Below, one piece after another: positions 1-64,000 of a DNA stretch of 64,000 bases. A program made the position numbers and the translations under genes. Origin of the DNA: Caulobacter segnis ATCC 21756 (GTDB lineage: Bacteria; Pseudomonadota; Alphaproteobacteria; Caulobacterales; Caulobacteraceae); the NCBI RefSeq assembly GCF_000092285.1, contig NC_014100.1, positions 1,240,001 through 1,304,000 of the forward strand. Reading direction: 5' to 3'. The notes beneath the pieces were generated by a model, which saw only the letters and a list, made by a program, of their open reading frames with translations, was not told the origin of the DNA and searched no databases. The first letter of the stretch is position 1. Each line of letters starts with the position of its first letter.

Positions 1-450
1 CAACTGGTCGAAGGACAGGCGATAGGTCTGATAGAGGTTCGGGGCCGAGGCCGGATTGACTTGCAGGGTCACCGAGATGTCCGCCGTCATCGGCAGGCCG
101 GTGTTGTCCGAGAAGGTGATCTCCTCGTTCTCGTTGCCGCGTTCATCAGCCTCGCGGGTGTAGCTGTAGGTGCGCTGGATCACCGGGTACTGGATGATCC
201 GCTCGCCGATCCCGCGCAGGTACCAGCGGGCGGGCAGCGGGTCGGGCGCAACCCCCGCCGAGGCCCCGAGGGTGCGGATCTTCACCCCGACATTGCCGGG
301 TTCCACCGTCGTGCTGTGGGTGACGACCGCGCACGAGCCGAGGAGCAACAGCAGCGCCGCCGACGTCCAGATCATGACCTGCCGTCCAGCCATCTGGAGC
401 GACGGCTTCGACGGTTTGCTGGGCGGAAGGGCGAAAGGGCTGTCGGGCAT
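1..450 (-). CDS. SPFH/band-7 (prohibitin-like) lipoprotein, 3' end outside window
   Basis: The start codon is at 450 and 150 codons run without a stop to the window edge, so the C-terminal part is missing. Residues 26-42 form a hydrophobic segment ending in LLLLGSC, an acceptable lipobox, so the protein is probably a lipid-anchored or membrane-anchored envelope protein. Directly after it comes the VEPGNVGVKIRTLG stretch that opens the SPFH (stomatin/prohibitin/flotillin/HflK) domain, followed by a beta-strand-rich region with YPVIQRTYSYT and the LPMTADISVTLQV strand typical of the fold. SPFH proteins form oligomeric membrane scaffolds; the specific role here is not readable. It is divergent from the Lrp-type gene, with 135 bp between the starts. 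The family call is fairly secure, but the full length and any C-terminal extension cannot be judged. Confidence 0.75.
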   Translation of the reverse strand, partial: MPDSPFALPPSKPSKPSLQMAGRQVMIWTSAALLLLLGSCAVVTHSTTVEPGNVGVKIRTLGASAGVAPDPLPARWYLRGIGERIIQYPVIQRTYSYTREADERGNENEEITFSDNTGLPMTADISVTLQVNPASAPNLYQTYRLSFDQL

Positions 451-553
451 GCGGCATCCTCGCGTGAAATCTTGCGCCCAATGGTAGAGCTGCAAGCGGC
501 GCGGCGCGCAAGGCGCCTCTCCCCAGGATCGGCCAAATCGGCTAGTCCGTCAC

Positions 554-567
554 TTTATGCCAATTTT
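554..567. promoter_or_regulatory. Putative Lrp-type operator half-motif upstream of the lrp-like gene
   Basis: Read on the minus strand this is AAAATTGGCATAAA. The core AATTGGCAT-x-A recurs on the plus strand at about 1085-1097 in front of the aminotransferase gene. It lies about 20-30 bp upstream of the lrp-like start, where autoregulation would act. Only two copies are seen, so this is an inference from repetition and position. Confidence 0.35.
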
Positions 568-585
568 GGCGGGATGGCGGTCACG

Positions 586-1059
586 ATGAAGCTCGCGGCG
601 CGCCGATCGTAAGATCCTCCAGATCCTGCAGGAGGACGGCAAGATCTCGAACGTAGACTTGGCCGAGCGGGTCGGGCTGTCGCCCAGCCCGTGCCTCCGG
701 CGGGTCAAGCAGCTTGAGGCTTCGGGCCTGATCAGCGGCTATGTCGCGCTGCTGGATCGGCGCAAGGCCAAGCTGGACGTGCTGGCCTATGTCGAGGTGC
801 AGGTCGATCGCCACAGCGAGGAGGCGGCCGAAGCGTTCAAGCAGGCGGTCTTGCGCGAGCCCGAAGTGGTCGGCTGCTATGTCATGACCGGCGGCTACGA
901 CTACCTGCTGAAGGTCGCCGTTCCCAATCTCGACGCCTATGCCGACTTCACGATGAAGCGCCTCTTGAAGATGCCGGCGGGGTGAAGGACATCCGCTCCT
1001 CGTTCGTGCTCGACACGCTGAAGGATTCCACGGCCCTGCCGCTGGACTATCTCGACTGA
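586..1059 (+). pseudogene. Lrp/AsnC-family transcriptional regulator with two frame breaks
   Basis: Pieced together, this encodes a full-length Lrp/AsnC regulator: helix-turn-helix DNA-binding domain (DRKILQILQEDGKIS, then LAERVGLSPSPCLRRVKQL) and a C-terminal RAM effector domain (YVEVQVDRH, GCYVMTGGYDYLLKV). The ATG at 586 (MKLAAR) is in frame +1, whereas the DRKIL helix is read in another frame; a shift is needed near 597-604. The body then hits TGA at 983-985, but the expected tail (GVKDIRSSFVLDTLKDS...LDYLD) continues in a third reading, to TGA at 1057-1059. The shifts compensate: 586-1059 is 158 codons, the usual family length. Either two sequencing or assembly indels or a recent pseudogene explains this. 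The neighbourhood suggests it controls the adjacent tyrosine-degradation genes, as Lrp-type regulators often do for amino-acid catabolism. Confidence 0.75.
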
Positions 1060-1083
1060 TCACTTTGATGAAGATCAAGCGGC

Positions 1084-1133
1084 ATAATTGGCATGATATG
1101 ACCTGAATCGGGTTTAATCGGGTCATGATTGCC
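1084..1133. promoter_or_regulatory. Inverted-repeat operator candidate in front of the tyrosine-catabolism genes
   Basis: Arms GGCATGATATGACC (1090-1103) and GGTCATGATTGCC (1121-1133) form an imperfect inverted repeat centred near 1112. The left arm overlaps an AATTGGCAT motif shared with the lrp-like promoter. It lies 58-100 bp upstream of the aminotransferase start, a normal operator position. The Lrp assignment is an inference. Confidence 0.45.
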
Positions 1134-1190
1134 ACGTTCTGACTTCGGTTCCGCGATAAGCTGCCGCCTCTCATTGTTTGGAGCGGCCGC

Positions 1191-2312
1191 ATGTTGGTTC
1201 TGGATCGCAAGCCCGTCATTCAGGCCCCCGCGTCGCCGGTGCGCCCCGCTCTCGACGGGATCCAAGCCTACAAGTCCGGCATGACCCTGGCCGAGGCGGG
1301 GCGTCGCACCGGACGGTCCCAGTTCTCTAAGCTAGCCAGCAACGAGAACCTGTTGGGCGCCAGCCCGAAAGTCGCCGCCGCGGTGGCGGCCGCGATCGCC
1401 GAGCCCGAGCTCTATCCGGACCCCTATTGCGAGACGCTGCGCGCCGCGATCGGCGGACGTCTGGGCGTCGATCCCGCGCGCGTCGTGGTCTCTCCGGGCT
1501 CCGAAGCCCTGATCGACTATCTGTTCCGCGCGGTGCTGCACCCCGGCGATGCGATCCTGTTCTCCAGCCCGACCTTCCCGGCCTATGACATCTTCGCCCG
1601 CTGCGCCGAGGCCAGGATCGTCGACGTGCCGCGCCTGGCCAACTTCGACCTCGACGTGCCGGCCTTCAAGGCGGCCGCCGCTCAAGGTCCGAAACTGCTG
1701 GTCCTGTGCACGCCCAACAATCCGACCGGGAACGCGCTGACCGCCTCGGACATCGAAGAGATCCTGTCGGTCACGCCGCGCTCGACCCTCGTCTTCGTCG
1801 ACGAGGCCTATCGCGAGTACCACGAGGCCTTCGACACCTTCGCCCTGCTGGACGCCTGGGGCGGCCCCTGGGTGTCGGCCCGCACCTTCTCCAAGGCCTA
1901 TGGCCTGGCCGGCATGCGCGTCGGCTATGGGATCGCCTCGTCGGCCGAGCTCGTCGGCTATCTCGACCGCCTGCGGCCGGCCTTCAACGTCACCGCCGTC
2001 AGCCAGGCCGCGGCGCTGGCCGCCTGGGACGACCAGGCGCATCTGGCCCGCACCGTCGCCCTGACCATCGCCGAGCGCGGCCGGATCGAGGCGGCGCTGG
2101 ACGACCTGGGCGTCGAGCATACCCGCAGCGAGGCCAATTTCGTCTTCCTGCGCGCGCCCGCTGGCCCTGACGCGACCGCCGCGCGTTTGTTGCAGGAAGG
2201 CCTGATCATCCGCCCGACGCCGGTCGCCGGCGGCTGGGTCCGGATCACCATCGGCCGCCCGGCCGACAACGACGCCCTGATCGCCGCCCTGCCGGCGGCG
2301 CTGGCGCGATAA
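1191..2312 (+). CDS. HisC-like PLP-dependent aminotransferase, probable aromatic aminotransferase
   Basis: 373 residues, fold-type I aminotransferase of the histidinol-phosphate aminotransferase branch. Visible landmarks are KLASNENLLGASP near the N-terminus, CTPNNPTGN in the PLP pocket, VDEAYREY with the pyridine-binding Asp, and TFSKAYGLAGMRVGYG, whose Lys235 is the expected Schiff-base lysine. HisC-like enzymes act on histidinol phosphate or on aromatic amino acids. Because the next gene 27 bp downstream makes homogentisate from 4-hydroxyphenylpyruvate, tyrosine or phenylalanine transamination is the more likely job; this is inferred from context. ATG 1191 is preceded by GGAG about 9 bp upstream. 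It is likely co-transcribed with the dioxygenase gene that follows and controlled from the inverted repeat upstream. Confidence 0.85.
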   Translation: MLVLDRKPVIQAPASPVRPALDGIQAYKSGMTLAEAGRRTGRSQFSKLASNENLLGASPKVAAAVAAAIAEPELYPDPYCETLRAAIGGRLGVDPARVVVSPGSEALIDYLFRAVLHPGDAILFSSPTFPAYDIFARCAEARIVDVPRLANFDLDVPAFKAAAAQGPKLLVLCTPNNPTGNALTASDIEEILSVTPRSTLVFVDEAYREYHEAFDTFALLDAWGGPWVSARTFSKAYGLAGMRVGYGIASSAELVGYLDRLRPAFNVTAVSQAAALAAWDDQAHLARTVALTIAERGRIEAALDDLGVEHTRSEANFVFLRAPAGPDATAARLLQEGLIIRPTPVAGGWVRITIGRPADNDALIAALPAALAR

Positions 2313-2339
2313 CAACAAAGAACTCTAGGGAGACCGCTC

Positions 2340-3413
2340 ATGACCCTCGTCACCGACCAGAACCCCCTGGGCCTCGACGGCTTCGAGTTCGTCGAGTTCA
2401 CCAGCCCCGATCCGGCGGCCATGAAGGCGCTGATCGAGCAACTCGGCTTCGTGCCCGCCAGCAAGCATCCGACCAAGGCCGCGACCCGCTACAAGCAGGG
2501 CCGCATCAACCTGATCGTCAACGAGGAGCAGGCCGGCCAAGTCGCCGACTTCCGCGCCGAGCACGGTCCGTCGGCCAACGGCATGGCCTTCCGCGTCGAG
2601 AACGCCGAGCGCGCCTACGCCGACGCGATCAAGCGCGGCGCCAAGCCCGCCGACGCCAGCCGCTCGCTGCTGGGCGAAGGCGCCAAGGTGCTGGAAGGCA
2701 TTGGCGGTTCCTTGCTCTATCTGATCGACCGCTATGGCGACGCCGGCACGATCTATGACAGCTGGGAGCAGGTTCCGGGCGCGGCCCTGGCCGAGGCCAA
2801 GAACAATGTCGGCCTCGACCTGCTGGACCACCTGACCCACAACGTGAAGCGTGGCCAGATGCGCACCTGGTCGACCTTCTACAACCAGGTCTTCGGCTTC
2901 GAGGAGCAGAAGTACTTCGACATCAAGGGCCAGGCGACGGGCCTGTTCAGCCAGGCGATGATCGCGCCCGACAAGGCCATCCGCATCCCGCTGAACGAGA
3001 GCCAGGACGACAAGAGCCAGATCGAGGAGTTCATCCGCCAGTACAATGGCGAGGGCATCCAGCACCTGGCCCTGACCACCGACAATATCTACGACACCGT
3101 CGAGAAGCTGCGCGCCCGGGGCGTGAAGCTGCAGGACACGATCGAGACCTATTACGAACTGGTCGACAAGCGCGTGCCCGGCCACGGCGAGGACCTGGAG
3201 CGCCTGCGCAAGAACCGCATCCTGATCGACGGCGCCGTCGGCGAGGAAGGCCTGCTGCTGCAGATCTTCACCGAGAACCTGTTCGGCCCGATCTTCTTCG
3301 AGATCATTCAGCGCAAGGGTAACGAGGGCTTCGGCAACGGCAACTTCCAGGCCCTGTTCGAGAGCATCGAGCTCGATCAGATCCGCCGTGGGGTGATCAC
3401 GGTCGAGGCTTGA
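2340..3413 (+). CDS. hppD: 4-hydroxyphenylpyruvate dioxygenase
   Basis: 357 residues, the normal bacterial length. It converts 4-hydroxyphenylpyruvate plus O2 to homogentisate and CO2 in the cytoplasm. The protein has two vicinal-oxygen-chelate halves. The iron-binding facial triad is visible as His164 (LLDHLTHNV), His242 (GIQHLALTT) and Glu321 (FGPIFFEIIQRKGN). The C-terminal GFGNGNFQALFESIE signature is the substrate-gating helix region of the family. ATG 2340 has AGGGAG upstream. It follows the aminotransferase by 27 bp, so they form an operon. The downstream hairpin and repeat separate it from the homogentisate dioxygenase gene. Confidence 0.95.
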   Translation: MTLVTDQNPLGLDGFEFVEFTSPDPAAMKALIEQLGFVPASKHPTKAATRYKQGRINLIVNEEQAGQVADFRAEHGPSANGMAFRVENAERAYADAIKRGAKPADASRSLLGEGAKVLEGIGGSLLYLIDRYGDAGTIYDSWEQVPGAALAEAKNNVGLDLLDHLTHNVKRGQMRTWSTFYNQVFGFEEQKYFDIKGQATGLFSQAMIAPDKAIRIPLNESQDDKSQIEEFIRQYNGEGIQHLALTTDNIYDTVEKLRARGVKLQDTIETYYELVDKRVPGHGEDLERLRKNRILIDGAVGEEGLLLQIFTENLFGPIFFEIIQRKGNEGFGNGNFQALFESIELDQIRRGVITVEA

Positions 3414-3424
3414 GGCGAGGGCAT

Positions 3425-3446
3425 GGACGGCGCTTCGGCGCCGTCC
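3425..3446 (+). terminator. UUCG-loop hairpin after hppD
   Basis: A perfect 9-bp stem GGACGGCGC / GCGCCGTCC is closed by a TTCG tetraloop, 12 bases after the hppD stop. No T-run follows, so it may act as a 3' stabiliser or attenuator rather than a strict intrinsic terminator. Confidence 0.5.
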
Positions 3447-3460
3447 CACTATCCCGATCT

Positions 3461-3534
3461 CCCCGGCGAAGGCCGGGGCCCAGGTGACACCCACGAACCG
3501 CCCAGGATGAATCTGGGTCCCGGCCTTCGCCGGG
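3461..3534. repeat. Intergenic GC-rich inverted repeat (REP-like)
   Basis: The left arm 3461-3483 contains CCCGGCGAAGGCCGGG and the right arm 3513-3534 is its near-perfect reverse complement, with about 29 bases between. Each arm is itself partly self-complementary. Elements built around this core are a familiar kind of intergenic repeat in Caulobacter genomes (from general knowledge). Transcribed, it would form a long hairpin between hppD and hmgA. Confidence 0.7.
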
Positions 3535-3559
3535 AAAGTCGGGGTGGGGGAGGACGCAG

Positions 3560-4849
3560 GTGAGCAGCACCGAAACGCTCAAGTACCAAACCGGCTTCGG
3601 CTCCTATTTCGAGACCGAGGCGCATCCCGGCGCCCTGCCGGTGGGGCAGAACTCGCCGCAGAAGGTCCCGTTCGGCCTCTATGCCGAGCAGTTGTCCGGC
3701 TCGGCCTTCACCGCGCCGCGTCATGAGAACCGCCGCAGCTGGCTGTACCGCCTGCGGCCGAGCGCCGGCCACGGGCCTTACACGCCCTATGCGCAGGACA
3801 AGCTGGTCTCGGCCTTCGGCGGGCCGGTGACGCCCAACCGGCTGCGTTGGGACCCGCTGGAGATCCCGGCGCAGCCGACGGACTTCGTCGACGGCCTTGT
3901 GACGCTGGCCGGGAACGCCGACGCCGCGACGCTGTCGGGCATCGGCGTGCACATCTATCTGGCCAACGCCTCGATGCGGAACCGGGTGTTCTACGACGCG
4001 GACGGCGAGCTGCTGATCGTGCCGCAGCAGGGCGTGCTGACCCTGGTCACCGAGTTCGGCGTGCTGATCGCCGGCCCCGGCCATATCGCCGTGATCCCGC
4101 GCGGCGTTCGCTTCCGGGTCGAGGTCGACGGACCGTCACGGGGCTATGTCTGCGAGAACTACGGCGCGGCCTTCCGCCTGCCGGAGCTCGGGCCCATCGG
4201 CGCCAACGGCCTGGCCAACCCGCGCGACTTCGAGACCCCCGTGGCGGCCTTCGAGGACGTGGATGCGCCGACGGAGGTGATCCAGAAGTTCCAGGGCGCG
4301 CTGTGGGCGGCCGAATGGGACCACAGCCCGCTGGACGTCGTGGCCTGGCACGGCAATCTCGCGCCGTACCGCTACGACCTCTCGCGGTTCAACACGATCA
4401 ACACGGTCAGCTTCGACCATCCCGATCCGTCGATCTTCACCGTGCTGACCTCGCCCAGCGACACGCCGGGCGTGGCCAACTGCGACTTCGTGATCTTCCC
4501 GCCGCGCTGGATAGTGGCCGAGCACACCTTCCGCCCGCCGTGGTTCCACCGCAACGTGATGAGCGAGTTCATGGGGCTGGTGCACGGCGCCTACGACGCC
4601 AAGGCGGGCGGCTTCGTTCCTGGGGGCGCGTCCCTGCACAACTGCATGAGCGACCACGGCCCCGACGTGGCCAGCCACCGCAAGGCCACGGAAGCCGAAC
4701 TGGCCCCCCACAAGATCGACGGGACCATGGCCTTCATGTTCGAGAGCCGCTGGGTGATCCGGCCGACCAAGTTCGCGCTGGAGACTTCGGCGCTTCAGGA
4801 CGACTATGACGCCTGCTGGTCGGGCTTCCCCAAGGCTCGCTTGCCGTAA
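3560..4849 (+). CDS. hmgA: Homogentisate 1,2-dioxygenase
   Basis: 429 residues. It opens the homogentisate ring to maleylacetoacetate using Fe(II) and O2. The cupin-fold iron ligands are recognisable by exact spacing to the human enzyme (335/341/371): His330 (WFHRNVMSE), Glu336 ([10 protein letters not shown]) and His366 (CMSDHGPD). The N-terminal [13 protein letters not shown] and the QNSPQ segment are family signatures. Start is GTG 3560 with a GGGGGAGGA ribosome site just upstream. The fumarylacetoacetase gene follows 22 bp later, so the two are co-transcribed. No maleylacetoacetate isomerase gene is visible in the window. Confidence 0.95.
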
Positions 4850-4871
4850 CAACAACAAGAAGGAAGCGCCG

Positions 4872-5879
4872 ATGAAGCTCGCGTCTCTCAAGGGCGGCCG
4901 CGACGGCCGGCTCGTGGTGGTGTCCAACGACTTGGCCTGGTTCACCGACGCAGGCACGGTCGCGCCGACGCTGCAGGCCGCGCTCGACGATTGGGAGCGT
5001 TGCGAGCCGCTGCTGCGCGGCCTGGCCGAGAGCCTCGAGCATGGCGCCGTGCCGCGCGAGCGCTTCCACGAGCACGATGCGGCCAGCCCCCTGCCGCGCG
5101 CCTATCAGTGGGTGGACGGCTCGGCCTATGTGAACCACGTGCAACTGGTCCGTAAAGCGCGCGGGGCCGAGATGCCCGAGAGCTTCTGGACCGATCCCCT
5201 GATGTACCAGGGCGCGTCGGACGGGTTTCTCTGCCCCCGTGATCCGATCCCGCTGGCCGACGCCAGCTGGGGCTGCGACCTTGAAGGGGAGGTGGCGGTG
5301 ATCACCGGCGACGTGCCGCTGGGCGCCAGCCGCGAAGAGGCTCTGGCGGCCATTCGCCTCGTCATGCTGTGCAACGACGTCTCCCTGCGCAACCTGATCC
5401 CGGCTGAGCTGGCCAAGGGTTTCGGCTTCCTGCAGTCCAAGCCCGCCAGCGCCTTCTCGCCGGTGGCGGTGTCGCCCGACGTGCTGGGCGCCGCCTGGAA
5501 GGACGGCAAGCTGCACGGCGCCTTGCTGGTCGAGCTGGACGGCAAGGACTTCGGACGCGCCGACGCCGGCGTCGACATGACCTTCGATTTCGGGACCCTC
5601 GTGGCGCACGCGGCCAAGACGCGTTCGCTCTGCGCCGGCACGATCGTGGGCTCGGGCACGGTGTCGAACCGCGACGCCGACGGTGGTCCGGGCAAGCCGA
5701 TCAGCGAAGGGGGGCTGGGCTATTCGTGCCTGGCCGAGGTTCGCACCGTCGAGACCCTCCTGCATGGCGCGCCCAAGACGCCCTTCCTGCTGGGCGGCGA
5801 CACAGTCCGGATCGAGATGAAGGACGCCAAGGGGCATTCGGTCTTCGGCGCCATCGAGCAGACGGTCGAGCGGATTTGA
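4872..5879 (+). CDS. fahA: Fumarylacetoacetate hydrolase (fumarylacetoacetase)
   Basis: 335 residues. It hydrolyses fumarylacetoacetate to fumarate and acetoacetate, the last step of tyrosine degradation. The FAH fold is shown by DLEGEVAVITGDVP (metal-binding acidic residues), MLCNDVSLRN, GFGFLQSKPASAFSPVAVSPD and the IVGSGTVSNRD loop near the C-terminus. An upstream in-frame ATG exists at 4806, inside hmgA. I choose 4872 because MKLASLKGGRDGRLVVVSND is the typical N-terminus and AAGGA lies 7-11 bases upstream. The stop codon overlaps the TTG start of the Rieske gene. Confidence 0.93.
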   Translation: MKLASLKGGRDGRLVVVSNDLAWFTDAGTVAPTLQAALDDWERCEPLLRGLAESLEHGAVPRERFHEHDAASPLPRAYQWVDGSAYVNHVQLVRKARGAEMPESFWTDPLMYQGASDGFLCPRDPIPLADASWGCDLEGEVAVITGDVPLGASREEALAAIRLVMLCNDVSLRNLIPAELAKGFGFLQSKPASAFSPVAVSPDVLGAAWKDGKLHGALLVELDGKDFGRADAGVDMTFDFGTLVAHAAKTRSLCAGTIVGSGTVSNRDADGGPGKPISEGGLGYSCLAEVRTVETLLHGAPKTPFLLGGDTVRIEMKDAKGHSVFGAIEQTVERI

Positions 5880-6253
5880 CGGACGAAAGCGCCGCCGCCG
5901 TTGGCCGGGTCTGGTCGACGCCGGCGGGGGTGAACCTCGGCCCGCTGGAGCTGATCGCCGACGGCGGCGCGCGCAACTACGTGCTGCAGATTGGCGAAAA
6001 GCGCTTCCACGGCTTCGTGGTCCGCAAGGGCGAGGCGGTGTTCGGCTATGTCGATCGCTGCCCCCACGCCGGCCTGCCTCTCGCGCAACAGCTGGACCAC
6101 TACCTGACGCCCGACGGGGGACTGATCACCTGTTCGTGGCACGGCGCGGTGTTCACGGTGGAGGAGGGCGCCTGCGTCGGCGGGCCGTGCGTGGGGGCGA
6201 AGCTCACGCCTTGGCCCGTCCAGGCGCAGGAGGGACGAATTTACACCGCCTAG
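5876..6253 (+). CDS. Small Rieske [2Fe-2S] protein coupled to fahA
   Basis: About 125 residues if translation begins at TTG 5876, which overlaps the fahA stop (TTGA). The Rieske cluster motifs are complete: C62-P-H64 and C86-S-W-H89, followed by the GAVFTVEEGACVGGPC segment typical of ferredoxin-type Rieske subunits. Stand-alone Rieske proteins pass electrons to oxygenases or reductases; the partner is not evident, because neither dioxygenase in this operon needs a Rieske protein. Coupling to fahA implies co-expression with tyrosine degradation. The stop overlaps by 4 bp (CTAG) the stop of the convergent gene. The start codon is uncertain; GTG 5930 is an alternative. Confidence 0.82.
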   Translation: MTDESAAAVGRVWSTPAGVNLGPLELIADGGARNYVLQIGEKRFHGFVVRKGEAVFGYVDRCPHAGLPLAQQLDHYLTPDGGLITCSWHGAVFTVEEGACVGGPCVGAKLTPWPVQAQEGRIYTA

Positions 6254-6696
6254 GGGGTGTCGCCGATCAGCACCTCCCCGCGCGGATTTCCGGACGCGGG
6301 AGCCATGGTCGGATTGCCCGGATAGCGCTTGCCGTTAAAGCGCAACCGCGCCTCGTGAGGCTGCGCGCCGCCGCCGGAGACGAAGACGCCGATGTCGCGC
6401 CAGCCTCGCGTGGCGCTCGCCAACCGCCGGACCGGAAGCTGTGTCACGCTGGCCCTCAGCACGATCTGGTAGCGTCCCTTCCTGGGCGAGAGGACGTAGA
6501 GGTTGCAGCCGCCGCTCCCGCAGGTCTCTCGTCCCGTGGCGTAGACAAAGATCTCTGGTCTGTGGTCGCCGTTCAGGTCGGCCTGAGCGGCCTGATAGGT
6601 CTCCACCTTCAGGACGTCCCGGACATAGCTGCGCGCCGCGGCCGGAAGCGACGGTGAGCCTGACGAAAGAAGCGCGAGGGCGACGAAGGCGATCAT
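6250..6696 (-). CDS. Hypothetical exported protein
   Basis: 148 residues with an N-terminal hydrophobic stretch (MIAFVALALLSSGSPSLPAAA) that reads as a signal peptide. The mature part contains DLNGDHRPEIFVY, resembling the calcium-loop/FG-GAP style DxNxDxxPE motif, and two cysteines (CGSGGC) that could pair in the periplasm. I do not recognise a named family. It is convergent with the Rieske gene, and the stop codons share the tetranucleotide CTAG. The predicted RNA gene and its terminator lie just upstream on the same strand. Confidence 0.7.
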   Translation of the reverse strand: MIAFVALALLSSGSPSLPAAARSYVRDVLKVETYQAAQADLNGDHRPEIFVYATGRETCGSGGCNLYVLSPRKGRYQIVLRASVTQLPVRRLASATRGWRDIGVFVSGGGAQPHEARLRFNGKRYPGNPTMAPASGNPRGEVLIGDTP

Positions 6697-6751
6697 GGGC
6701 CCATGATAGGCCGGTCGCTACATCAGCCAAGGACGCTTCGCCCCCGACTGG

Positions 6752-6821
6752 AAAAAAGAACGGCCGCCTTCCAGGAGGAGAAGGCGGCCGAGTCATTGGG
6801 AGGAAACGCCCGAAACGGGCT
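6752..6821 (-). ncRNA. Predicted small RNA with CUCC-rich loops and intrinsic terminator
   Basis: Read on the minus strand, a transcript beginning near 6821 would start with a short hairpin (GCCCG-TTT-CGGGC, 6820-6808). It continues through an unpaired TTTCCTCCCAATGACT, and ends with a perfect 10-bp stem GGCCGCCTTC / GAAGGCGGCC (6789-6780 with 6771-6762) and T6. The terminator loop is TCCTCCTG, so both exposed segments carry a CCTCC anti-Shine-Dalgarno sequence, as in several base-pairing alphaproteobacterial sRNAs. A promoter is visible upstream (next entry). No credible ORF explains the stretch. It could instead be merely the terminator of the ridA operon, but the independent promoter argues against that. 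Confidence 0.6.
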
Positions 6822-6827
6822 GAATTC

Positions 6828-6863
6828 CATATAGCTGTTTGAAGCGCCGCCGACAACGTTGTC
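6828..6863 (-). promoter_or_regulatory. Promoter plus palindromic operator of the predicted sRNA
   Basis: On the minus strand: -35 TTGTCG (6856-6851), a 17-base spacer, -10 TATATG (6833-6828), with a start point expected near 6821. The perfect 12-bp palindrome GACAACGTTGTC (6863-6852) overlaps the -35. The CG-centred symmetric form resembles LacI/GalR-family operators (family knowledge), so repression by a sugar-responsive regulator encoded elsewhere is plausible but inferred. Confidence 0.5.
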
Positions 6864-6895
6864 AGGGAAATTATTTCGCATAGCAGTGAAATAGT

Positions 6896-6938
6896 GGCGT
6901 CGCGCCAGACGCCGCTGTGGCGCGTCTGGCGCGACGCC
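6896..6938 (-). terminator. Long hairpin after the RidA-like gene
   Basis: A perfect 17-bp inverted repeat (6896-6912 with 6922-6938) with a 9-base loop lies 8 bases beyond the RidA-like stop codon. There is no T-run after it on the minus strand. It probably protects or terminates the amine oxidase operon transcript and insulates the sRNA promoter. Confidence 0.55.
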
Positions 6939-6946
6939 GCGCAAGC

Positions 6947-7429
6947 CTACTTCTTCTTGGCGGCCTGGGCCTCGATCTCGACCAGCATGCCGTCTTGGAC
7001 CAGCGCCGTGATCTGGCTGGTGATGCGGGCGGGCTTGTTGGGCTGGGTCGCGGTGCCGAAGTAGGTCTTGTAGCCTTCCATCATGCCGGCGAAGTCCATC
7101 TTGCCGCCCTTGGCCGGGTCGCCGACCAGCAGGACGCGCATCATCACGACGTCGGCCATGGTCGCGCCTTGGCTCTTAAGCGCGGCCTCGATGCGGCCCA
7201 GCACGCCGAGCGTTTGGGTCTTGGTGTCGCCGAACTTGGCGACACCCGTGGCCTTGTCGTCGATGACCGGCGGGGTCATGCCCGAGACGTAGATGGTGTC
7301 ATAGCCCGCCGGCACGGTGACGACGCTGGCGATTGGCGACTTGGGGTCGCCACCACGGACGATCTCTTGCGCGTGGGCGGCGCCGGTGAGGGCGCAGAGG
7401 CCGGCGGCGAGGGCGATCAGGCGTTTCAT
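6947..7429 (-). CDS. Exported RidA/YjgF-family protein
   Basis: 160 residues from ATG 7429. The first 20 (MKRLIALAAGLCALTGAAHA) form a clear Sec signal peptide with an AHA-Q cleavage site, unusual because classical RidA is cytoplasmic. The mature part shows the YjgF fold: TIYVSGMTPP, QTLGVLGRIEAALKSQGATMADVVMMRVLL, and the PARITSQ segment with the Arg that classical RidA uses to hydrolyse 2-aminoacrylate imines. Third gene of a tight operon after cytochrome c (22 bp gap). The probable role is hydrolysis of the imine or enamine made by the amine oxidase in the periplasm; this is inferred from context. Confidence 0.82.
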   Translation of the reverse strand: MKRLIALAAGLCALTGAAHAQEIVRGGDPKSPIASVVTVPAGYDTIYVSGMTPPVIDDKATGVAKFGDTKTQTLGVLGRIEAALKSQGATMADVVMMRVLLVGDPAKGGKMDFAGMMEGYKTYFGTATQPNKPARITSQITALVQDGMLVEIEAQAAKKK

Positions 7430-7451
7430 GGTTCTTCTCCCTTGGGTGAGG

Positions 7452-7844
7452 TCAGTGGGCCTGCAAGCCACGAGCGTTGGCTTGCGCCTTGGCGGCGGCG
7501 CGGGCGGCGGAGACTTCGGCGGGCTTGACGCCCGGCGCCTTGTTGCTCCAGGACGAGCGAACATAGGTCAGGATGGCCGCCAGATCGGCGTCGGACAGGT
7601 CGTCCTTGAAGGCCGGCATGCCTGCGCGGCCGTTCAGCACCGTGGTGATCACCACCTTGGGCGGCCCCTTCACGAGCGGCGCGCCGTCCAGCGGCGGGAA
7701 GGCGCCCTTGACGCCCTTGCCGTTGGCCTGGTGACAGGCCGAGCAGTTGTCCATGAACAGGGACTTGCCGTCGGCGGACGCGATCGCCGGAGCGGCGAGG
7801 CCGCCGACGAGCGCCAGGGCGGCGAGACGATAGGCGAAAGTCAT
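7452..7844 (-). CDS. Periplasmic class I c-type cytochrome
   Basis: 130 residues. A signal peptide (MTFAYRLAALALVGGLAAPAIASA) precedes one haem site C34-S-A-C37-H38, and Met76 in GRAGMPAF is the likely sixth ligand. The C-terminal tail after the cytochrome fold is Ala/Lys-rich. It sits 19 bp after the amine oxidase and 22 bp before the RidA-like gene. By analogy with nicotine oxidoreductase NicA2, which hands electrons to the cytochrome CycN, it is probably the electron acceptor of the flavoenzyme. That partner role is inferred. Confidence 0.88.
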   Translation of the reverse strand: MTFAYRLAALALVGGLAAPAIASADGKSLFMDNCSACHQANGKGVKGAFPPLDGAPLVKGPPKVVITTVLNGRAGMPAFKDDLSDADLAAILTYVRSSWSNKAPGVKPAEVSAARAAAKAQANARGLQAH

Positions 7845-7863
7845 GCGTTTCCCCGGTACTTTC

Positions 7864-9465
7864 CTAAGCTTGCTGGACGCGGGCGTGGATCTTGGCGATC
7901 TGCTGCCAGGCCGACTCGATGGCGCCGGCCTGCCATCCGCCTAGGTAGCTCATGTGCTCGCCGGCCAGATAGAGGCGGCCGTCTGGTTCGCAGAGCACCG
8001 GATAGGCTTCCTTGCGTCCGGTCGGGCTCCATTCGGCCCAGCCGCCCAGGTTGTGCTCCGCCAGGTGCCAGCAGAAGGAGAAGGCGTTTTCGTAGTTCTC
8101 GGCGTATTCGGGGAAGACCTTCTGGCCCGCCGCGACGGCGTAGGCCGCGCGGTCGGCGGGGCTTTTGGCGCTGATCCGGGCCGCCTCGCCACCGAACATG
8201 TAGAAGCCCAGCAGCACGCCTTTCTGACCCTGCCAGCCGTAGGAGGGCAGGGTGATCGAGTTGATGGGCATGTCGGTATAGACGTGGCCGCCGTAGATGT
8301 GGTGCTTCTCCTCCCAGAAGCGCGACTTCATCTGCAGGCCGATCTTGTTGACCGGCGCGTAGGCGACGCCCGCCATCGCCGCCTTGAACGGCGCGGAGGC
8401 GTCGAGGTCGATCTGCTTCAGGACGCTGAGCGGGATGGTGCAAAGGCAATAGTCGGCGGTGACCTCGCCGGTCTTGCCGTCGGCCCCCTTGAACGAGACC
8501 GTCACGCCGCTGGGCGACTGCTTGATCTTCTCGACCACGGTCGAGTAGCGGATCATCGACCCGACGTGCTTCTCGAAGCCCTTGGCGATCTGGTCCATGC
8601 CGCCGATCGGCTGCAGCATCGTGCGTTGTTGCTCATAGCCAGTGACCGAGCTCAGCACCCGCCAGGCGTTGCTGTCGAGCACATCCTTGAAGGCGAACGG
8701 CGGTAGCTCCTTGCCGGGACCGGGATCGACGCCCGCGCCCGGGTGCACCGAGAAGCCGCGGCCTTCGGTGCCCTTGTAGGTCAGGTCCGACTTCGACAGG
8801 CGGCCTTCGTTGACGAGGTAGGCGATGAATTTCTCGCGATCCAGGCCCGACAGCGGCGCGTCGAGTTGTCCTTGGCTGGCGGCCTTGGCGACCACCTCGG
8901 CGGTGTAGCCGCGGATGTCGGCGGCGATCTCGCCCTTGCGCACCGGCTTGCCGGCCAGCGCCCCGGCACCCTTCTCGAAATAGACGTAGGAGGCGTCGTT
9001 GTCGTTGACGAAGCTTTCCAGCGGCACGCCGAACGCCTTGGTGTAGTGCAGGGTCGAGCGGTGGTGGTACGGAATCCGCCACGGGCCGTGGTTGATATAG
9101 TGCCCGTCGTCGAACTCGCAGGTCTGGGTGTTGCCGATCAGGTCGGTGTGCTTGAAGCCCTTGCGCGCGGTCTGGCAGCGGCCGCCGGCGAACGAACGCG
9201 CCTCCAGCACCTGCACTTGATAGCCGGCCTTGCTGAGCTCGTAGGCGGCGGTCATGCCGGCGAGGCCGGCGCCCAGGATGACGACTTTGGTGTTCTTGGC
9301 GCCGCCGGTCAGTTCGGGCGGCAGCTCGGTCGCGGAGGCCTGGGAGAAGCCGAGGGCCTCCATGCCCGACAGCACCAGCGACATGCCGCCGACCGCGGCG
9401 AGACTCTCGAAGAAACGCCGACGCGTGAGAACGCCACTCGCCGTTACAGCATCCAAACCGCTCAT
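7864..9465 (-). CDS. Tat-exported flavin amine oxidase/dehydrogenase
   Basis: 533 residues. Residues 14-19 TRRRFF followed by a mild hydrophobic stretch form a twin-arginine export signal. The FAD dinucleotide site is VVILGAGLAGMTAAYELSKAG (about 61-81), followed by the GG-R motif region SFAGGRCQT. The C-terminal LYLAGEHMSYLGGWQAGAIE is the second FAD contact of the monoamine-oxidase family. It should oxidise a primary or secondary amine to an imine in the periplasm; the substrate is not readable. First gene of the operon with cytochrome c and RidA-like protein, which fits a cytochrome-linked dehydrogenase rather than an H2O2-forming oxidase. Confidence 0.88.
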   Translation of the reverse strand: MSGLDAVTASGVLTRRRFFESLAAVGGMSLVLSGMEALGFSQASATELPPELTGGAKNTKVVILGAGLAGMTAAYELSKAGYQVQVLEARSFAGGRCQTARKGFKHTDLIGNTQTCEFDDGHYINHGPWRIPYHHRSTLHYTKAFGVPLESFVNDNDASYVYFEKGAGALAGKPVRKGEIAADIRGYTAEVVAKAASQGQLDAPLSGLDREKFIAYLVNEGRLSKSDLTYKGTEGRGFSVHPGAGVDPGPGKELPPFAFKDVLDSNAWRVLSSVTGYEQQRTMLQPIGGMDQIAKGFEKHVGSMIRYSTVVEKIKQSPSGVTVSFKGADGKTGEVTADYCLCTIPLSVLKQIDLDASAPFKAAMAGVAYAPVNKIGLQMKSRFWEEKHHIYGGHVYTDMPINSITLPSYGWQGQKGVLLGFYMFGGEAARISAKSPADRAAYAVAAGQKVFPEYAENYENAFSFCWHLAEHNLGGWAEWSPTGRKEAYPVLCEPDGRLYLAGEHMSYLGGWQAGAIESAWQQIAKIHARVQQA

Positions 9466-9728
9466 TACACCCCGCCCTTATTGTTGGCCGGACAGCGACC
9501 CTACGCCCGGCTTCGCCCAGCCGCGCGGACCAGAACGGAGGGTATCTCCAAATCCAGGCCTGCGCGGCGCAATCCGTTTTCAGTCGATACGGGGGCTGAC
9601 ATGTTAGACGCCTGACCATTGGGCGCCTGGAGCAGGCTTTGAGCGATCGGTGGGCGTGGTGGAGAGATCGTCCCTGACGTGCCGAATCCTTGTTTTTCTC
9701 GCGCGCCCGCGCTGCTCATGGGAGCTTC

Positions 9729-10274
9729 ATGACCTCTTCTGATCCCCGCCTTCACCTTCGCCTCGCCCGGCCCGACGATATGCCGGTTTTGTCCGCCCTG
9801 ATGGATCGCGCGATCGGCGAACTCTTGTCCGCCTTTCTGCCGCCGGAGGGTGTCGCCGCGTCCTACGAGGTGATGGGCCTAGATACTCAATTGATCGCGG
9901 ACGGCACCTATTTCGTCGTGGAGGACGGGGAAGCCATCGCGGGATGCGGCGGTTGGAGCCGGCGCGCGACCTTGTTCGGCGGCGATCATTCCGCCGGTCG
10001 CGACGCGGCGCTGCTCGACCCCGCCAGCGACGCCGCGCGGGTCCGGGCGATGTACACCCACCCCGACCATACCCGCAAAGGCGTGGGGCGGATGATCCTC
10101 GACGCCTGCGAAGCGGCGGCGCGGGCCGAAGGGTTCTCACGCGCCGAGATGGCGGCCACGATGGGGGGCGTGCCGCTCTATCGCGCCTGCGGCTACCAGG
10201 ACATCGAACCGTTCGAGGCCGAGACGTCGAGCGGCTACCGCGTGCCGCTGATCCGGATGGGCAAGGCGCTCTAG
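9729..10274 (+). CDS. GNAT-family N-acetyltransferase
   Basis: 181 residues. The GNAT core is visible as FVVEDGEAIAGCGGW (beta strands), then MYTHPDHTRKGVGRMILDACEAAA, where the R-K-G-V-G motif binds acetyl-CoA pyrophosphate, and PLYRACGYQ near the end. The substrate is unknown. ATG 9729 is preferred over an upstream in-frame start because GGGAG lies 5-9 bases before it. It is divergent from the amine oxidase operon; the 263-bp gap between them contains nothing else that I recognise. Confidence 0.85.
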   Translation: MTSSDPRLHLRLARPDDMPVLSALMDRAIGELLSAFLPPEGVAASYEVMGLDTQLIADGTYFVVEDGEAIAGCGGWSRRATLFGGDHSAGRDAALLDPASDAARVRAMYTHPDHTRKGVGRMILDACEAAARAEGFSRAEMAATMGGVPLYRACGYQDIEPFEAETSSGYRVPLIRMGKAL

Positions 10275-10295
10275 GGCGAGGCGCAGTCCCAAGCA

Positions 10296-10330
10296 AAAGG
10301 GCCGGGGAAACACCCCGGCCCTTTCTTTTT
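10296..10330. terminator. Bidirectional intrinsic terminator
   Basis: The stem AGGGCCGGGG / CCCCGGCCCT has a short AAACA loop. It is followed by TTCTTTTT on the plus strand and mirrored by an A-run on the other side, so it can stop both the acetyltransferase and the convergent TonB receptor transcript. Confidence 0.85.
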
Positions 10331-10345
10331 GGTCGATTGTTGACC

Positions 10346-12994
10346 TTAGAACGTCGCGGACAGCTTGGCGTACCAGAAGCCGCCCTGCCAATCGACGATC
10401 GAGTCCGACCGGTAGACGCGGCCGTTGGTGGCCGACTCGCCGGTCTTGTCGACATCGGGATAGTTGGCGAACAGGTTCCGCGCGCCGATCGCGACCGAGT
10501 AGTTCTCGGTGGCCTGGTACGACAGTTCCAGGTCGAAGAACGTCTCCGGATCCCACTTCTGGACGATCGGGTTGGCGACGCTGAACATGTTCTTGTACGG
10601 ACCCCAGATGTTCAGGCGGCCGGTGGCCTTGAACTTGTCGATCTGGTGCGTGGCCGAGATGACCGAACGCCAGCGCGGCTGGGCGTGCTCGAAGTCGTAG
10701 ACCCCTTCGGCGTCGAAGAAGGTGTAGGTGACGCCCGAGGTGCTCGCCGCCGGCGGGTTGATCTTGTCGACCTTGAACTTGTTGTAGTTGCCGCTGACCG
10801 TGAAGTTGGTCGTCTGGCCGTTTTCCCAGGCCTTGCGGTAGGTCGCCACGACGTCGACGCCGGTGGTCGTCGAGTCGAAGGCGTTCTGGAAGAACTGGAC
10901 CTGACCGATGGTGTCGGCGCCCGGGATGCTGGCGGCCAGCAGGGCGGTGCGGATGGCCGGCGTCACGGTGATCGGGGTCGTGGCGTAGAACTGATCCTCG
11001 ATCTTGATGCTGTAGAAGTCGACCGTGAGGCTGAGGTTCTCCAGCGGGGTGGCGGTGAAGCCCGCCGCGATGTTGAACGACTTCTCAGGCTTCAGCTCCT
11101 TGGCGCCCATGTACTTGGCGACCGGATTGGTCGCCGGGAACAGGCCCGAGGCGATGATCGCGCCGTTCTCGACACGGGTGGAGACGTTGGTGGTGAAGGC
11201 CTGGCCGGGCGTGGGTGCGCGGAAGCCCGTGCCGATCGAGGCGCGGACGCCGAACATCGGCGACACTTGATATTGAGTCGCGGCCTTGCCGTTCCAGGTG
11301 CTGCCGAAGTCCGAGAAGTGCTCGCCGCGAACCGCCAGGTCCAGGAACCACTCGTCGGTGATGTTGGCTGAGGTTTCCAGGTAGCCGGCGTAAGAGTCGC
11401 GCGTCAGCTTGCCCGAGTACTGCGGCGTGTTGCCGGGGAAGCCGTTCGACCCCACGGCCAGGGCGTTGTAGACGGGGTCGATCCCCGCGAAGCCGTCCGT
11501 GGCGTCTGACTTGTAGTTGGCGCAGTTCAGGCCAGCGGTGACCGGCAGAGCCGCGCCGGCGGCCGTGGCCGTGTGGGTCGTGGCGTCGCAGAATTTGAAG
11601 GGATCGGGCGTGGCCCAGGCGCCGGCGATATAGGACGGCTTGTCGCCCTCCTCGATCTCGTAGCCTTCCTTGCGGTATTCGGCGCCGAAGTTGATGGTCA
11701 CCGGGTCCTTGAAGCCCAGGCCCGCCCAGTCGTAGGCGAAGTCGGCGTTGACCGCCGTTTCCGACGAGATCAGCGCGCCGTCATAGAACTTCTTCGGCGA
11801 CAACGGACCCATCGACGGGTTGACCGTGTCCCAGATCGAATAGGCGATCTTGTCGTTGCCGTAGCGGGCCGACAGGTCGTAGCTCAGGCCCGAGCTCATC
11901 TTGCCCTTGAAGCCGCCGGTGGCGCTGTAGTCGGTGACGTCGCCGCCGAACATCGGGGTGAAGCCGGCCGGGAAGATCGAGCTGAACAGGAAGGTCGAGC
12001 CATCCTGCAGACGGATCGGCGTGGCGTTCACCGCGTTGCTGACCGGCGGACGATAGTTGAAGTACTCGACCGCGCTGCTCTTCGAGTAGTTGCCGAAGGC
12101 GTAGACCGAGAGATTTTCGGAGAACTCATAGCCCGCGTTTACGACCGCGCGGGTGGCTTCGGCGTCGGGCTGGCCCCACTTCTGCACGTAGTCGGTGATC
12201 AGAGCGCCATACGACGGGTTGGCGGCCGCATAGCTGGTCACGCAGAAGCCGGCCGACTGGTTCGGGATGCCAGCGTTGCAGTACTGGCGACCGCGGTTGA
12301 CCTGATTCTGGCTGGTGTACTCGACCGTGGTGTTGATGAAGCCCTTTTCGCCGATCGGCAGGCCGAGGTTGCCGGTGACCAGCACGTCCTCGCCATCGCC
12401 CAGGTAGAACTGGCCGTATTGGGCGGTCAGCGAACCGCCGCTGGGGCTGTCCTTCAGCTGGAAATCGATCACGCCGGCGATGGCGTCCGAACCATATTGA
12501 GCGCCCGCGCCGTCACGGGTGACGACCACGTTCTTGAGGGCGGAGGCGGGAATGGTGGCGGCGTCCGGCGCTTGGGCGCCCGTACCGCCGATGGTCACCA
12601 GCGCCGAACGGTGGCGGCGCTTGGAGTTGACCATGAACAGGGTCTTATCGGTCGGCAGGCCGCGCAGGCTGGCGGGGCGGATGAAGGTGGCGCCGTCCGA
12701 AATCGGCTCACGGGCCAGGGTGTAGGACGGGACCAGCGTCTTCAGGATGTCGTTGGTGTCCGTGAAGGTCGACGCCTTGATGTCGCTTTCGCTGAAAGAG
12801 TCTACCGGCACCGCCGAGTCCAGAACGGTCCGGGGTTTGCCGCGCGCGGTGACGACGACGACGTCTAGTTCGGTGTCCGGTGCGGCGGCTGGCGGCGTGG
12901 TCGCGGCGTCGGCGGCGAAAGCCTCTGAGTATCCAAAAGTAACCGACAAGGCGGAAATACCCGCCAACAGTGCGGGTTTAATACGCCGATTCAT
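10346..12994 (-). CDS. TonB-dependent outer-membrane receptor
   Basis: 882 residues. A signal peptide (about 1-27, ending EAFA) is followed by the TonB box region LDVVVVTARG, the plug domain (SLRGLPTDKTLFMVN, GAGAQYGSDAIAGVIDFQLK) and a long 22-stranded barrel, ending with Phe (AKLSATF) as outer-membrane proteins do. Such receptors import siderophores, cobalamin, sugars or other nutrients; no substrate gene is adjacent. Four of its cysteines fall in two extracellular-loop-like regions (YCNAG...FCVT and FCDATT...LNCANY). No regulator lies immediately upstream. The 294-bp region 12995-13288 should hold its promoter; a CATAAT (-10-like) element on the minus strand near 13063-13068 is the only hint. 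Confidence 0.92.
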   Translation of the reverse strand: MNRRIKPALLAGISALSVTFGYSEAFAADAATTPPAAAPDTELDVVVVTARGKPRTVLDSAVPVDSFSESDIKASTFTDTNDILKTLVPSYTLAREPISDGATFIRPASLRGLPTDKTLFMVNSKRRHRSALVTIGGTGAQAPDAATIPASALKNVVVTRDGAGAQYGSDAIAGVIDFQLKDSPSGGSLTAQYGQFYLGDGEDVLVTGNLGLPIGEKGFINTTVEYTSQNQVNRGRQYCNAGIPNQSAGFCVTSYAAANPSYGALITDYVQKWGQPDAEATRAVVNAGYEFSENLSVYAFGNYSKSSAVEYFNYRPPVSNAVNATPIRLQDGSTFLFSSIFPAGFTPMFGGDVTDYSATGGFKGKMSSGLSYDLSARYGNDKIAYSIWDTVNPSMGPLSPKKFYDGALISSETAVNADFAYDWAGLGFKDPVTINFGAEYRKEGYEIEEGDKPSYIAGAWATPDPFKFCDATTHTATAAGAALPVTAGLNCANYKSDATDGFAGIDPVYNALAVGSNGFPGNTPQYSGKLTRDSYAGYLETSANITDEWFLDLAVRGEHFSDFGSTWNGKAATQYQVSPMFGVRASIGTGFRAPTPGQAFTTNVSTRVENGAIIASGLFPATNPVAKYMGAKELKPEKSFNIAAGFTATPLENLSLTVDFYSIKIEDQFYATTPITVTPAIRTALLAASIPGADTIGQVQFFQNAFDSTTTGVDVVATYRKAWENGQTTNFTVSGNYNKFKVDKINPPAASTSGVTYTFFDAEGVYDFEHAQPRWRSVISATHQIDKFKATGRLNIWGPYKNMFSVANPIVQKWDPETFFDLELSYQATENYSVAIGARNLFANYPDVDKTGESATNGRVYRSDSIVDWQGGFWYAKLSATF

Positions 12995-13288
12995 AAACTA
13001 CCCCCTCATTCTGTTTATTGACGTGCTTAGATTCCCTTTTCCATGGCGTTTTTCTCCCGACGATTATGTTTTTTGACGCGGGCACTCGAAAACATCGGCA
13101 ACTGGCCGATCTATTCATTGGGGGTGGAAGTTTCGGCGTTCGGCAATGCGGGGGCGGCCGGAAAGCGCGATAACCGCGCCGACGCCCAGTGGGCGCCGTT
13201 TTGCGCGGCGGTCGATCTCGGATTTTAGGCAGAACGGCGTTTTCGTTCGTGGTCGGAAATCACGCGGAGCGTGTCCTTCGCGCCATGT

Positions 13289-13639
13289 TCACGCGCAGAG
13301 GCGCATCGGTTCGGCCATCTCGTCGGTCTCTTCGGTCTCAAACAGATCGAAGGCCTCTTCCCAGGCGGTGAGGCGGGAATCGCGCAGGTCCGCGTCGTCG
13401 GTGACGCGCACGATCTGGTCTTCGCGGTCGTTCCAGACGAGGCCGATGTCGGTGACACGCTCGGCGTCGCGCCCCAACAGCAGGAAGATGTCCGCCTTGG
13501 CGGCGCGTTCGTGGCTGATCCGGCGCAGGGTGCGGCCGCCGCCGAGATCGCGGTGGATGTCGGCGTAGTCGAGCACGGCCGAGATCATGGCGGCGTTGAC
13601 GGGGGCGATGGCCCAGGGGGAACAGGCGAAGCGCGACAT
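13289..13639 (-). CDS. Conserved hypothetical protein, acidic C-terminus
   Basis: 116 residues from ATG 13639. It is soluble, with no signal or membrane segment. Segments SRFACSPWAIAPVNAAMISAVLDYADIHRDLGG and DAERVTDIGLVWNDREDQIVR look like a compact alpha/beta domain, ending in a Glu/Asp-rich tail (FETEETDEMAE). I do not recognise the family. It is divergent from the WYL regulator with 84 bp between starts, so it may be that regulator's target. Confidence 0.65.
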   Translation of the reverse strand: MSRFACSPWAIAPVNAAMISAVLDYADIHRDLGGGRTLRRISHERAAKADIFLLLGRDAERVTDIGLVWNDREDQIVRVTDDADLRDSRLTAWEEAFDLFETEETDEMAEPMRLCA

Positions 13640-13723
13640 CAAGGGCTCCTTGGAGAGGTCTCCAATCTCGACGTTCGAAGAATGTCCGCGCGCTGCGACA
13701 GAAACGGTCGTATAAGCTCGCGC

Positions 13724-14707
13724 ATGCGACACGAGAAAGCCACCCGCCTTTTAGACCTGGCCCGAATGCTGGCCGGATCCGCCGAAGGGCTGACCCTCGA
13801 TGAGATGGCCGAGGCCCTGGGCGTCGGCCGGCGCACGGCCGAGCGGATGCGCGACGCGGTTTGGGCGGCCTTTCCCCAGATGGAGGCGATCGACGATCCG
13901 CCGACCAAGCGCTTCCGCATTCCCTCGGGCCTGGACGGCGTGTTCCAGACGCCGACCGCCGAGGAGCTGGCGGCCCTGCGCACGGCGGCCGACGGCTACA
14001 AGGCCTCCGGCGCCGAAACGCGCGCGGCCTCGCTCTACGCCCTTGAGGCGAAGCTGCTGGCGGCCCTGCGGGGCTCGGCGCGCCGCCGTGTCGCGCCGGA
14101 CGTCGAGGCCCTGGTGCAGGCCGAGACCATCGCCGTCCACGCCGGGCCCCGGCCGTTCGAGGACGCGGCGGTGCTGTCGGCCATCCGCAACGCCATCAAG
14201 GGGCTCCAGGCCCTGTCTTTCCGCTACGAAGGCGGCAGCACGCCAGGCCGCGTGCGCGAGGTGACGCCGTTGGGCGTCCTGTTCGGCCGAAGCAACTATC
14301 TGGTAGCTTTGGAGGGCAAGGGCGGCAAGCCGCGGTCATGGCGCCTGGACCGGATGAGCGACCTGAAGGTGCTCGACAAGCCGGCCTCGCCGCCGGAGGA
14401 CTTTTCGCTACAGGCCTTCGCCGACGAGAGTTTCGGCATCTATCACGACGAGATCCAGGACGTGGTGCTGCGCATCAACAAGAGCCGCGCCGAGGACGCC
14501 CTGCGCTGGCGCTTCCACGCCACCCAGAAGGTGGCGCAGGAGGCGGACGGCTCGGTGCTGGTGACCTTCCGCGCCGGCGGCATGCGAGAGCTCTCCTGGC
14601 ACCTCTTCACCTGGGGCGGCGACATCGAGATCGTCGCACCCCAGGCGCTGAAGGACATGATGGTCCAGGAGCTGCGCGAGGCTGGCCGCGCGCACGGGGC
14701 GTGGTAG
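13724..14707 (+). CDS. HTH-WYL-domain transcriptional regulator
   Basis: 327 residues. An N-terminal helix-turn-helix (RLLDLARMLAGSAEGLTLDEMAEALGVGRRTAERMRDAVW, about 6-45) is followed by a linker and a WYL-type effector domain (KGLQALSFRYEGGS, REVTPLGVLFGRSNYLVALEG, RSWRLDRMSDLKVLD). WYL domains bind small ligands or nucleic acids and occur in repressors of stress, DNA-repair and defence genes. ATG 13724 fits the domain start; longer in-frame extension upstream runs into the divergent gene. It is followed 8 bp later by rlmJ, suggesting co-transcription. No defence genes are nearby. Confidence 0.85.
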   Translation: MRHEKATRLLDLARMLAGSAEGLTLDEMAEALGVGRRTAERMRDAVWAAFPQMEAIDDPPTKRFRIPSGLDGVFQTPTAEELAALRTAADGYKASGAETRAASLYALEAKLLAALRGSARRRVAPDVEALVQAETIAVHAGPRPFEDAAVLSAIRNAIKGLQALSFRYEGGSTPGRVREVTPLGVLFGRSNYLVALEGKGGKPRSWRLDRMSDLKVLDKPASPPEDFSLQAFADESFGIYHDEIQDVVLRINKSRAEDALRWRFHATQKVAQEADGSVLVTFRAGGMRELSWHLFTWGGDIEIVAPQALKDMMVQELREAGRAHGAW

Positions 14708-14715
14708 GGAACGCG

Positions 14716-15537
14716 ATGAACTACCGCCATGCCTTCCACGCCGGCAACTTCGCCGACCTTCACAAGCACACGATCCTGCTGGCCATTCTGTCGGCCTTGC
14801 AGGGCGAGAGCGAGGCGCTGGCGGTCATCGACACTCACGCGGGCGCGGGGGCGTATGATCTCTCCGGCGAAATGGCGCGACGCTCGGGCGAGGCCCAGGC
14901 GGGAATTTTCCAGCTGAAGGCGGCGGCCGATGCGCCGGCGGTCTTCGGGCCGCTGCTGCAGGCGGTGCTCAAGATCAACAGCGGCCAACCCGGCGATCTC
15001 TATCCCGGCTCGCCGCTTTTGATCGCCCGGGCGCTGCGCAAAGGCGACCGCTACGCCGGTTGCGAGCTTCGGCCCGATGACGCGATCCTTCTAAGCAAGA
15101 CGCTGGCGCCCTACGCCAACGCCAAAGCCCTCGAGGCGGATGGCTTCTCCACCGCCGCCGTCCAGGCGGGCAGGGGCGGGCGGGCCTTCGTGCTCATCGA
15201 CCCGCCGTTCGAGCGGCCGGACGACTATGCGCGGATCGCCGAGACCTCGCGGGCCGTCCTGAAGCGCGCGTCGGACGCGGTCCTCGCCATCTGGCTGCCG
15301 CTCAAGGACCTCGAGACCTTCGACGCCTTCCTGCGCGCGATGGAAACTGTCACGGGCGACCTGTTAGTCGCCGAACTTCGTCTGCGGCCCTTGACGGATC
15401 CCATGAAGATGAACGGCAGCGCGATGGTGATGATCGGCGCGCCAGCCAGCGTCGATACGGCCGCGGTCGAGGCTGGAGACTGGCTGGCCTCGCGGCTGGG
15501 CGAGCCGGGCGGCCGCTCGCGCGTCTGGCGGGCTTGA
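14716..15537 (+). CDS. rlmJ: 23S rRNA (adenine2030-N6)-methyltransferase RlmJ
   Basis: 273 residues. Family hallmarks are the N-terminal MNYRHAFHAGNFADLHKH, DTHAGAGAYDL (SAM site), LYPGSPLLIARALR, and the catalytic DPPFERPDDY, a DPPY-type motif for N6-adenine methylation. It modifies A2030 of 23S rRNA in E. coli. ATG 14716 is chosen because the conserved N-terminus begins exactly there. The chromate transporter start follows its stop after a single base, so the genes are probably translationally coupled. Confidence 0.93.
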   Translation: MNYRHAFHAGNFADLHKHTILLAILSALQGESEALAVIDTHAGAGAYDLSGEMARRSGEAQAGIFQLKAAADAPAVFGPLLQAVLKINSGQPGDLYPGSPLLIARALRKGDRYAGCELRPDDAILLSKTLAPYANAKALEADGFSTAAVQAGRGGRAFVLIDPPFERPDDYARIAETSRAVLKRASDAVLAIWLPLKDLETFDAFLRAMETVTGDLLVAELRLRPLTDPMKMNGSAMVMIGAPASVDTAAVEAGDWLASRLGEPGGRSRVWRA

Positions 15538-15538
15538 G

Positions 15539-16816
15539 TTGAGGCTTAAGGCGGCTCCCAGTCTTGGTGAAGCCCTGCCGGTCTGGCTGAAGATCGGCTT
15601 GCTGGGTTTTGGCGGCCCCGCCGGCCAGATCGCCCTCCTGCACAAAGAGATCGTTGAGACGCGCGACTGGGTCGACGAGGACGAGTTCGCGCGGGCCCTG
15701 AGCTTCTGCATGCTTTTGCCTGGCCCCGAAGCTCAGCAACTGGCGACCTGGCTCGGCTGGCGGCTGCACGGGATCCGAGGGGGCGTGGCCGCGGGGCTGC
15801 TGTTCGTGCTGCCCGGCCTGCTGGTCATGCTGGGACTGTCGGCGCTGTATGTCGCGCACGGCCGGTCTGACTGGGCCGCGCCTGTGCTGCTGGGCCTTAA
15901 AGCGGCGGTGGTCGCGCTGGTGCTTCAAGCTCTGTTGAAGATCGGCAAGCGGGCCGTGAAGGACCGGCTCTCGGCTTTTGTCTGCGCCGCGGCCTTCGTC
16001 CTCCTGGCCTTCACCGCCGCGCCGTTCCCGCTGGTGGTGCTGGGCGCGGGCGCCCTGGGCTGGTTGACGGCCGGGAATGGCGAAGAGGCGATCGCGGATG
16101 CGTCGAGACCCGCGACGGGACGGCCGCGCACGGCGCTGGTCTGCCTGGCGCTATGGCTCGCGCCCATCGGCTTGGCGTGGCTGCTGGCGCCGGGCTCGGC
16201 CCTGGCCTGGATGGGCTTGGCTTTCGGAGGCCTGGCGGCGATCAGCTTCGGCGGCGCCTATGCGGCGCTGGCCTACCTGGGGCAGGCGGCCTCGGCGTTC
16301 GGCTGGCTGACGACCACCCAGATGCTGGACGGCCTGGGCCTCGCCGAGACCACGCCCGGTCCGCTGATCCTCGTCTTCGTTTTCGTCGGCTTCGTCGGCG
16401 CCTATCAGACGGCCGCGCCGGAATGGGCCTGGGTCCTCGCCGTCCTGGGGGGGGTGATGGCCGCCTGGACCACCTTCGCACCGTCCTTCCTCTGGATCTT
16501 CGCCGGCGGACCACTGTTCGAACGGTGGGGGCGGAGACCGCGTCCCGCCCGCGCCCTGGCCCTGATCTCGGCCGCGGCCGTCGGCGTGATCGGGCAACTG
16601 GCCCTTTGGTTCGCCCTGCACCTGATGTTTCGTTCAGGCCATACGCTGGAAGCCGGGCCGCTCAGGCTGATGCTGCCCGACCCGGCGAGCCTGGACTACG
16701 CCGCTCTCGGACTCACGGCTCTGGCGCTAGCTCTGCTGAGCCGGTTGCCGATGCTGGCCATGATCGCGGTCATGATCGTCGCCGGCGTGTTGTTGAAGGC
16801 TGTCGGATTTAGTTGA
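15539..16816 (+). CDS. chrA: Chromate efflux transporter (CHR family, two-domain)
   Basis: 425 residues, the length of the duplicated long-chain ChrA type. The N-half has GFGGPAGQIALLHKEIV and MLLPGPEAQQLATWLGW; the C-half repeats the pattern with SFGGAYAALAYL and TTPGPLILVFVFVGFVGA. About ten to twelve hydrophobic helices are visible. ChrA proteins export chromate by proton antiport, but many chromosomal copies have no proven substrate. The start is TTG 15539, one base after the rlmJ stop. No chrB regulator is adjacent, so the resistance function is uncertain. Confidence 0.88.
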   Translation: MRLKAAPSLGEALPVWLKIGLLGFGGPAGQIALLHKEIVETRDWVDEDEFARALSFCMLLPGPEAQQLATWLGWRLHGIRGGVAAGLLFVLPGLLVMLGLSALYVAHGRSDWAAPVLLGLKAAVVALVLQALLKIGKRAVKDRLSAFVCAAAFVLLAFTAAPFPLVVLGAGALGWLTAGNGEEAIADASRPATGRPRTALVCLALWLAPIGLAWLLAPGSALAWMGLAFGGLAAISFGGAYAALAYLGQAASAFGWLTTTQMLDGLGLAETTPGPLILVFVFVGFVGAYQTAAPEWAWVLAVLGGVMAAWTTFAPSFLWIFAGGPLFERWGRRPRPARALALISAAAVGVIGQLALWFALHLMFRSGHTLEAGPLRLMLPDPASLDYAALGLTALALALLSRLPMLAMIAVMIVAGVLLKAVGFS

Positions 16817-16901
16817 CGTAACGTTATTATTTTTGCGCTTGCGAACGAGGTTTCTGTGTTATGCTGCGACGCACAAAATCGCGGTAGCCAGGAGCGTCCC
16901 C

Positions 16902-17675
16902 ATGGTTTCCTCGCCCTCCTTCTTTTCTGAATTCCACGCCGACAAGGTCGAGCCGGAACTCGCCCCGCGCGTGGCGGTGGGCGCCATCTCGCCGCTTTGG
17001 CTGATGTTCGGCGGCGCGGCGGCCGCTGGCGCGGCCTACTGGTGGTGGGCGTCTCGCTGGCGCGAGGCGGTGAACCTGGAAGCCATCTTGGCTCTGGCGC
17101 CCGAGCCGGTCGCGCCCGCAACGGAAGCGCAAGAGGCCCTGGAGGCCGCTCCCGAGCCGGTCGTCGAGGCCGTGACGGAGATGGCGGAGACGGCGGAGGT
17201 TATGATTGACGCGACGGAGGCGGCGGTCGAGACGCTCGCCCAAGCGTCGGACGCCGTGGTCGAGGTCGCCAACGACGCGGCGCTGGAAGTCGCCGAGCAA
17301 GCCATCGAGACCATCGGTGAAGCCGAGAAGGAAGTCGAACGTCTCGCTGCTGAAGTGCTGGCCGACGCGCCTGTGGTCGACGCGCCTGTGGCCGACACGC
17401 CTGTGGCCGCGCCGGTCTTGGCCGAGCCGTCCGCCATCGTCGAAACGGTTGAGGCCGTCGGCGACGACTTGACCCGCCTGGTCGGGGTTGGTCCGAAGCT
17501 GGCCGCGTCGCTGGCGGAATTGGGCTTCACGACCTTCAGCCAGATCGCCGCCTGGACGCCTGAAGAGCTCGCCGAGATTGACCTGAAGCTGGGCCTGAAG
17601 GGGCGCGCCGAACGCGACGCTTGGATCGCCCAGGCCAAGCGGTTCGCGGCCGCGACGGAACCTGCCGCCGTTTAG
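16902..17675 (+). CDS. Membrane-anchored helix-hairpin-helix protein with Ala/Glu/Val-rich linker
   Basis: 257 residues. Near the N-terminus is one hydrophobic helix with a WWW cluster (PLWLMFGGAAAAGAAYWWWASRW, about 30-52). The middle 130 residues are Ala/Glu/Val-rich and predicted helical, with short in-frame repeats (VVDAPVADTPVAAPV). The C-terminal 60 residues form a helix-hairpin-helix of the kind found in Rad51/flap-nuclease-like proteins (DDLTRLVGVGPKLAASLAELG, then FSQIAAWTPEELAEID). This suggests nucleic-acid or protein contact at the membrane; the function is unknown. ATG 16902 has AGGAG 8-12 bases upstream. Its stop overlaps the convergent acetyltransferase stop as TTAG. Confidence 0.78.
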   Translation: MVSSPSFFSEFHADKVEPELAPRVAVGAISPLWLMFGGAAAAGAAYWWWASRWREAVNLEAILALAPEPVAPATEAQEALEAAPEPVVEAVTEMAETAEVMIDATEAAVETLAQASDAVVEVANDAALEVAEQAIETIGEAEKEVERLAAEVLADAPVVDAPVADTPVAAPVLAEPSAIVETVEAVGDDLTRLVGVGPKLAASLAELGFTTFSQIAAWTPEELAEIDLKLGLKGRAERDAWIAQAKRFAAATEPAAV

Positions 17676-18205
17676 CGCTCGGCCGGGCGTCGCCGCTCCA
17701 TCAGCAGGATCGGCGAGCCGCGGTAGCTGGCGTGAGTCTTCACGCGGAAGCCGACCTTCGTCGCTAAGGCGATAGAGGGCGCGTTCTCGACGTTGATGAT
17801 GCAGGGCACCACCTCCGGGGCGATGGCCTGGTCGATCCACGCGAGACCCGCGCGCACCGCCTCGGCGCCGAAGCCCTGGCCATGCGACCAGGCCGCCAGC
17901 ACCCAGCCCATCTCGGGTAGGCCGTAGAGGCTTGGCTCCAGTTCGCGCCGAAGGTCCGCGAAGCCGACTTCTCCAACATAGCGCCCCGTGGACGTCTCGC
18001 GCACAGCCCAGTAGCCATAGCCCAGCACATCCCACAGCCCGCGCGCGCGCATTAGGCGCGTCCAGCTTTCCTCCTCGGTGAAGGGGCGCCCTCCCACGTG
18101 GCGAGTCACCAGCGGATCGGCCCACATGGCGCGACTGTCCTCAAAATCGGCCAGGATCGGCGGTGTCAGGGTCAGGCGCGGGGTGGTCAGGGTGGGTGCG
18201 GACAT
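17672..18205 (-). CDS. GNAT acetyltransferase, RimJ/RimL type
   Basis: 177 residues from ATG 18205. The sequence begins TLTTPRLTLTPPILADFEDSRAMWAD, the classical N-terminus of RimJ/RimL-like enzymes. It continues with YWAVRETSTGRYVGEVGFADLRR, MGWVLAAWSHGQGFGAEAVRAG with the Q-G-F-G acetyl-CoA loop, and NAPSIALATKVGF near the end. The likely substrate is a small amine or a protein N-terminus. It is convergent with the helix-hairpin-helix gene (4-bp stop overlap) and divergent from the NTF2-like gene with a 66-bp gap. Confidence 0.87.
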   Translation of the reverse strand: MSAPTLTTPRLTLTPPILADFEDSRAMWADPLVTRHVGGRPFTEEESWTRLMRARGLWDVLGYGYWAVRETSTGRYVGEVGFADLRRELEPSLYGLPEMGWVLAAWSHGQGFGAEAVRAGLAWIDQAIAPEVVPCIINVENAPSIALATKVGFRVKTHASYRGSPILLMERRRPAER

Positions 18206-18271
18206 CGTCGGAGGGGTTTGCGGATCGGACGCGTAGCAAGCTACACGGACGGGCCTTTCAGGGAAGACCCC

Positions 18272-18649
18272 ATGACCTCTCCCGCAGACGCCATCGCCGC
18301 CCGCCGCAAGCTGACCAACAAGCTGATCGCCGCCAAGGACGCCGCGCGCCTCAAACCTTTCTTCGACCCGCGCGTCACGCTGATCGCCGGCGACGGCTCT
18401 CTGTTGCTGGGCGTCGAAGACGTGCTCGCGGCGTTCGCGGGCCAGTTCGCGGAGAAGGGCTTCGTGGCCTATGTTCGCACCACCGAGGACATCGCGCTCA
18501 ACGCCGACGGCACGCGCGCCGCCGAGCGCGGTCGTTGGATGGGATCGTGGAAGGACGCGCCCGAGCAGTCGGGGACCTATCTGGCCACCTGGAAGAAGGT
18601 CACCGGCCAATGGGTGATCGAGAATGAGCTGTTCGTGACGCTGGCGTGA
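18272..18649 (+). CDS. NTF2-like (DUF4440/SnoaL-type) protein
   Basis: 125 residues. The pattern is that of the small cone-shaped NTF2 superfamily: AARLKPFFDPRVTLIAGDGSLLLGVEDVLAAF, then TTEDIALNADGTRAAERGRWMGSW and YLATWKKVTGQWVIENELFV. No catalytic dyad is obvious. The ATG at 18272 follows AGGGAAG. Function cannot be assigned; members include isomerases, dehydratases and ligand carriers. Confidence 0.75.
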   Translation: MTSPADAIAARRKLTNKLIAAKDAARLKPFFDPRVTLIAGDGSLLLGVEDVLAAFAGQFAEKGFVAYVRTTEDIALNADGTRAAERGRWMGSWKDAPEQSGTYLATWKKVTGQWVIENELFVTLA

Positions 18650-18752
18650 CCAGCGAGGCTGGACGCGGCTTGATGACTCGGAATTAATTTCGCCGCACTG
18701 GGCGGCGGCCTTACGCCTTCGTCCTCGAAATTGGTTCTGGGGAGGAAAAGCC

Positions 18753-20576
18753 TTGCTCAATCGCCGTCAAATGATGTTCGCCTCCGCCGCCGCGGGGTTC
18801 GCCGCGACCGGTGGTCTGCCGTCCTTGGCCCTGGCTCGCGAGGGCGAGGTCGCCAAGCTGAACGCCTTCTTCGACGAGGCCATGGCGCTGCAGCTGCGCC
18901 AGTCTCCCGAGACGGCCACCGGTCTTGGCCTCGACAGCGGCGACCTGGCCTGGACCAAGGGGCTGCTGAGCGACCGCTCGTTCAGCGCCATCGAGGCCGG
19001 CGCGGCCACAACCAGCAAGCAACTGGCCGCCCTGCGCGCGATCGACCGCCGCGCCCTCAACGGCATGGACGCCGTGAACTACGACACGGTCGAGTTCGTG
19101 CTGTCCGTCCAGGACGAAGGCAACAAGAAGTTCACCTACGCGGGCGGTGGCTCCGGCGCGCCGTACGCGCTGAGCCAGTTGACCGGCAGCTACCAGTACA
19201 TGCCGGACTTCCTCGACACCCAGCACAGCATCGAGACCAAGGCCGACGCCGACGCCTATCTGTCGCGGATGGAGGGTTTCGCGCGCCTGATGGACCAGGA
19301 GACGGCGATCGCCAAGCGCGACATCGCCGATGGCGTGATCCCGCCTGACTTCATTATCGACAAGACCCTGATCCAGATGCGCGCCTTCGCCGGCACGCCG
19401 ACGGCGGAAGCGCCGCTGGTCAAGTCGATCGCGCGCCGGACCAAGGAGAAGAACATCGCCGGCGACTGGGCCGGCGAGGCGTCGAAGATCTACGAGAACT
19501 CGGTGCTGCCGGCGCTGAAGCGCCAGATCGCGCTGATGGAGAGCATCCGGCCCAAGGCGACGCACGACGCGGGCGTCTGGCGGCTGAAGGACGGGGCGGA
19601 CTACTACGCTCTCTCGCTGAAGAACTACACGACCGCCACCCTGACTCCCGACGAGATCCACCAGCTGGGTCTGGACATGGTCAAGTCGATCGAGGCCGAG
19701 GCCGACAAGCTGTTCAAGAAGATCGGCATGAGCCAGGGCACGGTCGGCGACCGGATGCGCAAGCTGGGTGAGGACTTCTACCCGAACACCGACGAGGCCA
19801 AGGAACAGCTGATCCGTGACCTCAACGAAAAGGCCAAGTGGATCGAAAAGCAGCTGCCGGCCTATTTCGGCCAACTGCCCAAGGCGCAGCTGGAGATCCG
19901 TCGTGTGCCCAAGGCCATCGAGGCCGGCGCGCCGGGCGGGTACTACAACTCGCCCTCGTTGGATGGAAAGCGTCCGGGGATCTACTGGATCAACCTGCGC
20001 GACACCAAGGAGCAGGCCAAGTACACCCTGACCACGCTGACGGTCCACGAGGGCGTTCCTGGCCACCACCTCCAGCTGTCGCTGTCCAACGAGGCCAAGG
20101 GCCTGCCCATGATCCGCAAGATCATCGGCTTCTCGGGCTACGCCGAGGGCTGGGCGCTCTATTCCGAGCAGCTGGCCGTCGAGATGGGTATCTACAAGAA
20201 CGACCCGCGCGGCCAGATCGGCATGCTGCACGACGCCTTGTTCCGCGCCGTGCGCCTGGTGGTCGACACGGGCATGCACCACAAGAAATGGAGCCGCGAG
20301 CAGGCCATCAAGTACATGGCCGAGACCATGGGCGACGAGGAAAGCGGCGCGACCACCGAGATCGAGCGCTACGTCGTATGGCCGGGCCAGGCCTGCAGCT
20401 ACATGATCGGCAAGATCGTCTGGCTGCGCGCGCGGGCCAAGGCTCAAAAGGCGCTTGGCAAGAAGTTCGACATCCGTGAGTTCCACGATGCGGGTCTGCT
20501 GTCGGGCATGACGCCGCTGACCGTGCTCGAGCGGGTCGTCGACAACTACATCGTCGCCAAGGGCGGCAAGGCCTAG
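18753..20576 (+). CDS. DUF885-family exported metallopeptidase-like protein
   Basis: 607 residues. The start is TTG 18753 with GGGGAGGA upstream. The N-terminus (LNRRQMMFASAAAGFAATGG) is a Tat-like or Sec signal. The body is alpha-helical, and the LTVHEGVPGHHLQLSLSNE segment carries the family's zinc-site HExxxxHH pattern, followed by YAEGWALYSEQLAVEMG and ESGATTEIERYVVWPGQACSYMIGK. DUF885 proteins are related to M3/M32-like peptidases; the substrate is unknown. It is a single-gene unit ended by the hairpin at 20587. Confidence 0.87.
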   Translation: MLNRRQMMFASAAAGFAATGGLPSLALAREGEVAKLNAFFDEAMALQLRQSPETATGLGLDSGDLAWTKGLLSDRSFSAIEAGAATTSKQLAALRAIDRRALNGMDAVNYDTVEFVLSVQDEGNKKFTYAGGGSGAPYALSQLTGSYQYMPDFLDTQHSIETKADADAYLSRMEGFARLMDQETAIAKRDIADGVIPPDFIIDKTLIQMRAFAGTPTAEAPLVKSIARRTKEKNIAGDWAGEASKIYENSVLPALKRQIALMESIRPKATHDAGVWRLKDGADYYALSLKNYTTATLTPDEIHQLGLDMVKSIEAEADKLFKKIGMSQGTVGDRMRKLGEDFYPNTDEAKEQLIRDLNEKAKWIEKQLPAYFGQLPKAQLEIRRVPKAIEAGAPGGYYNSPSLDGKRPGIYWINLRDTKEQAKYTLTTLTVHEGVPGHHLQLSLSNEAKGLPMIRKIIGFSGYAEGWALYSEQLAVEMGIYKNDPRGQIGMLHDALFRAVRLVVDTGMHHKKWSREQAIKYMAETMGDEESGATTEIERYVVWPGQACSYMIGKIVWLRARAKAQKALGKKFDIREFHDAGLLSGMTPLTVLERVVDNYIVAKGGKA

Positions 20577-20586
20577 GGCCGTTCGG

Positions 20587-20618
20587 CGCTCCTCCTCCTT
20601 TGGGGGAGGAGCGTTCTT
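20587..20618 (+). terminator. Intrinsic terminator after the DUF885 gene
   Basis: The stem CGCTCCTCC / GGAGGAGCG (20587-20595 with 20605-20613) is followed by TTCTTCT. The position, 10 bases after the stop, and the T-rich tail support termination. It also abuts the end of the convergent EAL gene. Confidence 0.7.
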
Positions 20619-22253
20619 CTACCCCCAGCTCTCCGACGCGCCGGCGCGTCGCGCCATGGCGCGCACCGGCGCGCTGGTCCGCAAGGCCGGAGCGGGCTTC
20701 TCGGCGGCCTTGCCGTAGAGCCAGCCTTGAGCGAAGTCGACGCCGGCGTTGCGAACGATGTCCTCGACTTCCGGCGTCTCGACCATCTCGGCCACGGTGC
20801 GGATTTTCAGATCCCGGCACATCTGCACGAGATGGCGGACCATGGCCCCGTCGCGGCTGTTGTCGGCCAGTTCGCGGACATAGCGGCCGTCGATCTTCAC
20901 GATGTCCAGGTTCAGCTGCTGCAGATAGGCGAACGAGGCCGAACCGGCGCCGAAGTCGTCCAGACAGACCATCGAGCCCATGGACCGCAGCGCCTGGATG
21001 TTCTGGTTGGCGTAGGGCAGATCGTCGATCGCCGAGGTCTCGGTGATCTCGAAGATCAGGCGGCCCTTGACCGCGTCGAAGCGGGCCAGCAGGCGGTCGA
21101 TGTGGTCGACGAAGGTCTCGCTGACGATCGTGCGGCCCGAAATGTTCACCGCCAGCTTCAGCTTGCCTTCGTAGTCGTTGGCCAGGCGCTTGATCACCTG
21201 TTCCACCACGACCTTGTCGAGTTCCTCGATCAGGTCGAACTCCTCGGCCATGCGGATCATGGCGAAGGGACTGGCGCCGTCCTCGAACCGCACCAGCGCC
21301 TCGTGGTGGTGGGCCTGGCCGGTCGCCAGCGCCACCACCGGCTGGAAGGCGAGGTTGAAGCGCCTTTGGGTGATGACCGCGCTCAGGGCTCCGGCCTGGG
21401 CCAGGGTGCGCTTGACCGAGCGGTTCATCGCGTCGGTCAGATTGGCGGGCGGGCCATCCTTCAGCCCTGCGCGCAGGAAGTCGTCCAGCGCGTAGCGTAG
21501 CGCCCGCAGGGCCCGCGAGGGCGGCGCGCTGTTCTCCAGCGGCACGACGTGGGCGGTGGCCTCGGCGCTGACGATGCGGCTCAGGCGTTTGAGCATGTTG
21601 TCAGATTGATCGTCGCGCGAGCGCACCAGGGCGAAACGGTCCTGCGACAGCTGCGTGGCGGCCGAGCCGCCGTGGGACTCCGCGCGCACAGCGCCCGCGA
21701 CCCGAACATCCAGCTCGGCGGCTTCGCTGGGCGACAGGCCGTCACGCATGGCCCCGAGCCCGGCGAACTCCACCATCGCCAGCTCCAGCTCCATGCCGGT
21801 GGCGCGGGCGGCTTCGAACAGGCCCTTGGCGATGTCGTCGAACGACTCGCGCGGCTGAAGCTCGCCCGGCTTCAGCGCCGGGGCGGACGCCTGGGCGACG
21901 GTCACGGCGCAGGAGATGCGGCCTTCGTTCTCGGGGAGGGCGCGGAGAATGACCCCGACATACCGCGTTTCATCGTCGGCCAGGCGTACGACAATGGGGC
22001 CGCGGCGTTGGCCGTCTTCAGCGGACGCCAGCACGGCGTCCATCAAGGGGCGGTCATCCGGATGGAACAGGCTGCTCCAGGTCGCGCCCGTCAAGGCGGC
22101 CTCGCTTCTGCCCATGATCCGTTGGGCGGCGCCCAGAACGAGGCGCACCTGGCCGTCACGCAGCTCCACGAGGAGATCGGCGCTGGCGAACGCAAGGCCC
22201 AAGAGGCGACGTGGATCGATCGACAAAGCGGCCTTCTCCAGGATTGAAGGCAA
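20619..22253 (-). CDS. EAL-domain cyclic-di-GMP phosphodiesterase with N-terminal PAS
   Basis: 544 residues. A PAS-like region (about 15-110: DLLVELRDGQVRLVLGAAQRIMG, FHPDDRPLMDAVL) and a degenerate middle domain precede a complete EAL domain (about 290-530). The catalytic set is present: E318 in HHHEALVRFE, NISGRT, FEITETSAI, LDDFGAGSAS, VKIDGRYV, AEMVETPE and AQGWLYG. The enzyme should hydrolyse c-di-GMP to pGpG in the cytoplasm. No membrane segment is seen, so a soluble sensor-coupled enzyme is likely. It is divergent from recA, sharing a 235-bp intergenic region that contains the SOS box. Confidence 0.88.
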   Translation of the reverse strand: MPSILEKAALSIDPRRLLGLAFASADLLVELRDGQVRLVLGAAQRIMGRSEAALTGATWSSLFHPDDRPLMDAVLASAEDGQRRGPIVVRLADDETRYVGVILRALPENEGRISCAVTVAQASAPALKPGELQPRESFDDIAKGLFEAARATGMELELAMVEFAGLGAMRDGLSPSEAAELDVRVAGAVRAESHGGSAATQLSQDRFALVRSRDDQSDNMLKRLSRIVSAEATAHVVPLENSAPPSRALRALRYALDDFLRAGLKDGPPANLTDAMNRSVKRTLAQAGALSAVITQRRFNLAFQPVVALATGQAHHHEALVRFEDGASPFAMIRMAEEFDLIEELDKVVVEQVIKRLANDYEGKLKLAVNISGRTIVSETFVDHIDRLLARFDAVKGRLIFEITETSAIDDLPYANQNIQALRSMGSMVCLDDFGAGSASFAYLQQLNLDIVKIDGRYVRELADNSRDGAMVRHLVQMCRDLKIRTVAEMVETPEVEDIVRNAGVDFAQGWLYGKAAEKPAPALRTSAPVRAMARRAGASESWG

Positions 22254-22366
22254 GCTTCCACAATTGGCTTAAGGAGCAGTTGCCATCCCTGGGTTCAGCG
22301 CCTCGAGCCCAGCCCATTTTTCCACCGCCAGACGCATACGTCAGAAACGGACGTTTCTATGTGTGA

Positions 22367-22381
22367 GAACATCTTGCGAAC
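22367..22381. promoter_or_regulatory. LexA (SOS) box of the alphaproteobacterial type
   Basis: GAAC-N7-GAAC, the reverse complement of the alphaproteobacterial consensus GTTC-N7-GTTC, lies 108 bp upstream of the recA ATG. It is an exact match to the consensus, and recA is the standard SOS target. Because the region is shared, the divergent EAL gene could also respond. Confidence 0.85.
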
Positions 22382-22488
22382 ATGGAACAAAGGCGGTACG
22401 CATTAAGGGTGTTCCACAGGTCGTTGAGACAGGGCGCTGTAAGCGCCGGGCGACCCACTGGAATCATGGGATAGAGGGCGGATCAACA

Positions 22489-23559
22489 ATGACCAGTCAG
22501 GCGGCTTTGAAACTCGTGGCCAAGGAAGAAGGCGATAAGCAACGCGCGCTAGAGGCGGCTCTCGCCCAGATCGACCGCGCGTTCGGCAAGGGCTCGGTGA
22601 TGAAGCTGGGCGAAAAGGGCAAGGTCGAGATGGAGTCTGTCTCCACCGGCTCGCTCGGCCTGGACATCGCGCTCGGCATTGGCGGCCTGCCCAAGGGGCG
22701 GATCATCGAGGTCTATGGCCCGGAAAGCTCGGGCAAGACCACCCTGGCCCTGCACGTCGTGGCCGAGGTCCAGAAGGCCGGCGGCACCGCCGCCTTCGTC
22801 GACGCCGAGCACGCGCTGGACCCGTCCTATGCGCACAAGCTTGGCGTCAACCTCGATAGCCTGCTGGTGTCGCAGCCCGACAACGGCGAGCAGGCGCTGG
22901 AGATCACCGATACCCTGGTGCGTTCGGGCGCTGTCGACATCGTCGTGATCGACTCGGTGGCGGCCTTGACGCCGAAGGCCGAAATCGAAGGCGAGATGGG
23001 CGACAGCCTGCCGGGCCTTCAGGCGCGTTTGATGAGCCAGGCGCTGCGCAAGCTGACCGCCTCGATCAACAAGGCCAACACCATCGTCATCTTCATCAAC
23101 CAGATCCGTCACAAGATCGGGGTGATGTACGGCAGCCCGGAGACGACCACGGGCGGCAACGCGCTGAAGTTCTACGCCTCGGTGCGCCTGGACATCCGCC
23201 GCACTGGCTCGGTGAAGGTCCGGGACGAGATCATCGGCAACAACGTCCGCGTGAAGGTCGTCAAGAACAAGGTGGCCCCGCCGTTCCGCGAGGTCGAGTT
23301 CGACATCATGTACGGCGAGGGCATCTCCAAGCTGGGCGAGGTGATCGACCTGGGCGTCAAGGCCGGCATCATCGAGAAGGCCGGCTCATGGTTCTCGTAC
23401 GGCAGCCAGCGCATCGGCCAGGGCCGCGACAACGTCCGCGAGTTCCTGAAGAACAATCCGGACATCGCCAGCAGCATCGAGGCGGCGGTCCGCAAATCGT
23501 CGCAGAAGATCGAGGAAGAGCTTCTGGTCGGCGGCCCTGAGGAGGGCGACGAGGAATAG
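22489..23559 (+). CDS. recA: Recombinase A
   Basis: 356 residues. It forms ATP-dependent filaments on single-stranded DNA for homologous recombination and triggers LexA self-cleavage. The Walker [10 protein letters not shown], the VDAEHALDP strand, the [12 protein letters not shown]alker B, the loop L1 [22 protein letters not shown] and the [23 protein letters not shown] segment (L2) are all intact. The acidic tail GGPEEGDEE is typical. ATG 22489 is chosen because [22 protein letters not shown] matches the usual start; an in-frame extension to 22363 would run through the SOS box. Two hairpins follow the gene. Confidence 0.98.
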
Positions 23560-23584
23560 GTCTCGCCCGTTAAAACCAGACATT

Positions 23585-23615
23585 GGAGCGTTGCAATCCA
23601 TTGGATCAACGCTCC
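23585..23615 (+). terminator. Stem-loop after recA
   Basis: GGAGCGTTG pairs perfectly with CAACGCTCC around a 13-base loop, 26 bases past the recA stop. The T-tract is short (GGGTTT). It is probably the first of two tandem 3' hairpins. Confidence 0.6.
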
Positions 23616-23909
23616 AGGGTTTCGCGGCCTTCGCTCCCAGCCACGGGCGGTCCCCGCCTTCAACACGCCCGCGGCGCCACCGCCGCGACGGCCGCGATCA
23701 GGCCGCCTGGACCCCATGCCAGGCGGCCTACTCTTTTGGAGGGGCGAAGTTAAAGCGCGACGTCCCAGGAGTGGGCGCTGGCAATTTGAAATATGCCGGA
23801 CGAGCGGTGATTTATGCGCCGCGTTTCCACCAACCCGTGGCTGCTCGCTTGACGACGAAGGGGCCAAGTCTCTGGATGTGGCCGTATTCGCGTTTCGGGA
23901 GGGACCTTC
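23616..23909. other. Intergenic stretch between recA and the LprI-like gene
   Basis: Apart from the two terminator hairpins, I see no ORF with a ribosome site, no tRNA and no clear promoter in this stretch of roughly 290 bp. A TTGACG near 23851 could be a -35, but no matching -10 is convincing. The region should contain the promoter of the gene starting at 23910. Confidence 0.4.
23700..23738 (+). terminator. Strong intrinsic terminator
   Basis: The 11-bp stem AGGCCGCCTGG / CCAGGCGGCCT (23700-23710 with 23719-23729), with an 8-base loop, is followed by ACTCTTTT. This is the more convincing terminator of the recA transcript. Confidence 0.8.
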
Positions 23910-24344
23910 TTGGCTGCTCTGCTTTTCGCCTTGGCGCTCGCGAGCGCGCCAAAGCCTCCGTGTCCGGACGCCAGGACCACGGTCGAGGTCAACGAATGTC
24001 TGAACGAAACGCTCAGGGGGTTCGACGGCGAAATGAAGCGCTATTACGAAGCGGCGGTGAAACGGTTAGCGACCGAACAGCGCCCGCCCGCCGATGACGC
24101 CCTTTCCGGCCTAGTTCGCGCGCAGGAGGCCTGGCGGGCCTACAGCGACGCCGAATGTGGCGCCGTCTACGACTATTGGCGGGAAGGGACCATCCGAACC
24201 AGCTTCGAGCTGCAATGCAGCATCCGCCAGACGCGCTTGCGGACCTTTTCGCTGTGGCGAGACTGGCTGACCTATCCCGACAGCACGCCCCCGATCTTGC
24301 CTCGCCCGGATTTCACCGATCTCGTGTCCGAGGGGGATCGCTGA
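23910..24344 (+). CDS. LprI-like (DUF1311) small exported protein
   Basis: 144 residues with a TTG start at 23910 behind GGGAGGGA. A short hydrophobic leader (MAALLFALALASA) suggests export. The remainder matches the lysozyme-inhibitor LprI N-terminal domain pattern: C-P-D-A-R-T-T-V-E-V-N-E-C, LNETLRGFDGEMKRYYEAA, then AQEAWRAYSDAECGAVYDYW and a terminal SFELQCSIRQTRLRTFSL with the paired cysteines. The founding member inhibits C-type lysozyme in mycobacteria; many homologues are uncharacterised. It stands alone between the recA terminators and alaS. Confidence 0.72.
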   Translation: MAALLFALALASAPKPPCPDARTTVEVNECLNETLRGFDGEMKRYYEAAVKRLATEQRPPADDALSGLVRAQEAWRAYSDAECGAVYDYWREGTIRTSFELQCSIRQTRLRTFSLWRDWLTYPDSTPPILPRPDFTDLVSEGDR

Positions 24345-24488
24345 TCCTCCAAGACGGGTCTGGGACCGAGGTCTTGTCGCTCACGATGAGCGCCCCATTT
24401 CCCGAGTCGGTTTCCCCTTCGCTAAAAACCGCGCTATGCAGCGCGCGACTCCCGGCCGCTCGCCGGACGCTTAAGACTTGAGACGCTC

Positions 24489-27131
<2,643 letters not shown>

Positions 27132-27157
27132 TCCGGCGGGATCGAGACCAGAACGAA

Positions 27158-27184
27158 GGGGGCGCCTCCAAGCGCCCCCTTTTT
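27158..27184 (+). terminator. Intrinsic terminator of alaS
   Basis: The stem GGGGGCGC / GCGCCCCC with loop CTCCAA is followed by TTTTT, 27 bases after the alaS stop. Confidence 0.9.
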
Positions 27185-27200
27185 CATGCCGCTTTTCGGA

Positions 27201-27578
27201 TCAGGATTTGAAGAACGCCGACAGCTTGTTGCCGTCCGGATCGCGGACGTAGGCGAGGTAATATCCCTCGCCATAGGCGGGGCGCGGGCCGGGCGGCCCC
27301 GCGCAAGCGCCGCCATGGGCCAAGGCGGCGGCGTGGAACGCGTCGACCTGGGCCTCGGTTTGGGCGGTCAGCCCCACCATGATCCCGTTGCCGGCCTTGG
27401 CGGGCAGGCCATTTTCCGGGCTGCAGATCAGGATGGTGGCATGCTCCGGATCCGGCCCGTAGCCGATCCAATGGTCCTGTCGCCAAAGCCGCGTGTGTCC
27501 CAGCGCGCCTAGAACGGCGTCGTAAAAGGCCCCAGCGCGGTCGGTGTCGCTGGCGCCGATCGTGATGTAGCTGATCAT
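27201..27578 (-). CDS. VOC-family (glyoxalase-like) protein
   Basis: 125 residues, one vicinal-oxygen-chelate module pair. It opens MISYITIGASDTDRAGAFYDAVLGALG, the usual glyoxalase/bleomycin-resistance N-terminus. It continues with GNGIMVGLTAQTEAQVDAFHAAALAHGG and closes YYLAYVRDPDGNKLSAFF, where the D-P-D-G-N-K turn precedes the final metal-ligand strand. The substrate is unknown. It is convergent with alaS and ends 17 bases from that terminator. Confidence 0.85.
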   Translation of the reverse strand: MISYITIGASDTDRAGAFYDAVLGALGHTRLWRQDHWIGYGPDPEHATILICSPENGLPAKAGNGIMVGLTAQTEAQVDAFHAAALAHGGACAGPPGPRPAYGEGYYLAYVRDPDGNKLSAFFKS

Positions 27579-27712
27579 CGGGCGTCCTCCTGGCGAAACG
27601 CTAGATCGAAGCCTCGGCCAATTGTGTCAGCAGCGTCGCTGGGTCGGCGCCGCGGGATATTCGCGACGAAGCCTGTCCTCTTGACGGGCGCCCAGTTCAG
27701 GCCTCAAGTGAG

Positions 27713-27724
27713 TTACAATTGTAA
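27713..27724. promoter_or_regulatory. Perfect 12-bp palindrome in front of a lipoprotein gene
   Basis: TTACAATTGTAA lies 14 bp before the ATG at 27739. It contains the TACA-N2-TGTA pattern known for BlaI/CopY/MecI-type repressors. AT-rich symmetry is conspicuous in this GC-rich DNA. It could equally contain a -10 element. No cognate regulator is nearby. Confidence 0.35.
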
Positions 27725-27738
27725 TCTTGGGGTTGGCG

Positions 27739-28263
27739 ATGTCTTCACCGATATCGACATGGCGGCTGGCGATGGTGGGCCTGATCCTGACGCTCGGCGG
27801 CTGCGAGCGCGAAGTCGCCAGGACACAGCTCAATTTCGCGCCGCCATCCCTGTGGCGCGTCGCCGTGGTTGAGGACTCCGGCGGCCGATCGGCGGCCGTT
27901 GACGTCTGCGCCAATCCGGAACTGATCGCCTCGTTCGCCCGCGTCGAACCGCGCATCAACGGCTTGCCATGCGAGCTCGTGGGCAAGCCCGCCAAGGCCA
28001 GCGCCAATGAACGCATCGCGCGCTGCGAAGCCGGCGGCGCGCGTTACGGCCTTTACGTCACGACGACACGGCAGGCGTCCGACGATTTCACGGTCCGTTT
28101 CGCGCTTCAGCCGCTGCAAGACTCCGGCGGCAAAATCGTCCAGGCGCGACGCTACCAGCGGCTGGGAGCTTGTCCGGCGGGATGGTCCGCGGGCGACCAG
28201 GGGCCGCCAGGCGGGCGCGCGACCTCGAACCTGTTGAGCGGTCACGCTTTGGCCGTCCGATAG
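27739..28263 (+). CDS. Small lipoprotein, possibly DUF3617-like
   Basis: 174 residues from ATG 27739; TTG 27727 is an alternative. Residues 13-22 give the lipobox LILTLGGC, so the mature protein is anchored at a cysteine. After it come LWRVAVVEDSGGRSAAVDVCANPELIASF and a second Cys pair (LPCELV...IARCEAGG), an arrangement like DUF3617 periplasmic proteins, though I am not certain. The C-terminus ends two bases from the convergent PepSY gene. Function unknown. Confidence 0.7.
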   Translation: MSSPISTWRLAMVGLILTLGGCEREVARTQLNFAPPSLWRVAVVEDSGGRSAAVDVCANPELIASFARVEPRINGLPCELVGKPAKASANERIARCEAGGARYGLYVTTTRQASDDFTVRFALQPLQDSGGKIVQARRYQRLGACPAGWSAGDQGPPGGRATSNLLSGHALAVR

Positions 28264-28264
28264 C

Positions 28265-29548
28265 TCAGCGGCGCGTCCGACCCACGCGCGCCTTGCGCTT
28301 CTTCCACCAGATCACGACGCCCGTGACGCTGAGCGCGGCGACGACGAGGCCCGTGAACGAGATCAGAATCCGCCCGGGCAGGCCCAGGATGCGGCCCGAG
28401 TGCAGTGGGAACTGGGCCTGGACGAAGATGTCGGCGGCGGTCCCGACCCACGGCAGACGCTGACCCGCGAACTGGCCCGTCTGGCCATCATAGTAGAGAT
28501 AGGGCGGGCCGACGCCGGCCGCGCCATGATCCCCGCCGGGCTCGAAGAAACCGACTCCGTAGATCCCATAGGCCGGGGAATAGAAGGCCCCGCCCGCCGG
28601 CGTGCTCCAGCCGCGCGACCTGGCCTCCGCCTTGGCCGTTTCGATGATCTCGGCATAGCCGCGCTGGGCGATGATCGGCTGGTCCAGCGGCGCCGGCGCG
28701 CGCAGCTCGAACGGACCCGGCGTGGTCTTCGAGACCTTGGACAAGACCGGGTAGAACACCTCGCTGTAGAGATTCAGCGAGAAGGCGGTGAAGGCCACCG
28801 TGAACAGCACGCCCCACAGCCACAGGCCGAAGGCGCGGTGGATGTCGAAATTGATCCGATAGGCGCTGGCCTTGGTCTTGATCTGCCAGGCCGGCTTCCA
28901 GCGGCTCCAGAAGCTCTTGCCGCTCTTGACCGATGCGCGGGAGGGCAGGGTCAGATAGAAGCCGACGAAGCAGTCCAGCGTCCAGATGACGGCGATGACG
29001 CCCATCAGCCAGACGCCCCAGCGGTCGATCCCCCACATGGCCGGGATGTGCAGGCTGTAGTGCAGCACGTAGAGGAACGAGACCAGCGTCTCGCTGGTGA
29101 TCGGCCAGGCAGCGCCCCACTGGCGACGGCCCTGCTCGTCGCCGGTGGCCGGATCGACGAAGACTTGATTGTAGCCCGGCTCGAACAGCTTGCCGGTGGC
29201 GGGGTTTCGCTTGGGCTCGACGCCGAAGGCGTAGGCCTCGCCCGGCTCGGGCGTCAGGGGGATGTAGGTGACCTGGACACGTGGGTCTCGCGCCTCGATC
29301 CGCTTGGCCAGCTCCAGCGGCGGCAGGCTGGGGCCCGCCGTGCGCGCGTGGGTCAGGTGCGGATTGAGCAAGTCATCCAGCTCGTGGTCCCACGAGATGA
29401 TCGCCCCCGTCACGCCCGAGATGAACAGAAACCCGGCGATGGCCAGGCCGCCCCACCGATGCAGGAAGCCCAGGAATGGCCGCACAGCCGGTCGGAACAG
29501 CGTCCGACCGGTCTTGCTGGCGAGCTTAGGTGGGGTCCGCGCGTCCAT
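28265..29548 (-). CDS. PepSY-associated TM-helix protein (iron-uptake associated)
   Basis: 427 residues with four main hydrophobic helices: about 28-50 (WGGLAIAGFLFISGVTGAII), 155-170, a segment near 240-260 (LWLWGVLFTVAFTAFSLNLY) and a C-terminal one (LISFTGLVVAALSVTGVVIWW) followed by a basic tail. The HRWGGL and SLHIPAMWG segments are typical of the PepSY_TM family, inner-membrane proteins encoded beside siderophore receptors and thought to act as ferric-siderophore reductases. It lies 10 bp downstream of the siderophore receptor gene, so the two form an operon. The biochemical role is family-level inference. Confidence 0.88.
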   Translation of the reverse strand: MDARTPPKLASKTGRTLFRPAVRPFLGFLHRWGGLAIAGFLFISGVTGAIISWDHELDDLLNPHLTHARTAGPSLPPLELAKRIEARDPRVQVTYIPLTPEPGEAYAFGVEPKRNPATGKLFEPGYNQVFVDPATGDEQGRRQWGAAWPITSETLVSFLYVLHYSLHIPAMWGIDRWGVWLMGVIAVIWTLDCFVGFYLTLPSRASVKSGKSFWSRWKPAWQIKTKASAYRINFDIHRAFGLWLWGVLFTVAFTAFSLNLYSEVFYPVLSKVSKTTPGPFELRAPAPLDQPIIAQRGYAEIIETAKAEARSRGWSTPAGGAFYSPAYGIYGVGFFEPGGDHGAAGVGPPYLYYDGQTGQFAGQRLPWVGTAADIFVQAQFPLHSGRILGLPGRILISFTGLVVAALSVTGVVIWWKKRKARVGRTRR

Positions 29549-29558
29549 CGTCCCGGCC

Positions 29559-31652
29559 CTAGAACGCGTAGTCCAGTCGGACGGACACGCTGCGCGGCGC
29601 GGCGTAGTAGGACTGGGCCCACATCAGGCTGGTCAGATAGGTCTTGTCAGTGGCGTTCTTGACGTTGAGCGTCGCGCGCACCTTTTCGGTCACGTCGATC
29701 CCGGCCATCAGGTCGAGCACGGCATAGGCCTTCTGCTCGAGCAGAGCGACGTCCTGGCTCTGGATGTCGTCCTGCCAGCGAAGCTGGGCGCCCAGGGTCA
29801 GGTTGCGAACCGACGGGATGGTGTAGGTCGTCGAGGCTTTCAGTGTCTTGCGCGGCAGGTAGGTGCGGGCCTTGTTTCCGTCGCCGTCCTTGATCGACAG
29901 GTCCGTCCAGCCGAGGCTGACGCGCCATTGGGCGTTGATCGCGCCGACGGCCTCCAGCTCATAGCCTTTCGCCTTGGTGTCGACCCCGGCGTAGTAGCTC
30001 TGCAGCGTGTCGGTGAAGGTGCCGGCGTATTCGGCGAGGTTGGCCTGGCGGGACGTGAAGACCGCGCCGGTCACATACAGCCGGCCGTCGAACCACTCGC
30101 TTTTCACCCCGGCCTCGTAGGCCTTGCCGTGCGCGGCGGCCAAGGTCTCGTGGTTGACGTCGACTTCCGACTGCGGATTGAAGATGTCGGTGTAGCTGGC
30201 GTACAGCGAGACGTTCTGGTTCAGATCGTAGACCGCCCCGACATAGGGGCTGACCTTCTCCTCATCCCGCCGCGCATCGACGCCGTACGAGAAGCCCTTC
30301 GATTTCAGCTTCAGCGCATTGAAGCCCACGACCGCCTTCAGCTTGTCGCTGAGGCTGAGATGCGTCGCGGCGTAGAAGCGGGCCTGGCGGTCCACCTGGT
30401 CGGCGGCGAGATAGGCGTCGGGGAAGGTCGGTTCGGCGGGCTGCACGCCCGCCCAGGTCCCGACCGGCCCATAGACGATCGTCTCATCCGAGAAGGCTTC
30501 GTACTCATGCCCGTGCGAGCGTGAGACCTGGCCGCCGACCACCAACTGGTGCGTGCGCCCGAACAGCTGGAAGGGGCCCGCGGCGTAGGCGTCGAGGATG
30601 GCGCTTTCGTAGATCGACGGGTAGACGCCGGCCATGCCCTGCACGCCGAGCCCCGTGGTCTTGTCCGGCGCGCCGTAGGCGTAGAGCAGCTTGGCGTTTT
30701 CCTCGAAGCGCTTGAGCGTGCCGATCGTCTTGATCTGCCAGCCGTTGTCGAGGCGCCAGGCCAACTCGCCAAAGCCGGTCTGGTCCTTGACGTTCCAGTG
30801 CGTCCAGTCGGCCGAGGTCGAGGCCGAGCGCGGGTAGTTGATCCGCGTTCCGTCGCTGTAGGTCAGGGGCAGGGCGCCCCAGTTGTTGCCGCGCGCGCGG
30901 TTGTCCTGCATCGACCAGCCGACGGTGGCCGTGAGCTTCGGCGTGGCGTCCCAGGCCAGCAGGGCGCCATAGACGTTCCGGTTGACGCCGTAGTGGTCGA
31001 GATAGCTGTCCTTGTCCTCATTGGCGTAGATCACGCGGCCAGCGAGCGTGCCCGAGGCGTTCAACGGGCCCGACACATCGGCCTCGAGCCGGTAGTCGTT
31101 CCAGGAGCCGTACTGCAGCGCGCCGCTGGCCTGGAAGGTGTTGGTCGGGCGCTTGCGGACGTAGTTGATGGTCGCCGACGGGTTACCGGCGCCGGTCATC
31201 ATGCTGTTGGCGCCGCGTACGGCCTCGGCCCGCTCGAACAGCACCGTGTCGAGATCGCCGAACTGAATGCCCCAGATCAGCGGCAGGCCGATGCCGTCGA
31301 CCTGGAAGTTGGTGATGTCGAAGCCGCGCGAGTTGTAATAGGTGCGATCTGTCTCGACCCGTTCGACATTCACCCCGGTGATCTGGGCCAGCAGTTGGTT
31401 CACGTCGGTCAAGGCGAAGTCCTTGATCCGGTCCTGATTGATCAAGGTCACGGACTGAGGGGTTTCACGCAGGCTCATATCCAGACCCGCGACGGCCGAC
31501 GTGCGCGTGCGCGCGCCGGTGATCACAACCCGGTCGACCTGATTGGTGTCCGCGGCGTCCAATCCGACTTCCTCGGCGAGCGCGAAGCTCGAAACGCCGA
31601 CGCAGGCCAGCGCGGCCCCGCCGAGCAAGAGGGCGCGGAAAGTCGGCGACAT
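29559..31652 (-). CDS. TonB-dependent siderophore receptor
   Basis: 697 residues from ATG 31652, which has GAGG 8 bases upstream; TTG 31664 is a longer alternative. A signal peptide (ending SSFALA) is followed by VDRVVITGARTRT (TonB box region), the plug with MSLRETPQSVTLINQDRIKD and the siderophore-receptor hallmark RGFDITNFQVDGIGLP, the GANSMMTGAGNPSATINYVRK segment, and a beta barrel closing with SVRLDYAF. It should import a ferric siderophore across the outer membrane. It pairs with the PepSY gene immediately downstream. Only a weak Fur-like site is visible upstream. Confidence 0.93.
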   Translation of the reverse strand: MSPTFRALLLGGAALACVGVSSFALAEEVGLDAADTNQVDRVVITGARTRTSAVAGLDMSLRETPQSVTLINQDRIKDFALTDVNQLLAQITGVNVERVETDRTYYNSRGFDITNFQVDGIGLPLIWGIQFGDLDTVLFERAEAVRGANSMMTGAGNPSATINYVRKRPTNTFQASGALQYGSWNDYRLEADVSGPLNASGTLAGRVIYANEDKDSYLDHYGVNRNVYGALLAWDATPKLTATVGWSMQDNRARGNNWGALPLTYSDGTRINYPRSASTSADWTHWNVKDQTGFGELAWRLDNGWQIKTIGTLKRFEENAKLLYAYGAPDKTTGLGVQGMAGVYPSIYESAILDAYAAGPFQLFGRTHQLVVGGQVSRSHGHEYEAFSDETIVYGPVGTWAGVQPAEPTFPDAYLAADQVDRQARFYAATHLSLSDKLKAVVGFNALKLKSKGFSYGVDARRDEEKVSPYVGAVYDLNQNVSLYASYTDIFNPQSEVDVNHETLAAAHGKAYEAGVKSEWFDGRLYVTGAVFTSRQANLAEYAGTFTDTLQSYYAGVDTKAKGYELEAVGAINAQWRVSLGWTDLSIKDGDGNKARTYLPRKTLKASTTYTIPSVRNLTLGAQLRWQDDIQSQDVALLEQKAYAVLDLMAGIDVTEKVRATLNVKNATDKTYLTSLMWAQSYYAAPRSVSVRLDYAF

Positions 31653-31664
31653 GGAAAACCTCAA

Positions 31665-31695
31665 TGCAAACGATAATGACTCGCAAAGTCATCTA
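31665..31695. promoter_or_regulatory. Weak Fur-like region upstream of the siderophore receptor
   Basis: The stretch contains GATAATGACT (plus strand 31672-31681), which matches one half of the classical GATAAT iron box. It also contains an ATGACT/AGTCAT inverted repeat. The position, 13-43 bp before the start, suits iron repression, but the match is partial. Confidence 0.35.
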
Positions 31696-31731
31696 TCGGC
31701 CGGGTCTCGCGGTGTCAAACCAGCTCGGCCC

Positions 31732-32679
31732 TTAAGGCGTTGCGGTTGGAACCAGCAGCAACACCGCGATGGCGAGGGTCAGGAGCGCGGCGGCGGTGGT
31801 CAGGGCAACGATGCGCGCCGCGCCGCGCGCGAAAACGTCATAGGCGCGGGTCTGGATGAAGGCGCTGACCGCCGTAGGCGCGGCCGCCAGCAAGGTCGCC
31901 CCGGCGCGGAAGGCCGGCGGCGCGGACGTCAGGCCGATGGCGAACCAGGCCAGAAGCGGAAACAGGGCGAGCTTGGCGACCGCCGCCGTGGCGATTGGGA
32001 CGTTGTGCGGCGCGGCTTCGCCCTCGGCTTCGCGAAGGCCCAGCGCCGCGCCGAGCGCGACGAGGCCGACGGGGCTGCCCGACGCGGCGGCCAACCCAAG
32101 GGCGCGGTCCAGCGCCTCGGGGGGCTTCAGGTCGAGCAGGGCCAGGGCGGCTCCGGCCAGGGCGGCCGCGACGACGGGATTGCGGAACGCTTGCAAGATC
32201 GAGCGCCACACCGACCGTCCGGCGGCCCAGCCCAGCAACCCTACACCCGCGGCCGAGAGGATCACGAAGTCCACCGCGACCACGCCGGCCACCAGACGTG
32301 CGGTCTCGGCGCCCATGACGGCCGCGGTGATCGGCAAGGTCAGGAACGCGCTGTTGCCGACCCCGCTGGTGATCGCCGCGCCGGCCTGTTCGGCCTTCGT
32401 CCATCTCAGCGTTCGGCCCAGGATGACGACCGTCGCAATGACCGCGAGGCCGGCGACGGCACAGGCCGCCAAACCGGCGGCGAGCTCTGGCGTCGGACGG
32501 CCCACGCGCGACAAGGAGTGGATCAGCAGGGCGGGAAAGCCGATCCAGTACACATAGATCGACAGCCCTCGCGCCTGGTGAGCGTCCAGCAGGCGCAGAC
32601 GGGTCAGCGCCAGTCCCGCCCCGACCAGCAGGAAGAAGGGCCAGACCCGAACCAGAACGTCCGTAACAATAGCGATCAA
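31732..32679 (-). CDS. AEC-family (auxin efflux carrier-like) transporter
   Basis: 315 residues with about ten hydrophobic helices. The first (VLVRVWPFFLLVGAGLALTRLRLLD) and the pattern GLSIYVYWIGFPALLIHSL followed by SGVGNSAFLTLPITAAVMG (the N-x-x-F-L-x-x-P motif between helices) are characteristic of bacterial AEC permeases. These move malate, malonate or other organic acids; the substrate is not evident. The next gene upstream on the same strand (DUF2939) ends 22 bp before its start, so the two are probably co-transcribed. Confidence 0.85.
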   Translation of the reverse strand: MIAIVTDVLVRVWPFFLLVGAGLALTRLRLLDAHQARGLSIYVYWIGFPALLIHSLSRVGRPTPELAAGLAACAVAGLAVIATVVILGRTLRWTKAEQAGAAITSGVGNSAFLTLPITAAVMGAETARLVAGVVAVDFVILSAAGVGLLGWAAGRSVWRSILQAFRNPVVAAALAGAALALLDLKPPEALDRALGLAAASGSPVGLVALGAALGLREAEGEAAPHNVPIATAAVAKLALFPLLAWFAIGLTSAPPAFRAGATLLAAAPTAVSAFIQTRAYDVFARGAARIVALTTAAALLTLAIAVLLLVPTATP

Positions 32680-32701
32680 GACCAGAACCTCGGGCGGATG
32701 C

Positions 32702-33268
32702 TCAGCCTTGGCGCTCGTTGGCCGGCAGGCGGATGTGGACCAGCTTCCAGGTGAACAGCGCTCGGCGTTCGAACGTGAACACCGTCAGCTTGCCGCGCGC
32801 CTCCGGCCGCTTGACCGCGATGCGAACGCGGTTCGGGTCCCAATAGGCGATCGTGGGGTGAGGGCCCTTCAGGGCTTGCTTGATCGCATCGGAAGACGAT
32901 GGCTCCGCCGGCGCCACGTTCGGCGCATAGCCGCGCGTCAAGGCGTTGAAGCCGGACACCGTCAGATAGCGGTCGACCCTGGGTTCGGGTGGCGCGATCG
33001 GCTCCACCGCCTTCTTGAAGACGCCCAATGGGTCGCGCCAGATCGAGGGGTTTTCCGGCTTGGCGGCGGGCGCATCGACGACCAACTGGGCCGTCAGGCC
33101 GCGGCGCACAGCGGGGAAATCGACCAGTTCGCCGATCGCCTGCACATCCTCGTACTGGGCGGCGGACTTGAGCGCCCGGAACGCGAACCAGGGCGCGGAG
33201 ACGAACGCGGCGGCGAACACGAAGATCGCCAGCACGATCAGATCCCAGATCCGCTTCTGCAGGGTCAT
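32702..33268 (-). CDS. DUF2939-family membrane-anchored protein
   Basis: 188 residues. One N-terminal hydrophobic helix (LIVLAIFVFAAAFVSAPWFAF) is followed by the DUF2939 pattern FRALKSAAQYEDVQAIGELVDFPAVRRGLTAQL, a proline-rich stretch, and a C-terminal beta region ending FERRALFTWKLVHIRLP. These proteins are anchored with the bulk in the periplasm; the function is unknown. Confidence 0.82.
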   Translation of the reverse strand: MTLQKRIWDLIVLAIFVFAAAFVSAPWFAFRALKSAAQYEDVQAIGELVDFPAVRRGLTAQLVVDAPAAKPENPSIWRDPLGVFKKAVEPIAPPEPRVDRYLTVSGFNALTRGYAPNVAPAEPSSSDAIKQALKGPHPTIAYWDPNRVRIAVKRPEARGKLTVFTFERRALFTWKLVHIRLPANERQG

Positions 33269-33323
33269 GAGGCCTCCGGAGGTCCAGTGGGGTAGATCAA
33301 GCCTTCGCTCGATCGTCCAGAAC

Positions 33324-33354
33324 GAAAAACGCCCCCGGAGCTTGTCCGGGGGCG
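33324..33354 (-). terminator. Intrinsic terminator of icd
   Basis: The 10-bp stem CGCCCCCGGA / TCCGGGGGCG has loop GCTTG. The minus strand continues into GTTTTTCG, which suits the icd transcript arriving from the right, 31 bases past its stop. Confidence 0.85.
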
Positions 33355-33385
33355 CCTTTGTCGGCGTCTTCGCTGGAAGCGAAGG

Positions 33386-34603
33386 TTAGGCGACGGCCAT
33401 GGCCTTCTTCAGGTTCTCGTCGATCTTGTCGAGGAAGCCTTCGGTGGTCAGCCAGCCTTGCTTGTCACCGACCAGCAGAGCCAGGTCCTTGGTCATGTAG
33501 CCGCTCTCGACGGTGTCGACGCAGACCTTCTCAAGGGTGGCGGCGAAGTTGGCCAGTTCGGTGTTGTTGTCGAGCTTGGCGCGGTGGGCCAGGCCACGGG
33601 TCCAGGCGAAGATCGAGGCGATCGAGTTGGTCGAGGTGCTCTCGCCCTTCTGATGCTGACGGTAGTGGCGGGTGACCGTGCCGTGGGCGGCTTCGGCTTC
33701 CACCGTCTTGCCGTCCGGCGTCATCAGCACCGAGGTCATCAGGCCGAGCGACCCGAAGCCCTGGGCGACGATGTCCGACTGCACGTCGCCGTCGTAGTTC
33801 TTGCAAGCCCAGACGTAGCCGCCCGACCACTTCAGCGCCGAGGCGACCATGTCGTCGATCAGGCGGTGCTCGTAGTGGATGCCCAGGGCCTTGAACTTCT
33901 CGGCGTACTCGGCGTCGTAGACCTCTTGGAAGATGTCCTTGAAGCGACCGTCATAGGCCTTGAGGATCGTGTTCTTGGTCGACAGGTAGACCGGGTACTT
34001 GCGGTTCAGGCCATAGGCGAACGAGGCGTGGGCGAACTCGCGGATCGACTCGTCGAGGTTGTACATCGCCATGGCGACGCCCGAGCCCGGGGCCTTGAAC
34101 ACTTCGTGCTCGATGGTCTGGCCGTCTTCGCCGACGAACTTGATCGTCAGGGTGCCCTTGCCGGGGAACAGGAAGTCGGTGGCGCGGTACTGGTCGCCAA
34201 AGGCGTGGCGGCCGACGATGATCGGCTGGGTCCAGCCCGGCACCAGGCGCGGCACGTTCTGGCAGATGATCGGTTCACGGAAGATCACGCCGCCCAGGAT
34301 GTTGCGGATCGTGCCGTTCGGCGACTTCCACATCTTCTTGAGATTGAATTCCTTCACGCGGGCTTCGTCCGGCGTGATGGTGGCGCACTTGACGGCCACG
34401 CCGTGCTTCTTGGTGGCGTTGGCGGCGTCGATCGTCACCTGGTCGTCGGTGGCGTCGCGATTTTCAACCGAAAGGTCGTAGTAATCCAGTTCCAGGTCCA
34501 GGTACGGGAAGATCAGCTTATCCTTGATGAGCTTCCAGATGATCCGGGTCATTTCGTCCCCGTCCATGTCGACGACGGGATTGGCGACTTTGATCTTGGC
34601 CAT
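33386..34603 (-). CDS. icd: NADP-dependent isocitrate dehydrogenase
   Basis: 405 residues, the homodimeric eukaryotic-like type common in alphaproteobacteria. It oxidatively decarboxylates isocitrate to 2-oxoglutarate in the TCA cycle, making NADPH. Landmarks are [23 protein letters not shown], the substrate loop [38 protein letters not shown], the metal-binding [25 protein letters not shown] and the cofactor-binding [33 protein letters not shown]. Monocistronic, with its own terminator; divergent from the hybrid kinase. Confidence 0.97.
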
Positions 34604-34841
34604 TGCGGGGCAGTTCCTCTGGCGGTGGCGCGCCTGGAGCGGCCTGGCGCACAGGGCCAGGACGCGGCGCGGACCGGGTCGCTATAGACTGTTGCGTGGC
34701 GAGGGAAAAGCGGATCGGTTGGACGTCTGGCCTCGGCGATGAGCTCGGGGCCGCTGTTTTGGGTGTTCTTCCGTGGGGGCGCGGAGCGAGCGCCGAGTGC
34801 GAAGAGCGTGCTTGGTAGGTTGGGCGTTTGGATTTTGGTGA

Positions 34842-37370
34842 ATGACCGATCCGCGGCGTCGGATCGGTGCGGGGGCGTGTTTGAACGGCAGCGCAACAAC
34901 GAATGGTCAGGTGACAAGGCCCTTGGCGCGGCGCCTGCTGACCATGGTGGCGATGTTGTCCATCGCCGTCACGGGCGTCGCCACGGCGGCCGCATTCGTC
35001 TTCGTGCGCGAGAGCGCGGCCGACTCCCAGACCCGTCATCTGGCCGCCTATGTGGGCGAACGCGTCAAGACCGAGGACCGCCTGTTCTCCGACCTCGTGA
35101 AGGTTCATGACGCGGCGGGGGAGGCCCTGACCCGACGGCTAGCCCAGAGGGAGGACGCTCGTAAGCTAGCGAGGTTTGACACTCTGTTTCCGGACTACGG
35201 TGACGGCACGCGTCGCTCGGCGCCGGGATTGTTCGATGGCGCGCGGATCGGTGAGCAGTACGTCTACGGCGTCGGGGCCTTTCTTCCCCGCGCCGCCACG
35301 TTGACGGTCGCCGACAAGGCGCTCATCGTCTCGGCCTTGGAGGTCGTGGCCGCCACCGGGGAAGCCCAGCTCCGCCACTACGACAACTTCTATTTCTTCA
35401 CGCCGGACTCGCGGCTGGTGATGTTCGGGCCCAAGCGCGCCGACAAGCTCCAGTTCTATCGGCGTGACGCGCCTCCCGACCTCAGCATCGCCTCCGAGGA
35501 GATGACGCTCCTGACGTTGCCGGAGAATAATCCCGATGGCGTGATGAAGTGCACCAAGCTTCGGCGGCTGATCTCGGATCCGTCGGGCCGCAGGCTCAAC
35601 GCGGCCTGCATGACGCCCTTCTACCGGGACGGCCGCTTCGTCGGCGCGTTCGGATCGAGCTTGTCGCTGGATTCCTATCTGCTGCGCGCGGTCGGCGACG
35701 CCTTGCCTGGCGGCCGCAACATGATCGTCGCCGACAACGGCGAGCTGATCGCCGCGCAGGCCGTTTCCCGCAAGGGCATGGTCGACGCCGCCGCCCTGCG
35801 GCGGTTCGAGACCGAAAGCGATCTCAAGCGGCTGATGCAGCACATCCGGGCGCAGGACCGGGACGTGGGAACTGTGCTTTCCCCGAAGGGCGACCGGCTG
35901 GTGGCTTATGGCCGGCTGATCGAGCCTGGCTGGTGGTTCCTGATGACCTTCCCGTCGGGCGATATTGTCTGGTCTTCGCTGAAGACCGCTTCCTGGGTGC
36001 TGCTATTCGGTTTCCTGGGCGTGCTCGCTCAGGTTCTGTTGCTGTATCGCCTGACGAACCAGATGGTGGTCGCGCCGCTGCATCACCTGGCCGAAGCTCA
36101 AAGACTGGGCGATCCGGCGGCGGCCGCGCCGATCGAGGCGCGCGAGGACGAAATCGGCGTGCTGGCGCGCTCGCTGCGCGGCCAGAGGGACCGTAACGAG
36201 GAGCTCTTGCGGTCGCTGGAGGAGCGCGTGGCCGAGCGCACGGCGGAGCTCCAGAGCGCGAACCAGGCCAAGTCGGTCTTCTTGGCCAATATGAGCCATG
36301 AGCTGCGCACGCCGCTCAACGGCGTCATCGCCATCAGCGATCGCTTGGCCGAGGAAAGGGATCCCGCGGTGCGTCGCGAGCTCGCGGCGGTGGTTTCATC
36401 TTCCGGACGACTACTGGAGCAGGTGCTCAGCGACATCTTGGATGTGTCCAAGATCGAGGCGGGCGAGTTCCAACTCACCCCCGAGCCGTTCGACCTGGCG
36501 CGTCTTGTCCAGGGCATGGCCGAACTGCACGCCGCCGCCGCCCAGGCCAAGGCGCTGACCTTCCGCTGGTCGGTCGAGCCGGAGGCGGCGGGAACCTACG
36601 AGGGGGATTCGGGACGGATCAGCCAAATCCTCTCGAACCTGCTGGCCAACGCCGTGAAGTTCACCGACGACGGCGAGGTGGCCCTTGAGGTTGATCGGAG
36701 CGACGAAGGCGTGCGTTTCGTTGTGCGCGACACCGGGGTCGGGTTTGACGCGTCGGTGCGCGAGCGCTTGTTCAAGCGCTTCGTCCAGGCCGACCAGTCG
36801 ATCACCCGTCAGTACGGCGGCACGGGGCTTGGCCTGTCCATCTGCGCCGCCCTCACCGACAAGATGGGCGGGCGCATCACCGCCGACGGCGCGCCGGGCG
36901 AGGGCGCGCGTTTCGAGGTCGTCCTCCCTCTGCAGCGCTGCGCGGAGCTTCCGGCCGAAGCCGAGGAAGAGGCCGCCGAAACGGTGTCGCTGGAGGGCTT
37001 GCGCGTCTTGGTCGCCGAGGACCATCCGACCAATCGCAAGGTCGTGGAGATCGTGCTGGAGCCGTTCGGCGTGGACATGACCCTGGTGGCCGACGGGGAG
37101 GCGGCGCTGGCGGCGCTGGATGAAAAGCCGTTCGACGCAGTGTTGATGGACATGCAGATGCCCGTCATGGACGGCCTTTCCGCCACGCGGGCCATCCGCG
37201 CGCGGGAGGCCGCCTCGGGCGCGCGTCCGATGCTGGTGATCATGCTGACCGCCAACGCCATGGAAGAGCACATCGCCGCCGCCGAGGCCGCTGGCGCGGA
37301 CCTGCATCTCGCCAAGCCCCTGCATCCGGCGCAGCTGATCGAGGCCCTGGCGCGCGCCCGGCGGACCTAG
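34842..37370 (+). CDS. Membrane hybrid histidine kinase with periplasmic sensor domain
   Basis: 842 residues. The order is: TM1 (about 32-55, LTMVAMLSIAVTGVATAAAFVF), a periplasmic Cache-like sensor region (about 56-375), TM2 (about 383-405, ASWVLLFGFLGVLAQVLLLY), HAMP, HisKA with His486 in MSHELRTPLNGVI, HATPase (NLLANAVKFTDDG, DTGVGF, GGTGLGLSI) and a receiver with Asp770 in VLMDMQMPVMDG. It should autophosphorylate and pass phosphate to its own receiver, then to a phosphotransfer protein not encoded here. The signal is unknown. Its stop overlaps the convergent lipoprotein stop as CTAG. Confidence 0.9.
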   Translation: MTDPRRRIGAGACLNGSATTNGQVTRPLARRLLTMVAMLSIAVTGVATAAAFVFVRESAADSQTRHLAAYVGERVKTEDRLFSDLVKVHDAAGEALTRRLAQREDARKLARFDTLFPDYGDGTRRSAPGLFDGARIGEQYVYGVGAFLPRAATLTVADKALIVSALEVVAATGEAQLRHYDNFYFFTPDSRLVMFGPKRADKLQFYRRDAPPDLSIASEEMTLLTLPENNPDGVMKCTKLRRLISDPSGRRLNAACMTPFYRDGRFVGAFGSSLSLDSYLLRAVGDALPGGRNMIVADNGELIAAQAVSRKGMVDAAALRRFETESDLKRLMQHIRAQDRDVGTVLSPKGDRLVAYGRLIEPGWWFLMTFPSGDIVWSSLKTASWVLLFGFLGVLAQVLLLYRLTNQMVVAPLHHLAEAQRLGDPAAAAPIEAREDEIGVLARSLRGQRDRNEELLRSLEERVAERTAELQSANQAKSVFLANMSHELRTPLNGVIAISDRLAEERDPAVRRELAAVVSSSGRLLEQVLSDILDVSKIEAGEFQLTPEPFDLARLVQGMAELHAAAAQAKALTFRWSVEPEAAGTYEGDSGRISQILSNLLANAVKFTDDGEVALEVDRSDEGVRFVVRDTGVGFDASVRERLFKRFVQADQSITRQYGGTGLGLSICAALTDKMGGRITADGAPGEGARFEVVLPLQRCAELPAEAEEEAAETVSLEGLRVLVAEDHPTNRKVVEIVLEPFGVDMTLVADGEAALAALDEKPFDAVLMDMQMPVMDGLSATRAIRAREAASGARPMLVIMLTANAMEEHIAAAEAAGADLHLAKPLHPAQLIEALARARRT

Positions 37371-38362
37371 AACGACTTCAGCACCGTCCGGCCGGCCTCG
37401 GTGATGATCGCCTCGCGCGCGGCGACGTCGGTCGTCGAGCGAGTCAGGAAAACCGCCAGGGCGATGCGCCGACCGTCCTTCAGCTCGATCAGGGCGACCG
37501 CATGGCTCTCGGCGACCACGCCGAGGTCGGGACGGGCCGATCCCGCCGCCTGCCAGATCTTGGCGCCTTCAGGCAGGGCGGACGCCAGATAGCCGGGATC
37601 GTTTCCGAGAAGCAGGCGGGGGTCCGCGCTCGCGAAGGCTTCGCGCGTGTTGAAGGTTTCCAGGAGCCGAACAACGCCCACAGGCGTGGTCGTGTCGCGT
37701 GGATCAGCCGCACGCTGGCGCGCGGCCGTCGCGCGTTTATCGGCGGAGACGCTCGCGAGCGCGCGCCGCCAGGCGGTCTCGCCCCTCCAGTCGGCGCGGA
37801 ACGAGGCCATGCCCATCGTATCGGTCTCCACCTGTCGGCGATAACGATCCACGGAAACGCCGCGTAGTTGTCTTACGTCCAGCCACCCGTTGACGGCGCC
37901 TGGACCGCCTATGCGCTTCGTCAGAAGATCGAGGGCTGTGTTGTCGCCGGTTCGCGCCAGCGCCTCCAGTTCGGCCACGGTGTAGGATTCTCGGCCGGGC
38001 CACGCGTCGGCCACCGCGCTGGGCGGTGGCGAGAGGTCGACGTCGCGGGCATCGATCTGCTCGTTCAGGTCCAAGCGGCCGGCCGCCCGCTCCGCCATCA
38101 CCGCCGCCAGGACGGGGACGCGGGCGGCCCCGCCCAGCACGAACGCGCGATCGCCATTGAAGCCCCAGATCTGACGCGTCCCCAAGTCTTCCGCCGCGAC
38201 GCCCAGCACCGCCGGCTCGGCTCGCGCCGCGATGGGCAGGATGGCTTTCTGAAGGCCCTTGGGATCCATCGCCGGCTCTTCCTGACCCAGCATTGGTTTC
38301 TGCCCACAGGCGGCGAGCAGAGGCAGGGCGGCGAGGGCGGTCAGGAAGGCGCGACGGGACAT
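37367..38362 (-). CDS. Class A beta-lactamase-fold lipoprotein lacking the catalytic serine
   Basis: 331 residues. The lipobox LPLLAAC (Cys19) predicts a lipoprotein. The rest follows the class A beta-lactamase fold: RAFVLGGAARVPVLAAVMAERAAGRLDLNEQI aligns with the S-x-x-K helix, and TGDNTALDLLTKRIGGPGAVNGWL with the SDN region. However, the SxxK positions read G78-A-A-R81, and the C-terminal K-T-G is replaced by QAAGSA. Hydrolysis of beta-lactams is therefore unlikely. It may bind cell-wall ligands or be structural. The SDN-like loop is GDN. Convergent with the hybrid kinase. The fold call is from pattern alignment by eye. Confidence 0.75.
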   Translation of the reverse strand: MSRRAFLTALAALPLLAACGQKPMLGQEEPAMDPKGLQKAILPIAARAEPAVLGVAAEDLGTRQIWGFNGDRAFVLGGAARVPVLAAVMAERAAGRLDLNEQIDARDVDLSPPPSAVADAWPGRESYTVAELEALARTGDNTALDLLTKRIGGPGAVNGWLDVRQLRGVSVDRYRRQVETDTMGMASFRADWRGETAWRRALASVSADKRATAARQRAADPRDTTTPVGVVRLLETFNTREAFASADPRLLLGNDPGYLASALPEGAKIWQAAGSARPDLGVVAESHAVALIELKDGRRIALAVFLTRSTTDVAAREAIITEAGRTVLKSF

Positions 38363-38439
38363 CCCCGCTAAACGCGGCCATGGCGGTTCGGCTGCCTGCC
38401 CTCTTGCGTCCAGGGCTCTGTCGGCGGCAAAGGGTGCGG

Positions 38440-39246
38440 ATGACCGACGAAAACCCGTCCGCCTCGGCGCAACCCGCGCCGCCCTGCGTGATCCTCAACG
38501 AACCCCAGCTGGCCGAGAACATCGGCTCGGTCGCGCGGGTCATGGCCAATTTCGGCCTCTATGACCTGCGGCTCGTGCGGCCGCGGGACGGCTGGCCGCA
38601 GGAGCGCGCCTGGGCCAGCGCGTCGGGCGCCAACTGGCCGCTCGACGACGCCAAGGTGTTCGACAGCCTGGAAGCGGCGATCGCCGACCTCAAGCTGGTC
38701 TACGCCACCACGGCTCGTCCGCGCGAGACGCGGCTGCCCGTTTACACGCCGCGTGAAAGCGCCGGCCATCTGGCCGAGGAGGTCGCTCAAGGCCGCAAGG
38801 TCGGCCTGCTGTTCGGGGGCGAGCGCGCCGGTCTGGAGACCCACGACATCGCCCTTTGCCAAGCCATCGTCTCGATCCCGATCGACGAGCGTTTCCGCTC
38901 GCTGAACCTGGCCCAGGCGGTGTCGATCAACGCCTACGAATGGAAGATGACCCAGGATGATCGGCCCTGGAAGAAGTTCGAACTCAATGTCGAGGAGCCC
39001 GCCGACCAGGCGACGCTGCTGGGTCTCTACGAGCATCTCGAGGACGAACTCGACAAGGCCGGCTTCTATCATCCGCCCGAGAAGAAGCCGTCGATGGTCC
39101 GCAACCTGCGTGTCCCGCTGGCCCGGGCTCGACTGACCGACCAGGAGGTTCGCACCTTCCGGGGCGTGATCACCGCGCTCAGCAAGGGGCGCGGCCGCGT
39201 GCTGGCCAAGCTGGCCGAGAAGGCGGCCAAGAAGCCGGCTCCTTAA
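38440..39246 (+). CDS. trmJ: TrmJ-like SPOUT RNA methyltransferase
   Basis: 268 residues. The SPOUT/TrmH knot is visible: VILNEPQLAENIGSVARVMANFGLYDLRLVRPRDGW at the N-terminus, GLLFGGERAGLETHDIALC (SAM-binding knot) and IPIDERFRSLNLAQAVSINAYEW. TrmJ 2'-O-methylates position 32 of several tRNAs. The C-terminal helical extension with LDKAGFYHPPEKKPSMVRNLR is typical of TrmJ rather than TrmL. ATG 38440 is preferred because the longer frame overlaps the divergent lipoprotein gene. A perfect 15-bp hairpin follows. Confidence 0.88.
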   Translation: MTDENPSASAQPAPPCVILNEPQLAENIGSVARVMANFGLYDLRLVRPRDGWPQERAWASASGANWPLDDAKVFDSLEAAIADLKLVYATTARPRETRLPVYTPRESAGHLAEEVAQGRKVGLLFGGERAGLETHDIALCQAIVSIPIDERFRSLNLAQAVSINAYEWKMTQDDRPWKKFELNVEEPADQATLLGLYEHLEDELDKAGFYHPPEKKPSMVRNLRVPLARARLTDQEVRTFRGVITALSKGRGRVLAKLAEKAAKKPAP

Positions 39247-39252
39247 GGACAG

Positions 39253-39294
39253 GATCCGGCGGCGGATTTGACCTGGATCATCCGCCGCCGGATC
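39253..39294 (+). terminator. Long perfect hairpin after trmJ
   Basis: GATCCGGCGGCGGAT (39253-39267) pairs perfectly with 39280-39294 around a 12-base loop, 7 bases after the stop. There is no T-run, so it may be a 3' stabiliser or a factor-assisted terminator. Confidence 0.55.
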
Positions 39295-39338
39295 GCCGAG
39301 GCGCAAGCTGCCGTCAGTGGTTAGCAAGGAGCCTCTCC

Positions 39339-39755
39339 ATGAACCCAGACGCCATCACCCTCGTCGTCGTCGCCGACGGCCGTCGCGCCCGCCTTCTGGA
39401 GCAGCCGCGCATCGACGGCCCGCTTCATGACCGTCCCGAATGGCTGGCGGACGTGAAGGAACATCACGACCATGCCGCCCCCAGCCACATCACCCATTCG
39501 GGCGACGCCCGGGACCGGGCCGAAAAGGCGTTCCTGACGGGCCTCGCCAAGCGGCTGGAAGGCCTCGCCGCCAAGCATCACTTCGACCAAGTCGTGCTGA
39601 TCGCGCCGCCGCGCGCGCTGGGCCATCTGCGCGAAGCCCTGTCGCCGGGCCTGCTTAAGAAGGTCGTCGGCTCGGATCCGCACGAGCGGGTCGACGCCAC
39701 CATCATCACGCTGGAAGCCGCGGTGCACGCCGCGCGCTACGCCCACGCGGCCTGA
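39339..39755 (+). CDS. Host-attachment-protein family (eRF1-like fold) protein
   Basis: 138 residues. It begins ITLVVVADGRRARLLEQ, the beta strand and helix typical of the 'host attachment' family, then carries a His-rich segment (KEHHDHAAPSHITHSGD). It continues DRAEKAFLTGLAKRLEGLAAKHHFDQVVLIAPPRALGHLREAL, which matches that family's release-factor-like core. The name derives from plant-associated bacteria; the molecular function is unknown. ATG 39339 follows AAGGAG. Confidence 0.8.
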   Translation: MNPDAITLVVVADGRRARLLEQPRIDGPLHDRPEWLADVKEHHDHAAPSHITHSGDARDRAEKAFLTGLAKRLEGLAAKHHFDQVVLIAPPRALGHLREALSPGLLKKVVGSDPHERVDATIITLEAAVHAARYAHAA

Positions 39756-39862
39756 TACGCGCCCGGCGGCTCCCCGGGAGCGGTAGACGGGAGGCGGGCG
39801 GCCTTGCGCCGCTCGCTTTTCCCGCGTTCACTCTTCCGAACAAGTGTTTGCGGGAGGGGGCC

Positions 39863-41146
39863 ATGAACCGTCGAAAGCTGCTGGCCTTGGCCGGCGCAGC
39901 GAGTTTCGCGCCGGGTCTTCAGGCTCACGCCGCCGCGCCGACGAACGCGACGGCGGCGCAAGACGCTTACCTCTACGCCCTGCCGCTGATCGAGATGGCG
40001 ACCACCCGCGCGCGGATGCTGAAAGCGCCGGGCGCCGCCATCAACAAGTTGGACCACACGCGGACCCTGGCGGACCACACGTCCCGGCGCGTGACCACGC
40101 CCAACAACGACACCCTCTACTCCTGGACTTTCCTGGACCTGACGTGGGGACCCGCGACCCTGACCATCCCGCCGATGGGCGAGCGCTACTACTCGGTGGC
40201 GGTGATGGACATGTTCACCAACAACAACGTGGTGCTGGGGACGCGCACGATCGGCGGGGAGGGCGGGACCTTCACGCTGGTTGGGCCGGGGCAGGTTGCG
40301 AGCGGACCCAATCCGACCCGCATCGCCACGCCGCATGCGTGGCTGCTGCTGCGGGTGCTGACCGACGGTGGCGAAGACCTCGCCGCCGCGCACAAGGCGC
40401 AGGACGGTTTCCAGCTGAAGGGTCCGACAGCCGCGCCCGTGCCGACCTACGCCACGCGGGACGCCGCGCCAGACGCCTATTTCGCCTCGGCTCGAGCGCT
40501 TCTGGCCAGCGATCCGGCTCCCCCGAGCGACTTACGGCTCCTGCGCCGCACGGCTCCGTTCCTGGGCGCGGGCCCCTTCGACCCGGCTGTGGCGGCCGAT
40601 GGCGTCGAAGAAGCGCGGCTGATCACCATGTTCGCCAAGGGGCGGCAGACGTTCACTGGCGGCTGGGCCTATCCGCGTCCCAATCTCGGCGACTACGGCC
40701 AGGACTATCTCTATCGCGCCATCGTCGCCCTGCAGGGGCTGGGCGCGCTACCGGTGGCCGAAGCGATGTACATGAAGGCGGCCGGCGATGACGGGGCGGG
40801 GACCTTCATCGGCGACGGCCTCTACCGGCTGAGCCTGCCCGCGCGCTTGCCGCTGGACGGCTTCTGGTCGCTGTCGATGTACGAGGCCACGAAGGACGGG
40901 CAGTTCTTCTTCACCGACAATCCGCTGGGCCGCTACACGATCGGCGATCGCACGCGGGGGCTGAAGCGCAACGCCGACGGTTCGCTGGACATCTGGATCG
41001 GCCGGACCGATCCCGGCGGCGAACGCTCGGCCAACTGGCTGCCAGCGCCTAAGGCCGGACCGTTCGCCATGTATCTGCGCGCCTATCTGCCCAGGGCCGA
41101 ACTGCTGGACGGTCGCTTCCGCCTGCCGCCCGTCGTCAAGGCCTGA
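39863..41146 (+). CDS. Exported DUF1254/DUF1214-domain protein
   Basis: 427 residues. ATG 39863 with a GGGAGGGGG ribosome site; the N-terminus NRRKLLALAGAASFAPG is Tat- or Sec-like. A DUF1254 region (DAYLYALPLIEMATTRARM, TPNNDTLYSWTFLDLTWGPATLTIPPMGERYYSVAVMDMF) is followed by a DUF1214 region (LDGFWSLSMYEATKDGQFFFTDNPLGRYTIGDRT, then GSLDIWIGR and NWLPAPKAGPFAMYLRAYLP). This two-domain exported architecture is common in bacteria but has no established activity. Confidence 0.87.
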   Translation: MNRRKLLALAGAASFAPGLQAHAAAPTNATAAQDAYLYALPLIEMATTRARMLKAPGAAINKLDHTRTLADHTSRRVTTPNNDTLYSWTFLDLTWGPATLTIPPMGERYYSVAVMDMFTNNNVVLGTRTIGGEGGTFTLVGPGQVASGPNPTRIATPHAWLLLRVLTDGGEDLAAAHKAQDGFQLKGPTAAPVPTYATRDAAPDAYFASARALLASDPAPPSDLRLLRRTAPFLGAGPFDPAVAADGVEEARLITMFAKGRQTFTGGWAYPRPNLGDYGQDYLYRAIVALQGLGALPVAEAMYMKAAGDDGAGTFIGDGLYRLSLPARLPLDGFWSLSMYEATKDGQFFFTDNPLGRYTIGDRTRGLKRNADGSLDIWIGRTDPGGERSANWLPAPKAGPFAMYLRAYLPRAELLDGRFRLPPVVKA

Positions 41147-41213
41147 TCGGGGCTCGACCCGGACGGCGCGCGGCGGCAAAGTCGCGCCGACTCGCTGTTG
41201 AGGAGACCTGCCG

Positions 41214-42323
41214 ATGAAAACCCGCGCCGCCGTTGCTTTCGAAGCCAAGAAGCCGCTGGAGATCGTCGAGGTCGACCTCGAAGGGCCCAAGGCCGGCGAG
41301 GTGATGGTCGAGATCAAGGCGACGGGCGTCTGCCACACCGACGCCTACACGCTGGACGGCTTCGACAGCGAGGGCATCTTCCCCTCGATCCTGGGCCACG
41401 AGGGCGCGGGCGTGGTGGTCGAGGTCGGCCCTGGGGTGACCAGCGTGGCGGTCGGCGACCACGTGATCCCGCTCTACACGCCCGAATGCCGTCAGTGCAA
41501 AAGCTGTCTGTCGGGCAAGACCAACCTGTGCACGGCGATCCGCGCCACCCAAGGCAAGGGCCTGATGCCGGACGGCACCAGCCGGTTCTCGTACAAGGGC
41601 CAGCCGATCTATCACTACATGGGCTGCTCGACCTTCTCGAACTACACGGTCCTGCCCGAGATCGCGGTCGCCAAGATCCGCCGCGACGCGCCGTTCAAGA
41701 CGGCCTGCTACTGCGGCTGCGGCGTGACGACGGGCGTCGGCGCGGTCACCAACACCGCCAAGGTCGAGCCGGGCGCCAACGCCATCGTCTTCGGCCTGGG
41801 CGGCATCGGCCTGAACGTCATCCAGGGCCTGAAGCTGGTCGGCGCCAACATGATCGTCGGCGTCGACATCAATCCGGACCGCGAAGAGTGGGGCCGCAAG
41901 TTCGGCATGACCCACTTCGTCAATCCCAAGGACGTGCAGGGCGACCTCGTCCAGCACCTGGTGGCGCTGACCGACGGCGGCGCGGACTACACCTTCGACG
42001 CCACCGGCAACACCGGCGTCATGCGGACGGCTCTGGAGGCCTGCCACCGCGGCTGGGGCGAGAGCATCATCATCGGCGTGGCCGAGGCGGGGAAGGAGAT
42101 CTCCACCCGTCCGTTCCAGCTGGTCACCGGACGGGTCTGGCGCGGCACGGCCTTCGGCGGCGCGCGGGGGCGCACCGACACGCCCAAGATCGTCGACTGG
42201 TACATGGACGGGAAGATCCAGATCGACCCGATGATCACCCACGTCCTGCCGCTGGAAGAGATCAACAAGGCCTTCGACCTGATGCACGCGGGCGAGAGCA
42301 TCCGGACCGTGGTGACGTTCTAG
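41214..42323 (+). CDS. S-(hydroxymethyl)glutathione dehydrogenase (class III alcohol dehydrogenase)
   Basis: 369 residues, zinc-dependent MDR family. It oxidises S-hydroxymethylglutathione, formed spontaneously from formaldehyde and glutathione, to S-formylglutathione with NAD. The catalytic zinc ligands are in [13 protein letters not shown] and GHEGAGVV. The structural zinc site is [17 protein letters not shown]. The class III signature [26 protein letters not shown] and [13 protein letters not shown] for NAD binding are clear. The S-formylglutathione hydrolase gene follows after a repeat, completing the pathway to formate. Confidence 0.95.
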
Positions 42324-42331
42324 CGTCAAGT

Positions 42332-42453
42332 TTCCTCCCCCTTGATGGGGGAGGGTAGGGTGGGGGGTGACGCTGGCGTTTGACGCCGTGCGCGTCGCCA
42401 CCCTCGTAGATCACCCCCATCCCCAACCCTTCCCCCATCAAGGGGGAAGGGAG
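42332..42453. repeat. Large intergenic inverted repeat between the dehydrogenase and hydrolase genes
   Basis: The left arm 42332-42370 and right arm 42411-42453 are imperfect reverse complements. Each contains a small palindrome of the type CCCCCTTGATGGGGG. Transcribed, the region would fold into a long hairpin inside the likely operon. It resembles the family of GC-rich Caulobacter intergenic repeats, but has a different core from the one at 3461. Confidence 0.7.
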
Positions 42454-42466
42454 TGGAGGCAAGCCC

Positions 42467-43300
42467 ATGACCGTAGAAACCCTCTCCACCCACCGCGTTC
42501 ACGGCGGAGCGCTGCGTTACTGCCGCCACGACAGCACCAGCACCGGCACGCCGATGAAGTTCACGGTGTGGACGCCGGACGGGCAGGGGCCGTTCCCCTA
42601 CCTCGTCTGGCTGTCGGGCCTGACCTGCACCGAGGACAATTTCACAGTGAAGTCGGGCGTCTACCAACACGCCGCCCGGCACGGGATCGCGATCGTCGCG
42701 CCGGACACCAGCCCTCGTGGAGAAGGCGTCGCCGACGATCCGGCGTACGACCTGGGGCAGGGGGCCGGCTTCTACGTCGACGCCACCCAGGCCCCGTGGG
42801 CGCCGCATTTCATGATGCACTCCTACGTCACCGGCGACCTGCTGGCGGCGGTCGAGGGGGCGTTCCCGCTGGACGGCGCGCGCAAGGGGATCTTCGGCCA
42901 CTCGATGGGCGGCCATGGGGCCCTGACCATCGCCCTGAAGCATCCCGAGCTCTTCAAGTCGGTCAGCGCCTTCGCGCCGATCGTCTCGCCGCTGAACTGC
43001 CCCTGGGGCGACAAGGCGCTGAGCGCCTATCTGGGGCCGGATCGCGCCGCCTGGCGTCCTTACGACGCCTGCGCCCTGATCGAGGACGGCAAGGGCGCTG
43101 AGTTCGACGACATCCTGATCGACCAGGGTCTGGCCGACAACTTCCTGGAGAACCAGCTGAAGCCCGAGCTGATCGAAGCCGCCGCCGCCAAGGCCGGCCG
43201 CGAGGTCACGGTGCGGCGGCAGGCGGGCTACGACCACAGCTATTTCTTCATCAGCACCTTCATCGGCGATCACCTGGCGTTCCACGCTGCGCGGTTGTGA
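42467..43300 (+). CDS. fghA: S-formylglutathione hydrolase
   Basis: 277 residues, alpha/beta-hydrolase (esterase D family). It releases formate and glutathione from S-formylglutathione. The nucleophile elbow is GHSMGGHGAL (Ser146). LVWLSGLTCTEDNF supplies the oxyanion region, and the late GYDHSYFFI contains the catalytic His. The upstream dehydrogenase makes its substrate; the two genes are 143 bp apart, separated by the inverted repeat. Confidence 0.95.
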   Translation: MTVETLSTHRVHGGALRYCRHDSTSTGTPMKFTVWTPDGQGPFPYLVWLSGLTCTEDNFTVKSGVYQHAARHGIAIVAPDTSPRGEGVADDPAYDLGQGAGFYVDATQAPWAPHFMMHSYVTGDLLAAVEGAFPLDGARKGIFGHSMGGHGALTIALKHPELFKSVSAFAPIVSPLNCPWGDKALSAYLGPDRAAWRPYDACALIEDGKGAEFDDILIDQGLADNFLENQLKPELIEAAAAKAGREVTVRRQAGYDHSYFFISTFIGDHLAFHAARL

Positions 43301-43372
43301 CTCTTTCGTAATTCATCCTGGGTTCAGGCGGCGGGCGGTCCTCTCACGGTCAAGCTGACTGGAGGGGAAACC

Positions 43373-43753
43373 ATGAAACTCGCACCGCTCGCCGCCGTTA
43401 TCACCGTGGGCCTGAGCACCTCGGCCTGCGTGATCATCGACGCCGACGAGGGCCGCCACGACGTCTCTGTAACCCGAAGCGTTTCGGACGGCCTCGAGCC
43501 TCTGCAGGCCGTGCGGGTGGAGCGGGATGATCTCGTCATCCGCGTCTCGTCCAATGGCTGCACGCGCTCCGACGACTTCGCGGTCGAGAGCCAGCGCCGT
43601 GATGGCCTCACCGCCTTCACCTTCACCCGCAAACGGCCTGACATGTGCCGCGCGCTGGTCGCCGAGGGTGTCGAGCTACGCTATCCGCTGGAGACGTTCG
43701 GCGTGGCTCGCGGCGACAAGATCCGCGTGCGCAATCCACTCGCACGCCCTTAG
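43373..43753 (+). CDS. Hypothetical lipoprotein, paralogue of the one at 47628
   Basis: 126 residues. The leader ends LSTSAC, a plausible lipobox. The C-terminal half, RVSSNGCTRSDDFAVESQ followed by AFTFTRKRPDMC and then FGVARGDKIRVRNPL, has the same C...F.V...AF.R.R...C...G..I...NP pattern as the small lipoprotein at 47628-47999. The shared cysteines may pair. No recognised family. Confidence 0.7.
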   Translation: MKLAPLAAVITVGLSTSACVIIDADEGRHDVSVTRSVSDGLEPLQAVRVERDDLVIRVSSNGCTRSDDFAVESQRRDGLTAFTFTRKRPDMCRALVAEGVELRYPLETFGVARGDKIRVRNPLARP

Positions 43754-43788
43754 ATTGACCTCGGCGGAGCTTGGCTTAGGCTCCCGCC

Positions 43789-44094
43789 ATGCTCCGCGCG
43801 CAACCCGACCGCCACGACGACGTCGTCAATCCGTTGAGGCCCTGGCGCTCCGCGGTGCTGATATTCCTGGCCGGTTGGGCGGTGGTGCTGGCCGACATCC
43901 TGGATCTGCCGATGCAGGGGCGCGGCGCGCGGCGTGAAGGGTTCGAGCCCGCCATCCTTTGGCTTCCCTTCCTGTGCGTGGCCGCCTACTTGGCGCTATG
44001 GATGGCCTGGAGCGCTCGCGACGGTCATTGGAAGAGGCGATCACGAGCCCTGCGCGATAGGCTCCGGGACGAGGGCGCGTCGCCCCAAGATTGA
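43789..44094 (+). CDS. Hypothetical small membrane protein
   Basis: 101 residues with two hydrophobic helices (about 22-38, SAVLIFLAGWAVVLADI, and about 57-75, LWLPFLCVAAYLALWMAW) and a basic, charged C-terminus. Unrecognised. It lies 35 bp after the lipoprotein gene on the same strand and may be co-transcribed. Coding is plausible from codon use but less certain than its neighbours. Confidence 0.5.
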   Translation: MLRAQPDRHDDVVNPLRPWRSAVLIFLAGWAVVLADILDLPMQGRGARREGFEPAILWLPFLCVAAYLALWMAWSARDGHWKRRSRALRDRLRDEGASPQD

Positions 44095-44243
44095 CTCCCC
44101 GTCGACCTTCGATCATAAACCGCGCCTTCACGCCGCCGGCTCGCCGCGCGGCGCGATGACCTTATGACGGATTGACCCGAAGCCGCCGTTGCAATCGCAC
44201 CTCTCTCGAGGGGAGCCGGCCCGGATCGTTAGAAAGAACGACT

Positions 44244-44861
44244 ATGTCGAAGCGCCATAGCGCCAAGTACAAGATCGACCGCCGCATGGGTGAAAACCTG
44301 TGGGGCCGTCCGAAGTCCCCGGTCAACTCGCGCTCCTACGGCCCGGGCCAACACGGCCAGCGCCGCAAGAGCAAGGTTTCGGACTTCGGTCTGCAGCTGC
44401 GCGCCAAGCAAAAGCTGAAGGGTTACTACGGTAACCTGACCGAGAAGCAATTCTCGCGCACCTACGAGGAAGCCGCCCGCCGCAAGGGCAACACCTCGGA
44501 GAACCTGATCGGCCTGCTCGAATCGCGCCTGGACGCCATCGTCTATCGCGCCAAGTTCGTGCCGACCCCGTTCGCCGCGCGTCAGTTCGTCAACCACGGC
44601 CACGTCCTGGTGAACGGCAAGCGCGTCAACATCCCGTCGTACCGCTGCAAGCCGGGCGACGTGATCAGCGTTCGCGAAAAGTCGCGCAACATGGCTCTGG
44701 TTCTGGAGTCGCTGGCCTCGAACGAACGTGACTTCTGCGAGTACGTTTCGGTCGAAGCCAAGTCGATGACCGCCACCTTCGTCCGCGCTCCGGAACTGTC
44801 GGAAGTTCCGTATCCGGTGAAGATGGAACCGAACCTCGTCGTCGAATTCTACGCCTCGTAA
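44244..44861 (+). CDS. rpsD: 30S ribosomal protein S4
   Basis: 205 residues. A primary 16S rRNA binder that nucleates 30S assembly. The start [21 protein letters not shown] and the S4 RNA-binding domain ([50 protein letters not shown]) are unmistakable. Here rpsD stands alone rather than in the alpha operon, as in other alphaproteobacteria. ATG 44244 is preceded by AGAAAGAA. A strong terminator follows. Confidence 0.97.
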
Positions 44862-44888
44862 GCGTCGGATCCGAAGCGATACGGAAAA

Positions 44889-44916
44889 GGCCCCGGAGCG
44901 ATCCGGGGCCTTTTTT
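44889..44916 (+). terminator. Intrinsic terminator of rpsD
   Basis: The stem GGCCCCGGA / TCCGGGGCC with a GCGA tetraloop is followed by six T, 27 bases after the stop. Confidence 0.93.
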
Positions 44917-45017
44917 CTTTCCGCCCTCTTGAAGCCCGCCGCGTGGCTGCTTAGCTCAGTAACAGCGGGACCGGGCCCCTCTGGCGAGCGATGCAAGCGC
45001 TCGTGATGTCGGACCGC

Positions 45018-45099
45018 ATCGGGTGTTCTCGATGTCTTGGGTCCGGCCGCCTATGCCCCCCTCCCCGAAAGGCGCCGTGCTCGGTCGAGAACACCCGAT
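45018..45099 (+). repeat. Inverted repeat in the leader of the zinc-ribbon gene
   Basis: ATCGGGTGTTCTCGA (45018-45032) is exactly complementary to 45085-45099, with GTCC/GGAC segments inside that could extend pairing. The element ends 26 bp before the ATG at 45126. It may be a structured 5' leader or the boundary of a small RNA. Confidence 0.55.
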
Positions 45100-45125
45100 C
45101 CATCCTTTGGACCGGAGGTTCCTAA

Positions 45126-45428
45126 ATGCCGCTTCTGATGTGCCCCAACTGCGACGGCTCCATGCAGGCCGTGCAACGCGCTGGCGTCGAGTTCGACATG
45201 TGCCCGCGTTGCCGTGGCGTGTGGCTGGATCGGGGCGAACTCGAGAAGCTGATGGCGCTGGAGCGAGAGGAGGCGCAGGCCGCCTACGGCCAGCCTCGGC
45301 CGTATAGTCGCCCCGACCACCATCACGACCACCGGCCGGACGGCTACAAGCGTCACGACGACGACCATCGCGGCGCATACGGCTATAAGAAGAAAAAGCG
45401 CTTCGACCTGTTCGACATCTTCGACTGA
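45126..45428 (+). CDS. TFIIB-type zinc-ribbon protein
   Basis: 100 residues. Two zinc knuckles, C6-P-N-C9 and C26-P-R-C29, followed by [17 protein letters not shown], define the zf-TFIIB family. A His/Asp/Tyr-rich linker ([18 protein letters not shown]) and a Lys/Asp tail ([13 protein letters not shown]) follow. Function is unknown; the His-rich tract may bind metal. It is 11 bp upstream of htpX, so the two are probably one operon with a possible link to membrane-protein quality control. Confidence 0.85.
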
Positions 45429-45439
45429 CAGACAAACCG

Positions 45440-46393
45440 ATGAACCACTTCAAGACCTATATGCTGCTGGCGGGCCTGACGGCTCTGTTCGCCGGCGCCG
45501 GCTACCTGATCGGCGGCCCGACCGGCATGGCGATCGCCCTGGTCCTGGCCGTGGCGATGAACGCCTTCTCGTACTGGAACGCCGACAAGATCGTGCTGCG
45601 GACCTACGGCGCCGTCGAGGTCGACGAGAGCCACCCGGAGCCGCTGATCCGCAACTACGCGAGCGACGTCGCTGAAATGGCGGCCCAGGCCGGTCTGCCA
45701 CGCCCGCGCATCACGATCATCGACAGCGTCCAGCCGAACGCTTTCGCCACCGGCCGCGATCCGGCCCACGCGGCGGTCGCCGCCACCACGGGCCTGCTGT
45801 CGCTGCTCACGCGCGACGAGATCCGCGGCGTGATGGCCCACGAGCTGGCCCACGTGAAGAACCGCGACACTCTGACCATGACTGTCACGGCGACGATCGC
45901 CGGCGCGATCTCGGCCCTCGCCAACTTCGCCTTCTTCTTCGGCGGTTCGCGCGACGAGGAAGGCAATGGCGGCGGCCTTGGCGGGATGATCGGCGCGATC
46001 GCCCTGGCCATTCTGGCCCCGATCGCCGCGATGCTGGTGCAGATGGCCATCAGCCGGGCCCGCGAATACGAGGCCGACCGCGTCGGCGCTCACATCGCGG
46101 GCGACTCCGACTCGCTCGCCCGCGCTCTAGAGAAGATCGAAGCCTACGCGCGCGGCGGCTATGAGAACGTGCAGGCCGAGCGCAATCCGGCCACGGCCCA
46201 CATGTTCATCATCAACCCGCTGGCCGGGAAGGGCGCGGACAGCCTCTTCTCGACCCATCCGGCCACTCGCAACCGGGTCGAGGCTTTGATGCGCCTGGGC
46301 GTGCGGCAGGGCGCGCGGCGCGCGGCGGTTCCCGTGTCGGAACCGGCGGTTCGGCCCAGCGGCCTGGGCGGTAAGGCCGGTCCCTGGGGCTAG
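45440..46393 (+). CDS. htpX: Membrane zinc metalloprotease HtpX
   Basis: 317 residues. An integral inner-membrane protease that degrades misfolded membrane proteins. Two N-terminal helices ([18 protein letters not shown] and [17 protein letters not shown]) precede the zinc site H134-E-L-A-H138 in [13 protein letters not shown]; a further helix pair (about 146-200) and [15 protein letters not shown] supply the third ligand Glu. The C-terminal [13 protein letters not shown] is typical. Follows the zinc-ribbon gene. Confidence 0.95.
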
Positions 46394-46396
46394 GGC

Positions 46397-47548
46397 CTAG
46401 GGCGTCAGCGCGGGCAGCCGGCTATACTCCCAGGACCAGGGAGCGCCGGTCTCGCCGAGCGCGGCCTTGACCAGAGCCGGGATGACCCGCTGGCCAACGC
46501 CGCTGTTGGTCAGGATGACCACGCAGCGGCGGCCCTTTCCGACGCAGACCAGCATGTTGTCGGTGATCTCGTTGTGGCCGCCCTTCAAGAACGAAGGACC
46601 TTGAGGGCCGTCGAACACGACCACGCCGATGCCGGCCGCCAGCCCGATCTTGGCGTTGTCCGGGTTCTCCTCGGTGGTCAGGGTGGGGAATTCGTGGGCG
46701 CTCTTGATCGGTAGGCTGGGCTTGGCGAACTCGGCGCGGGCCTTGGCCGAAAGGCCCCAACCCGAGGCCATGGCGGCCGCCAGCTTGCCCATGTCGCCGA
46801 TCGTGGTGTCCAGCGAGCCGGCCGCCTTGACGCTGGATCGGTCGTCGTGGGGCTCCCACTTGCCGTTCTCGTCCTGGCCGTCGGCGAGGTTTCCGGCGAA
46901 GTCGTCGCGCCAGATCATGCTGGACCGCGTCATGCCCAGCGGTTGGAACAGCCGCCGGTTCATCTCCTCGCCGACATTCAAGCCCAGGCCTTGCTCGATG
47001 ACGAACTGCATCAGGTTGATGCCTTCGCCCGCATAGGCGTAGCGGCTTCCTGGCTGGAACTTGATGTCCAGCTTCTCGTCGGGATTCAGCCAGCGGAAAT
47101 TCGGGAAGCCGGCCGAATGGGTCATCAGCATTCGCGGCGTGATCTCGCGCCAGCGCGGGTCGTTGGCCAGGTCTGCATAGGCCTTGTAGTCGGGCAGGGG
47201 CTTGGGAAGGTAGGTCGCGATCGGCTTGTCGAGGTCCAGTTTGCCCTCGTCGACCAGCATCATGACGTAATAGGCGAATGTCGCCTTGGTCACCGAGGCC
47301 GCGTACATCACGGTGTCCGGCGTCAGGGGATCGCCCTTGGCGTTGCGTACGCCGCGAGCCGTTACATAGGCGAGCTTGCCATTCTCGACGAGCGCCACGG
47401 CCACGCCGGGAATCTTGCCCGCATCCCTCAGTCGGTCGATCTCGGCGTCCAGTTTCCGGTCGTCCGAAGCGGCGGAGGCTGGCCCGATGGAAGCGGCGGC
47501 CAGAACGACGGCCCATCCGAGGGCCGCGAAAGCAGAACGAATGCGCAC
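46397..47548 (-). CDS. Exported serine hydrolase of the beta-lactamase/transpeptidase family
   Basis: 383 residues with a signal peptide (ending GPASA). The class C-type motif S85-V-T-K88 in MYAASVTKATFAYYVM is intact. YAYAGEGINLM is the Tyr motif, and FLKGGHNEIT is a possible third-motif region. Such proteins are esterases, D-amino peptidases or carboxypeptidases; the substrate is unknown. Convergent with htpX (3 bp apart) and divergent from the small lipoprotein at 47628. Confidence 0.87.
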   Translation of the reverse strand: MRIRSAFAALGWAVVLAAASIGPASAASDDRKLDAEIDRLRDAGKIPGVAVALVENGKLAYVTARGVRNAKGDPLTPDTVMYAASVTKATFAYYVMMLVDEGKLDLDKPIATYLPKPLPDYKAYADLANDPRWREITPRMLMTHSAGFPNFRWLNPDEKLDIKFQPGSRYAYAGEGINLMQFVIEQGLGLNVGEEMNRRLFQPLGMTRSSMIWRDDFAGNLADGQDENGKWEPHDDRSSVKAAGSLDTTIGDMGKLAAAMASGWGLSAKARAEFAKPSLPIKSAHEFPTLTTEENPDNAKIGLAAGIGVVVFDGPQGPSFLKGGHNEITDNMLVCVGKGRRCVVILTNSGVGQRVIPALVKAALGETGAPWSWEYSRLPALTP

Positions 47549-47627
47549 GAAGACTCACTCCAAGACTGGTCAGGCGCCCAGCGACGGGTGATCTTCAACT
47601 CAGTTCGAGTGGTTCGTACAGAGGTCG

Positions 47628-47999
47628 ATGAGCGGGCGCATTTCACGCAGGGGTTTCATGCTCGCCGGCGCGACCTTCGCGCTGGTGGGTTGCGCGACGA
47701 CGCCCCGGCTGGTTTCCGGCGAGACCTGGCCCGAGCTCGAGCCGCTGCTCATGGTCTCGCTTGGCCGTCACGCGGTGACGATCCGGATCGAAAGCCGAGG
47801 CTGCGCGGATCGCGCCAACATGGTGTTCCGGGTGGATCGCCAGGATGGCCGCGCGGTGGTCGCCTTCGCCCGGCGGCGGCTGGAGACGTGCAAGGGCCCG
47901 AGGGGCTGGGCGGACATGACGTTCAGCTATGAAGAGTTGGGCTTGAAGCGTGGCGAGCGGATCGTGATCGCCAATCCGGTCATCAGCCCTTCGGCGTGA
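47628..47999 (+). CDS. Hypothetical lipoprotein, paralogue of the one at 43373
   Basis: 123 residues. The leader SRRGFMLAGATFALVGC combines a twin-Arg start with a lipobox (ALVGC). The body, TIRIESRGCADRANMVFRVD then VVAFARRRLETC and LGLKRGERIVIANPV, repeats the pattern of the 43373 protein. Its 3' end overlaps the convergent thioesterase gene by 17 bp. Unrecognised family. Confidence 0.72.
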   Translation: MSGRISRRGFMLAGATFALVGCATTPRLVSGETWPELEPLLMVSLGRHAVTIRIESRGCADRANMVFRVDRQDGRAVVAFARRRLETCKGPRGWADMTFSYEELGLKRGERIVIANPVISPSA

Positions 48000-48402
48000 A
48001 GCGCTCGACCATCCAGGGAAGCACCCGCGCGGGGCGCTTGGCGGCGATATCGATCAGGACCCAATCCGTGCGGCTCTGGGCGCACATCTCGCCGTCGGGG
48101 CCGTCGATGCGGACATAGCGCTCGAAGCGCGGTCCCTTCAGCTCGCCGACCCAGGTGTAGCCCGTGGCGATCTCGCCCGGCAGCAGCTCGCGGCGGTAGT
48201 CTATCTCGTGACGGCGCGCGACCCAGCTCCACGGCGCCCGCTGCTCGTCGCTGGCCCAGGCTTCCCAATGGGCGATGGCGAGGTCCTGCGCCCAGCCCAG
48301 ATAGACCACGTTGTTGACGTGGCCGTTGGCGTCGATGTCCGACGCCTTGGGCTCGAAGGTCAGGGAAAAGGCGTCAGAGGGCGGGACGAACAGCCGGCTC
48401 AC
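47983..48402 (-). CDS. Hotdog-fold acyl-CoA thioesterase
   Basis: 139 residues. The 4-hydroxybenzoyl-CoA thioesterase/YbgC-type pattern is present: FEPKASDIDANGHVNNVVYLGWAQDLAIAHWEAW, where the D-x-x-G-H-V-N-N segment carries the catalytic Asp, then DYRRELLPGEIATGYTWVGELKGPRFERYVRI. It probably hydrolyses acyl-CoA in the cytoplasm; chain-length preference is unknown. It overlaps the convergent lipoprotein gene by 17 bp. Confidence 0.87.
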   Translation of the reverse strand: MSRLFVPPSDAFSLTFEPKASDIDANGHVNNVVYLGWAQDLAIAHWEAWASDEQRAPWSWVARRHEIDYRRELLPGEIATGYTWVGELKGPRFERYVRIDGPDGEMCAQSRTDWVLIDIAAKRPARVLPWMVERFTPKG

Positions 48403-48430
48403 GCGCGTCGCCGCGCGTTGTTTTTAGAGG

Positions 48431-48479
48431 GTGAGCCCTCCAAGCGGCGAACCGCTATGCACTTCGCCTGAGGGCTCAC
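48431..48479. repeat. Inverted repeat between grxD and the thioesterase gene
   Basis: GTGAGCCCTC (48431-48440) and GAGGGCTCAC (48470-48479) are exact complements, with an inner AGCGGCGAACCGCT hairpin. On the minus strand it follows the grxD stop by 5 bases, so it likely serves as that operon's 3' hairpin; no T-run is present. Confidence 0.5.
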
Positions 48480-48484
48480 GCGGA

Positions 48485-48826
48485 TTACGCCGCGAGCACG
48501 CCTTGTTCGGCCAGGAAGGTCTTCAGCTCGCCCGACTGGAACATCTCGCGGACGATGTCGCTGCCGCCGACGAATTCGCCCTTCACATAGAGCTGGGGGA
48601 TGGTCGGCCAGTCGGTGAAGGTCTTGACGCCCTGGCGCAGATCGTCGTCCTGCAAGACGTCGACGCCGACGAACGCGACGCCCAGGTGGTCGAGGATCTG
48701 CACCACGACCGACGAGAAACCGCAGCGCGGCTGATCGGGCACGCCCTTCATGAACACCACGACCGGGTTCTCGGCCACGGTCTTGGCGATGAAGTCGAGG
48801 GCGGGGGAGGTGGCGGCGTCGGTCAT
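48485..48826 (-). CDS. grxD: Monothiol glutaredoxin (CGFS type)
   Basis: 113 residues. The active-site C35-G-F-S is preceded by VVVFMKGVPDQP and followed by WPTIPQLYVKGEFVGGSDIVREM, the glutathione-binding and family-signature segment. CGFS glutaredoxins hold or transfer [2Fe-2S] clusters, usually with BolA partners, rather than reduce disulphides. Last gene of the bolA / AKR-like / grxD cluster on the minus strand (65 bp after the AKR-like gene), which supports a cluster-trafficking or iron-sensing role. Confidence 0.95.
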   Translation of the reverse strand: MTDAATSPALDFIAKTVAENPVVVFMKGVPDQPRCGFSSVVVQILDHLGVAFVGVDVLQDDDLRQGVKTFTDWPTIPQLYVKGEFVGGSDIVREMFQSGELKTFLAEQGVLAA

Positions 48827-48891
48827 GGAGAAAGGATCCTTGGCGAAGGCTCTCAGCTAGGCGCCGCCGGGGGCGGGGTCAAGTGCGACCA

Positions 48892-49755
48892 TCAAGCCCG
48901 ACTGGCGGCCTTTTCACGTTCCTGAGCCGAAAAGCGGGCTAGCTCGATCTGAGCGCGGACGCCGTCAGGCAGCTCGCGATCGACGACAGACGCCAGCCGC
49001 TGGATCTCGGCGGCCCGATCGACGGTGACGCAGACCGAGGTCAGGGCCGGTTCGGTCAGGGCATAGGCGAGGCAGATCTCGTCGCTGCTCCAGCCCGGCG
49101 TGTCATCCAGGAAATCATAGCCGCCGATGTCCAGCAGCGGATCGGTGCGTCGCCGCCACAGTGAGGGGCGGGGGAGGGGCCGTCCGCCCTCACGGAGGGC
49201 CTGCGGCCAGAAATCCTCGCCAAAGACCGCCAGGCCCTGGCGCTCGGCGTCGCGGAGGCGTTGGCGTTCGGCGAGGCCCGAGGCCAGGTTGAACGGGGTG
49301 GCGACGGCGGTCAGCAGGTCGCTGCCCAGCAGAACCGGATCGATCTCGCCGCGTGTGGCGACACCTAGGCCGGGGGCGTCGTCCTTCTGGCGCAGGGCGC
49401 GCAGATCGCTCTCCAGGGCCGGAGGCAGGGACGGGCCTTGCGGATCGTTGACCAGGACGAGGTTCGTCCGGTCCAGGCCTAGCGCCGCGAACGCGGCCGT
49501 CAGCGTTTGCTCCGGCGCGCCTCGCACCCGCAAGGTGACGAACAGCTCTTGGCGCTCGACGGCGGCGAAAGCCTCTCGGGCGCCTTGCCTCAGTCCATCC
49601 ATGACGCCGTCGATCTGGATGCTGTTGACGCCGCAGTCCAGCGCCGCGAGCACGAGATCGCGCGCGGCCGGGGCCTCGTGGCCCACGGCGTCGCCCAGGC
49701 GCAAGGTCAGCGCCGATATCGCCACGCCCGACTTGCCAAAGGGACGATAGCGCAC
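48892..49755 (-). CDS. Aldo/keto reductase-like protein with degenerate catalytic tetrad
   Basis: 287 residues. It opens [21 protein letters not shown] like aldo/keto reductases and keeps barrel landmarks such as [27 protein letters not shown], and [27 protein letters not shown]. The Asp-Tyr-Lys-His catalytic tetrad appears lost: the D-x-x-x-Y segment reads QIDGVMDG (about 47-54), the Lys strand is LFVTLRVRG (Arg76) and the His is Asn103 (LVLVNDPQ). It is encoded between bolA (10 bp) and grxD, so a structural or ligand-binding role connected to Fe-S trafficking is possible; that is inference. Confidence 0.78.
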
Positions 49756-49765
49756 GCGGGGCGGC

Positions 49766-50002
49766 CTAGTCGGCGGGGGCGGCGGTTTCGAGGGCCAAGG
49801 CGTGCAGGGTTCCGCCCAGCACGTCGGCCAGCGCCCTGTTGACCAACTGGTGCTGGCGCACGCGGGGCAAGCCCTTGAAGGCGGGCGAAACGATCCGCGC
49901 CTTCCAATGGTCGTTGTCGCCGGCCAGGTCTGTGAGCACGATCTCGGAATCGGGGAAGGCCGCGGTGAGGCGGGCTTCGAGCTCGGCGTGGGACATGGGC
50001 AC
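49766..50002 (-). CDS. bolA: BolA-family protein
   Basis: 78 residues. The compact BolA fold is seen in [57 protein letters not shown]; the R-V-x-x-H-Q-L-V segment carries the conserved cluster-ligand His. BolA proteins pair with CGFS glutaredoxins in [2Fe-2S] complexes. The start is GTG 50002 with GGAG 8 bases before it; ATG 49996 is an alternative. First gene of the three-gene minus-strand unit. Confidence 0.93.
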
Positions 50003-50125
50003 GGCGGGAACTCCGGTCTGCGAAAGCTTTACTGGGACAGGATGTCTTAAAATCGATCGTACGTCGTCCTGGGCCCCGGGCGAGATTTAATTGAATTCGC
50101 CGCGCGGCGCACGGCATGTAAGCGC

Positions 50126-51061
50126 ATGATCAAGCTTTCCCGCGCCCGCTCCGCTCTGCTCGCCGTCGCCATTGCCATGAGCGTTGCGCATCCCGCCTTC
50201 GCCGGGCCGGGCGATAAGGCGTTGGAGGACGTCCGCATCCTGTCGGCCGACGACATGCAGGGGCGCGCTCCTGGCACGCCGGGGTCGGAGAAGGCCAGGG
50301 CCTATATCCTCTCGCGCTTCGCCCAGCTCGGCCTTACGCCCATCGGCGAGCGGTTCGAGCAGCCGTTCACCTTCGCCAAGCGCGACGGCTCGACCGTCCA
50401 GGGCGTGAACCTGATCGCGCGCATCAGGGGTACGGAAGGCGGCAAGGCGATGGTCGTCTCGGCCCACTACGACCACCTCGGCGTCCGCGACGGCGAGATC
50501 TACAACGGCGCCGATGACAACGCCTCAGGCGTGGCCGGCCTGCTGGCCGTGGCCGAGGCGTTCAAGGCCCAGCCGCCCAAGCATGATGTGATCTTCGCGG
50601 TGGTCGACGCCGAGGAAGGCGGCCTGCGCGGCGCCCGCGCCTTCGCCGCCGCGCCCCCCGTTCCGCTGGAGACGATCGCGCTGAACGTCAATTTCGACAT
50701 GCTCAGCAAGAACCCGAAGAACGAACTCTACGTCTCCGGGACCGCGCCGTTCCCGTATCTGAAGCCGATCCTGGTCAAGGTGGCGATGACCGCGCCCGTC
50801 ACCCTGAAGCTGGGTCACGACACCGACGCGGAAGGCAAGGAGAACAACTGGACCAACCAGTCCGACCACTACGCTTTCGCTGAAAAGGGCCTGCCCTGGG
50901 TCTATTTCGGCGTCGAGGACCATCCCGAGTATCATAAGCCCGCCGACGACTTCGCCACGGTGCCCCAGGACTTCTTCAAGCGTTCCGTGGCGACCGTGGT
51001 CCAAGCGAGCCTGGCGCTGGAACGAGAACTGGATAGCGTCGCCAAGGCGTCCGGGCGCTAG
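50126..51061 (+). CDS. Exported M28-family aminopeptidase
   Basis: 311 residues with a signal peptide (ending AHPAFA). The co-catalytic zinc site is complete in outline: VVSAHYDHLGVRDG, YNGADDNASGVAGLLAVAEAF, VVDAEEGGLRGARAF (general-base and metal Glu), NFDMLSK and the late DHPEYHKPADDF His. It should cleave amino acids from peptide N-termini in the periplasm. The DMQGRAPGTPGSEKARAYI segment is typical of this M28 group. Confidence 0.92.
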   Translation: MIKLSRARSALLAVAIAMSVAHPAFAGPGDKALEDVRILSADDMQGRAPGTPGSEKARAYILSRFAQLGLTPIGERFEQPFTFAKRDGSTVQGVNLIARIRGTEGGKAMVVSAHYDHLGVRDGEIYNGADDNASGVAGLLAVAEAFKAQPPKHDVIFAVVDAEEGGLRGARAFAAAPPVPLETIALNVNFDMLSKNPKNELYVSGTAPFPYLKPILVKVAMTAPVTLKLGHDTDAEGKENNWTNQSDHYAFAEKGLPWVYFGVEDHPEYHKPADDFATVPQDFFKRSVATVVQASLALERELDSVAKASGR

Positions 51062-51135
51062 CTTGACCCAAAGCGGGCTGACCTAGGGCGTGAGGTTGAA
51101 AATTCTCATTTCTCCCTGAACCGGCGCAGGGCATC

Positions 51136-52980
51136 GTGGGGTCATACGCAGGGAGGCAGAAGATCAATATCGCCGGCGTGAAGGAGCGTGTGCTCAAGGC
51201 CTTGCCGATCGTCGCCATGATCGTTGGCGCAGCGTTGGCGGCCGACTACGTTCTCAACGTTTTGATACGCGGGGCTCCGTCGGATTTCACGCCCGCGACA
51301 ACCGTGATCATCGCCTCGATCGTGGCCTCGCCTCTGACCTACTGGCTGACCGGCCAACGCCTCCACCTCGAGGAGCTGCGCGACGCGCTTTCCGCCAGCC
51401 TTCAAAGCAAGCAAAAGGCGGTCGAGGAAGCCGAGGAAGCCCTCGCCAAGTATCGCGAGGTCGATCGGCTGTACCACCTCCTCGGCGACAACCTGACCGA
51501 CCACGTCGCCCTTTGGAGTCCGAAGGGCGAGCGGCTCTACAGCTCTCCCAGCATCGAACGGATCTCAGGCTACAGCGCCGAGGAGTTCCTGAACCTGCCG
51601 CCGACAGCCATGGTCAGCGGACCGGACTTCAAGCGCGTCCAGAACGTGATACGCGGCCTCACCCCAGGCGGGCCGCCCGCCAGCGTCGACTATGAGTGCT
51701 TCCGCAAGGACGGGTCCGTCATGTGGCTGGAGAGCTCCTATTCGCGTTTGGGCGACGGTTCGGGCATCCTGCTGGTGACCTCGCGCGACATCACCGAACG
51801 CAAGCGGCTGGAGCTGGATATCGCCAAGGCGCTGGAGTTGGCCGAGGCGGCCTCGGCCGCCAAGTCCGACTTCCTGGCCAACATGACCCACGAGCTGCGC
51901 ACGCCGCTCACCGCGATCATCGGCTTCGCCGAGGTGCTGCGTCGGTCGGGACGGCTGGACGAGACGGCCGCTCGTCAGGCGGGCCATATTCTCGACGCCA
52001 GCAACACCCTGCTCAGCGTCGTCAACGACGTGCTGGACTTCTCGCGCCTGGAGGCGGCCGGCCTGGAGCTGGACCCCGCGCCTTTCGATCCCGCCGCCAT
52101 GGCCTCGTCCTGCGCCACCCTGGTCGAGGAGCGGGCGGGCGCCAAGGGCCTGGCCGTCGTCGTGGAGACCGCGGAAGCCATCGCGCCGATGAACCTGGAC
52201 GGCTCCCGCCTGTCGCAGGTTCTGCTGAACTTCCTGTCCAACGCGGTGAAGTTCACCGCCCGCGGCGCGATCACGGTGCGGCTGAGCCAGGTGGTCGAGG
52301 GCGATCAGGCGGTGCTGCGCGGCGAGGTGATCGATACCGGCATCGGCATCGCGCCCGAGAACCGCGAGGCGATCTTCGACCGCTTCTCGCAGGCTGACGC
52401 GGCCGTTTCGCGACGGTTTGGCGGCACTGGCCTGGGCCTGGCCATCTCGCGCCGCATCATCGAGCATATGGGCGGCCGGATCGGCGTCGACAGCGTCGAG
52501 GGCGAGGGCTCCACCTTCTGGTTCGAGGTGCGGGGGCCTGTGGCCGACGCGCCCTCGGCCCCCACCGACATCGTCGAGCCTCTCAACGCGGAGTCCGGAG
52601 TCCGGCTGCTGCTGGTCGAGGACAACGCCGTGAACCGCGAACTGGTCCGGGCGATGCTGGAGCCGTTCGGCGTGGTCGTGGAAACCGCCAACGACGGCGT
52701 CGCCGGCGTCGAGGCCATGCGGCAAGGCGAGTTCGACCTGGTGCTGATGGACGTTCAGATGCCGGTCAAGGACGGCCTCACCGCCACCCGCGAAATTCGG
52801 GCCCTGGAAGGCGCGCGGGGCGCGGCGACGCCGATTATCGCCATGACCGCCAACGTGCTGCCCGAACAGGTCGCCAACTGCCTGGCCGCCGGCATGGACG
52901 ACCACCTGGGTAAGCCGATCAGCCCGTCGAAGCTCCTGGAGGCGGTGGCGCGTTGGTCGGGCCGAAGTCACGCGGCCTAG
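51136..52980 (+). CDS. Hybrid histidine kinase with PAS sensor
   Basis: 614 residues if started at GTG 51136. Two N-terminal membrane helices (about 23-45 and 54-72) with almost no loop precede a coiled coil (EELRDALSASLQSKQKAVEEAEEAL), a PAS domain (about 115-225: LWSPKGERLYSSPSIERISGYSAEEFL ... LVTSRDITERK), HisKA with His252 (MTHELRTPLTAI), HATPase (NFLSNAVKFTARG, DTGIGIAPEN, GGTGLGLAIS) and a receiver with Asp539 (VLMDVQMPVKDG). The start is uncertain: the best ribosome site (GGGAGG, 51151-51156) lies downstream of GTG 51136 and suits a later start. The signal is unknown; it may be sensed in the cytoplasm by the PAS. Confidence 0.88.
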   Translation: MGSYAGRQKINIAGVKERVLKALPIVAMIVGAALAADYVLNVLIRGAPSDFTPATTVIIASIVASPLTYWLTGQRLHLEELRDALSASLQSKQKAVEEAEEALAKYREVDRLYHLLGDNLTDHVALWSPKGERLYSSPSIERISGYSAEEFLNLPPTAMVSGPDFKRVQNVIRGLTPGGPPASVDYECFRKDGSVMWLESSYSRLGDGSGILLVTSRDITERKRLELDIAKALELAEAASAAKSDFLANMTHELRTPLTAIIGFAEVLRRSGRLDETAARQAGHILDASNTLLSVVNDVLDFSRLEAAGLELDPAPFDPAAMASSCATLVEERAGAKGLAVVVETAEAIAPMNLDGSRLSQVLLNFLSNAVKFTARGAITVRLSQVVEGDQAVLRGEVIDTGIGIAPENREAIFDRFSQADAAVSRRFGGTGLGLAISRRIIEHMGGRIGVDSVEGEGSTFWFEVRGPVADAPSAPTDIVEPLNAESGVRLLLVEDNAVNRELVRAMLEPFGVVVETANDGVAGVEAMRQGEFDLVLMDVQMPVKDGLTATREIRALEGARGAATPIIAMTANVLPEQVANCLAAGMDDHLGKPISPSKLLEAVARWSGRSHAA

Positions 52981-53119
52981 TTGCGGGCGTCCCCTGGCGG
53001 CGCCATGGATAGACGATCTGGTTTCCAGGGATGCGCTCCTGCTTTTTGCGGAGCCAATTGCTGGGCGAGGCTGGGTGTCATGGTAAAATGCAGGCGCCGA
53101 GGCGTCGTGAGATCCACCA

Positions 53120-54133
53120 GTGCCCAAGAGCATAGATAAGTTCGATTGGGCCCAGACGCCGCTCGGTTCCAAGGAATCTTGGCCGGCGGCGCTCAAAACA
53201 ACCTACGACATAATCATGGGGACCGATTTCGCGGCTTGCGCGACTTGGGGTCCCGAGCAGACGCTGATCTATAACGCCGCCTATATTCCGTTTCTGGGAG
53301 CCCGGCATCCGGAGGCCTTGGGCCGGCCAATTCACGAGGTCTGGTCAGACGTCTGGGACGACATCGCGCCCCTGATCCAAAAAGCCAGGGCGGGCGAGAG
53401 AGTCTACATGGAGAACATGCACCTGGTGATGACCAGGAACGGTTCTCCCGAAGACACCTACTGGACCTTCTCCTACAGCCCCTTGCGTGACGGCGATCGG
53501 GTCGAGGGCATTATCGACATCGCCATCGAAACGACGGGGCAGGTCGTGCTCGAGCGGGAACGCGCGCTGGTGATGGGCGAGACCACTCACCGGCTGAAGA
53601 ATACCCTGGCCCTGGTGCAGGCCATCGCCCAGCAGACACTTCGCGACGTCCCGGACCGGGAGCGCGTTCAGGCCTTCGATGACAGGCTCCACGCCCTGGC
53701 CAGCGCCCATGACGTGCTTCTGCAACACGAGTGGAACGGCGCGGATCTGCAGGGTCTCGTTGAGACGGCCTTGGGGCGCCTGGTCGACCGCGCCCGGTTT
53801 CATGTCGAAGGGCCGCAGTTGGTGGTGAAGGCGCCGATCGCCCAGAACGTCTCGCTGCTGATCCACGAATTGGCCACCAATGCGATCAAGTACGGCGCCC
53901 TGACCCGGGCCGACGGCCGTGTGTTGGTCCGCTGGACCCGCGAGGACGGCGCTGTGTTCATGGAATGGCGCGAACGGGGAGGGCCGCCCGCCACCGCGCC
54001 CAAGCGCAAGGGTTTCGGATCCCGCCTTGTCGGCTTGGGTCTGACTGGAAATGGCGGCGTCGAAAGGGATTTCGGGCCGGAGGGTCTGACGGTTCGTCTT
54101 ACGGCCCCGGTCGAGAGCCTGCTGGAGATCTAG
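53120..54133 (+). CDS. PAS-containing HWE/HisKA_2-type sensor kinase
   Basis: 337 residues from GTG 53120, soluble. It opens DKFDWAQTPLGSKESWPAALKTTYDIIMGT, the signature lead-in of a PAS subgroup found before HWE kinases; the PAS runs to about 140. The kinase core has His157 in ETTHRLKNTLALVQAIAQQT, then LIHELATNAIKYGALTRADGRV (N box), MEWRERGGP (the W-x-E part of HWE) and GFGSRLVGLGLTG. HWE kinases in alphaproteobacteria frequently act in light or general-stress signalling. No response regulator gene adjoins it. Confidence 0.88.
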   Translation: MPKSIDKFDWAQTPLGSKESWPAALKTTYDIIMGTDFAACATWGPEQTLIYNAAYIPFLGARHPEALGRPIHEVWSDVWDDIAPLIQKARAGERVYMENMHLVMTRNGSPEDTYWTFSYSPLRDGDRVEGIIDIAIETTGQVVLERERALVMGETTHRLKNTLALVQAIAQQTLRDVPDRERVQAFDDRLHALASAHDVLLQHEWNGADLQGLVETALGRLVDRARFHVEGPQLVVKAPIAQNVSLLIHELATNAIKYGALTRADGRVLVRWTREDGAVFMEWRERGGPPATAPKRKGFGSRLVGLGLTGNGGVERDFGPEGLTVRLTAPVESLLEI

Positions 54134-54161
54134 TCCAAGGCTGGCAAGAACGCGCCCGTCC

Positions 54162-54509
54162 TCAGTCCACGCAGATCGCGGCGGTCGCCTTGCCGTTTTC
54201 GACCTTGGCGTAGCAACCGAACTGGCGATCGGTCTTCTGGCACTGACCGGTGACGGCGCCTTGCGGCTCGAGATTGCCTTCCAGGATGCAGGCGCCCTGG
54301 CACTGGCTCTTGTCGGTGCAGGCCTTGCCGGCGTCGGCATAGGGCGTGACGCAGGTCGGGATTTGCGCCTTGCCGACGGGCTGGATCGTCCCGCCCTTGG
54401 CCGAACAGGCGGACGCCAGGGTCTCGGCCGTCGGCGCCGTCGGCTGGGCGGTGGGCGCGCAGCCGGAGAGCAGCAGGGCGGCGAGGGCGGTCAGGGCCAG
54501 GGTACGCAT
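54162..54509 (-). CDS. Small cysteine-rich lipoprotein
   Basis: 115 residues. The lipobox LLLSGC follows a short leader (MRTLALTALAA). The mature part has eight more cysteines in spaced pairs (ASACSAKGG, IPTCVTPY, GKACTDKSQCQGACI, GQCQK, FGCYAK, AICVD), implying a disulphide-knotted periplasmic domain. The family is not recognised with confidence. It is 17 bp downstream of purL on the same strand. Confidence 0.78.
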   Translation of the reverse strand: MRTLALTALAALLLSGCAPTAQPTAPTAETLASACSAKGGTIQPVGKAQIPTCVTPYADAGKACTDKSQCQGACILEGNLEPQGAVTGQCQKTDRQFGCYAKVENGKATAAICVD

Positions 54510-54526
54510 ACTGTCGATCCTTCCAG

Positions 54527-56734
54527 TCAGGCCTTGGGCGCGTTCATGTAGCCCGGCAGCCAAGCTTCGTGCGCCGCGCGCAGGGTCGCGAGCGGGATGC
54601 TGAACAGGCCTTCAGAGGCGAAGGTCTCGCCGCCGGCGACGCCAGCGACCATGGCGTGGACGCCGGCTTCCTTGGCCGCCTCCAGAACTGCGTCGGCGTC
54701 GGGCGTGGCGATCAGGTAGCGAGCCTGGTCTTCACCGAACAGGTACGGATGCGCGTGAGCTTGGCTGGTGGCGTTCAGGGCGACGCCGACCTTGCTGGCC
54801 AGGGCCACATCGGCCGCGGCGACCAGCAGGCCGCCGTCCGACAGGTCGTGGACGCCCGCGACCAGGCCCGAGCTGATCAGGCCGCGCACGAAGTCGCCAT
54901 TCTTGCGCTCGGCGGCCAGGTCGACCGGCGGCGGGGCGCCGTCCTCGCGGCCCAGGATCTCGCGCAGATAGATGGAAGCGCCGAGCTCGCCGTGGGTCTC
55001 GCCGATCAGCACCAGCGTGTCGCCCTCGGCCACGTTGCCGAAGCCCGTGCGCAGGTCGTAGTCCTCGAGCAGGCCCACGGCGCCGACGGTCGGGGTTGGC
55101 GGAATGGCGACGCCGTTGGTCTCGTTGTAGAGGCTGACGTTGCCCGACACGACCGGGAAGTCCAGCGCGCGGCAGGCCTCGGCCATGCCGTCGGTGGCCC
55201 GGACGATCTGGCCCATGGTCTCGGGCTTTTCGGGGCTGCCGAAGTTCAGGTTGTCGGTGATGGCGATCGGCAGGGCGCCGGCGGCCGTCAGGTTGCGCCA
55301 AGCCTCGGCGACCGCCTGCTTGCCGCCCTCGTACGGGTCGGCCTGGACGTAGCGCGGAGTGCAGTCGCTGGTGACCGCGATGGCCTTGCCGCTGTCGTGG
55401 ATGCGCACGATGCCCGCGTCGCAGCCGGTGGCGCTGTCTTCCAGCGTGTCGGCCATGACGTGACGGTCGTACTGCTCCCACAGCCAGCGCTTGGAGGCCA
55501 TGTCGGGGCAGCCGACGACCTTCAGCACCGCTTGCGTCCAATCGATCGGGGCCGGGATGCTCCCCGGGTCGAGGCGTGGGTCGAGCTTGGGCTGGACCCA
55601 GGGACGGTCATACAGCGGCGCATCGTCGAACAACGGGGCCAGCGGCACGTCGCAAACGGTCTCGCCGTGGTGCTTCAGCACCAGCCGGCCGGTGTCCGTC
55701 GTGTAGCCGATGACGGCGGCGTCCAGGCCCCATTTCTCGAAGATGGCGTGGCCGTCCTGCTCGCGGCCGGGCTTCAGAACCGCCAGCATGCGCTCCTGGC
55801 TTTCCGACAGCATCATCTCGTAGGCGCTCATGCCTTCTTCGCGCTGAGGAACCATGTCCATGTTCAGCTCGATGCCGACGCCGCCCTTGCCGGCCATCTC
55901 GACCGACGAGGACGTCAAGCCCGCCGCGCCCATGTCCTGGATGGCGGCGACCGCGCCGGTGGCCATCAGCTCCAGCGTCGCCTCGATCAGCAACTTTTCG
56001 GCGAAGGGGTCGCCGACTTGCACGGTCGGACGCTTCTCCTCGGAGTCCTCCGAGAACTCGGCCGAGGACATGGTCGCGCCGTGGATGCCGTCGCGGCCGG
56101 TCTTGGAGCCGAAATAGACGACCGCCAGGCCCGGGCCCGGGGCGGCCGAGTAGAAGATGCTGTCGGCCTTGGCCAGGCCCACGCACATGGCGTTGACCAG
56201 GATGTTGCCGTTGTAGCCCTTGTGGAAATTGGTCTCGCCCGCGACGGTCGGCACGCCGACGCAGTTGCCGTAGCCGGCGATGCCGGCGACCACGCCGTCG
56301 ACCAGGCGCTTGGTCTTGGGATGGTCGGGCTCACCGAAGCGCAGGGCGTTCAACAGCGCGATCGGCCGCGCGCCCATCGTGAAGACGTCGCGCATGATGC
56401 CGCCCACGCCCGTCGCCGCGCCCTGGTAGGGCTCGATATACGAGGGGTGGTTGTGGCTTTCCATCTTGAAGATGATCGCGTCGCCGTCGCCGATATCGAT
56501 CACGCCGGCGTTCTCGCCCGGGCCGCAGATCACGCGCGGACCGCTGATCGGGAACTTCTTCAGCTGGTTCTTCGAGGACTTGTACGAGCAGTGCTCGGAC
56601 CACATCACCGAAAAGACGCCCAGCTCCACCAGGTTGGGCTCGCGGCCCAGACGCTTCAGAACGACGTCGTACTCGGCGGGTTTCAGGCCGAACTCGGCGG
56701 CCAATTCGGCCATGGGCTTTTGGGGCGTGCTCAT
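54527..56734 (-). CDS. purL: Phosphoribosylformylglycinamidine synthase subunit II
   Basis: 735 residues, the small-PurL type that works with PurQ and PurS. It converts FGAR plus glutamine-derived ammonia and ATP to FGAM in purine synthesis. The synthetase landmarks are [74 protein letters not shown]-type segment [11 protein letters not shown] and the late [18 protein letters not shown]. Its partner purQ lies about 3.6 kb upstream and purS about 7 kb upstream on the same strand, so the trio is split by unrelated genes. Confidence 0.97.
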
Positions 56735-56799
56735 GGACGCGGGGTCTAGCGGATTCCAAGAGCCCTGTCAGCGGCGGAGGTCCCGCAAACCGGGCGCGC

Positions 56800-57771
56800 C
56801 TAGAGGCCAAATTCGACCCACAGCGGATAATGGTCCGAAATCCGCCAGGACAACTCGGTGCGGTTCAGGTCTTTCAGCACCACGCCCTGAAAGTTCACGC
56901 CGCCCGCCTGGCGGTACTTCAGCGACAAATAGGGCCTGCCCCTCACGGTCTCGAACCAGGCGATCTGGTCGAAGAAGCTCTTTAGATCGGGGGTGTCCAG
57001 CGATGACGACAGGGTCCGCGGCACCTTCAGCAAGCCTGGCGCCGGCGTGAGACCCGTGGACGTGAAGGCTTGCCACAACGGATCTCCGTGGCGGTCGATG
57101 TTGAAGTCGCCCATGGCGATCAGGTTGTGGCCGAAGTCGTCCTCCTGTTCGGCCCACTGGCGCAGCCACTTGGCGATGCCGGTCAGTTCGGCGACGCGAT
57201 CCTGGCTGGCCGCGCCATAGATCACATGCAGCGTGACCAGCACGACAGTCTGTTCGCCGGCCTGAAAGCCGACCGCGTAGGGCGTGCGGACGAACTGACG
57301 CTGAAAAGCGTTGGCGGGCGAGGAGAACGGTGTGTCGATGTCCTCGGGCACCACCAGTTCGCAGGCCAGGCCCGAGAGCTTCACCCGCCGCGTGTCGAAG
57401 ACATAGGCCAGCCTTTCGCCGTTGCCGGGCTGGCCATATGTGACGTCGGTCATGACGAAGCCGTAGTCGGGACCCAACCTCTTCAAGGTGTGGCGCAGGG
57501 CGCGAAGATTGGCCTTCACCTCCTGGATCGCGACGATGTCGAACCGAGACAGCACCTCGGCGATTAGCACGCAGGCGTGGAAGTCGCGGCGCGGAGAGTC
57601 TCCGGGCTGGCTGGCCCAGGTCTTGGTCAGGTTGCCGAAGGCGCGGATGTTCCACGTGCCGATCAGCAGATTGTCGCCGTCGGTCTTGGGGGGGATTTGC
57701 GCCAGCACGGTCGACAGCGCCGATAGGTCGTCCAGAACGACTTGGGGTGGAGGATCGGTGATCTCGGCCAT
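56800..57771 (-). CDS. Endonuclease/exonuclease/phosphatase-family protein
   Basis: 323 residues from ATG 57771; ATG 57780 is possible but has no spaced ribosome site. The EEP catalytic set is visible: LLIGTWNIRAFGN (Asn), VAIQEVKANLRAL (metal Glu), a VTLHVIYG segment replacing the usual V-x-x-T-H-L, AMGDFNIDRHG (Asp and Asn) and WRISDHYPLWVEF (terminal S-D-H). It may cut nucleic acid or act as a phosphodiesterase; there is no signal peptide. Sits between purL and the stress-promoter mini-gene. Confidence 0.85.
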   Translation of the reverse strand: MAEITDPPPQVVLDDLSALSTVLAQIPPKTDGDNLLIGTWNIRAFGNLTKTWASQPGDSPRRDFHACVLIAEVLSRFDIVAIQEVKANLRALRHTLKRLGPDYGFVMTDVTYGQPGNGERLAYVFDTRRVKLSGLACELVVPEDIDTPFSSPANAFQRQFVRTPYAVGFQAGEQTVVLVTLHVIYGAASQDRVAELTGIAKWLRQWAEQEDDFGHNLIAMGDFNIDRHGDPLWQAFTSTGLTPAPGLLKVPRTLSSSLDTPDLKSFFDQIAWFETVRGRPYLSLKYRQAGGVNFQGVVLKDLNRTELSWRISDHYPLWVEFGL

Positions 57772-57984
57772 GGCGATCATCCCGCTAGAGTAGAGAAGAT
57801 GGTCATCCTCTCCGACAGTATTGGCAAGCGTCGTGACAAGTTCGCGACTGGCGGCTTCCCCGGGGTCTCAGAGGTTGGCGGCGCCGGAGCGCGTCATGCT
57901 GATCGCCTCTGGTTGCGCCCCCATAGATGGCGTGAATATCCGATATTTCATGAGCTTAGCTGCAATTAAGGCGGCTTGACCGGA

Positions 57985-58009
57985 GGAACGGGTCGACTCC
58001 GGGTTCGTT
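57985..58009 (+). promoter_or_regulatory. EcfG/SigT general-stress promoter
   Basis: GGAAC (57985-57989), 16 bases, CGTT (58006-58009) matches the published EcfG consensus GGAAC-N16/17-CGTT exactly. It lies 47 bp before the ATG of the mini-protein, giving a leader of roughly 35-40 nt that includes AAGGAG. Confidence 0.75.
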
Positions 58010-58055
58010 CTTTTCACGTGCGTCACGAGCGCGCTGTGAACCAAGGAGAAGCCCG

Positions 58056-58223
58056 ATGGCTGACAACGACCGCAATCCGCAGCAGCAGCAGAACGACCAA
58101 CAACGCCCGGCGCCGGGCCAGCAACAACAGCAAGGCCAGCCGCGCCAGAACGAGCAAGGCCGCAATCCAGGCGGTCAGGCCGACCAGGCAGGTCAAACCG
58201 AGGAACGGCGCGACCAGCGCTGA
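58056..58223 (+). CDS. 55-residue glutamine-rich hydrophilic protein (hydrophilin-like)
   Basis: ATG 58056 with AAGGAG 6-11 bases upstream; stop TGA 58221. The product begins MADNDRNPQQQQND and ends GQTEERRDQR. 18 of 55 residues are Gln, the remainder are mostly Gly, Arg, Asn, Asp, Pro and Glu, and there is no hydrophobic core, so it must be disordered in isolation. Placement behind an exact EcfG-type promoter and before a strong terminator shows a complete one-gene unit. Composition and regulation suggest an osmotic or desiccation protectant similar in spirit to hydrophilins; this is inferred. Confidence 0.82.
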   Translation: MADNDRNPQQQQNDQQRPAPGQQQQQGQPRQNEQGRNPGGQADQAGQTEERRDQR

Positions 58224-58246
58224 CCTCGAAAATCTCTCCGTAGAGG

Positions 58247-58280
58247 AAAGGCCGGCGGTGATCCGCCGGCCTTTCTTTTT
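58247..58280. terminator. Intrinsic terminator after the mini-gene, usable in both directions
   Basis: The 12-bp stem AAAGGCCGGCGG / CCGCCGGCCTTT with loop TGAT is followed by CTTTTT. It is 23 bases after the mini-gene stop and 3 bases from the end of the convergent S15 hydrolase gene. Confidence 0.9.
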
Positions 58281-58282
58281 GG

Positions 58283-60214
58283 CTACTTGGCGTCGACCAC
58301 CGGCAGCTCGATGAAGCTGGCCGTGTCGCCGGCGTGGAACACCCGCTGCGTCGCCTTCACGTAGTCGCTGGGCTTGGCGAAGAAGATGTTCGGCACGAAG
58401 GTCTGCGGGTTGCGATCGTAAAGCGGGAACCAGCTGGACTGGACCTGCACCATGATGCGGTGTCCGGGCTTGAAGGTGTAGTTCGCGGTCGGAAGGATGA
58501 ACTCGTACTTCAGCGCCTTGTTCGGCGTCAGCGCCTTGGGTTGGCTGAAGCTCTCGCGATAGCGGCCGCGGAAGATGGTCATGCTCACCGGCAGCTCGTA
58601 GCCGCCTAGTTCGGTCTGGCTGGGAACCTCGTCCGGATAGATGTCGATCAGTTTCACCACCCAGTCGCTGTCCGTGCCGCTGGTCGAGGCGAACAGGTTC
58701 ACCTTCGGCACGCCGGCGATCTTCAGCGGCTCTTTCAGCGGCTCGGTGACGTAGGTCACGACGTCGGTGCGGCTTTCGGCGTGGCGCTGATCGGTGACCA
58801 GCCAGGCCTTCCAGCGGTCGCCGTCGGCGAACTGGACGGGGCGCTGCACATAGGGCACCGGCTTGGCCGGATCCGAGACATACTCGTCATAGGCCGCCGC
58901 GCCCTTCGTGGCCGCGGGCGCGGTGAAGGACAGGCCGCCGTTGGCGCCGAGATAGAGGTTCTTGGTCGTCTTGGCGTCCGTGCCGCCTTGCGGCCAGCTG
59001 GCGTAGCGGTTCCACTTGTTCTGGCCGGGGTCATAGATCAGGACCGGCGGGGTGTCGGCCTTGGCGGCGTCCTTCAGGTGCTGGTCGAAGAAGGGTTTCA
59101 GCACGTCGCGGCGGAACTGCAGCGCGGTGTCGCCGTCCCACTTGAACGGACCCAGGTTGTAGCCGTCGTAGTTCACCTGGCTGTGCCGCCACGGGCCCAG
59201 CACCAGGTAGTTCATGTCGTTGTTCTTGTCCTTGGACTCCAGCGCCGGGTACGAGTGAACCGCGCCCCAGATGTCCTCCTGGTCCCACAGGCCCTGGATC
59301 CACATGGTCGGCACCTTCAGCGGCGTCTTCTCCATGGTCTTGTCCAGCGCCTGCTCGCTCCAGAAGCTGTCATAGGCCGTGTGGGCGAACAGCTTCTGGG
59401 CCCAGGGCAGCTTGTCCAGGCCGTGGTTCTTGGCGTAGTCGCCGGCCGAGCCCTCGCGCAGGAAGTTGGAATAGTCGTCATAGCCCTGGCGCTGGACGCC
59501 TTCGCCCGCGCCGCGCACGGTCGTCTGGCGAGCGAAGTAGTCGAAGTTGATCTGGCGGAAGGCGCCGTACTGGAACCAGTCGTCGCCCATCCAGCCGTCG
59601 ACCATCGGGCTCATGGGCGCGGCGGCCTTCAGGGCCGGGTGCGGATTGACCAGCGCCATCACGACGGTGAAGCCCTCGTAGGAGCTGCCCAGCATCCCGA
59701 CCTTGCCGTTGGTCTCGGGCACGTTCTTCACCAGCCAGTCGATGGTGTCGTAGGCGTCGGTGGAGTGGTCGACCTCGGAGCTGTTCAGCGGCCCCTTCAG
59801 CGGGCGCGTCATCACGTACTCGCCCTCCGAGCCGTACTTGCCCCGGATGTCCTGGAAGACGCGGATATAGCCGCCGTCGGCCACGAACGGCTCGTCGCCC
59901 TGCGGCATGGCCGCGACCATGCGTGGGCTGTCGGCGCGGGCGGCGCGCTTGGCGGCGTTGTAGGGGGTGCGGGTCAGCATGATGGGCAGGTTCTTGCCGC
60001 CCTTGGGCACGACGATGACGGTGTAGAGCTTGGTCCCGTCGCGCATCGGCACCATCACGACGCGCTTGTCGTAGTCGTAATTGACCTTGGTCTGGACGTA
60101 CTTGCCGTCGATGTCCGGCGTCATCGCCGTGATCTGGGCGTGCGCGGCGACGGCGAACACGGAAGCGGCCGCGGCGGCGAGCAAGCCGGCGCGCAAGGCG
60201 GAAACGAAACGCAT
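58283..60214 (-). CDS. Exported S15/CocE-family alpha-amino acid ester hydrolase-like protein
   Basis: 643 residues from ATG 60214 with GGAGG upstream. A signal peptide (ending VAAHAQ) is present. The S15 nucleophile motif is G176-S-S178-Y-E-G. The preceding FQDIRGKYGSEGEYVMTRP contains the conserved D-x-R-G, GLWDQEDIWGA carries the catalytic Asp region, and LGPWRHSQ the His. The C-terminal jelly-roll (LPVSMTIFRGRYRES, FKPGHRIMVQVQSSWFPLYDRNPQT) completes the CocE/NonD architecture. Such enzymes hydrolyse acyl or peptidyl bonds of dipeptides and amino-acid esters. Lies between purL and purQ. Confidence 0.9.
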   Translation of the reverse strand: MRFVSALRAGLLAAAAASVFAVAAHAQITAMTPDIDGKYVQTKVNYDYDKRVVMVPMRDGTKLYTVIVVPKGGKNLPIMLTRTPYNAAKRAARADSPRMVAAMPQGDEPFVADGGYIRVFQDIRGKYGSEGEYVMTRPLKGPLNSSEVDHSTDAYDTIDWLVKNVPETNGKVGMLGSSYEGFTVVMALVNPHPALKAAAPMSPMVDGWMGDDWFQYGAFRQINFDYFARQTTVRGAGEGVQRQGYDDYSNFLREGSAGDYAKNHGLDKLPWAQKLFAHTAYDSFWSEQALDKTMEKTPLKVPTMWIQGLWDQEDIWGAVHSYPALESKDKNNDMNYLVLGPWRHSQVNYDGYNLGPFKWDGDTALQFRRDVLKPFFDQHLKDAAKADTPPVLIYDPGQNKWNRYASWPQGGTDAKTTKNLYLGANGGLSFTAPAATKGAAAYDEYVSDPAKPVPYVQRPVQFADGDRWKAWLVTDQRHAESRTDVVTYVTEPLKEPLKIAGVPKVNLFASTSGTDSDWVVKLIDIYPDEVPSQTELGGYELPVSMTIFRGRYRESFSQPKALTPNKALKYEFILPTANYTFKPGHRIMVQVQSSWFPLYDRNPQTFVPNIFFAKPSDYVKATQRVFHAGDTASFIELPVVDAK

Positions 60215-60315
60215 GATGGGCCCTCCTACAGAGAGCGGCACCTTAGGACCGGGATTGGCGGGCTGCTACACTGTAACAGCGTCCCGGAGCCCATTTTTGT
60301 CCGAGAGCAGAGCGC

Positions 60316-60978
60316 CTAGGCGCTCTGGAAGATGCTGCGGAACAGCACCGCGCCGTCCTCCGAGCCGAGGTCGGCGTCGAAGGCGCGATCGGGGTGGGGC
60401 ATCAGGCCCAGGACGTTGCCCTTGGCGTTGACGATGCCGGCGATGTCGCGGGCCGAGCCGTTGGGGTTTTCCTTGTAGCGGAACACCACCTGGCCTTCGC
60501 CTTCGATCCGGTCGAGGGTCTCCTCGTCGGCGAAGTAGTTGCCCTCGCCGTTGCCGACCGTCATCACCGCCTGGCGCTGTTCGCCGTAGCCGGCGGTGAA
60601 GCGGGTCTGGCCGTTGACGATATCGAGCTCGACGGGCTTGCAGACGTACTTCAGGCCGGCGTTGCGCAGCAGGGCGCCGGGCAGCAGGCCCACTTCGGTC
60701 AGCACCTGGAAGCCGTTGCAGATGCCCACGACCGCCACGCCCTTGTCGGCGGCGGCGACGACTTCCTTCATGACGGGGCTCAGCGCCGCCATGGCGCCGC
60801 AGCGCAGATAATCGCCGTAGGAGAAGCCGCCGGGCAGCACGATCAGGTCCAGGTCGTCCGGCAGCGCCGTCTCCTGGTGCCAGACCATTTCGACACGCGC
60901 CCCAGCGGAGCGCTCGATGGCGACCTTGCAGTCACGATCGCAGTTCGAACCCGGAAAAACGACGACGGCGGCTTTCAT
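60316..60978 (-). CDS. purQ: Phosphoribosylformylglycinamidine synthase subunit I (glutaminase)
   Basis: 220 residues from ATG 60978 ([16 protein letters not shown], the standard start). A class I glutamine amidotransferase that supplies ammonia to PurL. The nucleophile is Cys87 in [27 protein letters not shown] is family-typical and [11 protein letters not shown] carries the catalytic His with a downstream Glu. Upstream lies a DUF3291 gene, not purS, showing that the pur cluster is interrupted. Confidence 0.97.
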
Positions 60979-61031
60979 GGCGCGGGCCTGTAGCACCGTT
61001 CGGGCGGAATGTCAGTCACGTCGGACGGATA

Positions 61032-61517
61032 TTACGCGCACTGATCCAATTCCGGCGCCACCGCCTCGCCGCTCGGGGGCGGGAAGGGCGACTTGAAGGT
61101 GAATGCGGCCGGCGTCGGGCCGTGGGCTTCCAGGTGGGCGAGCTTTTCCAGCGCCTCCTCGACGGTCGGCGTGTGGCCGGCCGGAACCCACCACAGCGTC
61201 ATGTAGAGGTCCATGTGCTCGAACCACTCGCGGCGGCGGCGCATGATCTCGATGTGGCCGCTGCGATAGACGAAGGCGCCAAGGGACGGGATGTCGGTCC
61301 AGACCGAGAGGTTCGGGATGAACAGCGGGTCGTCGCCGATCGCCAGGTCCGTGGCGTTGTCGCCGTCGCCTTTCAGCCGCCAGACAAAACCGGGCGAGCC
61401 CTCGGCCAGGGCGTTGATGCGGTCGAGGTTGTCGGCGAAGTCCTTGATCATCGGATGATCGATCGGCGCCTTCAGGCGGCCGACATTGACCTGGGCCAGG
61501 TGGAACGTCTCGCTCAT
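61032..61517 (-). CDS. DUF3291-family protein
   Basis: 161 residues, soluble. The family pattern is HLAQVNVGRLKAPIDHPMIKDFADNLDRINALAEGSPGFVWRLKG, then NLSVWTDIPSLGAFVYRSGHIEIMRRRREWFE and WWVPAGHTPTVEEALEKL. It resembles a ferredoxin-like dimeric alpha/beta-barrel fold as in monooxygenase-like proteins, but no function is established. It may share a transcript with the rubredoxin and P450 genes upstream, though a 104-bp gap precedes it. Confidence 0.83.
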   Translation of the reverse strand: MSETFHLAQVNVGRLKAPIDHPMIKDFADNLDRINALAEGSPGFVWRLKGDGDNATDLAIGDDPLFIPNLSVWTDIPSLGAFVYRSGHIEIMRRRREWFEHMDLYMTLWWVPAGHTPTVEEALEKLAHLEAHGPTPAAFTFKSPFPPPSGEAVAPELDQCA

Positions 61518-61621
61518 GAGGGTCTCCCTTCCGCTCGACGCCGAACATTGTGCTGCGAAGCTTCGAGCGGAAGGGGGCGCGGCGCGAGACCCGCCTTAAA
61601 CTTTCGTCATCGCGGGAACGC

Positions 61622-61801
61622 CTACAGCTCGATCATGTCGAAGTCGGACTTCGGCGTTCCGCACATCGGACAGATCCAGCCGGCGGGGATGTCGGCCCAG
61701 CGGGTTCCGGGCGCGAGGCCCTCGGCGGGATCGCCCTGTTCCTCGTCGTAGATGTAGCCGCAGGTGCGGCACTGCCAGACCTTGAAGGGTTCCGCGCTCA
61801 T
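61622..61801 (-). CDS. Rubredoxin
   Basis: 59 residues, ATG 61801. The single-iron site is complete: C11-R-T-C14-G-Y and C44-P-M-C47-G, with the intervening YDEEQGDPAEGLAPGTRWADIP typical of rubredoxins. It transfers single electrons. It is 9 bp downstream of the P450 gene, so the two are co-transcribed. Rubredoxin is a plausible but unconventional redox partner for a P450; no rubredoxin or ferredoxin reductase is encoded in the window. Confidence 0.95.
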   Translation of the reverse strand: MSAEPFKVWQCRTCGYIYDEEQGDPAEGLAPGTRWADIPAGWICPMCGTPKSDFDMIEL

Positions 61802-61810
61802 CGCCCGCCC

Positions 61811-63085
61811 TCAGTGCATCTTGAAGCGGATCGGCACGGCCTTGGGGCCGCAGACGAAGTTGGCGGTCATCCGAGTGGGCGTCCCGTCCAGCTCGACGCT
61901 GTCGAGGCGGGAAAGCAGCTCTTCCCAGAGCACCCGCATCTCCATCCGCGCCAGGTGTTGGCCCAGGCAGATGTGCGCGCCGTAGCCGAAGGCGAGGTGC
62001 TTGTTGGGCGCGCGGTCGACCTTGAAGCTGAAGGGGTCCTCGAACACCGTCTCGTCGCGATTGCCGGACGGATAGGACAGGAACAACCAGTCGCCCTTGG
62101 CGATCTTCTTGCCGGCCAGTTCGGCGTCGGCCGTGGCGGTGCGCATGAAGTGCTTCACCGGCGTGACCCAGCGGATCGACTCCTCGATCAGGCCCGAGAT
62201 CAGCGACGGGTCGGCCTTGACCTTGGCGAACTGCTCGGGGTTCTCGGCCAGGGCCCACAGCGCTCCGGCGGTGGTCGAGGAGGTCGTGTCGTGGCCGGCC
62301 GTGGCGGCGATGATGTAATAGCTCATCGCCTCCAGGTGCCCCATCGGCTCGCCATTGATCTTGCCATTGGCGATCAGGCTGGCCAGGTCGTCGCGCGGCT
62401 TGGCGCGGCGGTCCTCGGTGATGGCGTTGAAGTACATCATGAAGTCCATGACCACGGACTGGATGCTGTCGACGCCTTCGCCGGCGTCGGTGATCGTCTT
62501 GCCGCTGCGGTTCAGGTCCGGGTCGGCGTTGCCGAACAGCTCCTGGGTCAGTTTCAGCATGCGGGGCTCGTCGCTTTCGGGGACGCCCAGCACCTCCATG
62601 ATCACGTGCAGCGGATAAAGGAACGCCACATCGCGGGCGAAATCGCAGCGGTCGCCATGCTCGGCCATCCGGTCGACGAAGCCTCGGGCGATCTCGCGGA
62701 TCCGGGCCTCCAGCGCCCGCAGGTTCTGCGGCAGCAGCGCGCCTTGGGTGACCTTGCGGTAGGCGAAGTGGTCGGGGTTATCCATCTGCACCAGCGAGCG
62801 GACCAGGTGAGGAGATCCGCCCATCATCTCGCGCACCTTGCGGTCGGCCTCGATCGTGGTCAGCACCGTGGCGCGGTCGCCGTTGTGGAACAGCTCGTTC
62901 TGCCGCTCGACCTCCAGGATGTCGGCGTGGCGCGTGACGACCCAGAACGGATCGAAACCCTCGGGCTGGGCGATGTCGAGCGGAGCCTCCCTGCGTAGCC
63001 AGGCGAAGGCCTGATCGACGCGATCGCCGTCGGCGTAGGCGGTGGGGTCGACAATGTCCTTGGCGATGTCGGCGGGGATCGTCAT
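61811..63085 (-). CDS. Soluble bacterial cytochrome P450
   Basis: 424 residues with no membrane anchor, class I bacterial type. The haem loop is FGYGAHICLGQHLAR with Cys373 as the thiolate ligand. The I-helix oxygen-activation motif is AGHDTTSS (about 263-270), and E302-S-I-R305 is the E-x-x-R pair. It hydroxylates a hydrophobic substrate such as a terpene or fatty acid; the substrate is unknown. First gene of the P450-rubredoxin unit, divergent from a TetR regulator with 85 bp between starts containing a palindrome. Confidence 0.95.
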   Translation of the reverse strand: MTIPADIAKDIVDPTAYADGDRVDQAFAWLRREAPLDIAQPEGFDPFWVVTRHADILEVERQNELFHNGDRATVLTTIEADRKVREMMGGSPHLVRSLVQMDNPDHFAYRKVTQGALLPQNLRALEARIREIARGFVDRMAEHGDRCDFARDVAFLYPLHVIMEVLGVPESDEPRMLKLTQELFGNADPDLNRSGKTITDAGEGVDSIQSVVMDFMMYFNAITEDRRAKPRDDLASLIANGKINGEPMGHLEAMSYYIIAATAGHDTTSSTTAGALWALAENPEQFAKVKADPSLISGLIEESIRWVTPVKHFMRTATADAELAGKKIAKGDWLFLSYPSGNRDETVFEDPFSFKVDRAPNKHLAFGYGAHICLGQHLARMEMRVLWEELLSRLDSVELDGTPTRMTANFVCGPKAVPIRFKMH

Positions 63086-63138
63086 GCAGGCCTCCTGGCT
63101 CCTCCCGAGGATGGCTCTGCGGCCATCTCAATATTTGC

Positions 63139-63152
63139 TTGTTGTCCAACAA
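63139..63152. promoter_or_regulatory. Probable TetR operator between the P450 and tetR genes
   Basis: TTGTTG-TC-CAACAA is a 6-bp-arm inverted repeat within a more loosely symmetric region (ATTTGCTTGTTG... CAACAAATAA). It is 19 bp before the TetR start and in the P450 promoter zone, the normal place for TetR to repress both genes. Confidence 0.55.
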
Positions 63153-63170
63153 ATAACTAAGTTCGACAAG

Positions 63171-63794
63171 ATGACATCGTCCCTTAAGGTTCCCGAGCGC
63201 CGCACCCAGTCCGACCGCCGACAGCAGTCGGAGGCCGAACTGCTGCGCGCCGCGGCCGAACTGATCGCCGAGCAGGGTGTGGCGGCGGCCACCTTCGAGA
63301 ACATCGGGCTGCGGGCCGGCTATAGCCGAGGGCTCGTGACCCAGCGCTTCGGCTCCAAGCAGGGGCTGATCGAGGCGTTGATCGCCCGGCTGCAGGCGCG
63401 GCTCGAGGCTCAGATGGACGACCGCCGCCTCGACCAGCTCGACGGTCTGGAGGCGGTGCTGGGCTTCGTCGACGCCTTCCTGACGAACCTGTCGCGGGAC
63501 GGCGAGATGCGGGCCTATTTCGTGCTGCTGGCCGGCGCCGTGGCCGACGTGTCGGAGCTGCGCGCGCCCTTCGCCCTGGCGCACAAGGGCGCCGAGGAGC
63601 GGCTGGAGGCCATGGTCCTGCGCGGCCAGGCCGAGGGCGTGATCCGCAAGGCGCTCAACGCCGACGCGGTCGCCCTGATGGTGGGGTCTTTGCTACTGGG
63701 CCTGTCGACCCAGCTGCTGATCGATCCCGGCATGGACCTGGAGCCCATCCGGGAGACCAGCCTGGCGATGCTGCGCAGCAGCTTCGCCGTTTAG
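63171..63794 (+). CDS. TetR-family transcriptional regulator
   Basis: 207 residues from ATG 63171. The N-terminal HTH (LLRAAAELIAEQGVAAATFENIGLRAGYSRGLVTQRFGSKQGLIEALI, about 22-70) is typical of TetR, with a helical ligand-binding domain after it. It most likely represses the divergent P450-rubredoxin genes until a hydrophobic inducer binds. Upstream in-frame starts exist, but they overlap the P450 gene. Its stop shares TTAG with the convergent purS stop. Confidence 0.9.
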   Translation: MTSSLKVPERRTQSDRRQQSEAELLRAAAELIAEQGVAAATFENIGLRAGYSRGLVTQRFGSKQGLIEALIARLQARLEAQMDDRRLDQLDGLEAVLGFVDAFLTNLSRDGEMRAYFVLLAGAVADVSELRAPFALAHKGAEERLEAMVLRGQAEGVIRKALNADAVALMVGSLLLGLSTQLLIDPGMDLEPIRETSLAMLRSSFAV

Positions 63795-64000
63795 GCGATA
63801 TCGATGCGGTAGCTTTCGATGACGGTGTTGGCCAGCAGCTTCTCGCACATGGCCTTGACCTCGGCCTTGGCCTTTTCGGCGTCGGTCTCGGCCAGGTCGA
63901 ACTCGATCACGCGGCCGACACGGGCGTCCTTGACCGAGGGCCAGCCCAGACCATGCAGGGCGTTCTCGACGGCCTTGCCCTGGACGTCGAGCACGCCGGG
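63791..64000 (-). CDS. purS: Phosphoribosylformylglycinamidine synthase subunit PurS (5' end outside window)
   Basis: 69 residues are visible, from PGVLDVQGKAVENALHGLGW to VIESYRIDIA; about ten N-terminal residues lie beyond 64000. PurS bridges PurL and PurQ in the FGAM synthase complex. The DVQGKAVENALHxLG and E-x-Y-x-I-x-I ending are family signatures. It is on the same strand as purQ and purL but separated from purQ by the TetR/P450/rubredoxin/DUF3291 genes. Confidence 0.93.
   Translation of the reverse strand, partial: PGVLDVQGKAVENALHGLGWPSVKDARVGRVIEFDLAETDAEKAKAEVKAMCEKLLANTVIESYRIDIA

Follow-up and report, generated by a model that had tools for sequence, protein, structure and literature searches.

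The minus strand of a Caulobacter segnis ATCC 21756 stretch, part of the 64,000-nucleotide window analyzed in this study, was proposed from its letters to hold a self-contained small-RNA gene beneath a palindromic operator, which raises the questions of which RNA is encoded there and which regulator reads the operator. The promoter, the palindrome over its -35 element, the 5' hairpin, the exposed segment, and the terminator were all found where the original prediction had placed them (Table 1). TTGTCG is followed by TATATG after 17 bases on the minus strand, and we take this -10 element to be sigma-73-like. The sole promoter listed by a consensus promoter scan was at 6730-6703; the TTGTCG/TATATG promoter was absent from it because the scan demands a T at the sixth -10 position. 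With its ends placed by promoter and terminator, the predicted transcript runs from about 6821 to 6752 on the minus strand (~70 nt). The fold of 6821-6747 had an energy of -33.4 kcal/mol (z -4.58), which none of 200 shuffles equaled, and UUUCCUCCCA was unpaired when the fold was started at 6821, while starting at 6828 paired its first four letters with an upstream GGAA. One terminator was found by the terminator scan, versus a mean of 0.5 in shuffles. Mechanical ORFs do overlap the stretch, but the small indels by which the orthologs vary within it fit an RNA gene. A long inverted repeat (GGCGTCGCGCCAGACGC...GCGTCTGGCGCGACGCC) was also observed at 6895-6940, where it separates the small RNA promoter from the RidA gene and is possibly the RidA terminator.

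Table 1. Features of the small RNA locus, in positions of the window.
Feature	Position	Strand	Basis
alphaR8 small RNA, RF00519 match	6747..6827	-	full-length model match 1-77
Operator GACAACGTTGTC, LacI-type palindrome and putative GluR site	6852..6863	.	7 exact genome sites; ortholog conservation
-35-like TTGTCG	6851..6856	-	overlaps operator right half
-10-like TATATG (6833-6828) inside GCTATATG	6828..6835	-	CTATA invariant in 42 aligned operator-bearing orthologs
5' hairpin GCCCGTTTCGGGC, GCCC-UUU-GGGC type	6808..6820	-	fold
Exposed TTTCCTCCCA (RNA UUUCCUCCCA), family anti-Shine-Dalgarno seed	6797..6806	-	conservation, fold
Intrinsic terminator, 12 pairs, loop CCTCCT, then T-rich tail	6761..6790	-	fold, terminator scan

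A cmscan search of the 64-kb window returned two RNA matches over the curated cut-offs. One was the RF00519 (suhB/mmgR) match at this locus, with 44.5 bits against a cut-off of 41. The segment UUUCCUCCCA agrees with the exposed 10-mer of the family, UUUCCUCCCU, in nine of ten letters and follows a weak hairpin, and the Rho-independent terminator of the family is present. The stretch is an alphaR8 (Sis-type) small RNA gene, a catalogued identity that the original prediction had been unable to supply. The N-formylglutamate amidohydrolase gene that usually neighbors the main alphaR8 copy is missing from this locus; it is not required, because extra copies of the family sit elsewhere (PMC12559287). 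The other match in the window was a terC RNA element (RF03067) at 44963-45021 on the plus strand (68.1 bits, cut-off 39.9).

The alphaR8 family includes MmgR and the C. crescentus RNAs SisA-D (CCNA_R0014, R0133, R0143, and R0157; PMC12559287). SisA represses a TonB receptor mRNA via the shared 10-mer, as proven by compensatory mutations, and each of the four RNAs base-pairs through its 10-mer with CrfA, a sponge RNA induced by carbon starvation (PMC12559287). The exposed segment of the present RNA is this same seed, which supports the earlier suggestion of an anti-Shine-Dalgarno regulator. SisA is described as nearly constitutive and adjoins an N-formylglutamate amidohydrolase gene, and the four Sis promoters are unrelated, with expression varying among glucose, maltose, and xylose media (PMC12559287). 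R157 and R133 bind Hfq (PMC6561178), and Hfq enrichments of 63.8, 51.7, 34.9, and 9.1 were reported for R0157, R0014, R0143, and R0133, respectively (PMC11005374). The four RNAs were classed as alphar15 in PMC6561178 and as alphaR8 in PMC12559287; the RF00519 match supports alphaR8.

Forty-four genomes of the genus carry this RNA at the equivalent position, which supports its reading as a small-RNA gene. A DNA search of 75 genus genomes (that of C. segnis included) with a 144-base query that contained the operator located it in 43 genomes; seven of these matches cover the RNA part only, and a second 36-base match in one genome (G028) was dropped. The 44th ortholog, in G035, was among the Rfam matches listed and lies outside the 43-sequence alignment. 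The total is at least 44, and further operator-less orthologs may have been missed. Of the 43 aligned orthologs, 30 had been retrieved with a pattern in which the operator is obligatory. In G034, an ortholog was not found among the four inspected of its five RF00519 matches (L025, L176-L178). All 44 orthologs keep at least one neighbor gene of the window alongside, namely fumarylacetoacetase or Rieske on one side and RidA, cytochrome c, amine oxidase, or GNAT on the other; the GNAT gene is the only shared neighbor in G035. C. vibrioides DSM 9893 has the same locus with the operator. Its counterpart in C. crescentus is probably one of SisB, SisC, and SisD, and gene order leads us to guess SisD.

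Within the RNA, GGGCGTTTCCTCC was invariant in all 43 aligned orthologs, and the seed occurred in two variants, TTTCCTCCC (33 of 43) and TTTCCTCCT (10 of 43). In the terminator stem, 99.2% of the cells were paired and both-side changes were observed at 3 of 10 pairs, measures that 1 to 5 of 500 shuffles reached. Compensatory stem changes had been named as a check, and they were found, with one reservation: slid control stems scored lower and had fewer paired cells and fewer changed pairs, but the version slid by -2 had more both-side-changed cells than the true stem (8 versus 4). The covariation thus gives modest support to the RNA structure. Loop-length shifts blur the 5' stem in the alignment, so pair counting was confined to the terminator; RNAalifold favored a small hairpin in GGGCGTTTCCTCCC over the family's 5' hairpin. 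The terminator loop was retained among the related genomes, though not with the motif first assigned to it: CCTCC occurs in only 8 of 43 orthologs, and the conserved motif is CTCCTG (42 of 43). A regulatory role for both CUCC segments is supported only in part: the one in the loop is conserved and may be active.

The operator was strikingly conserved. Its exact sequence was present in 43 of the 44 orthologs (42 of the 43 aligned, and G035, where CTACA replaces CTATA). The exception was G050, a 76% complete assembly in which the terminator differs too. In the 42 aligned orthologs that carry the operator, the preceding T is invariant and CTATA begins 17 bases past the operator, while the 15 spacer columns in between average 0.37 bits and are nearly random. 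The position of the operator over the -35 element argues for repression. The operator followed after 20-50 bases by TTTCCTCCC was found in 32 of the 75 genus genomes, with none in the reversed control. A scan of GTDB r220 for the pattern gave 30 stretches, of which 22, that of C. vibrioides DSM 9893 among them, belong to Caulobacter genomes or to caulobacterial metagenome genomes (two placed by sequence or isolate name). The remaining eight, from Streptomyces (twice), Afipia, Achromobacter, a Bacilli genome, Corynebacterium, Microbacterium, and a Microbacteriaceae genome, were taken as chance matches.

Across the 4,655,622-base genome, GACAACGTTGTC has seven exact sites, and its reversed control has none; the numbers expected from the composition of the window were 0.13 for independent bases and 0.18 and 0.25 for Markov orders 1 and 2. 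Besides the site at this small RNA, one lies upstream of an MFS sugar-transporter gene (matched by the gluP and fucP models below their cut-offs), one before zwf (G6PD), one before ppdK (PPDK_N), two after a LacI-family gene and ahead of a TonB receptor gene, and one before a 103-amino-acid ORF with no Pfam match. With up to two mismatches, the 14-mer operator occurred at 22 genome places versus 3 in the reversed control, and a site with one mismatch was also found at 4090407. The site set used here comprises the exact sites and one two-mismatch site, TGACAGCCTTGTCA, which was included because of its position 49 bases before the putative gluR gene, a LacI-family gene that follows zwf, pgl, and edd as identified by Pfam.

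GluR (CC2053) is a LacI-family protein that was proposed to leave DNA on glucose, and its regulon was predicted from three Caulobacter genomes to include zwf-pgl-edd-glk, pykA, gnl-gfo, ppdK, and sucABCD (PMC4052901). Among the seven exact sites, zwf and ppdK were the only named GluR targets, and pykA, gnl-gfo, and sucABCD were not represented. The assignment to GluR was made by target overlap and gene position rather than by the published 20-bp GluR consensus. The genome-wide site set, the overlap with the predicted regulon, and the conservation footprint together support, on sequence grounds, the LacI-type sugar control that had been suggested for this gene, and the most likely binder of the operator appears to be GluR. 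The distribution among genomes agrees: all 43 operator-bearing genomes fall among the 45 of 75 with a best GluR match of at least 76% identity, the other two being G034 and G050. The remaining 30 genomes, several of them incomplete, gave no locus match in the DNA search. This co-occurrence follows one clade and amounts to consistency, not independent proof. TGACAACGTTGTC was found in 51 of the 75 genomes, with 5-18 matches (both strands) in the 45 close-GluR genomes and 0-4 elsewhere.

Among the 150 of 438 RF00519 candidates that were scored in the C. segnis genome, four loci exceeded the cut-off and three fell short of it. The GACAACGTTGTC operator is absent from the three clear siblings of this RNA, which also have no CTCC after the core. 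One of them, L002 (3973314), was identified as the SisA-type copy because it adjoins an N-formylglutamate amidohydrolase gene (PF05013). The three loci below the cut-off (L005-L007) scored only 33.4, 32, and 29.4 bits and were not counted as siblings; the first two carry CUCCUCCC, and the third only UUUUCUCCCCC.

Another of the clear siblings, L001 (1372033; 1371999-1372110), has a palindrome of its own, TGTTAGCGCTAACA, which ends 20 bases before its RF00519 match. No such palindrome was seen by eye before the siblings L002 and L003. When a single mismatch is allowed, the genome contains two instances of the motif, the one at L001 and, one mismatch away, TGTTAGCGCTACCA, and GCTTGCA precedes it by 9-10 bases in both promoters; at two mismatches it was hardly enriched (11 versus 5 in the control). 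TGTTAGCGCTACCA is flanked by a LacI-family gene, presumably xylR, and by a gene whose weak FAA_hydrolase match falls below the cut-off, presumably xylX. XylR, a LacI-family protein, represses PxylX via a 14-bp operator (PMC7198004). In the genus, TAGCGNTANCA followed after 30-55 bases by TTTCCTCCC was found in 27 of 75 genomes, with none in the reversed control. Among 30 alphaR8 loci (the best-scoring of the RF00519 matches listed, together with L001, and not a random sample), 26 matched the consensus, L025, L031, and L036 were variants, and L034 was of the SisA type. These observations suggest that the L001 palindrome is a LacI-type operator of the xylose type. The 103-amino-acid ORF has two sites upstream of it at 4052070-4052131, GACAACGTTGTC and, 36 bases away, TGGTACCGCTAACA, which differs from the xylose-type motif at two positions; this gene possibly answers to two sugar repressors.

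The complement of the core, GGGAGGAAACG, occurs at six genome places: the four alphaR8 loci, L165, and L170 (4306294, minus strand). L170 is an intergenic hairpin with GGGGAGGAAACGCC followed by a second GC-rich hairpin; 14 consecutive bases in it are complementary to this small RNA, a potential for pairing. It is probably the ortholog of CrfA, as judged from these features, and it has G at position 54 and C at position 63 as published for CrfA, under a numbering offset that we chose (first G of GGGGAGG as 49).

Candidate targets were sought through the complement of the seed. GGGAGGA stands 4-11 bases before an ATG at 85 genome places, versus 8 in the reversed control, although ribosome-binding sites alone would produce an excess. 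At 16 of these places the sequence begins GGGAGGAA, with two of the frames only 24 and 21 codons long. Pfam searches of 10 of the 16 identified two TonB receptors, one protein without a family, and one each of an ADH-type oxidoreductase, an FMO-like protein, a 3-keto-disaccharide hydrolase, a GDSL lipase, a thiolase, a cellulase N-terminal domain protein, and a DNA polymerase III alpha-type protein; several of these candidates have no evident carbon role. A perfect TGTTACCGGTAACA palindrome was also observed at 3994725-3994753, directly before the GGGAGGA of the cellulase N-terminal domain gene.

We consider it likely that this alphaR8 small RNA was captured by a LacI-family repressor, most plausibly GluR, and acts as a glucose-released, CrfA-sponged repressor of alternative-carbon genes. 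Without glucose, GluR would sit on GACAACGTTGTC over the -35 element and block transcription. With glucose, GluR would leave, and the ~70-nt RNA would be made alongside the Entner-Doudoroff and sugar-uptake genes. Together with Hfq, UUUCCUCCCA would then pair with GGGAGG-type ribosome-binding sites and repress mRNAs whose products take up and degrade alternative carbon sources. During carbon starvation, CrfA would pair with the UUUCCUCCCA segment and remove the RNA, as reported for SisA-D.

Other readings of the same locus differ mainly in what the palindrome does. The operator could be read by a paralog of GluR (BglR-like) or by several LacI proteins, with another sugar as the signal. Three Caulobacterales paralogs of GluR have been named BglR1-3 (PMC4052901), seven LacI proteins of the genome match GluR with E below 1e-60, and one of these is encoded beside two of the seven sites, so the operator may have another binder. 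GluR itself is favored by the exact sites at zwf and ppdK and by the near-site before the LacI-family gene after the zwf operon, and we regard a reader other than GluR alone as rather unlikely. It is improbable that the palindrome is merely a conserved promoter element of an RNA that is constitutive or otherwise controlled. Its right half does overlap the -35 element, and SisA is nearly constitutive (PMC12559287), but the left half, which lies beyond the -35 element, is as invariant as the right half, six other exact sites exist, several of them at sugar genes, and the three clear siblings do without the palindrome. The least probable reading, which we would hardly credit, takes the stretch as the tail of a longer transcript or as the leader of the downstream gene (6696-6250, minus strand). 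Same-strand genes do flank the RNA on either side, yet it has a conserved promoter and terminator of its own and a full-length family match, and it is kept where homologs of RidA or ORF148 are missing from many of the fetched ortholog flanks.

The alphaR8 siblings might form a multi-sugar device for catabolite repression, a broader model on which we find ourselves evenly divided. Separate LacI-type repressors, GluR (for glucose) and an XylR-type protein (for xylose), would each release their own sibling; all siblings would have the same seed and overlapping alternative-carbon targets, and CrfA, made on carbon starvation, would cancel all of them. The paralogs would then be kept for their promoters and not for their RNA. 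The text of PMC12559287 consulted here leaves open why four similar small RNAs exist with unrelated promoters and carbon-dependent expression. A GluR-type operator at this gene and a xylose-type one at a second sibling would offer a concrete answer, in which each sibling reports a different sugar to shared targets, and would extend carbon control in Alphaproteobacteria by a level of RNA regulation. No link between an alphaR8 small RNA and GluR or XylR was found in the literature consulted, though the figures or supplements of PMC12559287 may already show such a dependence.

The RNA shares the family, hairpin, seed, and terminator layout with SisA-D, for which the consulted text of PMC12559287 describes neither a common promoter motif nor a regulator. 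The site set resembles the GluR regulon in the LacI-family gene beside zwf-pgl-edd and in the common zwf and ppdK sites; that regulon is itself a prediction, the term sRNA has no occurrence in the main text of PMC4052901, and the small RNA would be a new member. MmgR of Sinorhizobium meliloti is a single copy linked to PHB storage, with no such operator mentioned in the consulted text (PMC12559287). It belongs to the same Rfam family (RF00519) and has the same seed. A more distant parallel is found in carbon-responsive RNAs under CcpA, which we take to be a LacI-family protein. These are RsaI of S. aureus and RosA of B. subtilis, the latter a member of a sponge pair (PMC9266662, PMC8216469). 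CcpA represses them when glucose is plentiful, whereas the sign predicted here is the opposite, and in contrast to the RosA pair, the regulated RNA here would be the sponged partner.
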